This document shows positions 1 to 40,982 of a stretch of 40,982 bases of DNA, piece after piece (position 1 is the stretch's first letter; every line of letters starts with the position of its first letter). The stretch covers positions 1-40,982 of the forward strand of contig JAFQZN010000037.1 of the NCBI GenBank assembly GCA_017405865.1, read 5' to 3'. The notes under the pieces were generated by a model, which was given only the letters and a program-made list of their open reading frames with translations, did not search any database and was not told the origin of the DNA. This DNA is from Oscillospiraceae bacterium (lineage in GTDB: Bacteria; Bacillota; Clostridia; Oscillospirales; Oscillospiraceae). The position numbers and the translations under genes are program-made.

Positions 1-234
1 CGTGACCGAGGGCGGGGATCGCAGCGAACGTTGAGTAGTCGCAGCGGCTGCAGGTCTGATAGGCGCTCCAGCCTGCTTCGGTGCAGGTCGGCGCTTTTGC
101 CGCATGGTTCTCATAGTCGTGACCGAGGGCGGGGATCGCCGCATACGTCGAGTAGTCACAGCGGCTGCAGGTCTGATAGGCATTCCAGCCTGCTTCGGTG
201 CAGGTCGCCGCCTTTGCCGCGTGGTTCTCATAGT
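1..234 (-). repeat. 117-bp tandem repeat inside the giant PHP protein gene
   Basis: Two head-to-tail units (1-117 and 118-234) each encode 39 residues with the pattern TCTEAGW.AYQTC.RCDY...IPALGHD. They agree at most bases. The array may continue past the left edge. Three more diverged CxxC/GH units lie between 235 and 850. Confidence 0.85.
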
Positions 235-3200
235 CGTGACCGAGTGCGGGGAGGGTCGTTTCGGAAAGCAGCTCGCCGCACAAATCGCAGATCAGCCTGT
301 CATAGCCCGCTGCGGTGCAGGTCGCATCCAGACGCTCGTGATAGGTGTTCCCGTGGTCGCAGGGCTGCTCACCCGTCGGAGGAAGCTGCTCCTTCCGCGT
401 CGCGCCGCAGCGCAGGCAGGTGTAGGTCTTGATGCCGGGCGTAGTTGCCGTCGGCTGGACTGTCACGACGCCCTCGTTCCACAGGTGTCCGAGCGCCGGG
501 AGCGTCGTTTCAGAGAGCAGTTCGCCGCAGTCGCTGCAGATCACCTTGTCATAGCCTGCCGTCGTGCAGGTGGGATCGAGATGCTCTGTGCGGGTGTTTT
601 CATGCACACAGGGCTTCGGGGCGATCGGCTCGGTCTTCGTTTCGCCGCAGCGTGTGCAGGTGTAGGTCATAACGCCCGGCTCCGTCACCGTCGGCGCCAG
701 CGTCACGACACCGTCGTCCCACAGGTGTCCGAGCGGATCAGTCTCGTTTCCGACGTAGGAGTAGCCGCAAATCTCACAGGTATAGGTGGTGTAGCCGCCG
801 GCCGTACAGGTCGGCTCCGTAACGGTCTCGGCGAATTCGTGCTCGCACTCCTCCGCGATCAGCACGACCTCGTCGCAGTCGCGCACACGCAGGCAGCAGG
901 TGGAAACGTCGCTGCCTGCCTCCGGGTGCATGAAGCACAGACCGACTGCACTGACGACCGCGCCCTCCGTGCAGAAGTCTGCAAGGTCGTTGCGGCCCGT
1001 CGTGCCGGAATAGATATAGCCGTCAATGAAGATCGTGGCAACGCCGCTGCTGTCCTTGAGGCGGAGCTGCGTGACCGCGCCGCCCTGATAGAGCACTTCG
1101 GTGACAACGCCCTGCGTCTTGATGAGCTGACCGCCGCTTTTGGCATAGTCCATCGCGTCGGCGCACTGCAGGCTCTTCGGAGCAAGGACGTTCAGATTCT
1201 CGCTGTCGAGAACCGTTAGGCGCAGAACCTGAATTTCAATATCGTCCTGATAGGCGTCCTTGTAGCCGACAATGCGCACCTTCGTGCCGATCTCCAGTCC
1301 GTCGGCGGCGTAGGGGTAGACCGTGACGCCGCCGGTTTCATCCTGCACGTAGATCGTATCGAAGAACTTGGTCTTGTCGTTGGCGGTGCCGTTCGTGACC
1401 CAGCCCTCGATGCAGAAGACCTCGCCCATTTCGCCCTGCCGCATCTCGGCGATCGGCGTGACGGGCAGCGGCGCGCCGACGCCTGCCAGAATGTTCTGCA
1501 TCAGGACGCCGTTGAGCTTCAGCTCGTTTTCATCCGTTTCCATATTGAAGTCGGACATAAACACGCCGCCGGAGACGAAGATGTGACCGCCCGCCTTGGT
1601 GTCCTGCACCACGGTTTCGATCACGTCGCCGGGCTGCTGCACATAGAGCAGCTCCTCGGAATTGACGGATACGCCGTCGTCTGTTTTGGTGTCCAGAGAG
1701 AAGGTTTCGGCGTTGCCCCAGATCAGCTTCTGCGCGGGATAGACCGCAGCGGTTTCCGCGTTATTGCCGATATTGACCGAGCAGGCGGAATAGACCTCAA
1801 AGCCCATGTCGGCTCTTGCTCCTGCCAACCATGGGGAGGCAGCGTCGAAGTTTTTCAGCTCCGGCGAATAGTTGACCGCGCCGTTGTCGCGCAGCTCGCC
1901 GACCTCGTCCGAGCGGAGCCGGACGGTCGAGCCCATGGCGGCGAGGAGCTTATTCATCTCCGTGTGCGTCTGGCAGGCGGTGGAGTCGTTGAAATCCGCG
2001 CTGCCGCACAGGACGACGGAGCCGCCGCCTGCGACGTAGTCTGCAACCATGGATACGAAGGCGTCGTCAAAGTGGCTCGTGTAGTAGCCGGACATCGTGC
2101 GCTTTGCAGGAGACGTGAGGATCAGCAGCTGGCAGTCATCCAGCATTGTCTTCGTGATTCTGTCTGTCACCACTCTGACGCGGGCGAAGCTTTTCACGCC
2201 CAGCTGCACAACCTTCGAGACGTTTCCGGAATAGCTGCCAGTCACGTAGTCGTTATAGTGTGTGCCGTCGATGATGACGTTGGAGATCATCGCCTCGGGC
2301 AGGAATTCCATCTGCAGAACGCCGTTGTACTGCTTGTCTGCGCCGTTGTAAACGCCGTTGACCGTGGCGTTCAGGATCACCGTGCCGACGCCGCCGTAGG
2401 TGAAAGGGAAGCTGTAGGACGCGGTTGTGTGCGCGGCAAGCACGGTCAGGCCGTTTGCCGCGAGGTTGACCGTGTGGACGGTCTGCCCGTCCAAGGTGAA
2501 CAGGATAGAGCTGATCGTCAGATCGTAATCCTCGTCGTTGTAGAGGTTCAGCGTGATATTCATTTCCTCGTCCCGGATCGGAATATCGGCGTCGGTCGTG
2601 ACGTCCTTGATGCCGATTGCCTCCACCTCACCGATCCAGACCGGAGCGGTCACGGCGATATTGCCGTCGGCCTGCGTCAGGCGCAGATAGTAGTAGGAAT
2701 AGCTTGCGCTCAAATCGAACTCCACGGTGGATTCCCGCACCGGGACGGATTTGGAGGCAGCGACGATGCCGCCGTTGACCAGAACGTCCACCTTGACAGA
2801 GCCGGTGTCGGTCGGGTCGGAAAGAACCGCCTTCAGATGGACGGTATCCTCCACGTCCTCGCTCGTGAGGATCGTTCCCATTTCATAGTTGTCCAGCGTG
2901 TAGTAGATGCTGAAATCGTTGTCCTCCGTCGCGTAGACGCGGCGGTTTCTCATTGCGTCGTAGATATTGTTTCTCGTCAGACTGTCGGCCATAATGACGC
3001 TGCGCGCCGTGTTGGAGTCGCCCCAATGGCCCTTGTGGTTGTCCTGATTGTTGGTCGGCGCGACGTGCCAGCCGAGGTCGAGCGCTCTGGTGTATTCCTC
3101 GTAGGACGGGAAATAGCCGGAGGAGCCGATCGTTCCCTCGCCGTTGCCCACCTCGATGATGGTAATGAGCTCGTCGATGACCTCGTCGTAATAGGCGTAG

Positions 3201-6200
3201 TCCTCGAACGTGCCGAAGGTCGTGCCGGGGTGGTTGAACTGACTTAAGGAGTTGGCGTCGCTCTTCAGGGCGGAATAATAATTGCTCAAAGCAGTCGCAT
3301 AGGAGGCAAACTCCGTCTGCGTCCTGCTCTGGAAGCCTGCGGTGTTGTAGGTGTTGATATGACCGAGACCGTTCGACCACGTCATCTCGAAGCCGTACAG
3401 ACCGACGAAGTCTTCGCGCGTGTACTTATCGGCAAGCTCGTGACCGTAGACCCACTTCGAGGAGGCGGAGCCGTCATGGATGGACGCCGCCAGATCGTTG
3501 TCAAAGGCGTTGGAGTGGTCGGTGACGGCGAGGAAGTCCAGATTGTCCACCTCATTGGCGGCGTGGTAGAAGGCCTCCTCGCAGGAGCCCGCGCCGTCGG
3601 AGAGGTTCGTGTGGCTGTGGAGCTGCCCAAAGTAGAGGTTATAGAATTCGTTCATGCGCCGCGTGAAGGTCAGAACGGAGATCGGGCTTTTGACGTAGCC
3701 CTCCTTCGTGCCCATGACCATCACGGTGCAGTCGTTTTCCAGCAGCGCCTCGGTCAGCACCGGCTTGTCAGCAGGATCGTAGATGTCCCAGTTCTCGCCT
3801 TGATCGAACGAATACTGGATGGTCGCGCCCTCCGTCGCGCAGGTGAATTTGATCTCCGTGCCTGCCGGCACTGCGCCGCCGTTCGGCTTTGCCTTGACGG
3901 GCGCCACCTGCGCCTGCGCGAAGTAGTAATAGGTCTTGACGGAGTCGTATTCGGTATGCGGGCTGTCCGACCACACCTTGACCAGCGCCGGGAAAGCGTC
4001 CAGTACCGGCGGGTTGGCCGGATCGTAGACCTGTACCGTCCTGCCGTAATCCAGCGAGTAGTAGATCGTCGCGTCGTCCGTGGCGCAGTGGAGGATCAGC
4101 TGCTGCCCGGCAGGGACGCTGCTGGGCAGGTCGCTTCTGACCCAGTCGGATATTCCCGTGTGGATCATCGGGCAGCCGGTCAGCTCCACCGTGTCGATGC
4201 GGACGGAGGAGATCTTGCTGACCGCAGTGACCGTCTCACCGGCCGCGTTGACCGACGGGGTCTGGCGGGTGCGGGAGGCGTAGAGGCGGATATAGAGCGT
4301 TTCGGCATTTTCGCAGCCCTTCGGCACGTCCAGCTCAACGGAGACGTAGCTGCCGCCGACGTCCATCGGGATGAAGCCGCCGACCACGTCGCCCTCACCG
4401 GAGACGTCGTAGGTCGCGCCGCCGTAGCCGTAGCCCGTGTAGGCGTAGCTGTAATGGCCGTTGCCGAAGTTCATGAATTCCTCGCCGTCCGTGGAATAGC
4501 GGGCGGTGAAGCCGCTGGGTCCCGCGTTGGAAACGCGCAGACGGAAGGACAGCCCCAGCGCGGTGTACTTCGCCGTAGAGACCTTCATCTGCAGATAGTC
4601 GTCCGTCGGGATCAGAATCTCAACTTCGTTGCCGTCCTCATCCACCTCGGTGTCCGGCGCGCCGTCGCCGTCTTCATCCACCGTCGTTTCGCCCGAGCCC
4701 ATGCAGGGGCTTTTGCTGCCGAGGTAGTAGTTCGTGGAGTTGGTCGAGGAGGTGGAGAAGCCCGGTGTGATGTCCACGCCGCCGACGTTAACGGTCATCA
4801 CCGCCTGCCCGTCCATGCGGTCGTTTGCGGTGATCAGATCGCCGTAGACCTTCAGGTCGCCGGCATAGTTCGCGTTGCCGCCCCAGGAGGCGATGACGCG
4901 GCGATCGTCTTCGATATAAGTAAAATCGGTCACGCCTGCAGAAGCGTCGTCGTCGGGAAGGAACACATCCTCCGCGTGATACGTCTGCGGCCAGCTCCAG
5001 TCAGCGGGATACTGCGCCTCGGCAGGATCGCTCTCGTGTCCGGCGCCGGTCAAGCCGAAGATCGCGACGTTGTTGATTTTGTTGCTGCCGCCGTTTTTGA
5101 TCACGTCGCCCTTGATGGATTCGTCGTCTGCAACGACCACGCGGATCACGAGATTTCTGCTCTGCGCGGCGTCGGGAAGATCGACGATATAGTTTTTCAA
5201 GGAGCCGGTGATCGTGAGCTGTGCGAACTCCACCCACGTCTGGCCGAGGTCGGTGGAATAGCGCAGAGACAGATTCTTCGGACCGGTCGAGGACGAGCCG
5301 ATCCGCATCTGGAAGGTCATGGACGTGCAGCCGGAGGTGTTGGCGACCACCTGCCAGTAGGCGTTGGTCGTCCAGCCCGTCTGGCTGAGCGCCTTGGAAA
5401 CGTAGGAGCAATAGGCGCTCGTAATGTGCGAGAGCGTTCCCCAGCCGGTCGTCGCGGCGGCGGGCAGAACCGAAGCGTCTTCAAATTTCCACGCCGCGAT
5501 CGCCTCGCCGATCACGTCGGCGTTGATAAAGCCCTCGTCGATGTCCTCCTGTGCAGGCTTGTAGTCGGCAGGATAGGTCGGACTGACGGGATCCGGCGCG
5601 TGCGAACCCGTCATGGAGCCTGTCAGATAGACCATGTTGATCTTGCTGTTGCCGCCGGAGGCGATCGTCGCGGGCGTCGCGTCAGTCGCCTTGACGCTCT
5701 GGTTGCTTGTCACGATGAGGCGGAACATGCAGTTTGCCGCCTGCGCCGCGTCGGGGACGGGGAAGGTATAGTTTTCCAGCGCGGAGGTCAGGCGGATCTC
5801 CTCGCCCGCCTGCGTCCAGGTCGCGCCGTTGTCCGTCGAATACTGCATGGCGAAGTCGCGTGGGCCGGTCGAGGACGAGCCGAGCTTTGCCGTCAGCTTC
5901 ATGTTGGTATAGCCCGAGGTGTTGGCGATCAGCAGCCAGCTGGAGCCGACCTCCCAGCCTTTGATCGCCAGACCGCCGCCCGTATAGGCAGGACCCGTCG
6001 TAATGGAGTTTGCAAGATAGCCCCAGCCCTTGACCGCGCCGGCGGGCAGGGACTTGGCTTCCTCGAAGTTCCAGCCGACGAAGGCGTCCGACGGGATGGC
6101 GTCCGAGGCGGTGTCGCCGTAGCCGTCCGGCCAGGTGGGGGCGGTGGGATTCGGCGTATGATTTTCACCGGGCAGGCCGGTCAGGGTCACGTGATTGATG

Positions 6201-7261
6201 CGGCTGGTGCATTGGGTTCTGTTGATGCTGCCGCCGTTCAGCGCGGTATCGCTGTCGACGCGGAAGCGGACGAGCAGATTCGCGCTCTGCGCCTCCTCCG
6301 GCAGGTGGATCGTCTGATGCTGGAGCTTCGTGGTGCTGTTTGCCAGATGATAGCTCTGCACCCAGACCCAGGTTTCACCGAGGTCTATGGAATATTCTAC
6401 CGCCCAGTCTGCAGGGCCGGTGCCGGAGGACAGGACGTCCGCCTCCAGAACGAGGTCTGCGCAGTCGGAGGTGTTGAACACCATGCACCAGTTGTGCCCG
6501 ACGCCCCATTTCTTCACGCTCATCGCAATGAGCTTTTCATCCTTCTCGCTGACGAGCTTGACCTCGCCGGAGGCGGTGGTGTTCAGGTAGCCCCACCCTT
6601 CCGTCGCAGGCGTGGGGAAGGAATCGGGATGGTCTTCCACGGTAAAGTGGAAGGCGGTCAGCGTCTGATAGCCGGACTCCATGACGTAGAGGCGGATGAA
6701 GGAGATCTTGTTGGTGCCGCTGCCGCCCACCGTCGTATAGGCGCTGCTGACCGGAACGTTGTCCGCCGGAGTCAGGTGGATCATCAGGTTCTCGCTGATC
6801 GCATCCTCCGGGAATTCGATCGAGGGCTTCTCCGTCGTGCTTGCGTCTGTAATGGAATAGGCGCCCGCCGTCTTCCAGGTATCGCCCGCGTCGGTCGAGT
6901 AGATGACGTTCCAGTTTTTCGGACCCGTCGCAGAGCCCTGCACGCGCAGCTCCAGCACCAGATGGCTCTTGCCGCCGGTGTCGATGCCGGACAGCTGCCA
7001 GTAGGAATTTGGCACATTCCACTTGTTGTGCGAAAAATAGCCCGTGGAGTTGGCGGCGAGCGCGTCGCCGGAGGAATGGGACAGGTAGCCCGTGCCGGTC
7101 GTCGCGGGAACGTCGACCTTTTCCGCCGTCTTGTCGTTGTACTCCCATGCAACGATGATCTTTGACGCCTCGACCGCCATGGCGGAAATCGGCAGCATCG
7201 TCAGAAGGATCGTCAACAGCAGCACGAACGCAAGAGCTCTCCTGTGCAAACTGTGTTTCAT
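1..7261 (-). CDS. Giant secreted multidomain protein with PHP (CehA/McbA-like) metallohydrolase domain, 3' end beyond the window
   Basis: The frame is open without a stop from the ATG at 7261 to the left edge, giving at least 2420 residues; the C-terminus is missing. The start has GGAGG six bases upstream. Residues 1-29 are a signal peptide. About 38-1050 hold five related beta-sandwich-like modules of roughly 190 residues (shared pattern W.YST.GxTW and SSSTGP). Residues 1048-1200 resemble two chitobiase C-terminal (CHB_HEX_C) modules. About 1207-1480 are a PHP domain: HSHTNLSDG near 1214, TDHS near 1247, FNHPGT near 1341 and NNQDNHK near 1404 supply the expected metal ligands. A glutamine-amidotransferase-like beta-alpha segment (about 1710-1790), two OB-fold-like segments (about 1935-2135) and five CxxC...GH repeats (2138 to the edge) follow. 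The protein is probably a surface or extracellular phosphoesterase, perhaps anchored by SLH domains beyond the edge as in the other giant protein. The substrate is unknown. Confidence 0.9.
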   Translation of the reverse strand, partial: MKHSLHRRALAFVLLLTILLTMLPISAMAVEASKIIVAWEYNDKTAEKVDVPATTGTGYLSHSSGDALAANSTGYFSHNKWNVPNSYWQLSGIDTGGKSHLVLELRVQGSATGPKNWNVIYSTDAGDTWKTAGAYSITDASTTEKPSIEFPEDAISENLMIHLTPADNVPVSSAYTTVGGSGTNKISFIRLYVMESGYQTLTAFHFTVEDHPDSFPTPATEGWGYLNTTASGEVKLVSEKDEKLIAMSVKKWGVGHNWCMVFNTSDCADLVLEADVLSSGTGPADWAVEYSIDLGETWVWVQSYHLANSTTKLQHQTIHLPEEAQSANLLVRFRVDSDTALNGGSINRTQCTSRINHVTLTGLPGENHTPNPTAPTWPDGYGDTASDAIPSDAFVGWNFEEAKSLPAGAVKGWGYLANSITTGPAYTGGGLAIKGWEVGSSWLLIANTSGYTNMKLTAKLGSSSTGPRDFAMQYSTDNGATWTQAGEEIRLTSALENYTFPVPDAAQAANCMFRLIVTSNQSVKATDATPATIASGGNSKINMVYLTGSMTGSHAPDPVSPTYPADYKPAQEDIDEGFINADVIGEAIAAWKFEDASVLPAAATTGWGTLSHITSAYCSYVSKALSQTGWTTNAYWQVVANTSGCTSMTFQMRIGSSSTGPKNLSLRYSTDLGQTWVEFAQLTITGSLKNYIVDLPDAAQSRNLVIRVVVADDESIKGDVIKNGGSNKINNVAIFGLTGAGHESDPAEAQYPADWSWPQTYHAEDVFLPDDDASAGVTDFTYIEDDRRVIASWGGNANYAGDLKVYGDLITANDRMDGQAVMTVNVGGVDITPGFSTSSTNSTNYYLGSKSPCMGSGETTVDEDGDGAPDTEVDEDGNEVEILIPTDDYLQMKVSTAKYTALGLSFRLRVSNAGPSGFTARYSTDGEEFMNFGNGHYSYAYTGYGYGGATYDVSGEGDVVGGFIPMDVGGSYVSVELDVPKGCENAETLYIRLYASRTRQTPSVNAAGETVTAVSKISSVRIDTVELTGCPMIHTGISDWVRSDLPSSVPAGQQLILHCATDDATIYYSLDYGRTVQVYDPANPPVLDAFPALVKVWSDSPHTEYDSVKTYYYFAQAQVAPVKAKPNGGAVPAGTEIKFTCATEGATIQYSFDQGENWDIYDPADKPVLTEALLENDCTVMVMGTKEGYVKSPISVLTFTRRMNEFYNLYFGQLHSHTNLSDGAGSCEEAFYHAANEVDNLDFLAVTDHSNAFDNDLAASIHDGSASSKWVYGHELADKYTREDFVGLYGFEMTWSNGLGHINTYNTAGFQSRTQTEFASYATALSNYYSALKSDANSLSQFNHPGTTFGTFEDYAYYDEVIDELITIIEVGNGEGTIGSSGYFPSYEEYTRALDLGWHVAPTNNQDNHKGHWGDSNTARSVIMADSLTRNNIYDAMRNRRVYATEDNDFSIYYTLDNYEMGTILTSEDVEDTVHLKAVLSDPTDTGSVKVDVLVNGGIVAASKSVPVRESTVEFDLSASYSYYYLRLTQADGNIAVTAPVWIGEVEAIGIKDVTTDADIPIRDEEMNITLNLYNDEDYDLTISSILFTLDGQTVHTVNLAANGLTVLAAHTTASYSFPFTYGGVGTVILNATVNGVYNGADKQYNGVLQMEFLPEAMISNVIIDGTHYNDYVTGSYSGNVSKVVQLGVKSFARVRVVTDRITKTMLDDCQLLILTSPAKRTMSGYYTSHFDDAFVSMVADYVAGGGSVVLCGSADFNDSTACQTHTEMNKLLAAMGSTVRLRSDEVGELRDNGAVNYSPELKNFDAASPWLAGARADMGFEVYSACSVNIGNNAETAAVYPAQKLIWGNAETFSLDTKTDDGVSVNSEELLYVQQPGDVIETVVQDTKAGGHIFVSGGVFMSDFNMETDENELKLNGVLMQNILAGVGAPLPVTPIAEMRQGEMGEVFCIEGWVTNGTANDKTKFFDTIYVQDETGGVTVYPYAADGLEIGTKVRIVGYKDAYQDDIEIQVLRLTVLDSENLNVLAPKSLQCADAMDYAKSGGQLIKTQGVVTEVLYQGGAVTQLRLKDSSGVATIFIDGYIYSGTTGRNDLADFCTEGAVVSAVGLCFMHPEAGSDVSTCCLRVRDCDEVVLIAEECEHEFAETVTEPTCTAGGYTTYTCEICGYSYVGNETDPLGHLWDDGVVTLAPTVTEPGVMTYTCTRCGETKTEPIAPKPCVHENTRTEHLDPTCTTAGYDKVICSDCGELLSETTLPALGHLWNEGVVTVQPTATTPGIKTYTCLRCGATRKEQLPPTGEQPCDHGNTYHERLDATCTAAGYDRLICDLCGELLSETTLPALGHDYENHAAKAATCTEAGWNAYQTCSRCDYSTYAAIPALGHDYENHAAKAPTCTEAGWSAYQTCSRCDYSTFAAIPALGH

Positions 7262-7292
7262 AACGTTGCCTCCGTTTATACTTATTCACTTC

Positions 7293-7321
7293 ATTTTATC
7301 ACAAAATATCCATGATTTACA
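7293..7321 (-). promoter_or_regulatory. Possible promoter of the giant PHP protein gene
   Basis: On the minus strand TGTAAA (7321-7316), 17 bases, then TAAAAT (7298-7293), about 32 bases before the ATG. The -35 is weak. It is the only promoter-like pair I see between the peptide-gene terminator and this start. Confidence 0.4.
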
Positions 7322-7380
7322 GTTTATCTGTATTTTTATTCGTAGATTTTTCAGCTGCTTTCTTATGCAAAAACGACAAA

Positions 7381-7411
7381 AACACCTTCGGCAATTACTG
7401 CCAAAGGTGTT
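7381..7411 (-). terminator. Intrinsic terminator after the DPT-repeat peptide gene
   Basis: A 12-bp stem with one mismatch (arms 7381-7393 and 7399-7411) is followed on the minus strand by TTTTTG and more T-rich sequence. It closes the adenosine deaminase-peptide unit and isolates it from the giant gene. The left arm can instead pair perfectly over 10 bp with 7428-7437, the last codons of the peptide gene. Confidence 0.8.
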
Positions 7412-7423
7412 TTGCGCCGAACA

Positions 7424-7633
7424 TCAGCCGAAGGTGTCTTCCGGAAGGACGATGCCGCCGCCGGGTGCGGTCGGATCGGTCGCAGTGGTCACAGTAGTCG
7501 GATCGGTGGCTCTCGTCGGGTCGGTCGCCTTCGTCGGATCGTGCGCCGTAGTGGGGCCGACGCCGCTGGTTGCCAGAACGTCACTGACCAGGAGAGGCTC
7601 AAATTCCAGCTCCGGGGCTTGATATTGCTTCAT
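7424..7633 (-). CDS. Small peptide with DPT repeats, unknown function
   Basis: This is a 69-residue peptide if translation starts at the second ATG (7633), which sits nine bases from AAAGGAG; the first ATG (7639) is only three bases from it. The N-terminus, MKQYQAPELEFEPLLVSDVL followed by ATSG, resembles the short 'MKxYxxPxxE...DVxxTSG' peptides that are common and uncharacterised in gut Clostridia; I recall that resemblance and have not searched it. The rest is low complexity: DPTKAT, DPTRAT, DPTTVT and DPTAP, then GGGIVLPEDTFG. There is no cysteine, no membrane segment and no classical signal peptide. The gene lies 27 bases behind adenosine deaminase and ahead of a terminator, so it is probably the second gene of that transcript. 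A modified or exported peptide precursor is possible but unsupported. Confidence 0.65.
   Translation of the reverse strand: MKQYQAPELEFEPLLVSDVLATSGVGPTTAHDPTKATDPTRATDPTTVTTATDPTAPGGGIVLPEDTFG
7470..7550 (-). repeat. 18-bp coding repeat in the DPT peptide gene
   Basis: On the plus strand, GTCGGATCGGT-type 18-mers at 7497-7514, 7515-7532 and 7533-7550, with a further copy at 7470-7487 set off by a 9-base interruption. Each unit encodes six residues of the form DPTxAT. Copy number could vary by slippage. Confidence 0.7.
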
Positions 7634-7666
7634 TCTCATTGACTCCTTTCAAGGGAAGGTATGTAC

Positions 7667-8641
7667 TTATGCGAGCTTTTGCAGCAGGGCCTTCTTTTCC
7701 TCCTCCGAAACGAAAGCGCCGTTGATCGCATTCTCGTCCATGCGGAGGAACTCCGCATCCGTGAAGCCCATCGCGCTTGCGATGACCGCATGCTCGCGCT
7801 GCAGGGTGGTATCCGAGCAGGACATGTTGTCCGTATTGACCGTCACGGCGATGCCGCGATCGAAGAACGGGCGGATCGGGTGATCCTTCGCGTCCAGCAC
7901 CGCCTTGGTCTGCAGATTGCTGACGACACACGCCTCCACGACGGTCTGCGTTCTTGCAAGCAGATCCATCACGCTTTCGCTCTTGATCGCGCCGCAGCCG
8001 TGGCCGACGCGCCTTGCGCCAAGCTCAATGGCCTTGCGGACGTTTTCCGGATCGCCGCACTCGCCTGCGTGGATGGTATAGGGTACCTGCTCGCGCTGCA
8101 GGTCGCGGAAGAGATCGTAATACGTCTCGATCGGCACGCTGCCCTCCGCACCGGCAAGGTCGGCTCCGACAACGCCGTACCCTATGTATTTTTTCGCAAG
8201 CTCCACCGTCTCGGCATTGCCCTCGCCGCCGATCATGGAGCAAAGGAGCAGTCCTGCGCGGATGGTCGGGAAGTCCTTCTGCGCCTGCTCTACGCCGCGG
8301 ATCGTGCTTCTGAGCACCTGCTCCTGCGAAAGGCCCTTGCGGGTATGAAGCTGCGGCGCAAAGCGGATCTCCGTATAGACCAGTCCCTGCGCCGCCAGGC
8401 GCTCGACCAGATCGTACGCTGCGCGCTCCATCGCGTATTCCGTCTGCAGCACCTGCGTAGGCAGCTCGAAGCGCTTCAGATATTCCACCAGACTGGTGCA
8501 GTGATCCGGTACGCGGATGCTGTCGCGGATCTGCGCGAGCGGCATCGTTTTGCCGTCGCGGGCGAGCAGCTCAATGATCACGTCTTCCGACAGTGAGCCG
8601 TCCAGATGCAGATGCAGATCGACCTTGCCTTGATACATCAT
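7667..8641 (-). CDS. add: Adenosine deaminase
   Basis: A 324-residue enzyme that hydrolyses adenosine to inosine and ammonia in cytosolic purine salvage. The amidohydrolase-fold signatures are all present: HLHLDGSL near the N-terminus (two zinc histidines), TIHAGE (zinc histidine and catalytic glutamate), RVGHG, and NTDN (zinc aspartate). The asparagine after that aspartate is, as far as I recall, usual in Firmicutes members, so I do not read it as a defect. The frame stays open upstream to a TTG at 8728, but GGGAGG lies just before the ATG pair at 8641/8638. The methionine at 8641 is chosen here; 8638 has slightly better spacing. A promoter at 8699-8728 drives it, and the small peptide gene follows 27 bases downstream. 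The other PnrA-like nucleoside-binding candidate lies far away at 31-37 kb. Confidence 0.95.
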   Translation of the reverse strand: MMYQGKVDLHLHLDGSLSEDVIIELLARDGKTMPLAQIRDSIRVPDHCTSLVEYLKRFELPTQVLQTEYAMERAAYDLVERLAAQGLVYTEIRFAPQLHTRKGLSQEQVLRSTIRGVEQAQKDFPTIRAGLLLCSMIGGEGNAETVELAKKYIGYGVVGADLAGAEGSVPIETYYDLFRDLQREQVPYTIHAGECGDPENVRKAIELGARRVGHGCGAIKSESVMDLLARTQTVVEACVVSNLQTKAVLDAKDHPIRPFFDRGIAVTVNTDNMSCSDTTLQREHAVIASAMGFTDAEFLRMDENAINGAFVSEEEKKALLQKLA

Positions 8642-8698
8642 GATTCCTCCCGTGCCGATTTCGGCAGTTTTCGTCATTATATCACAAGCAGTCCGGTT

Positions 8699-8728
8699 TT
8701 CATAGCATATTTTTTGCGAATTTGTCAA
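8699..8728 (-). promoter_or_regulatory. Promoter of adenosine deaminase
   Basis: Minus-strand TTGACA (8728-8723), 18-base spacer, TGC extension and TATGAA (8704-8699). The -35 overlaps the T-run that follows the small hairpin at the end of selD. Confidence 0.75.
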
Positions 8729-8729
8729 A

Positions 8730-8744
8730 AAGCTGCCGCAGCTT
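8730..8744 (-). terminator. Short hairpin at the selD stop codon
   Basis: A 6-bp stem (AAGCTG / CAGCTT) with a three-base loop overlaps the selD stop and is followed on the minus strand by a short T-run. It is compact and might terminate only weakly. Confidence 0.45.
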
Positions 8745-9777
8745 ATTTGAGGAAGATGTATTTCCCGCCGCGATACGGCCGCACCGTGCCGATGCGCTGC
8801 GCGGACGGCACCGCCGTCTTCAGCTCCGCGAACATCGCCTCTGCGTCGTCCGGATGCACCGCGATCAGCAGTCCGCCGGAGGTCTGCGGGTCGTAGAGCA
8901 TATCCTGGATATAGAGCGGCACGTTGCCCGGATCGACGTGGCTTTCGGCAAAGTTGCGGTTGCGGTACATGCCCGCAGGCAGAATGCCCATCTTGGCAAA
9001 TTCCTTTGAATCCTCGATCAGGTCGATCGCCGCAGTGTCGATCTCCAGCTCCATTTCGCTGCCCTGCGCCATCTCCAGACCGTGTCCGAGCAGGCTGAAG
9101 CCGGTCACGTCGGTGCAGGCGTGGACGCGGTACTTCACCATCACGTCACGCGCGCTCTTATTGAGCGTCGTCATCAGCTTCTTCGCGTACGCCAGCGTTT
9201 CCTCGGAGACGAGGTCGACCTTTGCAGCCGAGGTCAGAATGCCGATGCCGATCGGCTTGGTCAGGAAGAGCACGTCGCCCGCCTGCGCCCCGCAGTTTTT
9301 GAGCATTTTGTCCGGATGGACAAAGCCTGTGACGGCAAGGCCGTACTTCGGCTCGTCGTCCAGAATGCTATGGCCGCCGGTGATGATCGCGCCCGCCTCA
9401 TAGACCTTGTCGTAGCCGCCGCGCAGGAGCGCGTGAACAGCTTCCTTCGGCAGGCTGTCCGGCACCGCCATGATATTGAGCGCGAGCTTTGGCTCGCCGC
9501 CCATCGCATAGACGTCCGACAGGGCGTTGGTCGCTGCGATCTGTCCGAAGGTATAGGGGTCGTCGTCGATCGGCGGGAAAAAGTCCACCGTCTGCACCAG
9601 CGCCAGATCATCTGAAATTTTATAGACCGACGCATCGTCGGATTTATCGAAGCCGACGAGCAGATTGGGATCGCGATGCACCTTGATGCCGTCCAGCAGC
9701 TTTGCCAGCACACCCGCGCCGACCTTCGCGCCGCAGCCGGCGCATTTAGCGAGCTTTGTCAGTTTTATGTCTTCCAT
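8743..9777 (-). CDS. selD: Selenide, water dikinase
   Basis: SelD makes selenophosphate from selenide and ATP. At 344 residues it has the usual length. The N-terminal active-site motif reads CAGCGAKV: C15 aligns with the catalytic Cys17 of E. coli SelD and K18 with Lys20, while the second, non-essential cysteine is alanine. The glycine-rich ATP-binding segments (GGEPKLALNI, TGGHSI, TDVTGFSLLGHG) are intact. No in-frame TGA/Sec codon is needed. GGAGG precedes the ATG by six bases and lies inside the end of yqeB, whose stop is one base before the ATG, so the two are translationally coupled. No selA, selB or selC is visible here. The pairing with yqeB fits the orphan selD arrangement tied to selenium-dependent molybdenum hydroxylases. 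Confidence 0.95.
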   Translation of the reverse strand: MEDIKLTKLAKCAGCGAKVGAGVLAKLLDGIKVHRDPNLLVGFDKSDDASVYKISDDLALVQTVDFFPPIDDDPYTFGQIAATNALSDVYAMGGEPKLALNIMAVPDSLPKEAVHALLRGGYDKVYEAGAIITGGHSILDDEPKYGLAVTGFVHPDKMLKNCGAQAGDVLFLTKPIGIGILTSAAKVDLVSEETLAYAKKLMTTLNKSARDVMVKYRVHACTDVTGFSLLGHGLEMAQGSEMELEIDTAAIDLIEDSKEFAKMGILPAGMYRNRNFAESHVDPGNVPLYIQDMLYDPQTSGGLLIAVHPDDAEAMFAELKTAVPSAQRIGTVRPYRGGKYIFLK

Positions 9778-9778
9778 G

Positions 9779-10564
9779 TTACGCCTCCGAAAATCTGAAA
9801 ATTGCTTCCAACACGCCGCCGCCGATTGCGAGCGCCTTGTCGGAAACCTGATAGCAATAGGAACGTTCGCCGCGCGGGTCGACGTCGCCGGCCTTCATGC
9901 CGCGATGCACGGGCGTACGGTCTGCAAGCAGACCGCGCAGAACGCCGGAGATCTGACAGAGCATCGGTGTCTCGCCGACATAGCCTGCGACCTCGCCCTC
10001 TTTGACCAAATCGCCGATCTGCCTGACCTGACGGAAAATGCCGTCCGCCGGGGCGCGCAGGACGCGCTCGCCGGAAAAGCCGCCGATCAGTCCGGGGATA
10101 TTCGTATTCGGGATCGGCGAGCCTTCGGTAATGACTCTGCCGAGGGTATGTCCGCGCATCGTCTCCACGCAGGCATGGCAGTCCACGCCCGCCGTAAAGC
10201 CCGGCCCTACGCCGATGACGCACGGCGCGTCCGTGATGTGTGTGCCGAGGTTGCGCTTTGCCAGAATCGCGTCTACTACCGCGTCAGGCTGCAAGGCCGC
10301 AATGCAGGCAGCCTCCGGGTCTGCCAGAACGGCGATATTCCCCTTTTTCAGAATGGCAAGCGCCTCCTGCGGCGTTTTGGCTTTCTCCGCCGTCACGTCC
10401 TCCACGGTCATCTTGCCAAGCAGGACCGCCTGCGAAAAGCAGACCGTCCTGCGAATCGCCGTCGGCCGGGGAAGATCGGTCATCACGACCTGCAGCCTTG
10501 CGTGATGCAGGCGCATGGCAATGCCGGAGGCCAGATCTCCCGCGCCGCGAATCAGTACGAGCAT
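9779..10564 (-). CDS. yqeB: YqeB-type protein of the selenium-dependent molybdenum hydroxylase system (EF2563 family)
   Basis: A 261-residue protein with an N-terminal Rossmann-like LIRGAGDLASG segment, then VIGVGPGFTAG and CHACVETMRGHTLG, and a C-terminal half with DGIFRQVRQIGDLVKEG that resembles a biotinyl/lipoyl-type beta fold. Members of this family accompany SelD and YqeC in genomes that use a labile selenium ligand in molybdenum hydroxylases; the biochemical step is not established. RBS AAGGAG, then the ATG at 10564. The promoter is at 10593-10621 and the stop is coupled to selD. The divergent neighbour is a ModE-like regulator, which fits molybdenum control. No molybdenum hydroxylase gene is in the window. 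Confidence 0.88.
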   Translation of the reverse strand: MLVLIRGAGDLASGIAMRLHHARLQVVMTDLPRPTAIRRTVCFSQAVLLGKMTVEDVTAEKAKTPQEALAILKKGNIAVLADPEAACIAALQPDAVVDAILAKRNLGTHITDAPCVIGVGPGFTAGVDCHACVETMRGHTLGRVITEGSPIPNTNIPGLIGGFSGERVLRAPADGIFRQVRQIGDLVKEGEVAGYVGETPMLCQISGVLRGLLADRTPVHRGMKAGDVDPRGERSYCYQVSDKALAIGGGVLEAIFRFSEA

Positions 10565-10592
10565 AGGTTTTCTCCTTCGTTATTCTCTCATT

Positions 10593-10621
10593 AAGATAGC
10601 ACAAACCCTCTGCCCCGTCAA
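10593..10621 (-). promoter_or_regulatory. Promoter of yqeB-selD
   Basis: Minus-strand TTGACG (10621-10616), 17-base spacer ending in TGC, TATCTT (10598-10593). It is back to back with the ModE-like gene promoter, their -35 boxes 18 bases apart. Confidence 0.75.
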
Positions 10622-10639
10622 CTCCGGCGGGCAAAAATA

Positions 10640-10669
10640 TTGACGGCGGCAGCAGGCATGTGCTATAAT
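10640..10669 (+). promoter_or_regulatory. Promoter of the ModE-like gene, apparently leaderless
   Basis: TTGACG (10640-10645), 18 bases with TGC at the end, TATAAT (10664-10669). Only six bases (TTTAAT) separate the -10 from the ATG at 10676, so the expected transcription start falls on the A of the start codon. There is no Shine-Dalgarno sequence. Confidence 0.75.
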
Positions 10670-10675
10670 TTTAAT

Positions 10676-11023
10676 ATGGAAAAGAAATTCAGACCGGTGC
10701 TTTCCATCCGCATCTTCGGAGAAGAAAAATGCTTCGGGCCGGGCGTCGCGGAGCTGCTGCGGCGCGTGGAGCGGGAAAAGTCGCTGCGCGCCGCCGCGAT
10801 CTCGATCGCCATGGCCTACTCCAAGGCGTGGAAAGTCATCAAAAGTGCGGAAGCCGAGCTGGGCTTCAAACTGCTGGTATCCACCACGGGCGGCAAAAAC
10901 GGAGGAGGTGCAATTCTCTCGCCAGAGGCTGAAAAGCTACTCGCTGCCTATGATGCATACTGCGGCGCGGTGAAGGACTTCGCCGCCGCCGAATTCACCC
11001 GCCGTTTTGACGGCATATTGTGA
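10676..11023 (+). CDS. ModE-like winged-helix regulator (N-terminal domain only)
   Basis: A 115-residue protein matching the DNA-binding half of ModE: LSIRIFGEEKCFGPGVAELL, then the helix-turn-helix segment SLRAAAISIAMAYSKAWKVI and the wing TTGGKNGGGAILSPEAEKLL. The C-terminal molybdate-binding (TOBE/MOP) domain of full ModE is absent, as in many short family members. It probably represses or activates molybdenum- or tungsten-related genes; the divergent yqeB-selD unit is the obvious target, which is inference. The frame is open upstream to a TTG at 10640, but that codon is the -35 box. The ATG at 10676 lies at the predicted transcription start and has no ribosome binding site. Confidence 0.85.
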   Translation: MEKKFRPVLSIRIFGEEKCFGPGVAELLRRVEREKSLRAAAISIAMAYSKAWKVIKSAEAELGFKLLVSTTGGKNGGGAILSPEAEKLLAAYDAYCGAVKDFAAAEFTRRFDGIL

Positions 11024-11026
11024 AGG

Positions 11027-11066
11027 AAAGACCCGTTGCCTGTGAAATGGCAACGGGTCTTTTTTT
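11027..11066. terminator. Bidirectional intrinsic terminator
   Basis: Perfect stem AAGACCCGTTGCC / GGCAACGGGTCTT (11028-11040 and 11049-11061), with a seven-base T-run on the plus strand. It separates the convergent ModE-like and aminotransferase genes. The T-run is shorter on the minus strand. Confidence 0.9.
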
Positions 11067-12346
11067 CATTCCTTTATCAGCTGCTCCAGCGCCGCGAGGC
11101 GCAGGCAGGTGCAGAAAATCTCCATCGCCTGCTCCAGCTCCTCCACGGGAGGCAGGGTCGGCGCGATGCGGATATTGGAGTCGTTGGGGTCGACGCCGTA
11201 GGGGAAGGTCGCGCCCGCGCCGGTCATCGTCACGCCCGCCTCCTTGCACAGCGCAAGCGTGCGCTTGGCAAGTCCCGGCAGGGTGTTGACCGAGACGAAA
11301 TAGCCGCCCTTCGGCTTCTGCCAGGTCGCCAGTCCCAAAGGTGCGATCTCTTCTTCCAAATGCCGCAGAACGCAGGCAAACTTCGGGCGGATGATCGCCG
11401 CATGCTTCTGCATCAGCTCCAGCGTGTGCGCCTTGTCGCGCAGATATTTGACATGGCGGAGCTGATTGATCTTGTCGTAGGAAATGATCTGGATGCCCGC
11501 CAGTTTTTCCATATATTTCAGGTTGTCAACCGACGACGCCATGACCGAAATGCCCGCGCCGGGGAAGGTGATCTTCGAGGTGGAGGCAAATTCAAACACC
11601 ATATCGGGATTGCACGCCTCGCGGCAGAGGGTCAGGATGTCGGAAAACGGCACGAAATCGCCGTCAAATTCGTGGACGCAATAGGCGTTGTCCCACATCA
11701 GCGTAAAGTCCGGCGCGGCAGGCTTCAGGCTCGCCAGCCGCCGCACCGTTTCGTCCGAATAGACGATGCCGTCGGGATTGGAGTATTTCGGCACGCACCA
11801 GATGCCCTTGACCTCGGGATCGCGCACCAGCTCCTCCACCATGTCCATATCCGGGCCGTCCGGCGTCATCGGGACGGTGATCATCTCGCAGCCGAAGGAC
11901 TGCGTGATCTTGAAATGGCGGTCATAGCCCGGCGCGGGGCAGAGCCACTTTACGCGCGGGAGCTTGCTCCACGGCTGCTTGGAATGCAGCAGTCCGTGGG
12001 TAAACGCCTTGGAGATCGTGTCGTACATGAGCTGCAGCGAGGCATTGCCGCCGATGAAGCATTCCTCCGGCTTGCAGCCGAGGATGTCTGCAAACAGCCG
12101 CTTCGCCGCGGGAAGTCCCGAAAGCTCGCCGTAATTTCTCGCATCCACGCCGTCCGAAATGCAGTCCTCCGGCGTTACCAGCACGCCCAGAAGATCGGAT
12201 ACGAGATCGAGCTGCGCCTTTCCCGGCTTGCCCCGCGCCATATTCAGCTTCATGTCCTTCGCCTTCAGCGCGTCAAACCGCTGCCGCAGCGCTGCCAGCT
12301 CCTGCCGCAGCTCCTCCTGCGTCCGTTTCTGATATGCAAGTTCCAT
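11066..12346 (-). CDS. Aspartate aminotransferase, type Ic (MocR-like aminotransferase family)
   Basis: A 426-residue PLP enzyme of fold type I expected to transfer the amino group of aspartate to 2-oxoglutarate. It belongs to the subgroup that Pfam calls Aminotran_MocR (PF12897): ARGKPGKAQLDL near the N-terminus, ARNYGELSGLPAAKRLF, GGNASLQLMYD, CPAPGYDRHF, PKYSNPDG and the PLP-lysine motif FASTSKITFPGAG (lysine near residue 258), ending with the arginine in SNIRIAP. It stands alone between its own promoter and a shared terminator. The region before the ATG is GGCGG-rich, not a classic AGGAGG. Substrate preference cannot be read from sequence. Confidence 0.92.
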   Translation of the reverse strand: MELAYQKRTQEELRQELAALRQRFDALKAKDMKLNMARGKPGKAQLDLVSDLLGVLVTPEDCISDGVDARNYGELSGLPAAKRLFADILGCKPEECFIGGNASLQLMYDTISKAFTHGLLHSKQPWSKLPRVKWLCPAPGYDRHFKITQSFGCEMITVPMTPDGPDMDMVEELVRDPEVKGIWCVPKYSNPDGIVYSDETVRRLASLKPAAPDFTLMWDNAYCVHEFDGDFVPFSDILTLCREACNPDMVFEFASTSKITFPGAGISVMASSVDNLKYMEKLAGIQIISYDKINQLRHVKYLRDKAHTLELMQKHAAIIRPKFACVLRHLEEEIAPLGLATWQKPKGGYFVSVNTLPGLAKRTLALCKEAGVTMTGAGATFPYGVDPNDSNIRIAPTLPPVEELEQAMEIFCTCLRLAALEQLIKE

Positions 12347-12381
12347 ACGCCCGCCGCCTTTCCTAAAAATGGTTTTTCCCC

Positions 12382-12410
12382 ATTATAAACAAAGCTGATG
12401 TCATTGTAAA
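12382..12410 (-). promoter_or_regulatory. Promoter of the aminotransferase gene
   Basis: Minus-strand TTTACA (12410-12405), 17 bases, TATAAT (12387-12382), leaving a leader of about 30 bases. Confidence 0.8.
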
Positions 12411-12537
12411 GCAAAAACTGTATGATTTGTCATTGCCCGACTTGTTCGGGCAATCCGTCCGTGCCGGTATAGGAGGCTTTATCGTTATTTGATGCACGTA
12501 CCATACCTGCAACGGACAGATTCCCTGTCTGACAATG
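12411..12537. other. Non-coding stretch with small inverted repeats
   Basis: This is the left part of the 413-base gap between the aminotransferase and the MscS gene; the rest is the palindromic element and a terminator. I see no gene. It contains a perfect 9-bp hairpin (12432-12440 with 12446-12454, ATTGCCCGA / TCGGGCAAT) and a smaller one near 12515-12529 (GACAG / CTGTC). GTCCGT and ACGGAC about 50 bases apart could pair. It may be a decayed element or an untranslated structured region. Confidence 0.4.
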
Positions 12538-12540
12538 TCA

Positions 12541-12690
12541 TACTAAAATTCAATTAAAATATTTAATTGAATTTTGCTGTGCTACGCACAGCCATTTCAG
12601 CGCGTTGCGCTGAAATGCCGTCTCATGCAGACTTCGACGCGCCTTCGGCGCTATAAAATGCTTTTTATAGCATTTTATCGAAGTCTAGTA
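12541..12690. mobile_element. Palindromic MITE-like element, copy 1
   Basis: A 150-bp non-coding element with terminal inverted repeats TACTA / TAGTA, flanked on both sides by TCA (12538-12540 and 12691-12693), which reads as a 3-bp target duplication. Inside, in order: a 14-bp palindrome AAAATTCAATTAAA / TTTAATTGAATTTT, GCTGTGC / GCACAGC, CATTTCAGCGC / GCGCTGAAATG, and an outer stem AGACTTCGA / TCGAAGTCT. The outer stem encloses two more hairpins, GCGCC / GGCGC and ATAAAATGCT / AGCATTTTAT. Copy 2 at 26566 differs at only four positions. No open reading frame fits, so a transposase would have to act in trans. Confidence 0.82.
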
Positions 12691-12731
12691 TCAGGCGGGA
12701 ATGACAGAATCGGAAGTTATATCGCAAAACA

Positions 12732-12754
12732 GCGGGCGTCAATTGGACGCCCGC
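12732..12754 (-). terminator. Intrinsic terminator after the MscS gene
   Basis: 9-bp stem GCGGGCGTC / GACGCCCGC, followed on the minus strand by TGTTTTG. Confidence 0.75.
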
Positions 12755-12759
12755 CGGAA

Positions 12760-13569
12760 TTATTCGTCCTTCACGATGCGCACGGCGATGCGCTCCTCCG
12801 GGTCGTCGATGCCGTTGGCTGCCAGCGCATTGCTGCAATTCTCCAGAAGCACATAGTAGACGTCCCAGTAGTCCTCGTTTTTGACCCAGGCGCGAACGGT
12901 GAAAATGTACGTATCGTCGTCCACCGCCGTCATGCGGGCGAAGGGAGCAGGCTCCTGCAGAACGCGCTCCGTCTTCTCCGCCGCCTCCAGAAGCACTCTG
13001 TGCGCGAGGGCGGGGTCGCAGTCGTTCGTGAGCTTGAAGGGAAGGTCGATGCGGCGGTTCTCCTCCGCGCTGAAATTGGTGACGTTCGCGTTCATCAGAT
13101 CGCCGTTCGGCACGGTAATGCGCTTGTTGTCCACCGTGATCAGCGTGGTATAGAACACGCTGATGTCGCGCACCGTACCCTCTGCGCCGGACGCTTCGAT
13201 ATAGTCGCCGACACGGAAGGGCTTGAAGATCAGGATCATCAGACCGCCGGCAAAATTGCCCAGCGCGCCCTGCAGAGACAGACCGATCGCCAGACCGCAG
13301 GAGGCGAGCACCGTGATGACGGAGGTCATCGGGATGCCGAGAATGCCGATCACAATGATGATCAAGATGACGTACAGGAGGATGGAGACAAGATTCTTCA
13401 TAAAGCTCTGCACGGTTTTGTCGAGCTTGGTGATCCGATCCGCCTTTGTCATCGCCTTCTTGACGCCCTTGATGATGAGGCAGCCGACAATGAGCACGAC
13501 GATCGCCAGCAGGAGCTTGCCGCCGATCGAAATGCCGTAGTCAAGCAGCTTTGACAGGAATTCCTTCAT
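12760..13569 (-). CDS. MscS-family mechanosensitive channel
   Basis: A 269-residue small-conductance channel that opens under membrane tension to release solutes. There are three hydrophobic helices in residues 1-110, of which the third (VITVLASCGLAIGLSLQGAL and the following GNFAGG) is the glycine/alanine-packed pore helix. The beta domain follows (PFRVGDYIEASGAEGTVRDI, VDNKRITVPNGDLMNANVTN), then the alpha/beta C-terminal domain. RBS GAGGAAA. Its ATG overlaps the stop of the PHP gene (ATGA), so it is the third gene of a coupled operon. The terminator at 12732-12754 ends the operon. Confidence 0.93.
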   Translation of the reverse strand: MKEFLSKLLDYGISIGGKLLLAIVVLIVGCLIIKGVKKAMTKADRITKLDKTVQSFMKNLVSILLYVILIIIVIGILGIPMTSVITVLASCGLAIGLSLQGALGNFAGGLMILIFKPFRVGDYIEASGAEGTVRDISVFYTTLITVDNKRITVPNGDLMNANVTNFSAEENRRIDLPFKLTNDCDPALAHRVLLEAAEKTERVLQEPAPFARMTAVDDDTYIFTVRAWVKNEDYWDVYYVLLENCSNALAANGIDDPEERIAVRIVKDE

Positions 13570-14450
13570 TGTGTTTCCTCTTTTCTATATATTGTGTCGA
13601 TAAAGCGCTGCAGTCCGGAAGGGAGCGGCGCTGCCGCGCTCATGCCGGTGTCGCCCATGGTGACGAGCTTGTTGCTTCCGTGGTAGTCGCTGCCTGCGGT
13701 GATATACAGACTGTGCTTCTCCGCCAGCGCGAGCATCTGTCCGCGCAGCTTCGGGGAAAAGCCGGAATAGTAACACTCCATGCCCTGCAATCCCATTTCC
13801 ATTAAGCGGCGCAGCCGCGCCTCCAGCTCCTCGCCGACGATGAGCTGGTCGCCGTCGCCGAAGCACGGGTGCGCCAGTACGGGGATGCCGCCCGCGCCGA
13901 GGATGCCCTCGATCGCCTCCTCCGGGCGGACATAGGCGTTGCCGAGACGCAGCTTGTCGATGTATTCCCGGATCGCCTCTTTTTTCGTCGCGGCATAGCC
14001 GTGCTTCACCATCAGGTTGCCGATGTGCGGCTTGCCGGGGTTGTCCATAGAAAGAATGGCGTCGAGCTCCTCCTGCGGGAAGGCAAAGCCGTATTCCCTC
14101 TGAATAAAGGAAAGCCGCTCGCGCGTTTTTTTCATGCGCAGCGCATGACCCCGCTCCACGACGGCGCGGATCGTCTCTCCCGCCGGGTTGTAGCCGTAGC
14201 CGAGAATGTGGTATTTCCCCAGTTCATCCTTGCAGGAGAACTCCACGCCCGTGACAAAGGACGGCGTTGCGGCGTCTGCAGCCTTCAAGGCTGCGGCAAT
14301 CTGTTCACAGCCCTTGATCGCGTCGTGATCGGTCAGGGAAAAGACCTCGATCCCCGCTTCCTTCACGCGGGAAAGCAGCTCAACCGGGCTATCTGTCCCG
14401 TCGGAGACGTTGGAGTGCAGATGCAGGTCGATTTTTACATAATCGTTCAC
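13566..14450 (-). CDS. PHP-domain phosphoesterase (3',5'-nucleoside bisphosphate phosphatase/RNase AM-like)
   Basis: A 294-residue cytosolic metal-dependent phosphoesterase. The PHP signature is complete: DLHLHSNVSDGTDSP, SLTDHD, GVEFSC, PVLAHP and a late GSDYHG. The insert containing PGKPHIGNLMVKHGYA matches the YciV/TrpH-type group, some of which hydrolyse 3',5'-bisphosphonucleotides or short RNAs; the exact substrate is inferred. I choose the GTG at 14450 because AAGGGGAG stands seven bases before it. An ATG at 14480 in the same frame overlaps the upstream stop but lacks a good ribosome binding site. It is the middle gene of the STAS-kinase, PHP, MscS operon, with stop-start overlap to MscS. 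Confidence 0.9.
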   Translation of the reverse strand: MNDYVKIDLHLHSNVSDGTDSPVELLSRVKEAGIEVFSLTDHDAIKGCEQIAAALKAADAATPSFVTGVEFSCKDELGKYHILGYGYNPAGETIRAVVERGHALRMKKTRERLSFIQREYGFAFPQEELDAILSMDNPGKPHIGNLMVKHGYAATKKEAIREYIDKLRLGNAYVRPEEAIEGILGAGGIPVLAHPCFGDGDQLIVGEELEARLRRLMEMGLQGMECYYSGFSPKLRGQMLALAEKHSLYITAGSDYHGSNKLVTMGDTGMSAAAPLPSGLQRFIDTIYRKEETQ

Positions 14451-14479
14451 GAGAACGCTCCCCTTTTCGTGTTTTTTCA

Positions 14480-15625
14480 TCAAAACAGCAGGGAATCCGT
14501 CTTTTCCAGCAGCGCGAGAAGCTCGTTCTTCCAGAGCTCGATCTCCGCTCTGCCTTCTTCCGTCTCCAGCCCCTTGCGGCGGATAGAACGGCGGATCATG
14601 CGGGTATAGCCGATGATCCTCGCCTTCTCCTCCACCTCCCGGATCCTCTCCGGATCGTCTGTTTCGAGATAGAGGCTCAGGGTCTTCTTCCAGAGCGCCT
14701 TGCCCGTCTCCAGATCAAAGCCCTGGAATTGGAGGATGATATTCCGGTCATATTCGGAATAGCCCACGAAGGAGTTATAGGTGCTTGCCAGTTCGAAGAT
14801 CGGATTGCCGACCGCCAGCGTGTCCATGTCGATCAGAAGGACTTCATTCTCCGTCAGCTCCAGATTCTTCGTGTGATAATCACCGTGGAGCATGTGGTCG
14901 TCGTGCGGAATATTCTCGATCAGCGAAACGAGCTTCTTTCCTGCCTCCTCCGGCAGATAATCCTGCATGAATCTCGCCCAGCCGAGCGCAGTCTCTTTCA
15001 TATCCGGCAGCTTGCCTGTGGGAACGAGGGTGCTGTGGAGCCGCTTCATCATCGCGACGAATTCTTTCACGCACCAGTCGAACTTTTCCGGCTCGGAGGC
15101 GAGGATCTTCGCGAAGGATTTGGCATTCAGCAGCTCGAAGACGGAGCCGTAGCTGTCTCCGACCTTGACAACGTCGTAGGAGATCGCCGTCGGAATGCCG
15201 AGAATCAGCGCCAGCCTTGCCACCTCGCGCTCGTGCTGGATGTCGGCGAGCGCGTCGGCGTTGTTATAGACCTTCACGACGTTGTCCTTGTCGATGCGGT
15301 AGATCGTGCCGTTCGCACCGCGCCCGATCTCCTCGCAGCCCTCGATCGAAACGACGCGGTAGGCCTTTTCGACCTCCATCATCTGCGTAAAGCCGGTCAT
15401 TTCCAGAATATCGTAGACTTCGGGATTGACATTGATCAGCTTGACGTCGGGATGTCCTTTTTTCAGGCGCAGGATCACGCGCAGCCCCGCGCTGGAGATA
15501 TATTCGAGGTCTTGCATGTCCAGCAAGAGCGGACTGCCGTCGTCGTCAGCAAGCCGGGCAAGGATGTCCGTTTCGACCTGCGATGCGTTGCCGGAGTCGA
15601 TTCTGCCGTAGAGTTGAATGTTCAT
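14480..15625 (-). CDS. STAS domain fused to an aminoglycoside-phosphotransferase-like kinase
   Basis: A 381-residue protein with two parts. Residues 1-85 are a STAS/anti-anti-sigma domain (LLLDMQDLEYISSAGLRVIL, with the candidate phospho-serine at 44 or 45). Residues 95-340 are a protein-kinase-like phosphotransferase: glycine-rich loop GRGANGTIY at 101-109, probable ATP lysine at 118, catalytic HGDYHTKN at 247-254 and metal aspartates DMD at 266-268. The kinase part resembles the TIGR02172 group of APH-type kinases. The substrate is unknown; a small molecule or a protein partner regulated through the STAS domain is plausible. RBS AAAGGA, promoter at 15661-15689. It is the first gene of the operon with a PHP phosphoesterase and MscS. 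Confidence 0.85.
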   Translation of the reverse strand: MNIQLYGRIDSGNASQVETDILARLADDDGSPLLLDMQDLEYISSAGLRVILRLKKGHPDVKLINVNPEVYDILEMTGFTQMMEVEKAYRVVSIEGCEEIGRGANGTIYRIDKDNVVKVYNNADALADIQHEREVARLALILGIPTAISYDVVKVGDSYGSVFELLNAKSFAKILASEPEKFDWCVKEFVAMMKRLHSTLVPTGKLPDMKETALGWARFMQDYLPEEAGKKLVSLIENIPHDDHMLHGDYHTKNLELTENEVLLIDMDTLAVGNPIFELASTYNSFVGYSEYDRNIILQFQGFDLETGKALWKKTLSLYLETDDPERIREVEEKARIIGYTRMIRRSIRRKGLETEEGRAEIELWKNELLALLEKTDSLLF

Positions 15626-15660
15626 AGCAGTTCCTTTCTCATGTAAAGTATATCGTCATA

Positions 15661-15689
15661 ATTATATAGGAAAACGAGAGGGGTTGCAA
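15661..15689 (-). promoter_or_regulatory. Promoter of the STAS-kinase, PHP, MscS operon
   Basis: Minus-strand TTGCAA (15689-15684), 17 bases, TATAAT (15666-15661). Confidence 0.8.
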
Positions 15690-15699
15690 GTATATTTTT

Positions 15700-15738
15700 A
15701 TTGAAAAAGCGAGCAGCCGCAGCTGCTCGCTTTTCAAT
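15700..15738 (-). terminator. Intrinsic terminator after the ABC transporter operon
   Basis: A long stem (GCGAGCAGC / GCTGCTCGC extended by A/T pairs) is followed on the minus strand by a T-rich tail. It sits just upstream of the STAS-kinase promoter. Confidence 0.85.
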
Positions 15739-15747
15739 ATAACGGTT

Positions 15748-16869
15748 TCAGTTCAGCAGGTTCTCGGTGGTCTCGGGGTCAAAGAAGTGCATGACCTTGC
15801 CCTCGAAAGTGATGTAGACCTTTGCGCCTGCCACCAGACACTTGCGGGTCTGCTCGTCCAAACGGATGGTCGGAACGCGCACGACCAGACGCGTCTCGTC
15901 TTCGGTGTAGACGTGAAGATGAAGCTCCGAGCCCATCATCTCGTTGACCTCCAGCGTGCAGGCGATCGCGTTTTCACCCGGCTCCGCCAGCACCACGTGC
16001 TCCGGGCGGACGCCCAGCGTGACGTGACCGGGTCTTGCGTTTTTCGCAGCCAGTGCAGCGCCCTTCTCGCCGTCGACCGGGAGCTTCACGCCGAAGGGCT
16101 TGACGTAGTAGACGCCGTTCTCCAACGTCAGATCCGTCTCGAACATGTTCATCTGCGGCGCGCCGATGAAGCCCGCCACGAAGAGGTTCTTCGGCATTTC
16201 AAAGACCTCGGTGGGTGTGCCGACCTGCTGGATGTAGCCGTCCTTCATAATGACGATCCGGTCGCCCAGCGTCATCGCCTCGGTCTGATCGTGCGTGACG
16301 TAGACGAAGGTGGTATCCAGCTTCTGCCGCAGGAGGATGATTTCCGCGCGCATCTGGTTGCGCAGCTTCGCGTCAAGATTCGACAGCGGCTCGTCCATCA
16401 GGAAGACCTTGGAGTTGCGCACCATGGCGCGTCCGATGGCGACGCGCTGACGCTGGCCGCCGGAGAGCGCGCGCGGCTTGCGCAGCAGATAATCGGTGAT
16501 GCCCAGAATCTCGGCGGCATTCGTCACACGGGCGTAGATCTCATCCTCCGGCACCTTCTGCAGCCGCAGAGAAAAGGCGATGTTGTCATAGACCGACATA
16601 TGCGGATAGAGGGCGTAGTTCTGAAAGACCATGGCGATATTGCGGTCCTTGGGCTGCAGGTCGTTGACGACCTCGCCGTCGATCTCGATGGTTCCCTCGG
16701 AGATTTCCTCCAAGCCGGCGATCATGCGCAGCGTGGTGGATTTGCCGCAGCCGGAGGGGCCGACGAAGACCACGAATTCCTTATCCCTGATCTCCAGATC
16801 GAAGTCGTGGACTGCGACCACATTGTTGTCGTATATTTTCTTGACTTTTGTCAGCTTTACACTTGCCAT
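15748..16869 (-). CDS. Sugar ABC transporter ATPase (MsmK/UgpC/MalK type)
   Basis: The 373-residue energising subunit of a carbohydrate importer. Walker A GPSGCGKST (about 38-46), Q-loop FQNYALYPHM, signature LSGGQRQRVAIGRAM, Walker B VFLMDEPLSNLDA and the switch histidine in YVTHDQTEAMTL are all present, followed by a C-terminal TOBE/OB regulatory part from about residue 235. The GPSGCGKST-to-TOBE arrangement and the length match MsmK/UgpC ATPases, which often serve several sugar importers. GAGG lies before the ATG, 19 bases after the inner permease gene. It is the last gene of binding protein, permease, permease, ATPase. Confidence 0.95.
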   Translation of the reverse strand: MASVKLTKVKKIYDNNVVAVHDFDLEIRDKEFVVFVGPSGCGKSTTLRMIAGLEEISEGTIEIDGEVVNDLQPKDRNIAMVFQNYALYPHMSVYDNIAFSLRLQKVPEDEIYARVTNAAEILGITDYLLRKPRALSGGQRQRVAIGRAMVRNSKVFLMDEPLSNLDAKLRNQMRAEIILLRQKLDTTFVYVTHDQTEAMTLGDRIVIMKDGYIQQVGTPTEVFEMPKNLFVAGFIGAPQMNMFETDLTLENGVYYVKPFGVKLPVDGEKGAALAAKNARPGHVTLGVRPEHVVLAEPGENAIACTLEVNEMMGSELHLHVYTEDETRLVVRVPTIRLDEQTRKCLVAGAKVYITFEGKVMHFFDPETTENLLN

Positions 16870-16888
16870 ATTTTCCTCGCTTCCTTTC

Positions 16889-17761
16889 TCATCCCTTGAC
16901 GGCGCCGCCGGTGACGCCCTCCACGTAGTAGCGCTGCAGGCACATGAACAGGATCGTCACCGGGATCGCGACGACGACGCCGCCTGCGCAGAACATGGTG
17001 TAGTTCTTGTTGATTTGGTCGATGGTGAGCCAGTTATACATACCCACGGCAACGTTCATTCCGACGGGGTTGTTGAAGGAGATGTACCGGGCAAAGACGT
17101 AGTCGCCCCACGGCGCCATGAACGCGGTCAGAATGGTGTAGATCACGATGGGCTTCGCCAGCGGCAGGATGATTTTGAACAGCACCTGCATGCGGGTTGC
17201 GCCGTCGACGCGGGCGGCCTCGTCCAGCGACTTGGGGATCGTGTCGAAGAAGCCCTTGGACACGTAGTAGCCCATGCCGGAGGAGGCGACGTAAACCAGA
17301 ATCAGGCCGGGAACGGCGTTCGACTCGGTCAGGCCGAGATCCTTCAGAACGCGATAGAGAATGATCATGGTGAGCATGCCGGGGAACAGGCCGAGGATCA
17401 TCATAAACCGCATCAGCGCGCCGCGCATCTTGAAGCGGAAGCGGGAGAGCGTGTAGCTCATGCACAGGACGATCACCGTCTGCAGCGCTGCGTTGACCAG
17501 CGCGATGATGAAGGTGTTGATGTACCAGCGCGTGAAATCGGTTTTGAACAGAGAAATATAGTTGCCGAAGCCCCACTGCTTGGGGATCACGTAGCCGACC
17601 TGTCCGGTCAGCTCCATGCGGAACGACTGGAGCACGATGCACACGAACGGGATCAGCCAGATGATGCTGATTATCACGAGCAGCACGTGGATCACGCTGT
17701 TGGAAATGGCGTTGGTCGCCCGAAGCCCCATGTGCCGCTTCATCGTTTTCTTCTCTTTCAT
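16889..17761 (-). CDS. Sugar ABC transporter permease, MalG type
   Basis: A 290-residue inner-membrane permease with six predicted helices. The EAA loop that docks the ATPase is DEAARVDGATRMQVLFKIIL. The C-terminus ends YVEGVTGGAVKG, typical of MalG-like subunits. The ATG overlaps the TGA of the MalF-type gene (ATGA), with GAGGA just upstream. The likely substrate is maltodextrin or another alpha-glucan, judged from the binding protein and neighbouring GH13 amylase; this is inference. Confidence 0.94.
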   Translation of the reverse strand: MKEKKTMKRHMGLRATNAISNSVIHVLLVIISIIWLIPFVCIVLQSFRMELTGQVGYVIPKQWGFGNYISLFKTDFTRWYINTFIIALVNAALQTVIVLCMSYTLSRFRFKMRGALMRFMMILGLFPGMLTMIILYRVLKDLGLTESNAVPGLILVYVASSGMGYYVSKGFFDTIPKSLDEAARVDGATRMQVLFKIILPLAKPIVIYTILTAFMAPWGDYVFARYISFNNPVGMNVAVGMYNWLTIDQINKNYTMFCAGGVVVAIPVTILFMCLQRYYVEGVTGGAVKG

Positions 17762-19302
17762 TGGAAGTCCTCCTCGTTCTTGACCGAGGGCAGCCTGTTA
17801 TATACCAGCAGCGTGATCAGGGCTACCACCACGAACACCATGATGCCGACGACCGACGCGAGGTAGTACTTGGCGTCTTCGCCGGTGGTGATCTTAAACA
17901 GCCATGTGATGAGCAGGTCGGTATAGCCCACGTTGCCGGAGGCCCAGGAGGCAGCCGCGTTGGTCGGCGCGCCGCCGGTCAGCAGATAGATCACGTTGAA
18001 GTTGTTCATGTTGCTCGTAAACTGCGTCAGCAGGTAAGGACCTGTAATAAACAGCATGTAGGGAAGCGTGATCTTCGTGTACTGCTTCCAGCCGGAGGCG
18101 CCGTCGATCTTGGCAGATTCGTACAGGTCTGCGGGGATATTCATCAGGATGCCGGTCGCAATGAGCATCAGATACGGAATGCCGATCCAGATATTGATGA
18201 CGATGACCAGCACCCTTGCAAGCAGGCCGTTATTGGCGGTGCTGCCCCAGAAGTCGATGGCCTGATTGATCCAGCCGAGGTCAAGCAGCAGGCCGTTGAC
18301 GATGCCGTTTTTGGCAAACATCTTGGACACGTACAGAAGAGAAATAAACTGCGGGATCGCAATGGTCATGACAAGGATCGTCCGCCACAGCTTCTTGACG
18401 CGGACGCCCTTCTTGTTGATCATCATGGCGACGAACATGCCGAGGAAGTAGTTCGTAAACGTGGCGAACACCGCCCAGATCAGGGTCCACGTCAGGATCT
18501 CGCCGAAGGTTGCGGCGTAAGACCGTCCTCCGCCTCCGTTCCAGACGAGCAGGGTGCGGAAGTTTTCAAGCCCCTGCCACGTAAACAGGCCGTTGATAAA
18601 GCCGTCGTGGGAGCCGTCGTAGTTGGTAAACGCCACGAGGATCATAAACACGATCGGAAGCACGGTGAAGATGAGGATGCCGGTGAGCGGCAGGGCGAGC
18701 AGCGTCTTGTGGAACTGATCGTCCACGAGGCTGCGCAGGTCGTCCTTTCCGCTCTTCAGGCGCTTGCCGCTTTTGAGGATCTGCTCTGCGATCCGGTTCT
18801 GCTTCACGTTGAGCCGCCAGGTGTAGAGGAAGGCGATGATGAAGAAGATCGTCAGCACGCCGTAGAGCAGGATCTTGAAGGAGTTGTCGTTGTACTGGTA
18901 GACGTAGGTATCCAGCACCGCGTCGTAGGTCTCGCCGGGGCCGACCTTGCCCAGCGAGGGCAGCATGCTGATCCAGTAGCCGCCCGAGAAGATCATATAG
19001 ATGATGAATACGATTTCAAAGAGCAGGAACATCAGACCGCGCAGGATCTGTCCCCTGCGCAGGCAGCCCCAGCCCATAATTAGATAGGACAGCTTCGTTT
19101 TGCCGTCGCCCTCCTTGAAGGTAACGGCGACGTCTTTGAACTCCCGCCCGATCGCAAGGACCGCGTTTTTGAAGAATCGCCCGATGCCGAGGAAAAAGTT
19201 CTTCAGCGCCGTGGGGATCGACAGGAAGAAGCAAAGAAGCCGGTAGCGGAATTTTTGCCATTTGGAAAGCTGCAGAAATTCGAGATCGCTGTATCGCTTC
19301 AT
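17758..19302 (-). CDS. Sugar ABC transporter permease, MalF type with long N-terminal extension
   Basis: A 514-residue permease. The C-terminal half (from about residue 215) is a standard six-helix MalF-like unit with the EAA loop ESAKIDGASGWKQYTKITLP. The first about 210 residues add an amphipathic start, a segment like YLIMGWGCLRRGQILRGLMF that recalls small TM2-like membrane modules, and two further membrane helices. Two starts are possible: a GTG at 19308 only one base from AGGAG, and the ATG at 19302 seven bases from it, chosen here. It follows the binding-protein gene after a hairpin and overlaps the MalG-type gene. Confidence 0.93.
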   Translation of the reverse strand: MKRYSDLEFLQLSKWQKFRYRLLCFFLSIPTALKNFFLGIGRFFKNAVLAIGREFKDVAVTFKEGDGKTKLSYLIMGWGCLRRGQILRGLMFLLFEIVFIIYMIFSGGYWISMLPSLGKVGPGETYDAVLDTYVYQYNDNSFKILLYGVLTIFFIIAFLYTWRLNVKQNRIAEQILKSGKRLKSGKDDLRSLVDDQFHKTLLALPLTGILIFTVLPIVFMILVAFTNYDGSHDGFINGLFTWQGLENFRTLLVWNGGGGRSYAATFGEILTWTLIWAVFATFTNYFLGMFVAMMINKKGVRVKKLWRTILVMTIAIPQFISLLYVSKMFAKNGIVNGLLLDLGWINQAIDFWGSTANNGLLARVLVIVINIWIGIPYLMLIATGILMNIPADLYESAKIDGASGWKQYTKITLPYMLFITGPYLLTQFTSNMNNFNVIYLLTGGAPTNAAASWASGNVGYTDLLITWLFKITTGEDAKYYLASVVGIMVFVVVALITLLVYNRLPSVKNEEDFQ

Positions 19303-19330
19303 AAACACGCTCCTCTCCGAAAAAAGTCAG

Positions 19331-19360
19331 GGCCGGAGCCAGGGAAAACTGGCTCCGGCC
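19331..19360 (-). terminator. Intra-operon hairpin between binding protein and permease genes
   Basis: Perfect 11-bp GC-rich stem GGCCGGAGCCA / TGGCTCCGGCC, followed on the minus strand by CTGACTTTTTT. Such hairpins usually attenuate or stabilise the message so that the binding protein is made in excess over the permeases. Confidence 0.8.
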
Positions 19361-19396
19361 GCAAAATCACGTTTTGGCCAAAGCGATGCTATGGCG

Positions 19397-20962
19397 TTAG
19401 TTCTTGACGATCTCGATGACGTTGGTCGCTTCCGTCCAGGTGACGGTGTAGTTGCCGGCTTCCTTGAAGACGATGTTGTTATCGCCGCCGCCTGCTTCCA
19501 CATCGATCAGGTCTGCACCGGTGGTGACCTGCGCTGCGCCGTGGTCGGTGTCCCAGTTGGTGGCGGTAACGATACGGCCGCCCATATAGTCGCTCTCTTC
19601 AACGTCGATGGTGATGGTGTACACGCCGTTTTCTTCTGTGAGCTTATGGGTCATGTCCGCATTGTCCCAGCCGTTCCATGCGCCGACGAACACGAATCCG
19701 CCTACGCCGATGAGGGCGTTGCACTTGTCGCGGTAGTTGTCCAGCGCAGCCTGAATGCCTGCTTCGTCAGTCGCATCCTTGACCTCGTCGCCGATGACCT
19801 TGGCGATGTTCCACCATGCGCCGCTGATCTGGCCCTGCGGGGTAGCATACGGAGCCTGCAGGTTGATGGCGATCTGGCCGGCGTTGGCAGCAACGTCGGG
19901 GTTCTGCTGTGCAACGGTGTTGCTCGGGCCCCAGGAACGCTCGGCAAAGCGCTCAAGCTGGCACTGCTCGCCGGTCAGGTACTGCGCCAGCTTATGCAGG
20001 GCAGCCTGCTTGGTGGCGTCGGTCTGAGGCTTGACGCCCATCAGCTTGAAGCCGTTGAAGGAACCCATATGATAGTCCGTGCCGTCCACGTTGAAGGAGG
20101 GCAGATCGGTCGCGCCGAGGTTGTCGCCCAGGATCGCCTTGACGTCGTCATAGGCCCAGGTGCCGCAGACCAGTACGGCAGAGCCGGAGGCGAAGTCGCT
20201 GGCGTTGGAGGAGCTGACGTGCGCCGGAGAATCGAGGAGCTTCTTCATGCCCTTGGCAGCGATGAGGCCCTCGGGGGAATCGAAGGTGTCGTTGAGCGCG
20301 GTCGCCATGCCGTCGTCGTCAATGGTCCACTCGGAGACGCAGCCGGTGGCGAAGAAGAAGCTGGCCAGATACCATGCAGAGGTCTGCAGCTCCATGCTGA
20401 AGTACTTGCCTGCGCCCTCGCAGTCTTCGATCAGCTTTTCCAGAGAGTCCACGTCTTCCTCGGGGATGACGGACTTGTCATAGTACATGAAGTAGCCGTT
20501 GTCCGCAGTGACGGGATAGCCGTACAGCTCGTCGTTCAGCGTGACGGCGGCAACGCTCTCGGGGATGTTGTTGTCCTTCACGGTCTGCGCAGCGCCCTGA
20601 CCGAGCTTGGCAAGCGCGCCGGCCTGGATCAGGCGGGCGAACTGGTCCTGTGCAAAGATGAAGATGTCGCCGGCAGCCTCAACGTCGGTGATCAGCTGGG
20701 TTGCGATGTCATTCTCGCCAACCGCCTGGATGGTGGCGTTGAACTTGATGCCGTCGGTGTTGGTGTTGTTGAAATCGTCGATCTGCTTCTGGGTCAGATC
20801 GGTGATGGCGTCGGCGACCCAGACCTTGATGTCATAGGTGCCGGCAAGCGAGCTGTCGCCGGAGGTGGTGTCATCGGTGGTTTCACCGCCGGTCTTCGTG
20901 CCGCAGGCTGCCAGGCTGAACAGCATGGCAAACGCCAAAAGGAGTGCAAGGATTTTCTTCAT
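19397..20962 (-). CDS. Maltodextrin-type ABC substrate-binding lipoprotein with extra C-terminal starch-binding-like domain
   Basis: A 521-residue lipoprotein: signal peptide ending in the lipobox LAAC (about 16-19), an acidic T/G-rich linker, then a MalE-like cluster-B binding domain (about 42-412; IKVWVADAITDLTQKQIDDF, GYPVTADNGYFMYYDKS, GTWAYDDV, ERFAERSWGPSNT). Residues about 415-521 (GGFVFVGAWNGWDNADMTHK ... TWTEATNVIEIVKN) form a separate beta-rich domain similar to the C-terminal modules of SusE/SusF starch-binding proteins; this match is by recollection of pattern. GGAGGTAA lies before the ATG, and a strong promoter is at 21048-21076. The 85-base leader contains a CCCGG / CCGGG hairpin near 20986-21000. 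It is probably the outer capture subunit for starch oligosaccharides. Confidence 0.9.
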   Translation of the reverse strand: MKKILALLLAFAMLFSLAACGTKTGGETTDDTTSGDSSLAGTYDIKVWVADAITDLTQKQIDDFNNTNTDGIKFNATIQAVGENDIATQLITDVEAAGDIFIFAQDQFARLIQAGALAKLGQGAAQTVKDNNIPESVAAVTLNDELYGYPVTADNGYFMYYDKSVIPEEDVDSLEKLIEDCEGAGKYFSMELQTSAWYLASFFFATGCVSEWTIDDDGMATALNDTFDSPEGLIAAKGMKKLLDSPAHVSSSNASDFASGSAVLVCGTWAYDDVKAILGDNLGATDLPSFNVDGTDYHMGSFNGFKLMGVKPQTDATKQAALHKLAQYLTGEQCQLERFAERSWGPSNTVAQQNPDVAANAGQIAINLQAPYATPQGQISGAWWNIAKVIGDEVKDATDEAGIQAALDNYRDKCNALIGVGGFVFVGAWNGWDNADMTHKLTEENGVYTITIDVEESDYMGGRIVTATNWDTDHGAAQVTTGADLIDVEAGGGDNNIVFKEAGNYTVTWTEATNVIEIVKN

Positions 20963-21047
20963 TGTTTGATTACCTCCATTCTATTTCCCGGTTTTTCCGG
21001 GCTGGTCGGGCAGGCAAGCCGCAGCTCGCCCCGCTCATACACCTGTA

Positions 21048-21076
21048 ATTATAAATTTTCAATCATGGAATGTCAA
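21048..21076 (-). promoter_or_regulatory. Strong promoter of the ABC sugar-uptake operon
   Basis: Minus-strand TTGACA (21076-21071), 17 bases, TATAAT (21053-21048): both boxes match consensus exactly. No obvious operator palindrome overlaps it. Confidence 0.9.
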
Positions 21077-21149
21077 GAAAAAAGAAACAAAAAGCGGTAC
21101 GGTTTCCTTGCGTTTTTTATTTGTATTGAACAAAAAATGGCAAATTTTT

Positions 21150-21177
21150 AACCGGCGATCGGGAAAAATCGCCGGTT
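21150..21177 (-). terminator. Intrinsic terminator after the GH53 gene
   Basis: 10-bp stem AACCGGCGAT / ATCGCCGGTT, followed on the minus strand by AAAAATTTG. The stem is strong but the T-run is modest. Confidence 0.65.
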
Positions 21178-21212
21178 TATGCCGAAAAACGAGAAAATTC
21201 GGAAGAAGAGGG

Positions 21213-22490
21213 TCAATCGTCAGACGCCGTGCCGATTTGATTCCCGCTGCGCAGCAGACCGAACAGCTTCAAAGACTCCAGCGGATGCCCCTTGGGATCA
21301 AAGAACGCCTGATTGTCCACCGCGCAGCCGCCGTGGTAGCGGCCTGCGTCCGGGTCGTAATCGGCGGCGTAGACGCTCGCCCAGCCGGAGCCGTACTGTT
21401 CCCACAGCGCGCGGTTTTCCTCCCACGAGGCGCCGCCTACGCTGATCCACGCGCCCTCCCAGTAGACCACGCCCATACCGCCGGGAAGGCGGGCCACCGT
21501 GTCGATCACGTCCCACAAGGCGTCGGCCTGCCCCTGCACGGAGTAGGGATAGGGCTTGTCGAGCGCGCTGTCAGCGCCGACGGTATTGGCAAAGAAGTCC
21601 GAATCGTCCGCAGTGTAGGCGTAGGAGGTTTCCATCACAATGACCTTCTTGCCGTAGGTCTGCGCGATCTCCGTCAGAAGGGCGGAGAGGTTCTCCAGCG
21701 TTCCGTGCCAGAAGGGGTAGTAAGACGAGGCGAACACGTCGTAGTCCACCCCGTATTCGTCGAGGCGCTCGGCGTACTCCCGATAGGTTCCGTCCTTCTC
21801 CGGGTTGGAGAAGTGAACGGCGACCAGCGCCTGCGGGAACACCTCGCGGACGGCCTTGGAGCCTGCCTGCAGCAGTCGCTGGATATGGTACCACGTCGTC
21901 TCTCCGCAAAGGAAGCGGTTGGTCTCGTTGCCCACCTGCACCATCGTCACGTCCACGCCCGCAGACTTGAAGCGCTGCAGCGTTTCCCGGGTGAAGTCGT
22001 AGAGCGCCTGCGTCTTTTCTTCGATGTCCATGCCCTGCCATGCCTTTGGCGGCGTCTGCTTGCTCGGGTCGGCCCAGAAGTCGGAATAGTGGAAATCCAC
22101 GATGAGCTTCAGTCCGTATGCGGCAGCCCGTTTGCCGATCTGCACCGCCCGCTCAGGACTGCAGTTGCCGCCGCCGTAGGCGTTTCCCTCCGCGTCAAAC
22201 GGATCGTTCCAGACCCGGATGCGGACGTGGGTGACGCCGCAGTCGCGCATCAGCTTGAAAACGTCCGTCTCCCGGCCTGCAAAGTCGTAGTACCGGACGC
22301 CGCTCTCCTCCTCCGAAAGGGCGGAGGAAAGATCCATCCCGAAAATAAAATCCTCCGGCAGCGCCGGGATCGGCTTCACGGCGAGCGTTTCGGAGGTGAT
22401 CTCCGTCTGCGGCTGATACGGCGCGGCGCAGCCTCCCAGACCCAGCAGCAGCGGCAGCAGAGGCAGCAGCATCCAATGCTTCTTTCTCAA
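21213..22490 (-). CDS. GH53 endo-beta-1,4-galactanase (arabinogalactan hydrolase), lipoprotein
   Basis: A 425-residue enzyme predicted to cut beta-1,4-galactan side chains of type I arabinogalactan outside the cell. A lipoprotein signal ends at LGGC. The GH53 hallmarks are FIFGMDLSSALSEEESGVRYYD, HVRIRVWNDPFD, KLIVDFHYSDFWADPSKQ (with PPKAW), the acid/base glutamate in MVQVGNETN, the nucleophile glutamate in VIVMETSYAYT, and GVVYWEGAWI. The start is a TTG at 22490, seven bases from GGAGG and overlapping the previous TGA; a GTG at 22523 lacks a ribosome binding site. It is the third gene after two small membrane-associated proteins. Confidence 0.93.
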   Translation of the reverse strand: MRKKHWMLLPLLPLLLGLGGCAAPYQPQTEITSETLAVKPIPALPEDFIFGMDLSSALSEEESGVRYYDFAGRETDVFKLMRDCGVTHVRIRVWNDPFDAEGNAYGGGNCSPERAVQIGKRAAAYGLKLIVDFHYSDFWADPSKQTPPKAWQGMDIEEKTQALYDFTRETLQRFKSAGVDVTMVQVGNETNRFLCGETTWYHIQRLLQAGSKAVREVFPQALVAVHFSNPEKDGTYREYAERLDEYGVDYDVFASSYYPFWHGTLENLSALLTEIAQTYGKKVIVMETSYAYTADDSDFFANTVGADSALDKPYPYSVQGQADALWDVIDTVARLPGGMGVVYWEGAWISVGGASWEENRALWEQYGSGWASVYAADYDPDAGRYHGGCAVDNQAFFDPKGHPLESLKLFGLLRSGNQIGTASDD

Positions 22491-23035
22491 TGCGATCCCT
22501 CCAAAAAACGTTGCGCAAGCCACAGCGCGGCTCCGTCGTCTTCCTCGGTATGCTGCGACTCTGCGCCGAAGAAGAGGTAGTAGTCCTCCCCTGCCGCGCC
22601 GGGCGCGGAATAGCCGATCAATTCGTCAAATGCGCCCACACCGCGTTCGGCGTCGTAGACCCGGATGCCGCAGACGCCGTCACCGAGATCCAGATCTCCG
22701 GCAAGGCCGTCGGGCAGGGGGCGGAAGGAGTCGTGCCAGCCCTCCGCCTCCGAGGCCTTGACCACGTAGAGATCCGCCGAGAGCAGATCCCGATCGCTGA
22801 ACATGGCGTAGGAGAAGGGGTGTACCTTGATCATGCGGATGCCGTCCGGCAGGCCGCCCTCCTCCAGCTGCGCGGCAAGCTCCACGTCCTGCACCTGCTC
22901 GGTGCTGACATAGAGCGAGAGCTTCTTCTGTGGGCCGGTATCGGTGAGGAAGGAAAACACGTAGCTCCAGAGGAAGACCGAAACGAGCGCCCAAAGCAGA
23001 TAGACGTGAAAACGGGAAAGGGTTCGTTTGATCAT
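22487..23035 (-). CDS. Membrane-anchored protein of unknown function upstream of GH53
   Basis: A 182-residue protein with one N-terminal membrane helix (about 11-31, LLWALVSVFLWSYVFSF) and an extracellular part. I do not recognise a family. The segment KKLSLYVSTEQVQDVELAAQ and what follows (FSDRDLLSADLYVV) recalls a fragment of a periplasmic-binding fold, but it is too short to be a full binding protein. It overlaps both neighbours by four bases (start in the previous stop, stop in the GH53 TTG), so it is made together with them. Confidence 0.8.
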   Translation of the reverse strand: MIKRTLSRFHVYLLWALVSVFLWSYVFSFLTDTGPQKKLSLYVSTEQVQDVELAAQLEEGGLPDGIRMIKVHPFSYAMFSDRDLLSADLYVVKASEAEGWHDSFRPLPDGLAGDLDLGDGVCGIRVYDAERGVGAFDELIGYSAPGAAGEDYYLFFGAESQHTEEDDGAALWLAQRFLEGSH

Positions 23036-23520
23036 GGCAGCTCCTCCAGCGCGACGAGGAAGCCGTGAACGGTCTGGACCGTGACCCGGCGGGGCAGCTG
23101 CCCGAGCTGCTTCAGCTTGGTCACGTTCACGTTCAGGCGGCGCACGTCCTTCCCCTCCTGCAGCGTAAGCCCCCGTACGCGGATGCTGCCGGGGATGCGC
23201 ACGGTGTCCTCGGTGAGGGTCAGCGTACCGGTGCAGGTCACGCGGGGACCTGCAAGCATATGCGCCGCATGCTCGGCCTCTCTGCGGGCAAGCACCAGCA
23301 GCTCATAGCGCAGGGTGATCAGCACCCAGCCCGAGAGGATGCTGACGAGAATGACCGTAAGCTCCATCCGCGCGGCGTTGCGGGTGGTAACAAGCGTACA
23401 CAGCAGCACACACGCCCCCACGGCCAGCGCCGTGAGGGTGAGCAGCAGAACGCGCAGGATTTTTTGTTGTTTCGACCGCCGGGACAGCTCCTCCGGGCGG
23501 TAAAGCTCTGTCTTTTTCAT
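23032..23520 (-). CDS. Two-helix membrane protein of unknown function, apparently leaderless
   Basis: A 162-residue protein: charged N-terminus (KKTELYRPEELSRRSKQQK), two membrane helices at about 22-45 and 53-72, then a soluble C-terminal part rich in beta pattern (VTCTGTLTLTEDTVRIPGSI, RLNVNVTKLKQLGQLPRRVT). No family recognised. The reading frame stays open upstream, but the ATG at 23520 is fixed by its relation to the promoter: TATAAT ends six bases before it and no Shine-Dalgarno sequence is present. It is the first gene of the GH53 operon and its stop overlaps the next start. Confidence 0.75.
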   Translation of the reverse strand: MKKTELYRPEELSRRSKQQKILRVLLLTLTALAVGACVLLCTLVTTRNAARMELTVILVSILSGWVLITLRYELLVLARREAEHAAHMLAGPRVTCTGTLTLTEDTVRIPGSIRVRGLTLQEGKDVRRLNVNVTKLKQLGQLPRRVTVQTVHGFLVALEELP

Positions 23521-23526
23521 AGGTAA

Positions 23527-23554
23527 ATTATAGCACGGCGGGAGGAAATTGCAA
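23527..23554 (-). promoter_or_regulatory. Promoter of the GH53 operon, apparently leaderless
   Basis: Minus-strand TTGCAA (23554-23549), 16 bases ending in TGC, TATAAT (23532-23527), then six bases (TTACCT) and ATG. This is the same geometry as at the ModE-like gene. Confidence 0.75.
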
Positions 23555-23573
23555 GTCGGCAGGGCGTTTTTTG

Positions 23574-23602
23574 TTGACAGACGGGCGCGCTGGGGGTAGG
23601 AT
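23574..23602 (+). promoter_or_regulatory. Promoter of the GH13 amylase gene
   Basis: TTGACA (23574-23579), 17 bases, TAGGAT (23597-23602). It is divergent from the GH53 operon promoter 20 bases away. Confidence 0.65.
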
Positions 23603-23627
23603 GAAACTATCAAAGGGAGGTGCTGTC

Positions 23628-25268
23628 ATGAAACGTATCCTTTCACTGCTCCTCGCGCTTGCGATCCTGTGCGGCACGGGCGGCTGCAGCAAAACGACCG
23701 GGCCGGATGCCTCCGGCAAGTACCGTCTGAACGGCGACGGAGAGGCGATCCTGACCGGAGACGAATTCAAGAACGCACAGGCCTCGGAGGACAATTACCG
23801 CGTTTTCTACGAGATCTTCGTCGGCTCCTTCTCCGATTCGGACGGAGACGGCGTCGGCGACCTGAAGGGCATTCTGAACCGGATGGACTACCTCAACGAC
23901 GGCGATCCCGCCTCCGGCTTGAGTCTCGGCGTGGAGGGGCTGTGGCTCTCTCCCGTTTTCAAGAGCCGATCCTATCACAAGTACGACGTGAACGATTACT
24001 ATGAGATCGACCCGAGCTTCGGCACGACGGAGGATCTGCAGGCGCTGGTGGAGGCATGCCACAGCCGGAACGTGAAGCTGATCCTTGACCTGCCGATCAA
24101 TCACACGGGGCAGCTGCACCAGTGGTTCGGCAACTTCACCCGCGCCCACCGCGAGGGGAACACGTCCGATCCATGGTACGATTTCTACTGCTACTACCGC
24201 GAGGGAGAGTCCGCGCCCGCCGGCCGCAGGTTTGCGCCGCTCTCCGGCACGGGCGACTGGTACGAGTGCAACTTCTCCGACGATATGCCGGAGCTGAACT
24301 TCGACAGTCAGGCCGTGCGGCAGGCGGTGCTGGACGTGGCGAAGTATTATCTGGATCTCGGTGTGGACGGCTTCCGCTTTGACGCGGCCAAGTATATCTA
24401 TTTCGGCGAGAACCGCCGCTCGGCAGACTTCTGGCAATGGTATATCGGCGAGCTGAAGCAGCTGAATCCGGAAATCTACACCGTGGCGGAGGTCTGGGAT
24501 TCGGACGCGGTGACCGACGCGTACTACCCCGCCCTGAACTGCTTCAACTTCACCACCTCCCAGACGGGCGGCCTCATCGCCGAGACTGCCAAGAAGGGCA
24601 ACGTGAACTTCTATACCTCCTACGTAGACCAGTATCTGGACGAGATCCACGCTCTCAACCCGGACGCCATGATCGTCCCCTTTATCGCCAACCACGACAC
24701 CGACCGCGCGGCGGGCTATCTGACGGTCGCCAGCTGGCAGATGCAGATGGCCGCCAATCTCTACATTCTCTCCAGCGGCTCACCCTTCCTCTACTACGGC
24801 GAGGAGCTGGGCATGCGCGGCTCGCGCGGCGGCTCGAACACCGACGCCAACCGCCGTCTTGCCATGCTCTGGGGCGACGGCGACACGGTACGCGACCCGG
24901 CCGGCTCCGACTACGACGCGTCCAATCAGACTACCGCCACGGTGGAAAGTCTGAAGGGCGACGGCAGCAGTATTTTGAGCTACTACAAAAAGCTCCTGAT
25001 GATCCGCGCAGCCAACCCGGAAATTGCCCGCGGAGAATACACGGCACTGAACGTGACCGACTCCAAGATGGGCGGCTTCGTGGCCCGCTGGAACGGCAGC
25101 GCGGTCTGTGTGCTGCACAACACCACGCTGACGGCCAAAACGGTGGATCTTTCCGCGCTGACGAGTGAGCAGTTCAGCACCATCGCCGCTGTGATCGGGC
25201 AGGAGGACGCCAGCCTTGACGGCACGGTGCTCACGCTCGGCTCGATGACGAGCGTCGTGCTGCGCTGA
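23628..25268 (+). CDS. GH13 alpha-amylase family lipoprotein
   Basis: A 546-residue surface-anchored glycosidase for alpha-glucans. Lipoprotein signal peptide with lipobox TGGC. The catalytic (beta/alpha)8 barrel runs from about 55 to 440: VFYEIFVGSFSDSDGDGVGD, DLPINHTG, the nucleophile aspartate in DGFRFDAAKY (about 250), the acid/base glutamate in VAEVWD (about 287) and the transition-state aspartate in FIANHDTDR (about 355). A short C-terminal beta domain follows. The frame is open further upstream, but GGGAGG eight bases before the ATG at 23628 and the signal peptide fix the start. It probably releases oligosaccharides for the nearby ABC importer. Confidence 0.95.
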   Translation: MKRILSLLLALAILCGTGGCSKTTGPDASGKYRLNGDGEAILTGDEFKNAQASEDNYRVFYEIFVGSFSDSDGDGVGDLKGILNRMDYLNDGDPASGLSLGVEGLWLSPVFKSRSYHKYDVNDYYEIDPSFGTTEDLQALVEACHSRNVKLILDLPINHTGQLHQWFGNFTRAHREGNTSDPWYDFYCYYREGESAPAGRRFAPLSGTGDWYECNFSDDMPELNFDSQAVRQAVLDVAKYYLDLGVDGFRFDAAKYIYFGENRRSADFWQWYIGELKQLNPEIYTVAEVWDSDAVTDAYYPALNCFNFTTSQTGGLIAETAKKGNVNFYTSYVDQYLDEIHALNPDAMIVPFIANHDTDRAAGYLTVASWQMQMAANLYILSSGSPFLYYGEELGMRGSRGGSNTDANRRLAMLWGDGDTVRDPAGSDYDASNQTTATVESLKGDGSSILSYYKKLLMIRAANPEIARGEYTALNVTDSKMGGFVARWNGSAVCVLHNTTLTAKTVDLSALTSEQFSTIAAVIGQEDASLDGTVLTLGSMTSVVLR

Positions 25269-25326
25269 TGCCGGAAGCCCGCTCTGCACCGGCTGCAAAC
25301 GTCAGGTAGGAAAGGAGATTTTTCAA

Positions 25327-26565
25327 TTGATCGCACTGATTCTGCGTTTCTTTCTTTTGGCTGCAGCCAACGTCGTCGTCATCCTCTCTACCGATAAGGG
25401 CAAAGAGAACTCCACTTTTATCCGCGTTCTGCGGATCATCGTGGTCGTGCTGGACTGCATTCTCGTCGGCATTCTGCTGTTCGCCGTGTCCGTCTTTGAA
25501 TATCGCTGGTATATGCGCGTCAGCTATATCCTTGCGGCCGCACTGGCGCTCTGGTTCCTGCTTGCCCTCCTGTTCCACTGGCTGTCGTGGAAGCGCGCCG
25601 CGATCTGGTTTGCCTGTGTGCTGGCGGTTTCCGGCGTCATCGGCGGCGTGGAAGGCTATCAGAGCTATCTTAGCAGCATCACGCTGAAGGAGCAATTCGA
25701 CTATCGCACCTATACGCCCTTCCGGAAGGACAGTCTGGCTGTGACCGTGGACGAGCCTGCTACGCTGCGCTTCACCGCAGACGATCGACTGCCGCGTCTG
25801 GACGGCGCAACCGCGCTCTACCCCGTCTACGCCGCTTTTTATCAGGCGGTTTATCCGTATTCGACCCTCGCCCCGAATATCACGTGCAGCACGACCACGG
25901 GCGCCTATCGCAGCATCGTCAACGGCAATTGCGACCTGATCTTTGTCGCAGGGCCGAGCGAGGAGCAGGAGGCCTATGCGGCCGAGCACGGCGTCGAGCT
26001 GGTCTATACGCCGATCGGCCGGGAAGCCTTCGTTTTCTTCGTCCATCCGGACAACCCGCTCGACGGCCTGCGGCTGGAGGATATTCGCGGCATTTACTCC
26101 GGCGAAATCACCGACTGGGCGCAGCTCGGCGCGGCAGACCTCGGCCCGATCCTCGCCTACCAGCGCGACGAGGGCAGCGGCAGCCAGACTGCGCTGGAGC
26201 GCTTCGTGATGCGGGATACGCCGCTGATGCCGGCAGACAAAGAAAAAACGATCGACGGGATGGGAGGCATCATCGAGCAGGTCTCCTCCTATCAAAACCA
26301 CCGCAACGCCATCGGGTTTTCGTTCCGCTTCTACTGCACCGAGCTGACGAAGGGCTTCGACGTGAAGCTCCTGAAAATCGACGATGTCGCGCCGACGGTG
26401 GAGAATATCAAGAACGGCACTTACCCGCTGGCCAGCAGCTTTTACGCCGTGACCCGCAGCGATGCGGACGAAAACACGCTGGCATTTCTGGAATGGATCT
26501 GCGGCGAGCAGGGACAGGCGCTCGTGGAAAAGAGCGGCTATACGCCGATCGCAGCAGGCAGCTGA
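25327..26565 (+). CDS. Membrane-anchored PstS-like substrate-binding protein
   Basis: A 412-residue protein. Residues 1-115 contain four predicted membrane helices (ALILRFFLLAAANVVVIL, VLRIIVVVLDCILVGILLFA, a third near 70-95 and a fourth near 98-115). The rest is a PBP-like phosphate-binding fold (PF12849-like): LDGATALYPVYAAFYQAVYP, IYSGEITDWAQLG, RDEGSGSQTALERFV, IGFSFRFYC. It starts at a TTG nine bases after AAAGGAG. No pstC, pstA or pstB is nearby, so a receptor or sensor role is as likely as transport. It lies 58 bases behind the amylase gene and probably shares its transcript. The stop codon is the left edge of the target duplication of element copy 2. Confidence 0.85.
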   Translation: MIALILRFFLLAAANVVVILSTDKGKENSTFIRVLRIIVVVLDCILVGILLFAVSVFEYRWYMRVSYILAAALALWFLLALLFHWLSWKRAAIWFACVLAVSGVIGGVEGYQSYLSSITLKEQFDYRTYTPFRKDSLAVTVDEPATLRFTADDRLPRLDGATALYPVYAAFYQAVYPYSTLAPNITCSTTTGAYRSIVNGNCDLIFVAGPSEEQEAYAAEHGVELVYTPIGREAFVFFVHPDNPLDGLRLEDIRGIYSGEITDWAQLGAADLGPILAYQRDEGSGSQTALERFVMRDTPLMPADKEKTIDGMGGIIEQVSSYQNHRNAIGFSFRFYCTELTKGFDVKLLKIDDVAPTVENIKNGTYPLASSFYAVTRSDADENTLAFLEWICGEQGQALVEKSGYTPIAAGS

Positions 26566-26715
26566 TACTAAAATTCAATTAAAAAATTTAATTGAATTAT
26601 GCTGTGCTACGCACAGCCATTTCAGCGCGTTGCGCTGAAATGCCGTCTCGTGCAGACTTCGACGCGCCTTCGGCGCTATAAAATGCTTTTTAAAGCATTT
26701 TATCGAAGTCTAGTA
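26566..26715. mobile_element. Palindromic MITE-like element, copy 2
   Basis: 150 bp with the same internal hairpins and TACTA / TAGTA ends as copy 1 at 12541. It is flanked by TGA on both sides (26563-26565 and 26716-26718); the left TGA is the stop codon of the PstS-like gene. It differs from copy 1 at four positions: two in hairpin loops, one in a linker and one near the base of the first stem. Both copies have the same orientation. Confidence 0.82.
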
Positions 26716-26736
26716 TGACCCGCAGCGCATATGAAA

Positions 26737-26770
26737 CGGCACGGAAATGGAACGACCCATTTCCGTGCCG
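26737..26770. terminator. Probable terminator hairpin between PstS-like and DUF1295 genes
   Basis: Perfect 14-bp stem CGGCACGGAAATGG / CCATTTCCGTGCCG. The T-run is short on both strands (TTTC on the minus strand). Confidence 0.65.
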
Positions 26771-26788
26771 CATTTATGCTCTTTTCGT

Positions 26789-27760
26789 TCATTCTTCCTC
26801 GCGGCGGAATTTGCGCAGGGGCAGGTATTTGAACACCTGTCGGACATAGGACGCATAGTGCGGGTACTTCTTTGCCGTGATCGATTCGCCCAGCGAAGAG
26901 CTTCCCATAAACAGCAGGATCAGCAGCAGCGGTCCGATCATCGACCAGTGGAGCACGCCGCAGTCCGTTGCCTGCGCGGCGACCGTAACGAAGTACAAAG
27001 ACAGCCAGATCCCCTGCTCGCCCAGATAGTTCGGATGGCGCATTCTGCCCCAGAGGCCGGTCGTGTTGAAGCCCAGATCGTAGGGCGCAGGGAGCTTGTT
27101 CAGCTCCGGCTGATCTGCAAGCAGCTTCTTTTTGGTCTCAAAGAACCGCCACTGCTGCTCGTCTGCCACGGTTTCAAGCGTCAGGAAGCCGACGGCGAAG
27201 CAGAACACAAGCACGTCGATCCAACCGAACCACGCTGCGGATTCCATGCTCGCCAGCGCAGGCAGGCAGATCGCCAGCACCAGCGCGTTCTGATAAATGC
27301 TGATGAAGAACAGGTCGAACAGCATCCAGACAGGGCGGCGCCGGAGAATCGAATTGTTCCGCACGATCGCCCAGCGGTAGTCCTCCACGCCGGTCCAGAA
27401 TTTCCAGCTGTAGGCGCCCTTGCGCGCAAAATTGACGGTCAGGCGAACGCCCCATGCCGTGACGAAGAGCGCATAGCAGAACAGCCGCGGATGCATGCCG
27501 CCGCGCACGGCGATGATCCAGGTATAGGCGATGGGCAGGATGCTCCACAGCTTGTCCATCTGCGAATAGTTGTCCGCCAGCTCGCCGACGATAAAGCAGT
27601 ACGCGGCCGCGCAGCCGCAGACGATCAGCAGGAGCTTGAGGGTATCCGCCTGATTCTGCGACAGTTCAAATTTGCTGAAGACCACGGAAAGAACGCAGAG
27701 GGTCAACACCACGACGGCGCCAGCCGCAGTGATCAGATTCTTTTTTCGGTTTGCCTTCAT
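26789..27760 (-). CDS. DUF1295 (steroid 5-alpha-reductase-like) integral membrane protein
   Basis: A 323-residue polytopic membrane protein with about seven helices. The C-terminal signature GRMRHPNYLGEQGIWLSLYF and the late SITAKKYPHYASYVRQVFKY are typical of DUF1295 and of the wider isoprenylcysteine methyltransferase / steroid reductase membrane-enzyme group; a reductase or methyltransferase reaction on a lipid is inferred. The frame stays open upstream through the tRNA, but the real start is the ATG at 27760, where hydrophobic protein sequence begins; its ribosome binding site is weak (GAGAGAAAAAAGAG). I could not identify a convincing promoter. Confidence 0.88.
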   Translation of the reverse strand: MKANRKKNLITAAGAVVVLTLCVLSVVFSKFELSQNQADTLKLLLIVCGCAAAYCFIVGELADNYSQMDKLWSILPIAYTWIIAVRGGMHPRLFCYALFVTAWGVRLTVNFARKGAYSWKFWTGVEDYRWAIVRNNSILRRRPVWMLFDLFFISIYQNALVLAICLPALASMESAAWFGWIDVLVFCFAVGFLTLETVADEQQWRFFETKKKLLADQPELNKLPAPYDLGFNTTGLWGRMRHPNYLGEQGIWLSLYFVTVAAQATDCGVLHWSMIGPLLLILLFMGSSSLGESITAKKYPHYASYVRQVFKYLPLRKFRREEE

Positions 27761-27885
27761 TTCTCTTTTTTCTCTCTCAATTATTTGTAATGCAATACGC
27801 TGCTGCGCAGACCGCAGGACTTTCCCGCAGGATGAAAATATGCCGCTGCCCTTTTCAATTCCCGCAACACAAATACGATGACGCA

Positions 27886-27920
27886 AAAACGGGGCGGCGC
27901 AGAAGCGCCGCTTCCGTTTT
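27886..27920 (-). terminator. Intrinsic terminator of the tRNA gene
   Basis: GC-rich stem (CGGCGC / GCGCCG, extended by AACGG / CCGTT across a small internal loop) followed by TTTTTG on the minus strand, directly after the encoded CCA. Confidence 0.85.
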
Positions 27921-27921
27921 T

Positions 27922-27997
27922 TGGTCCGAGTGACTGGTTTCGAACCAGCGGCCTCGTGGTCCCAAACCACGCGCTCTACCATCTGAGCTACACCCGG
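27922..27997 (-). tRNA. tRNA-Pro (anticodon UGG), CCA encoded
   Basis: A 76-base cloverleaf: acceptor CCGGGTG / CACTCGG with one G-T pair, D-arm TAGCTCAGATGGTAGAGC, anticodon stem CGTGG / CCACG around the loop TTTGGGA (anticodon TGG), T-arm GCTGGTTCGAAACCAGT, discriminator A and CCA. It has its own promoter and terminator. Confidence 0.95.
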
Positions 27998-28007
27998 ATA
28001 TGGGAGT

Positions 28008-28036
28008 ATTATACACGCAAGCGGCAAAAAATGCAA
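28008..28036 (-). promoter_or_regulatory. Promoter of tRNA-Pro
   Basis: Minus-strand TTGCAT (28036-28031), 17 bases, TATAAT (28013-28008), about ten bases before the mature 5' end. Confidence 0.85.
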
Positions 28037-28054
28037 CAAATATTCCGCATGGGG

Positions 28055-28083
28055 TTTACTAACTTCTTTTCATTTGGTATAAT
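28055..28083 (+). promoter_or_regulatory. Promoter of trmB-icd
   Basis: TTTACT (28055-28060), 17 bases, TATAAT (28078-28083). Confidence 0.7.
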
Positions 28084-28119
28084 TTCCACCGAAAGACAAG
28101 GAAACGAGGAGCAGTCCCG

Positions 28120-29964
28120 ATGAGAATGAGAAAGCGAAACAATCTGGAGCCGCGCATGGAGGCTTGCTCGGCAATCTGGCTGCGCGACGCGAAGGCCTTG
28201 CGCGGCAAGTGGCGCACACTCATGCCGGAGGCAAGGGAAATCCGCGTGGAGGTCGGCTGCGGCAAGGGAAAATTTACCGTGGAGACCGCCGCAGCGGAGC
28301 CGGACGTGCTGCTGATCGCCGTGGAGCGTGTGCAGGAGGCGATGCTGCTTGGCATGGAACGCGCGCTGGAAATGGGGCTGAAAAACGTCTATTTCCTCTC
28401 GCTGGACGCGGCCGAAATCGAAGAATACTTCGCAGACGGAGAGATCGACCTGCTCTATCTGAACTTCTGCGACCCGTGGCCGCGCAAAAAGAATGCCAAG
28501 CGCCGCCTCACCTACCGCACCTTTCTGCGCAAGTACCAGCGTATCCTGAGACGGGACGGCGAGATCCACTTCAAGACGGACAACGCCGCGCTTTTTGAAT
28601 GGTCGCTGGGCGAATTCGAGGCGTGCGGTCTGGAGATCCGCAATCTGACGCGCGACCTTCACAGAGACGGGCCGGTCGGCATCATGACCGGCTATGAAGA
28701 GAAATTCTACGAGCTGGGTACGCCGATCAACCGCTGCGAGCTGATCAACCGGGAGGTAAACATGCAGAGAATTCAGATGACGACGCCGCTGGTCGAGATG
28801 GACGGCGACGAAATGACCCGTGTGCTTTGGAAACAGATCAAGGACGAGCTGCTGCTCCCCTTCATTGACCTGAAGACCGAATACTACGATCTGGGCTTGC
28901 CGGAGCGTGACCGCACCGCCGATCAGATCACGGTCGACGCGGCGAATGCGATCAAAAAGTACGGCGTGGGCGTGAAATGCGCCACCATCACGCCGAACGT
29001 GCAGCGCATGAGCGAATACAACCTGCACGAGATGTGGAAAAGTCCGAACGGGACGATCCGCGCCATTTTGGACGGCACGGTGTTTCGCGCGCCGATTCTG
29101 GTCGAGGGCATCCGCCCGGCTGTGAAAAACTGGAAAAAGCCGATCACGATCGCCCGCCACGCCTACGGTGACGTCTATAAGGCGACCGAGCTGCGCGTAC
29201 CGGAGGGCAAGGCGGAGCTGGTCTTCACCGACCGGGAGGGCAACGAGACGCGCAAACCCATCTACGACTTTGAGTGCGGCGGCGTCCTGACCGGGCAGTA
29301 CAACAAGGACTCCTCGATCAGCTCCTTTGCCCGCGCCTGCTTCAACTACGCTCTTGCCACGAAGCAGGATCTGTGGTTTTCCTCCAAGGACACCATCGCG
29401 AAGATCTACGACGGCACGTTCAAAAAGATTTTCGCTGACATTTATGAGGTGGAATACAAAGAGCGCTTTGAGCAGGCCGGCATCACCTATTTCTACACGC
29501 TGATCGACGACGCCGTTGCCCGCGTGATCCGCAGCGAGGGCGGCTTCATCTGGGCATGCAAGAACTACGACGGCGACGTGATGAGCGACATGGTTTCCAC
29601 TGCCTTCGGATCGCTCGCCATGATGACCTCCGTTCTGGTCTCGCCGGACGGAAAATACGAATATGAGGCAGCGCACGGCACGGTCACGAAGCACTACTAC
29701 CGCTATCTGGAGGGAGAGAAGACCTCGACCAATCCCATGGCGACGATCTTCGCCTGGACGGGCGCGCTGAAAAAGCGCGGCGAGCTGGACGGGCTTGACG
29801 ATCTGACTGCCTTCGCCGAGAAGCTCGAAAAGGTCTGTATTTTCGTCATTGAGCGCGGCACGATGACGAAGGATCTGGCGGCGCTGTGGGAGGGAAAGAC
29901 GCCCAACGTCGTCACGAGCGAGGGCTTCATCGCGGCCATCCGCCGTGAATTGGAAAACCGCTGA
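28120..29964 (+). CDS. trmB: TrmB tRNA (guanine-N7) methyltransferase fused in frame to NADP-isocitrate dehydrogenase
   Basis: One open frame of 614 residues. Residues 1-214 are TrmB, which methylates G46 of tRNA with SAM: EVGCGKGKFTVETAA (SAM site), VERVQEAML, LNFCDPWPRKKNAKRRLTY and HFKTDNAALFEWS, then MTGYEEKFYELGTPINRCE near the usual C-terminus. The expected stop is missing: six codons later the frame runs straight into MQRIQMTTPLVEMDGDEMTR, the normal start of isocitrate dehydrogenase (see the entry at 28762). GAGGAG precedes the ATG at 28120. TGA (28742) and TAA (28757) occur in the +1 frame, so a single-base difference, genuine or a sequencing error, would restore a separate TrmB of about 208-213 residues. 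Confidence 0.8.
   Translation: MRMRKRNNLEPRMEACSAIWLRDAKALRGKWRTLMPEAREIRVEVGCGKGKFTVETAAAEPDVLLIAVERVQEAMLLGMERALEMGLKNVYFLSLDAAEIEEYFADGEIDLLYLNFCDPWPRKKNAKRRLTYRTFLRKYQRILRRDGEIHFKTDNAALFEWSLGEFEACGLEIRNLTRDLHRDGPVGIMTGYEEKFYELGTPINRCELINREVNMQRIQMTTPLVEMDGDEMTRVLWKQIKDELLLPFIDLKTEYYDLGLPERDRTADQITVDAANAIKKYGVGVKCATITPNVQRMSEYNLHEMWKSPNGTIRAILDGTVFRAPILVEGIRPAVKNWKKPITIARHAYGDVYKATELRVPEGKAELVFTDREGNETRKPIYDFECGGVLTGQYNKDSSISSFARACFNYALATKQDLWFSSKDTIAKIYDGTFKKIFADIYEVEYKERFEQAGITYFYTLIDDAVARVIRSEGGFIWACKNYDGDVMSDMVSTAFGSLAMMTSVLVSPDGKYEYEAAHGTVTKHYYRYLEGEKTSTNPMATIFAWTGALKKRGELDGLDDLTAFAEKLEKVCIFVIERGTMTKDLAALWEGKTPNVVTSEGFIAAIRRELENR
28751..28757 (+). promoter_or_regulatory. Strong internal ribosome binding site before isocitrate dehydrogenase
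   Basis: GGGAGGT, four bases before the ATG at 28762, inside the open trmB frame. Its presence argues that free isocitrate dehydrogenase is still made. Confidence 0.85.
28762..29964 (+). CDS. icd: NADP-dependent isocitrate dehydrogenase (translated from internal start)
   Basis: A 400-residue enzyme of the eukaryote-like dimeric NADP group, converting isocitrate to 2-oxoglutarate with CO2 release. Family sequences: MTTPLVEMDGDEMTR, LKTEYYDLGLPERD, CATITPNVQRM, SPNGTIRAILDGTVFRAP, TIARHAYGDVYKAT, the tyrosine/lysine/aspartate region TLIDDAVARVIRSEGGFIWA, CKNYDGDVMSDMV, EAAHGTVTKHYYRY and STNPMATIFAW. The start has its own strong ribosome binding site at 28751. Upstream the same frame continues into TrmB without a stop, so a fused and a free form may both exist. 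A terminator follows at 29980. Confidence 0.93.
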   Translation: MQRIQMTTPLVEMDGDEMTRVLWKQIKDELLLPFIDLKTEYYDLGLPERDRTADQITVDAANAIKKYGVGVKCATITPNVQRMSEYNLHEMWKSPNGTIRAILDGTVFRAPILVEGIRPAVKNWKKPITIARHAYGDVYKATELRVPEGKAELVFTDREGNETRKPIYDFECGGVLTGQYNKDSSISSFARACFNYALATKQDLWFSSKDTIAKIYDGTFKKIFADIYEVEYKERFEQAGITYFYTLIDDAVARVIRSEGGFIWACKNYDGDVMSDMVSTAFGSLAMMTSVLVSPDGKYEYEAAHGTVTKHYYRYLEGEKTSTNPMATIFAWTGALKKRGELDGLDDLTAFAEKLEKVCIFVIERGTMTKDLAALWEGKTPNVVTSEGFIAAIRRELENR

Positions 29965-29979
29965 TTTTCCATGTATGAT

Positions 29980-30018
29980 AACACGCTTTGACGGGTATAT
30001 TACCTGTCGAAGCGTGTT
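29980..30018 (+). terminator. Intrinsic terminator after trmB-icd
   Basis: Stem AACACGCTTTGAC / GTCGAAGCGTGTT with further pairing inside (GGGTA / TACC-type), followed by TTTTCTTCT. Confidence 0.85.
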
Positions 30019-30078
30019 TTCTTCTCGAAAAAAAACGCAAAAAAAGTGAAAAATTCCGTTTTTTTCACGAAAAAACTA

Positions 30079-30107
30079 TTGCGCTGTGAATAAAACTGCG
30101 GTATACT
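30079..30107 (+). promoter_or_regulatory. Promoter of rpoD
   Basis: TTGCGC (30079-30084), 17 bases, TATACT (30102-30107). Confidence 0.75.
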
Positions 30108-30146
30108 GTGCTGGATACACTTGAATAAGGTATAAGGAAGTGCTTT

Positions 30147-31289
<1,143 letters not shown>

Positions 31290-31305
31290 TAATACCGAAT
31301 ATAAA

Positions 31306-31372
31306 CAGGGGGGATTTCCGAAACCGGAAATCCCCCCTGAAATCACCCCGCAAGCGGAAACCGCTTGCGGGG
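31306..31372. terminator. Double hairpin terminator between convergent rpoD and giant SLH gene
   Basis: Two consecutive perfect stems: CAGGGGGGATTTCCG / CGGAAATCCCCCCTG (31306-31320 with 31325-31339) and CCCCGCAAGCGG / CCGCTTGCGGGG (31346-31357 with 31361-31372). T-runs are short, so efficiency may depend on stem strength. Each probably serves one of the two facing genes. Confidence 0.8.
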
Positions 31373-31381
31373 TTGATCATT

Positions 31382-34300
31382 TTATTCCGCGACAGCGCGG
31401 TAGAGGAAGGTCACGATCTGGCCGCGCGTGCAGGTGTTGTCCGGGCTGAACGTCGTCGCCGAGGTGCCGGCGGTGATGTTCTTTTCCACTGCCCACAGCA
31501 CTGCGTCGTAATAGTAGCCGCCGGTCACGTCCTTGAAGGGATTTGCGGAGGAGGTCGGCTTCGGCTGCCCCTCGGTTCTCCACAGGAAGGTCACGACCTG
31601 CGCTCTCGTGCAGCCTGCGTTCGGGCTGAACGTCGTCGCGCTCGTGCCGGTCGTAATGTCGTTCTCGACCGCCCACAGGACGGCCTTGTAATAGTAGTCG
31701 GTTGCCTTGACGTCCTTGAAGGGGTTATTGTTTGCTTTCGGCTCCGGACAGCCCTTTGCTCTCCAGAGGAAGGTCACGACCTGCGCTCTTGTGCAGGTGG
31801 CGTCCGGGCTGAAGGTCGTCACGCTCGTACCGGAGGTGACCTGCGGCACTGCGTTGACCGCCCACAGCACGGCGTCGTAGTAGAACTCGCCTTGCTTGAC
31901 GTCCTTGAACGGGTTGTCCTGCACAGGAGGCTTATAGTTCGGGTCCTTCGCGCCACAGACGGTGCACACGCCGTCCTTGTAGCTGTGCGGGATCATCGGA
32001 ACAACTGTTTGCTCTTCCTTATAGTCGCAGCGCGTGCAGTGCTTGCCCTCCGTCAGACCGGTCGCGGTGCAGGTCGCAGGCTTCGCAGGATCGGTCACGA
32101 GGTCATGCCCCAGCGCGTCGACCGTCTTCTTTTCACGGCTCAATTCCGCGCCGCAGACGGAGCAGTAAACGACTTCGTCATAGGAGCCTGCCTCGGTGCA
32201 GGTCGGGGCGACTTCGTTCTCCTTGACCGCGTCGGCAGGACTGTGTCCGGACGCCGGAATCTCTGCGTAGGTCGTGTAGTCGCAGCGCGTGCAGGTATCG
32301 TATGCCGCCCAGCCCTTTTCGGTACAGCTCACCGCCTGCGCCTCGTGATGCACGAGGTCATGCCCCAGCGCGTCGACCGTCTTCTTCTCGCGGCTTAATT
32401 CCGCGCTGCAGACGGAGCAGTAAACGACTTCGTCATAGGAGCCTGCCTCGGTGCAGGTCGGGGCGACTTCGTTCTCCTTGACCGCAGCGGCGGGCGCGTG
32501 CCCGCGCGGGTCGACCGCAACGGTCTTTGTCTGTTCCTTGAATACGGGGTTTTCAAAGCTCGCCGTATAGAACAGTTCACCTGCCGTAGTGCAGGTTGCT
32601 TCCACCGTTCTGACGACCGTGTTCACCGTCTCGGACTCAATGTGATTCTCTTCATTCAGGCAAGCACGGGAAGCGGTGACTGTCGCGTTGTCCACGCTCC
32701 AGACGTAAGTTGGCTCGCCCCAATCATGCCCATAATAGCAGTTATAGTCCACGAGGATCTTGACTGCGGGACGATCCGCCAGATTGTCGGAAACGGTAAG
32801 CTCGCCGGAAGCCATCTTGCCGAGCAGGGCGCGGTAGTCCGCCTCGGTGAAGGTTTCGTTGAACTGCGTCGTCGGCGCAAGAGCGACGAAGTTCCCGGCA
32901 GGATCGTCGGACACGACGCCGAGGGTATCCGTGCCGCCGGCGAAGGCGCCGTTCGCGATTTTATTCAGCTGATCGGTGACCGTTGCACCGAGCCCCTTCA
33001 TGGCGGAGGTGATCGTAATGCCTGCGCCGAATTCCTCGTCCACCATGGGTCCCTGGTCAATGTCGACGCCGATGAACTTGCCGCCCGCCCTTGCAGCAGC
33101 GGAGGCTGCGCTGGCATAGATGCCGCCGCCGCAGGCGAAGACGACTTCTGTGCCGTTCGCGAACCAGTTATCAACGTACGCCTCTACGGCATCATCGGGG
33201 AAGAACTGATCGCAGTATACATAGTCCAGACGGATCTCGTCCGCGCAGCCGAGCGCGATTGCCGCGTCGTTCGCGCCCTGCACGAAGCCGTAGCCGTACT
33301 TCATCACGCTGGGGATCTCCATGCCGCCGAGGAAGGCGAGCTTGCGGTAGCCCATGGCGACCGCGGCGTAGCCTGCCAGATAGCCCGACTGCTCGTCGGC
33401 GTAGGTCGCAGCGTAGAGATTATCGGGAATGACGTAGTTTTCGTCGCCGGTCGCCATTTCCAGATCGCTCAAGCCGGCGTCGAGCAGAATGATCTTGACC
33501 TCCGGGCAGGTCTCGGCAAGCGTCGCGGCGGGACCTGCGAACATAAAGCCGGGCAGCACCAACGTATCAAAGCCGTCGCTGACCGCCTGCGCCGCCGAGG
33601 TCAAATAGGCGTCTTCGTCGTCGCCGTAGACCGTATAGGCTGCGCAGGGCTTTTCGTTTTCGGCGCACCACGCGTCGGCAGCCTCCCATGCAGCTTGATT
33701 GAAGCCGCCGTCTTCCACGCCGCCGAAGTCGGTCACGACCGCTACCGAACCTGCGGGCGGCAGCTCGCCATCGTCGAAGATGAGCTGATACCAATCGCTC
33801 GGACGGTCGCCGTCCATCCGGTCAAGCTGCAATGTATAGGAGGTTCCTTCGATCGCAGTGCGACCCCAAGTGCCGTAAAGCCCCGTGCCCGGAATGCCGA
33901 CGCGGCAGATGGGAACGCTCTCGTCCCACGTGAAGGTCAGGCTTTCCGTCTCAAAAGGTACGCGGACGCGCATCCGGTTTTCCCAAACGACGTAGTTTTC
34001 CGCGTCCACTCCTGCGGGCGCATCGATCCCGCCGGGGGCATACCATTCGACCTCGACCATCACCGGACGTTCCTCGGTGCGCTGGAAGCTCTCAAGCACC
34101 ATCTGCCCTTCGTCGAAGCAGAACACGATCTCGATATTATAATCGTTCGCAGGAGTGAAGGTGAGGATGCCGTCCTCGTACGTCCAGCCCTCTTTGAGGA
34201 CCGTACCGTTCTGGAAGACCGGTTCTTCGACCCAGTCGAAATGCTCATCGACGTAACGGGCGATGACGGCGACGAAGTCGGTCGGTTCCTTTTCCACGAG

Positions 34301-36889
34301 CTCGAGCACACCTTCATGCTCCCATTTGTCAAAGTCCGCACAGACAGACGTGTCGATCAGGATATGGATCGGCTGCGGCTCGCCGTCGGGCGCGAAGTTG
34401 AGAGGATATTCCCAACTGTCGGGCTGGTAATGATCCGCGTCCGCCGCCGGGACTTCATCGCCAAGCGCAACAAAGACGCTGCCCTGCCCCCAGTCGTACC
34501 ACGCCGCCATCTGACCTTCCCTGCCGAGCCAGTCGTAGTTCACAAAGTAGAATTCCAGATTGTATCTGGTTTCCGGGTTGCCCCACTCGTCACGCTGATT
34601 CAGCTCAATGGTGTAGGTGTTCCCCTCGGCAGCGACCGTGCTCCAGCCGTCCTCACCGGCGTCCTCCAGACCCATCACGCGCAGTTCGCGCAGCTCGCCC
34701 TCCCAGGAGAAGGTCAGGCGCTCGGTCTCGAACGGAACGCGGATACGCATCCGGTCGTCCTGCACGAGCATATCCTCCGCGGGAACGTCGTCCATCAGCT
34801 GCACGGGGCCGCCGTCACGCCAGTAGACCTCGACAACCACCGGGGCTTCTTCGGTGCCATTGAAGCTGAAGAAGTCGCGATCAGACTGCCGCCACCAGAA
34901 GTTCAATTGGATGTCATAATCGTTTGCGGGGATCATGCTCAAGACGCCGTCTTCATACGTCCAGCCGTTCTTTAAGACCTCACCGTTCTCGAAGACCGTG
35001 CCCTCAAACAGCTGCCACTCTGCGTCGATATATCGCGCCTCGACGGCGACAAGATCGCTGTCCTCACGGTCGTGAAGCTGGAAGGTTCCGTTATCCCATT
35101 CCTCCCAGTCGATACCCTTGTTCGGGTCGATGAGCAAGTGGATCGCCTGTCCGGGCGTGAAGGCGTAGCCATCGTTGTTCCCGGCGGCGTAGCATTCCTC
35201 GTTCTCATCGGGCGCGTTTTCGCCCTGCGCAAGGAATACGCTGCCGCTCCACTGGTCATAGCCGAGGAAGAGCTTGCTGTCCTGCCCGATCCAGTTATAG
35301 TCCGGGAATTGGAACTGGATGTTGTAGCGGTCTCTGGGATCGCCCCATTCGTTGGTCTGGTTGAGCATCAGCGTATAGCTGTCACCCTCCGGCGGGAAGT
35401 AAGCCCACGCATTCCCTTCGCCGAGCCCTTCCACGCCGATCTCTTCCAGCGGACCGTCCCATGTAAAGGTCAGGCTCTCAGTCGTCCACGGCACACGGAT
35501 GCGCATTCTGCCGTCCTGTGCGAGGAAGTCCTCCTCGGCAACGCCGGCAGGCGCTGGCACTTCGCCGGAGCCCCACCAGTTGACGTCGATCACGACAGGC
35601 GCCTCTTCGGTGCCGTTGAACAGATCGAACAGATAGTCTCTCTCCCGCCAGCAGACATGCAGTTCGCAATTGCTGTTATCCACCGGCGTGAAGGACAGGA
35701 TGTTATCCTCAAAGGTAAAGCCGTCTATGACGACCACGCCGTTCTCAACGATCGTTCCGTCATACCAGTTGCCGTCGGGCAGGTAGCCCGCATACCGGAT
35801 ATAGATCCCTTCGCATTCGTCACGCGGCTCGAAGATCAGCTCTTCGCGTTCGTTCCATGCGTCCCAGTCGATGCCCTGCGTGGTATCGAACAGCAGATGC
35901 ACGGTCTGAACCTCGCCGCTGGAGATGAAATTAAAGGCATTGTCCCAGGAATCGAACAGATAGTTCGCCGGATCGGCGGTCGGCGCATTCTCACCGAGCG
36001 AGGCAAAGATGCTGGCGCTCCACTGGTCATACCAGACGGCAAGATTGCCGTCCGCGCCGAAATCGTTGTCCGCGAACTCAAAATTGACGTGATACCAGTC
36101 GCGCTCAGACGTGATCGGCAGCGTCCATTCGGTGCCCTCCGGCCACGCAAGCTCGCCCCAGCCGCCGTCCGCGCCGATGCCGTCTGCGCTGATGCGCTCC
36201 ATGCGGAAGCTCTCTTTCCACGCAAAGGTCAGACTTTCGGTGCTCGCGGGCACGCGGATCTTAATGCCGTAGCCGAACGGCTCATAGGTATAGTTCTCCG
36301 GATCGATCCCGTCCGGAAGCTGCAGCTGCCGGTAGCCTCTGCCGCCGCCGTTGACGTCGATCATCACGGGGTTTTCTTCGTTCGGTCCGAAGGTGTGGAA
36401 GATATACTCCCCGTAGGTCCAGGTGACGCGCAGCTCCAGATAGTCGGCAATTCCGACGTTCCAGGTCAGCACATTACCGGAGAAGCTGACGTCATCGCTC
36501 CGAACTTCTCCCCTGTCAACGACCCATTCGTCGACCTCGTCGCCGTTTGTCTTCCGATAGCGCGCCCAGACGGAGATCACGCGACCGCCCACCTCGTCGG
36601 CGGGCATAAAGCCGTCCTTCTCGCCGTCCCAGCCGTATTGGACGGTGGGATCGATCCGGAAGGTCACCGTACCGGTTCCGCTTACGACGCAGTCGTTATA
36701 CGCCCGCAGCAGGGTTTCCTCGCTCACGGCCGGGGGCGTGCCGTCGGTGGAATAGAAGACCGTGCCGAACTGCTCCCGATAATCCGCGTGGATCCGCAGC
36801 TCGGCGGTTTCCCCTGCGCTTGCAGCCGCCGGCAGCAGCGTCAGCAGCATGGTCAGCGCAAGGAAGAGAGACAAAATGCGGTTTTTCAT
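31382..36889 (-). CDS. Giant surface protein: repeats, PnrA/BMP-like ligand-binding domain, GH repeats and three SLH domains
   Basis: 1835 residues, complete. A signal peptide (1-26) is followed by about four diverged 220-residue modules with the pattern GTEEAPVVxDVxW, RMRIRVPxxTESLTFTW and GxxAPxxxxxY. About 1044-1375 are a basic-membrane-protein/PnrA-like fold (SVAVVTDFGGVEDGGFNQAA, FDTLVLPGFMFAGPA, EVVFACGGGIYASA, GKFIGVDIDQGPMV), a family whose studied lipoprotein members bind purine nucleosides. About 1400-1650 are cysteine repeats of the CxxC...ALGHD type also present in the giant PHP protein. From 1657 come three SLH domains (NPFKDV...YYDAVLWAV...GTSATTFSP...CTRAQVVTFLWR) that bind cell-wall polymers. 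GGGAGG precedes the ATG. A surface-held nucleoside-like binding receptor is a reasonable but untested reading. Confidence 0.92.
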   Translation of the reverse strand: MKNRILSLFLALTMLLTLLPAAASAGETAELRIHADYREQFGTVFYSTDGTPPAVSEETLLRAYNDCVVSGTGTVTFRIDPTVQYGWDGEKDGFMPADEVGGRVISVWARYRKTNGDEVDEWVVDRGEVRSDDVSFSGNVLTWNVGIADYLELRVTWTYGEYIFHTFGPNEENPVMIDVNGGGRGYRQLQLPDGIDPENYTYEPFGYGIKIRVPASTESLTFAWKESFRMERISADGIGADGGWGELAWPEGTEWTLPITSERDWYHVNFEFADNDFGADGNLAVWYDQWSASIFASLGENAPTADPANYLFDSWDNAFNFISSGEVQTVHLLFDTTQGIDWDAWNEREELIFEPRDECEGIYIRYAGYLPDGNWYDGTIVENGVVVIDGFTFEDNILSFTPVDNSNCELHVCWRERDYLFDLFNGTEEAPVVIDVNWWGSGEVPAPAGVAEEDFLAQDGRMRIRVPWTTESLTFTWDGPLEEIGVEGLGEGNAWAYFPPEGDSYTLMLNQTNEWGDPRDRYNIQFQFPDYNWIGQDSKLFLGYDQWSGSVFLAQGENAPDENEECYAAGNNDGYAFTPGQAIHLLIDPNKGIDWEEWDNGTFQLHDREDSDLVAVEARYIDAEWQLFEGTVFENGEVLKNGWTYEDGVLSMIPANDYDIQLNFWWRQSDRDFFSFNGTEEAPVVVEVYWRDGGPVQLMDDVPAEDMLVQDDRMRIRVPFETERLTFSWEGELRELRVMGLEDAGEDGWSTVAAEGNTYTIELNQRDEWGNPETRYNLEFYFVNYDWLGREGQMAAWYDWGQGSVFVALGDEVPAADADHYQPDSWEYPLNFAPDGEPQPIHILIDTSVCADFDKWEHEGVLELVEKEPTDFVAVIARYVDEHFDWVEEPVFQNGTVLKEGWTYEDGILTFTPANDYNIEIVFCFDEGQMVLESFQRTEERPVMVEVEWYAPGGIDAPAGVDAENYVVWENRMRVRVPFETESLTFTWDESVPICRVGIPGTGLYGTWGRTAIEGTSYTLQLDRMDGDRPSDWYQLIFDDGELPPAGSVAVVTDFGGVEDGGFNQAAWEAADAWCAENEKPCAAYTVYGDDEDAYLTSAAQAVSDGFDTLVLPGFMFAGPAATLAETCPEVKIILLDAGLSDLEMATGDENYVIPDNLYAATYADEQSGYLAGYAAVAMGYRKLAFLGGMEIPSVMKYGYGFVQGANDAAIALGCADEIRLDYVYCDQFFPDDAVEAYVDNWFANGTEVVFACGGGIYASAASAAARAGGKFIGVDIDQGPMVDEEFGAGITITSAMKGLGATVTDQLNKIANGAFAGGTDTLGVVSDDPAGNFVALAPTTQFNETFTEADYRALLGKMASGELTVSDNLADRPAVKILVDYNCYYGHDWGEPTYVWSVDNATVTASRACLNEENHIESETVNTVVRTVEATCTTAGELFYTASFENPVFKEQTKTVAVDPRGHAPAAAVKENEVAPTCTEAGSYDEVVYCSVCSAELSREKKTVDALGHDLVHHEAQAVSCTEKGWAAYDTCTRCDYTTYAEIPASGHSPADAVKENEVAPTCTEAGSYDEVVYCSVCGAELSREKKTVDALGHDLVTDPAKPATCTATGLTEGKHCTRCDYKEEQTVVPMIPHSYKDGVCTVCGAKDPNYKPPVQDNPFKDVKQGEFYYDAVLWAVNAVPQVTSGTSVTTFSPDATCTRAQVVTFLWRAKGCPEPKANNNPFKDVKATDYYYKAVLWAVENDITTGTSATTFSPNAGCTRAQVVTFLWRTEGQPKPTSSANPFKDVTGGYYYDAVLWAVEKNITAGTSATTFSPDNTCTRGQIVTFLYRAVAE
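32096..32230 (-). repeat. 135-bp intragenic direct repeat, unit 1
   Basis: Near-identical to 32351-32485 (about four differences in 135 bases, offset 255). It encodes a CxxC / DALGHDLV repeat of the giant SLH protein. Recombination between the units would delete 85 codons in frame. Confidence 0.85.
32351..32485 (-). repeat. 135-bp intragenic direct repeat, unit 2
   Basis: Partner of 32096-32230; same orientation and frame. Confidence 0.85.
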
Positions 36890-36934
36890 TCTGAATCCTC
36901 CCTTTCGTTCCGTTTTTTAGGTTCCTACAGTTTC

Positions 36935-36963
36935 ATAGTATCAAAGCAGGTCGGAAAAAGCAA
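36935..36963 (-). promoter_or_regulatory. Promoter of the giant SLH protein gene
   Basis: Minus-strand TTGCTT (36963-36958), 17 bases, TACTAT (36940-36935). Moderate match. Confidence 0.55.
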
Positions 36964-36974
36964 TAGAAAATACA

Positions 36975-37004
36975 AAAACTGGCTGCCGAATGACAGCCAG
37001 TTTT
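36975..37004 (-). terminator. Intrinsic terminator after the murD-ispDF operon
   Basis: Perfect 11-bp stem AAAACTGGCTG / CAGCCAGTTTT with T-runs on both sides; on the minus strand it is followed by TTTTTG. The plus strand also has T's, but no plus-strand gene precedes it. Confidence 0.85.
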
Positions 37005-37007
37005 TCC

Positions 37008-37841
37008 CTATTGTGTTTCTTCCGCAGGCTGTGTTCTGCGGTTGCGGCGTTCGTTCAGAATGCGCTGCTCTTCAAGGCGGCTGTTGTGCTCCACGGGGTC
37101 GATGCTCTCCCAGTAGGCGTCGCAGCGCTGATACAGCTCATAGAGCTTCCATTCGTTCGAGGCGTAGCAGAAAAAGCCGTTGAGCGCGGCAAAGCCCTTG
37201 AGCAGAAGCACGTAGACCCAAAACAGGACGAACAGACACAGCAGCAGCGCAAGGCAGCTCAACGCCAGCTCCAGCACGGCAGGAGAATCGCCCGTCGCGT
37301 ATTCCAGCAGGGCAAACACGATCAAAAGCGCAACAACGCCCGTCAAAATCCCGGCCTCGGGATAGACCGACCAGCCCGGCATGTCTCTGCGCAGGACGTA
37401 GACGTTCTCGGCCTTGTTGGTCAGCGCCTTTGCCTTGTCGATCTGTGAGCCGGTCAGCGGCTCGCTTGCGTTCTTGTACTTTTTGTAATCCAGATAATAG
37501 AACAGGCCCGCGATCGCGGCGGAGATGATCAGCGGGATCATGTATGTAAACAGGACGGAAAAGACGATGAGGCTCCCCCATCCGCTGCGCGGCAGCGGCT
37601 CGACCAGCGACGGAAGAAGCGGCATTTTGTCAAAGAAGCGGTTCAGAAGCTCCAGATCGAAAAAGCGGATGAAATTTCCCGTCGTCAGAAGCAGATTGAA
37701 CATGAAAATGATCGTTCCCACGGGCTGCACGATGCGGCAGATCTTCCGGTTCCTGCGCATGGTGCGTTCCAGCTTCACGAGGCTGTCCCACGTCGGCTGC
37801 ACGTCTTCTTCGCGCATGGGCGGTTTCTGTTTTTTGAACAT
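37008..37841 (-). CDS. Polytopic membrane protein of unknown function
   Basis: A 277-residue protein with about four to five membrane helices: near 37-60 (IVQPVGTIIFMFNLLL), 92-118 (LIVFSVLFTYMIPLIISAAI), 165-185 (GILTGVVALLIVFALL) and 190-220 (LELALSCLALLLCLFVLFWV). The charged ends include a C-terminal tail RLEEQRILNERRNRRTQ. I do not recognise a family. AGGAGAG lies before the ATG at 37841, 21 bases after the ispF stop, so it is probably the last gene of the murD-ispD-ispF transcript; a terminator follows. Confidence 0.85.
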   Translation of the reverse strand: MFKKQKPPMREEDVQPTWDSLVKLERTMRRNRKICRIVQPVGTIIFMFNLLLTTGNFIRFFDLELLNRFFDKMPLLPSLVEPLPRSGWGSLIVFSVLFTYMIPLIISAAIAGLFYYLDYKKYKNASEPLTGSQIDKAKALTNKAENVYVLRRDMPGWSVYPEAGILTGVVALLIVFALLEYATGDSPAVLELALSCLALLLCLFVLFWVYVLLLKGFAALNGFFCYASNEWKLYELYQRCDAYWESIDPVEHNSRLEEQRILNERRNRRTQPAEETQ

Positions 37842-37862
37842 GGTCTCTCTCCTCTCGATTCT

Positions 37863-38333
37863 CTATTCTTCCAGCAGGCACACGGCGTGGCAGGCGATGC
37901 CCTCCATGCGTCCGGTGAAGCCGAGCCCCTCCTCGGTCGTTGCCTTGACGTTGATCCGGTCAACGTCGATTTCCAGCTCCCGCGCCAGATTCTCGCGCAT
38001 CTGCGGGATATAGTCCTTCAGCTTCGGCCGCTGCGCAAGCACCGTCACGTCCGCGTTGCCGACGCGCAGCCCCTTTTCCCGCAGGCGGCGCATCACCTCC
38101 CGAAGCAGCAGCATGCTTGAAATGCCCCGATAGCGTGGGTCGGTGTCCGGAAACAACGCACCGATGTCACGCTCCCCTGCTGCGCCGAGCAGCGCATCCA
38201 TGAGCGCATGGACGAGGACGTCGGCGTCCGAGTGGCCGTCCAGACCGCGCGCAAAGGGGATCTCCACGCCGCCGAGGATCAGTTTTCTCCCCTCTGTCAG
38301 GCGGTGGACGTCATATCCGTGGCCGATTCTCAC
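37863..38333 (-). CDS. ispF: 2-C-methyl-D-erythritol 2,4-cyclodiphosphate synthase
   Basis: A 156-residue MEP-pathway enzyme that cyclises CDP-methylerythritol 2-phosphate with release of CMP. The metal-site motif RIGHGYDVH opens the protein. [31 protein letters not shown] and [12 protein letters not shown] are intact. It starts with GTG at 38333, overlapping the ispD stop (GTGA), with GGAGGGAGGG upstream. It acts in the step after IspD/IspE; ispE is not in the window. Confidence 0.96.
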
Positions 38334-39010
38334 AGGCCCTCCCTCCGTTTCAGCACGGCCTCCGCCAGCGCAAGGTCCGACGGCACCGTGATTTTCAAAT
38401 TTTCCTCGCTGCCCTGCGTCAGTCGGACTTCCATGCCGGCAAATTCCGCCGCAGAGCAGTCGTCCGTCAGGGGAAGCCCCTGATCCAGCGCGGAAAGGAT
38501 CGCCGCTTTGATTCTCTCCGTGTCAAAAACCTGCGGGGTCTGCACGGCGAAGAGCGTCGCGCGGTCGGGCGTGGAAAGTACGACGCCGTCCTTTGCGACC
38601 TTGATTGTGTCGTGTACCGCGACGGCAGGCGCAGCAGCGCCGCAGAGCTCCGCCGCTTCTATGGCAGCGTCAATGATTTCCCGCGTCACGAGGGGTCTGG
38701 CCCCGTCGTGGATCGCCGCGAGCGGCGTGTCAACTGCGTCCAGTCCGCACAGGACGGACTGCGCCCGGCTTTCGCCGCCCTGCACGACCGCCTGCAGCTT
38801 CGGCAGGTCTGCGCAGAGCGCTCTGACCTCTTGCACCAGCTCGCTTCGGGTCACGATCACGATACCGTCGATTTTATCGCTGTCCGACAGTGCCTGCGCC
38901 GTGCGCAGCAGCATCGGCTTGCCGCCGACCTGCGCCATGATCTTGTCGATGCCCTGCATCCGTCTGGCAGAGCCGGCAGCCACGACGACCGCCGTACAGG
39001 CTTTTTTCAT
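38330..39010 (-). CDS. ispD: 2-C-methyl-D-erythritol 4-phosphate cytidylyltransferase
   Basis: A 226-residue cytosolic nucleotidyltransferase that joins MEP to CTP. The N-terminal CTP loop [16 protein letters not shown] deviates a little from the GxGxRM consensus but keeps the arginine and lysine. [40 protein letters not shown] and TDDCSAAE are typical. The ATG at 39010 is one base after the murD stop, with GGAG upstream, and the stop overlaps ispF. The head-to-tail ispD-ispF pair is common in bacteria. Confidence 0.95.
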
Positions 39011-39011
39011 C

Positions 39012-40364
39012 TCAAAGCTCCATTACCGTTTTCTTGAATTCCGTACCGCGCACCATGAAATTCTTGAACTTGTCAAACGCGGCGCTCGCAGGCGACAGCA
39101 GCACGACGTCTCCGGCCTGCGCGCGGCCGGCTGCCGTGCGGATCGCGTCGTAAAAATCGTCGATTTCCAGAATCTCCGGCGTTCCCTCGACAGCTCTTGC
39201 CGCTGCCGCGATCTTGGTGCCCGTCGCGCCCGTGCAGATCAGCAGCTTCACGTGCGCCGCGATCTCCGGTCCGAGGACGTCATAGGGAATGTGCTTGTCA
39301 TAGCCGCCGGCGATCAGAATGACCTTTTTCGGGAAGCTGCGCAGCCCCGCGACCGTGCGGCTCGGCGAGGAGGCGATGGAGTCGTTGTAGTAAGAAACGC
39401 CGTCCTTGACGCGCACCAGCTCGATGCGGTGCTCCACGCCGCCGAAGTGCTTGGCGACGAAGCGAATGTCCTCGTCGCTCGCCATGCCCTCCACGGCGGC
39501 GATGGCAGCCATATAGTTTTCAATATTGTGGACGCCGGGGATCAGAATATCCGCACAGCGCAGCACCGGCGCGCCGTCGCGGTAAATCATGCCGTTCTCG
39601 GCGTAAACGCCGTCCACGCGCTCGCGGCGCGAGAAGCGTCTGACCGTACCGGCCGCCTCGGCGGCGAAGCTCTCGGTCAGCGCGTTGTCGTGGTTGACGA
39701 TCAGCACGTCGTCTTTCGTCTGCCGCAGGAAGATGTTCTTCTTGGCAGCGACGTACTCCGCCATATCCTTGTGTATGTCCAGATGATTCGGCGCGAGATT
39801 CGTCACTACCGCAACGTGGCAGCTTTCGTGCAGATCCATGAGCTGGAAGGAGCTCAATTCCAGCACGACCTTGTCCTTCGGATTCATCTTGTCCGCGCAG
39901 TCGAGCAGCGGCGTTCCGATATTGCCGCCGAGCCAGACCCGATGCCCCGCGCGCTTCAGGATCTCCGAGATCAAGGTCGTGGTCGTCGTCTTGCCGTCCG
40001 AGCCGGTCACGCCGATGATCGGGCAGGGACAGACAGCGAAGAACGCCTCCATCTCGCTGGTAATCACCGTACCCGCCTGCCGCAGAGCGATCAGCTCCGG
40101 CTTATCCGGGTGCAGCCCCGGCGTACGGAAGGCGACGTCGCCCGAAATATTCTCCAGATAGTCTTCGCCCAGATGGAGCTTCATGCCCATGCGCTCCAGC
40201 TCCAGCACTTCCGTATCCATCCTGTCGCGCGGCGTGCGGTCGCAGCCGGTCACGTCGGCGCCATGGCGCAGCAGGAGCCTTACCAGCGGGCGGTTGCTGA
40301 CACCCAGTCCGAGAACGAGGACTTTTTTCCCTTTCAGACGGTCAAAATACGTTTGCAGCTTCAA
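39012..40364 (-). CDS. murD: UDP-N-acetylmuramoyl-L-alanine--D-glutamate ligase
   Basis: A 450-residue cytosolic ATP-dependent ligase that adds D-glutamate to UDP-MurNAc-L-Ala in peptidoglycan precursor synthesis. N-terminal Rossmann domain VLVLGLGVSNRPLVRLLL, ATP loop GVTGSDGKTTTT (about 115-126), ELSSFQLMDL, NLAPNHLDIH, HNIENYMAAIAA, EHRIELV, NDSIASSP and LLSPASAAFDKFKNF are all MurD hallmarks. The start is a TTG at 40364, eight bases after AGAGGGG; an in-frame ATG-like codon farther upstream would place the -10 box inside the gene. It is the first gene of the murD-ispD-ispF operon, without the usual mra/mur neighbours. Confidence 0.95.
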   Translation of the reverse strand: MKLQTYFDRLKGKKVLVLGLGVSNRPLVRLLLRHGADVTGCDRTPRDRMDTEVLELERMGMKLHLGEDYLENISGDVAFRTPGLHPDKPELIALRQAGTVITSEMEAFFAVCPCPIIGVTGSDGKTTTTTLISEILKRAGHRVWLGGNIGTPLLDCADKMNPKDKVVLELSSFQLMDLHESCHVAVVTNLAPNHLDIHKDMAEYVAAKKNIFLRQTKDDVLIVNHDNALTESFAAEAAGTVRRFSRRERVDGVYAENGMIYRDGAPVLRCADILIPGVHNIENYMAAIAAVEGMASDEDIRFVAKHFGGVEHRIELVRVKDGVSYYNDSIASSPSRTVAGLRSFPKKVILIAGGYDKHIPYDVLGPEIAAHVKLLICTGATGTKIAAAARAVEGTPEILEIDDFYDAIRTAAGRAQAGDVVLLSPASAAFDKFKNFMVRGTEFKKTVMEL

Positions 40365-40395
40365 TTCCCGCGCCCCTCTTTCCTGTTCTGTTTCT

Positions 40396-40424
40396 ATTAT
40401 ATCCCCAAAAGAAAAAATTTGCAA
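40396..40424 (-). promoter_or_regulatory. Promoter of murD-ispD-ispF
   Basis: Minus-strand TTGCAA (40424-40419), 17 bases, TATAAT (40401-40396). It is back to back with the rnpB promoter, the two -35 boxes only five bases apart. Confidence 0.85.
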
Positions 40425-40429
40425 TCCGT

Positions 40430-40458
40430 TTGACAAGACAAGAAAAATAAAGTAGAAT
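40430..40458 (+). promoter_or_regulatory. Promoter of rnpB
   Basis: TTGACA (40430-40435), 17 bases, TAGAAT (40453-40458). Transcription is expected to start at about 40465. Confidence 0.85.
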
Positions 40459-40464
40459 AAAACC

Positions 40465-40812
40465 CGCGACCGGGACGGACAGCCGCGTGGCTGCGCCGAA
40501 AGGCGCTTTCATGAGGAAAGTCCGGGCTCCACAGGGCAAGAATAACGGGTAACGCCCGCCGAAGGCGACTTCAGGAAAAGTGCAACAGAGATATACCGCC
40601 GCCGATTTTCGGCGGCAAGGGTGGAAAGGCGAGGTAAGAGCTCACCCGCCGCATGGGAACATCGCGGCGCTGTAAACTCTATTCGGAGCAACACCGTGGA
40701 GGAGAATAAGGTCTGCCCGACCTCTCCGGGGAGGTGGCTGGAACGCATCGGCAACGGTGCGTCTAGATAGATGGCTGTCGATTACAGAACCCGGCTTACA
40801 GTCCCGATCGTG
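40465..40812 (+). ncRNA. rnpB: RNase P RNA, bacterial type A-like
   Basis: The catalytic RNA that trims the 5' leader of tRNA precursors. The conserved core GAGGAAAGTCCGGGCTCC (near 40511) and the closing ACAGAACCCGGCTTACAG (near 40784) are present. Helix P1 pairs 40465-40476 with 40801-40812 over 12 positions with one mismatch, which sets the ends. The length of about 348 bases fits. A terminator follows directly. Confidence 0.95.
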
Positions 40813-40814
40813 AA

Positions 40815-40844
40815 AAAAGCGCAGAGCAATCGCTCTGCGCTTTT
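40815..40844 (+). terminator. Intrinsic terminator of rnpB
   Basis: Stem AAAAGCGCAGAGC / GCTCTGCGCTTTT with a four-base loop, T's included in the 3' arm. Confidence 0.88.
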
Positions 40845-40982
40845 CAGACTGTCAAAAAAGTCCGTAACCGTCAAAATCATTAAAACATTTTTTTGGATTA
40901 TTTCCCTGTTCAAACGTTTTCTATTTTTACAGGTTTTTCTAACAATTTAGGATCCAAAAAGCTTGCTTCGCAAGGATTTTGA
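40845..40982. other. AT-rich right edge, no gene seen
   Basis: Distinctly AT-richer than the rest of the window. A small hairpin CTTGC / GCAAG near 40962-40975, followed by CTTTTTGG when read on the minus strand, could be the terminator of a minus-strand gene beyond the edge. Confidence 0.4.

Follow-up and report, generated by a model that had tools for sequence, protein, structure and literature searches.

A stop-free trmB-icd junction joins a tRNA methyltransferase to NADP-isocitrate dehydrogenase in three related bacterial genera

A single open reading frame in an Oscillospiraceae genome encodes a complete tRNA methyltransferase, TrmB, followed in frame by a complete NADP-isocitrate dehydrogenase (IDH, gene icd), and stop-free junctions of the same two genes recur in three related genera. 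There is a good probability that this arrangement arose by stop-loss fusion of the neighbours trmB and icd, and that it would yield both a fusion protein and free IDH.

Results

One open reading frame encodes two complete enzymes

The window analysed here (40,982 nucleotides) is a whole contig of a 2.08-Mb genome in 83 contigs that is 92% complete. Its ORF at 28120-29964 runs from ATG to TGA with zero internal stops and specifies 614 aa. A first-pass annotation, made from the letters alone, had proposed that the TrmB frame is fused in frame to NADP-IDH in a protein of this length, and the ORF, Pfam and NCBIfam all agree with that proposal. Pfam assigned residues 40-205 to Methyltransf_4 (PF02390) and residues 222-590 to Iso_dh (PF00180). 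By NCBIfam, residues 1-204 matched TrmB (NF001080; 175.6 bits, cut-off 132) and residues 215-613 matched NADP-IDH PRK08299 (NF006156; 650.6 bits, cut-off 335) over positions 1-400 of the 403 in the profile, while the TrmB model TIGR00091 scored 138.9 bits on the fusion ORF (cut-off 112.65). The nearest solved chains on the TrmB side were 1yzh, 7nyb and 2fca, with the alignment reaching residue 207-208; on the IDH side the nearest was 4aou, from Clostridium thermocellum, aligned with 634 bits to IDH residues 1-398 of 400 aa. As the matches on both sides run to the junction, a complete C-terminus is joined to a complete N-terminus.

The linker between the two domains proved stop-free, as had been claimed, but its length is seven codons (LINREVN, after Glu207) and not the six originally counted. 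TGA and TAA, described as lying one frame over, are both present in the +1 frame of the linker, and the internal Shine-Dalgarno sequence announced before the second ATG was located at the positions given in Table 1.

Table 1. Features of the trmB-icd locus and its surroundings (window coordinates).
Feature	Position	Strand	Evidence
Promoter-like site upstream of trmB (TTTACT, 17 nt, TATAAT; TG before the second hexamer)	28055..28083	+	Consensus scan, 10/12 matches
GAGGAG, likely trmB ribosome-binding site	28106..28111	+	Read from sequence; predicted anti-SD pairing -9.4 kcal/mol
TrmB domain (tRNA guanosine-46 N7-methyltransferase), codons 1-207	28120..28740	+	PF02390, NF001080, TIGR00091
7-codon linker LINREVN, translated trmB end plus icd leader, stop-free in frame	28741..28761	+	
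Internal Shine-Dalgarno CGGGAGGT for putative free IDH, within the fusion frame	28750..28757	+	Predicted pairing -11.2 kcal/mol
NADP-isocitrate dehydrogenase domain with own ATG (28762-28764), codons 215-614 and stop TGA	28762..29964	+	PF00180, NF006156
Intrinsic-terminator-like hairpin 3' of icd, 18 pairs then T-rich tail	29980..30018	+	3 such sites in the region vs 2.5 expected (shuffles)
Sigma-70 factor gene (rpoD-like), next gene after icd (context)	30147..31289	+	Pfam sigma-70 regions 1.1, 1.2, 2, 3, 4

The promoter consensus scan of positions 27900-30200 returned 4 sites against 0.7 expected, each of them a consensus match and not evidence of function. With a promoter-like site before trmB and a terminator-like hairpin after icd, the fusion looks, as far as consensus matches can tell, like a single transcription unit. 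The order trmB, icd, sigma-70 is shared by the window and several relatives, in which the sigma-70 gene was recognised by its N-terminal sequence.

Two neighbours of the locus may be recorded here. A tRNA-Pro (tgg) gene lies on the opposite strand at 27922-27997 (-), directly upstream of the trmB promoter-like site. Beyond the sigma-70 gene, positions 31382-36889 (-) encode an 1835-aa protein with a PnrA-like substrate-binding domain (PF02608) at residues 1049-1322; long repeated-looking segments precede this domain and S-layer homology domains follow it, which sets a transporter-type binding domain within what is probably a cell-surface protein.

Distribution of the fusion among relatives

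Comparison of the junction in related genomes, a check put forward in the first-pass annotation, revealed a stop-free trmB-icd join in 13 of the 26 genomes searched, distributed over three related genera of one family. The fused genomes made up 7 of 17 in the window's genus (G000, G001, G003, G004, G009, G011 and G013, the last with a partial copy cut at a contig end), 5 of 7 in the genus g76 (G091, G234, G316, G334 and G175) and 1 of 2 in g82 (G177), those of g76 and g82 being 69-75% identical to the window. A sequencing or assembly error as the cause of the fusion was rejected, the same junction being present in relatives. The suspicion that one base is wrong or was recently gained also fell for this genome, as seven genomes listed as different species share the junction at pairwise dS values of 0.18-1.70 (21 pairs of fused genus members). 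Within the window's genome the gene pair gave one match only, and no second copy of either gene was found at 92% completeness; likewise the fused match was the only one in G001 and in G011, whose listed completeness is 100% each.

The remaining members of the window's genus displayed other arrangements. In three genomes trmB and icd are adjacent and overlap off frame (G012, G002 and G014, the overlap in G014 being of the ATGA type). Single genes were found in G008 (icd only) and in G010 and G005, in which trmB closes with its own stop and the search gave no match to icd; in G015 part of trmB is present at a contig end, and G016, G007 and G006 gave no match. Since completeness in this genus ranges from 55 to 100%, such absences are weak except in complete genomes. 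In other relatives the two genes are parted, by a DUF554 gene in G279 and G335 (the DUF554 match was made for G335, and G279 is similar by eye) and by a sodium:alanine symporter gene in G032. A three-part fusion in G279, reported as a 1051-aa open frame, was discarded: its trmB frame ends right behind codon 217, with further stops ahead of icd.

In a family sample of 300 genomes, 9 full-length matches were among those listed, all within the three genera; weak matches were listed in part. No further fusion appeared among the matches listed for 396 family, 394 order, 391 class and 398 phylum genomes, which are overlapping samples searched under strict limits (1e-215 for this second family sample, 1e-210 for the order, 1e-190 for the class and 1e-150 for the phylum) under which a very remote fusion, or one built on a different type of IDH, would escape notice. 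A search of E. coli genomes with the junction DNA gave no match. As a separate observation, IDH genes 70-74% identical to that of the window occur on contigs titled Synergistaceae, Flexilinea, Bacteroidales and Prevotella; these may reflect either gene transfer or wrongly binned contigs.

Linkers and the chance of a stop-free frame

The linker measures 21 nt in all seven fused members of the window's genus. The leader before the IDH start reads AACCGGGAGGTAAAC-ATG in the window, CGCAAGGAGGCACCC-ATG in G177, AACAAGGAGGAGCTTCCC-ATG in G334 and AAAAGGAGTGAAGAACGC-ATG in G091; the linkers of the three genera thus differ in length and sequence, and each reads as the local icd leader in translated form. 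In G334, G177 and the window's genus, the AAGGAGG/GGGAGGT motif itself is read as linker codons. The junction of the off-frame G012 and that of the fused G011 differ at a single base within a stretch of A.

When the window linker was shuffled at the same composition, no in-frame stop arose at a frequency of 0.71, and shuffles of the 13 fused linkers were stop-free in frame at 0.42-0.78. Agreement of frame between trmB and icd was estimated by hand at about 1 in 3. A stop-free linker being easy to obtain and the frame matching about one time in three, a single fusion of close neighbours is unremarkable. As each fusion is mutationally easy, the notable part is its recurrence and persistence in 13 genomes of three genera.

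Selection on the two halves and integrity of their motifs

Both halves of the protein are under strong purifying selection in the window's genus: over the 21 pairs from the seven fused members (G013 partial), dN/dS ranged from 0.027 to 0.089 for TrmB and from 0.034 to 0.082 for IDH.

The window protein keeps the TrmB motifs EVGCGKG, DPWP, KTDN and MTxYE. In a further alignment, a TrmB-only row showed 25% identity and was taken out as misaligned. According to PMC10130221, changing R26, D144, H151, R154, R155, D180, T217 or E220 of E. coli TrmB to alanine lowered activity to less than 10%. By motif alignment, the window counterparts of D144, R154, R155, D180, T217 and E220 are D118, R128, R129, D154, T190 and E193. 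The E. coli His151 position is occupied by Asn125 in the window, and by Asn in its genus, and the Arg154 position is Leu in g76, in fused and separate copies alike. With the first change in the window's genus and the second in g76, full TrmB activity is not assured. We rejected the idea that fusion had caused the loss of TrmB catalytic residues, because the same substitutions are found in separate-gene relatives.

On the IDH side, the window carries SPNGTIR...TVFR, RHAYGD, KDTI, LIDDAVA...KNYDGDVMSD and EAAHGTVT, the isocitrate and NADP motifs; the NGT motif was read in 5 genomes. The window has HGTVTK instead of HGTVTR, as do the separate-gene G012, G014 and G028. Its genome also encodes citrate synthase and aconitase. 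In G010 (99% complete), G005 (72%) and G016, no match was obtained for icd, citrate synthase or aconitase, which suggests that these genomes have lost the citrate-to-2-oxoglutarate branch; the joint absence of the three genes would fit a role of IDH in that branch. The pattern is imperfect: G003 has icd without a citrate synthase match, G013 (55% complete) has icd without an aconitase match, and G007 has a citrate synthase match without icd or aconitase.

The internal start and its loss in one genome

The icd ribosome-binding site and start codon are kept in 12 of the 13 fused genomes, G175 being the exception. In these 12 the internal anti-SD energy was -11.0 to -11.3 kcal/mol, as compared with -10.6 to -12.6 for icd in five separate-gene relatives, and in each of them the internal site was predicted to be stronger than trmB's own. 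The sequence CGGGAGGT is identical at 8 of 8 bases in the six complete fused ORFs of the window's genus and is present in the partial G013. Such invariance is mildly unusual, being equalled by 56 of 612 in-phase windows, and the rare arginine codon CGG, 9% of the Arg codons in the six fused ORFs, is kept in 6/6. Equally strong pairing was predicted for 2 of the 14 other internal ATGs in the window ORF and for one each in G001, G003, G004 and G011; the remaining 7 of these 12 genomes had no such ATG. As some other internal ATGs pair as strongly, the motif alone is no proof of initiation. The production of both a fusion and a free IDH from one locus is nevertheless plausible from these predictions.

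The G175 fusion has TCC where the IDH start codon would be, with a site energy of -3.2 there and of -1.0 at the next ATG. This genome, 90% complete, has an open 619-aa fusion that contains the KTD, MTxYE, SPNGTIR, KDTI, LIDD...KNYDGDVMSD and EAAHGTVT motifs, and the only other match to the query was weak (E 4e-6). IDH therein seems to exist as a fusion alone, a reading drawn from this one genome. G175 further differs in having long branches for both halves and no adjoining sigma-70 gene in 8.5 kb.

Evolutionary history of the junction

A joint tree was built from the TrmB and IDH columns, without the linker, for the 23 of 31 genomes having both genes (8 omitted). The fused members of the window's genus formed one branch (support 96/99.5). 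Grouping the five fused g76 genomes as one clade was not rejected (p 0.147), whereas grouping all 13 fused genomes was (p 1.94e-75). State changes numbered 4 in the best joint tree, and the well-supported branches require at least 3; the rows of G175 and G030 are long and their placement is unsure. Separate quick trees gave 6 changes for TrmB (37 rows) and 4 for IDH (39 rows). The separate-gene G012 fell inside the fused group in the TrmB tree (SH-aLRT 92) and outside it in the IDH and joint trees, a conflict that could stem from recombination at the junction or from a secondary split.

The fused genomes are therefore, by these trees, not one clade, which means several fusions or several splits of one; the change counts do not distinguish gain from loss. 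Several gains are favoured because the linkers differ between genera and each corresponds to a translated icd leader. The relatives likely display the stages of such a process: off-frame overlap (G012 and G002), an ATGA overlap (G014) and separation (G279, G335 and G032).

Discussion

We consider it probable that the window records a stop-loss fusion of two neighbouring genes. trmB and icd would at first have been close or overlapping neighbours, and loss of the trmB stop, or a small length change that aligned the frames, would have allowed the TrmB frame to continue across the icd leader and on into IDH. Ribosomes starting at trmB would make a TrmB-IDH protein of about 70 kDa, because no stop intervenes, and those entering at the internal Shine-Dalgarno and ATG would make free IDH of about 45 kDa. 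Free IDH is probably the dominant product, with an IDH dosage that would be independent of trmB. Each half most likely keeps its ordinary role, formation of m7G46 in tRNA for one and conversion of isocitrate to 2-oxoglutarate with NADPH for the other, and the fusion may have been tolerated because a free C-terminus was joined to a free N-terminus. G175 has lost the internal start, and its IDH seems to occur in fused form only.

Other readings overlap with this one and with each other, and their probabilities do not sum to one. The closest to it, possible but doubtful, holds that the fusion is a minor by-product, that almost all IDH is translated from the internal start, and that the locus is a neutral snapshot between separation and fusion; it amounts to the low-fusion end of the stop-loss scenario. 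An internal site as strong as those of separate icd genes and predicted to exceed that of trmB in each of 12 genomes fits it, as does the off-frame overlap in close relatives. In the absence of a stop, however, any ribosome that completes trmB goes on to make the fusion, and no free TrmB is then to be expected; for its own species, moreover, G175 contradicts such a reading. At the opposite end, the protein could be a bifunctional enzyme selected for bringing tRNA m7G methylation and 2-oxoglutarate/NADPH production together in place or in regulation. This would explain its presence in three genera and its obligatory state in G175. We judge this quite unlikely. It draws on the rejection of a single fused clade (p 2e-75), on a frame maintained at dS near 1, and on G175, where an open 619-aa fusion without internal start retains the checked TrmB and IDH motifs and the sole other match has an E value of 4e-6. 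Yet off-frame adjacent copies persist in G012, G002 and G014, the genes are parted by a DUF554-type gene (G279, G335) or a symporter (G032), and G010 and G005 retain trmB with no icd match; moreover, a stop-free linker comes easily by chance (0.42-0.78), and an internal start kept in 12 of 13 genomes would be needless if the fusion alone mattered. These off-frame neighbours, inserted genes and apparent icd losses in close relatives indicate that the TrmB-IDH tie is dispensable. To our knowledge no pathway connects the two reactions. The link raised in the first-pass annotation, of a tRNA-modification enzyme with the TCA cycle, found no support in the comparison, close relatives having the genes separate or no IDH match, and functional coupling of TrmB and IDH appears improbable from the genomic comparison. 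The boldest version, a repeatedly evolved and selected TrmB-IDH enzyme for which free IDH would be a tunable second product, and which in the G175 lineage would place all IDH in a tRNA-modifying protein, has in our view a slim chance of being right.

It is also conceivable, though unlikely, that one ancient fusion was re-split on several occasions, through the insertion of genes in G279/G335 and G032 and through small length changes in G012, G002 and G014. Change counts on the tree cannot separate gain from loss, and G012, which falls within the fused group in the TrmB tree, has a junction one base off that of G011; these points are compatible with re-splitting. It would require that two different genes were each inserted exactly at the junction, and it sits poorly with linkers that differ among the three genera, each resembling the local icd leader. 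Finally, a one-base sequencing or assembly error might have removed the trmB stop. The one base in an A run, an error-prone type of site, that separates G012, the non-fused relative most like the window, from the fused G011 lends this some colour for the off-frame state of G012, the only place where it may apply. For the window it is refuted, given seven genomes listed as different species with the same in-frame junction and varied synonymous positions and six more fused genomes with other linkers in two other genera, and overall we give it practically no credence.

The stop-loss fusion thus comes with a natural series in close relatives: separate genes, off-frame overlap, fusion with an internal start and fusion without it. 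With this series, the route from neighbouring genes to a fused protein can be tested directly, and with it the question of whether a retained internal start protects the second enzyme until the fusion is established. There is also a warning for annotation: in these genomes, a gene product labelled TrmB or IDH may in fact be a 70-kDa chain of two enzymes.

A literature search for a TrmB-isocitrate dehydrogenase fusion, or for TrmB fused to a dehydrogenase, found no paper; as far as searched, the gene pair is new in print, while the kind of event, fusion with a retained internal start, is known. Relative to the TrmB families (TIGR00091, NF001080), the window protein matches over the full length, from residue 1 to about 208, but lacks a stop after the domain and has Asn at the E. 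coli His151 position. Relative to NADP-IDH of the PRK08299 or eukaryote type (NF006156, TIGR00127), it matches at full length with motifs kept and adds an in-frame N-terminal extension of 214 residues, TrmB plus linker. Two known families, the bifunctional PrmC-TrmB (NF002421, PRK01544) and the long TrmB (NF010719, PRK14121), resemble it in placing TrmB within a longer protein. Comparing names and lengths, however, PrmC-TrmB joins another methyltransferase and neither family name includes a dehydrogenase, and the window scores far below both cut-offs (36.8 vs 567 bits for PrmC-TrmB and 66.8 vs 402 bits for long TrmB). As described in PMC11005335, bacterial N-terminal proteoform pairs arise from in-frame internal start sites. 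The window is like the pairs presented there in having one ORF with an internal in-frame start from which a second, shorter protein is predicted, and unlike them in that its shorter product would be a complete neighbouring enzyme and not a trimmed form of the longer one.
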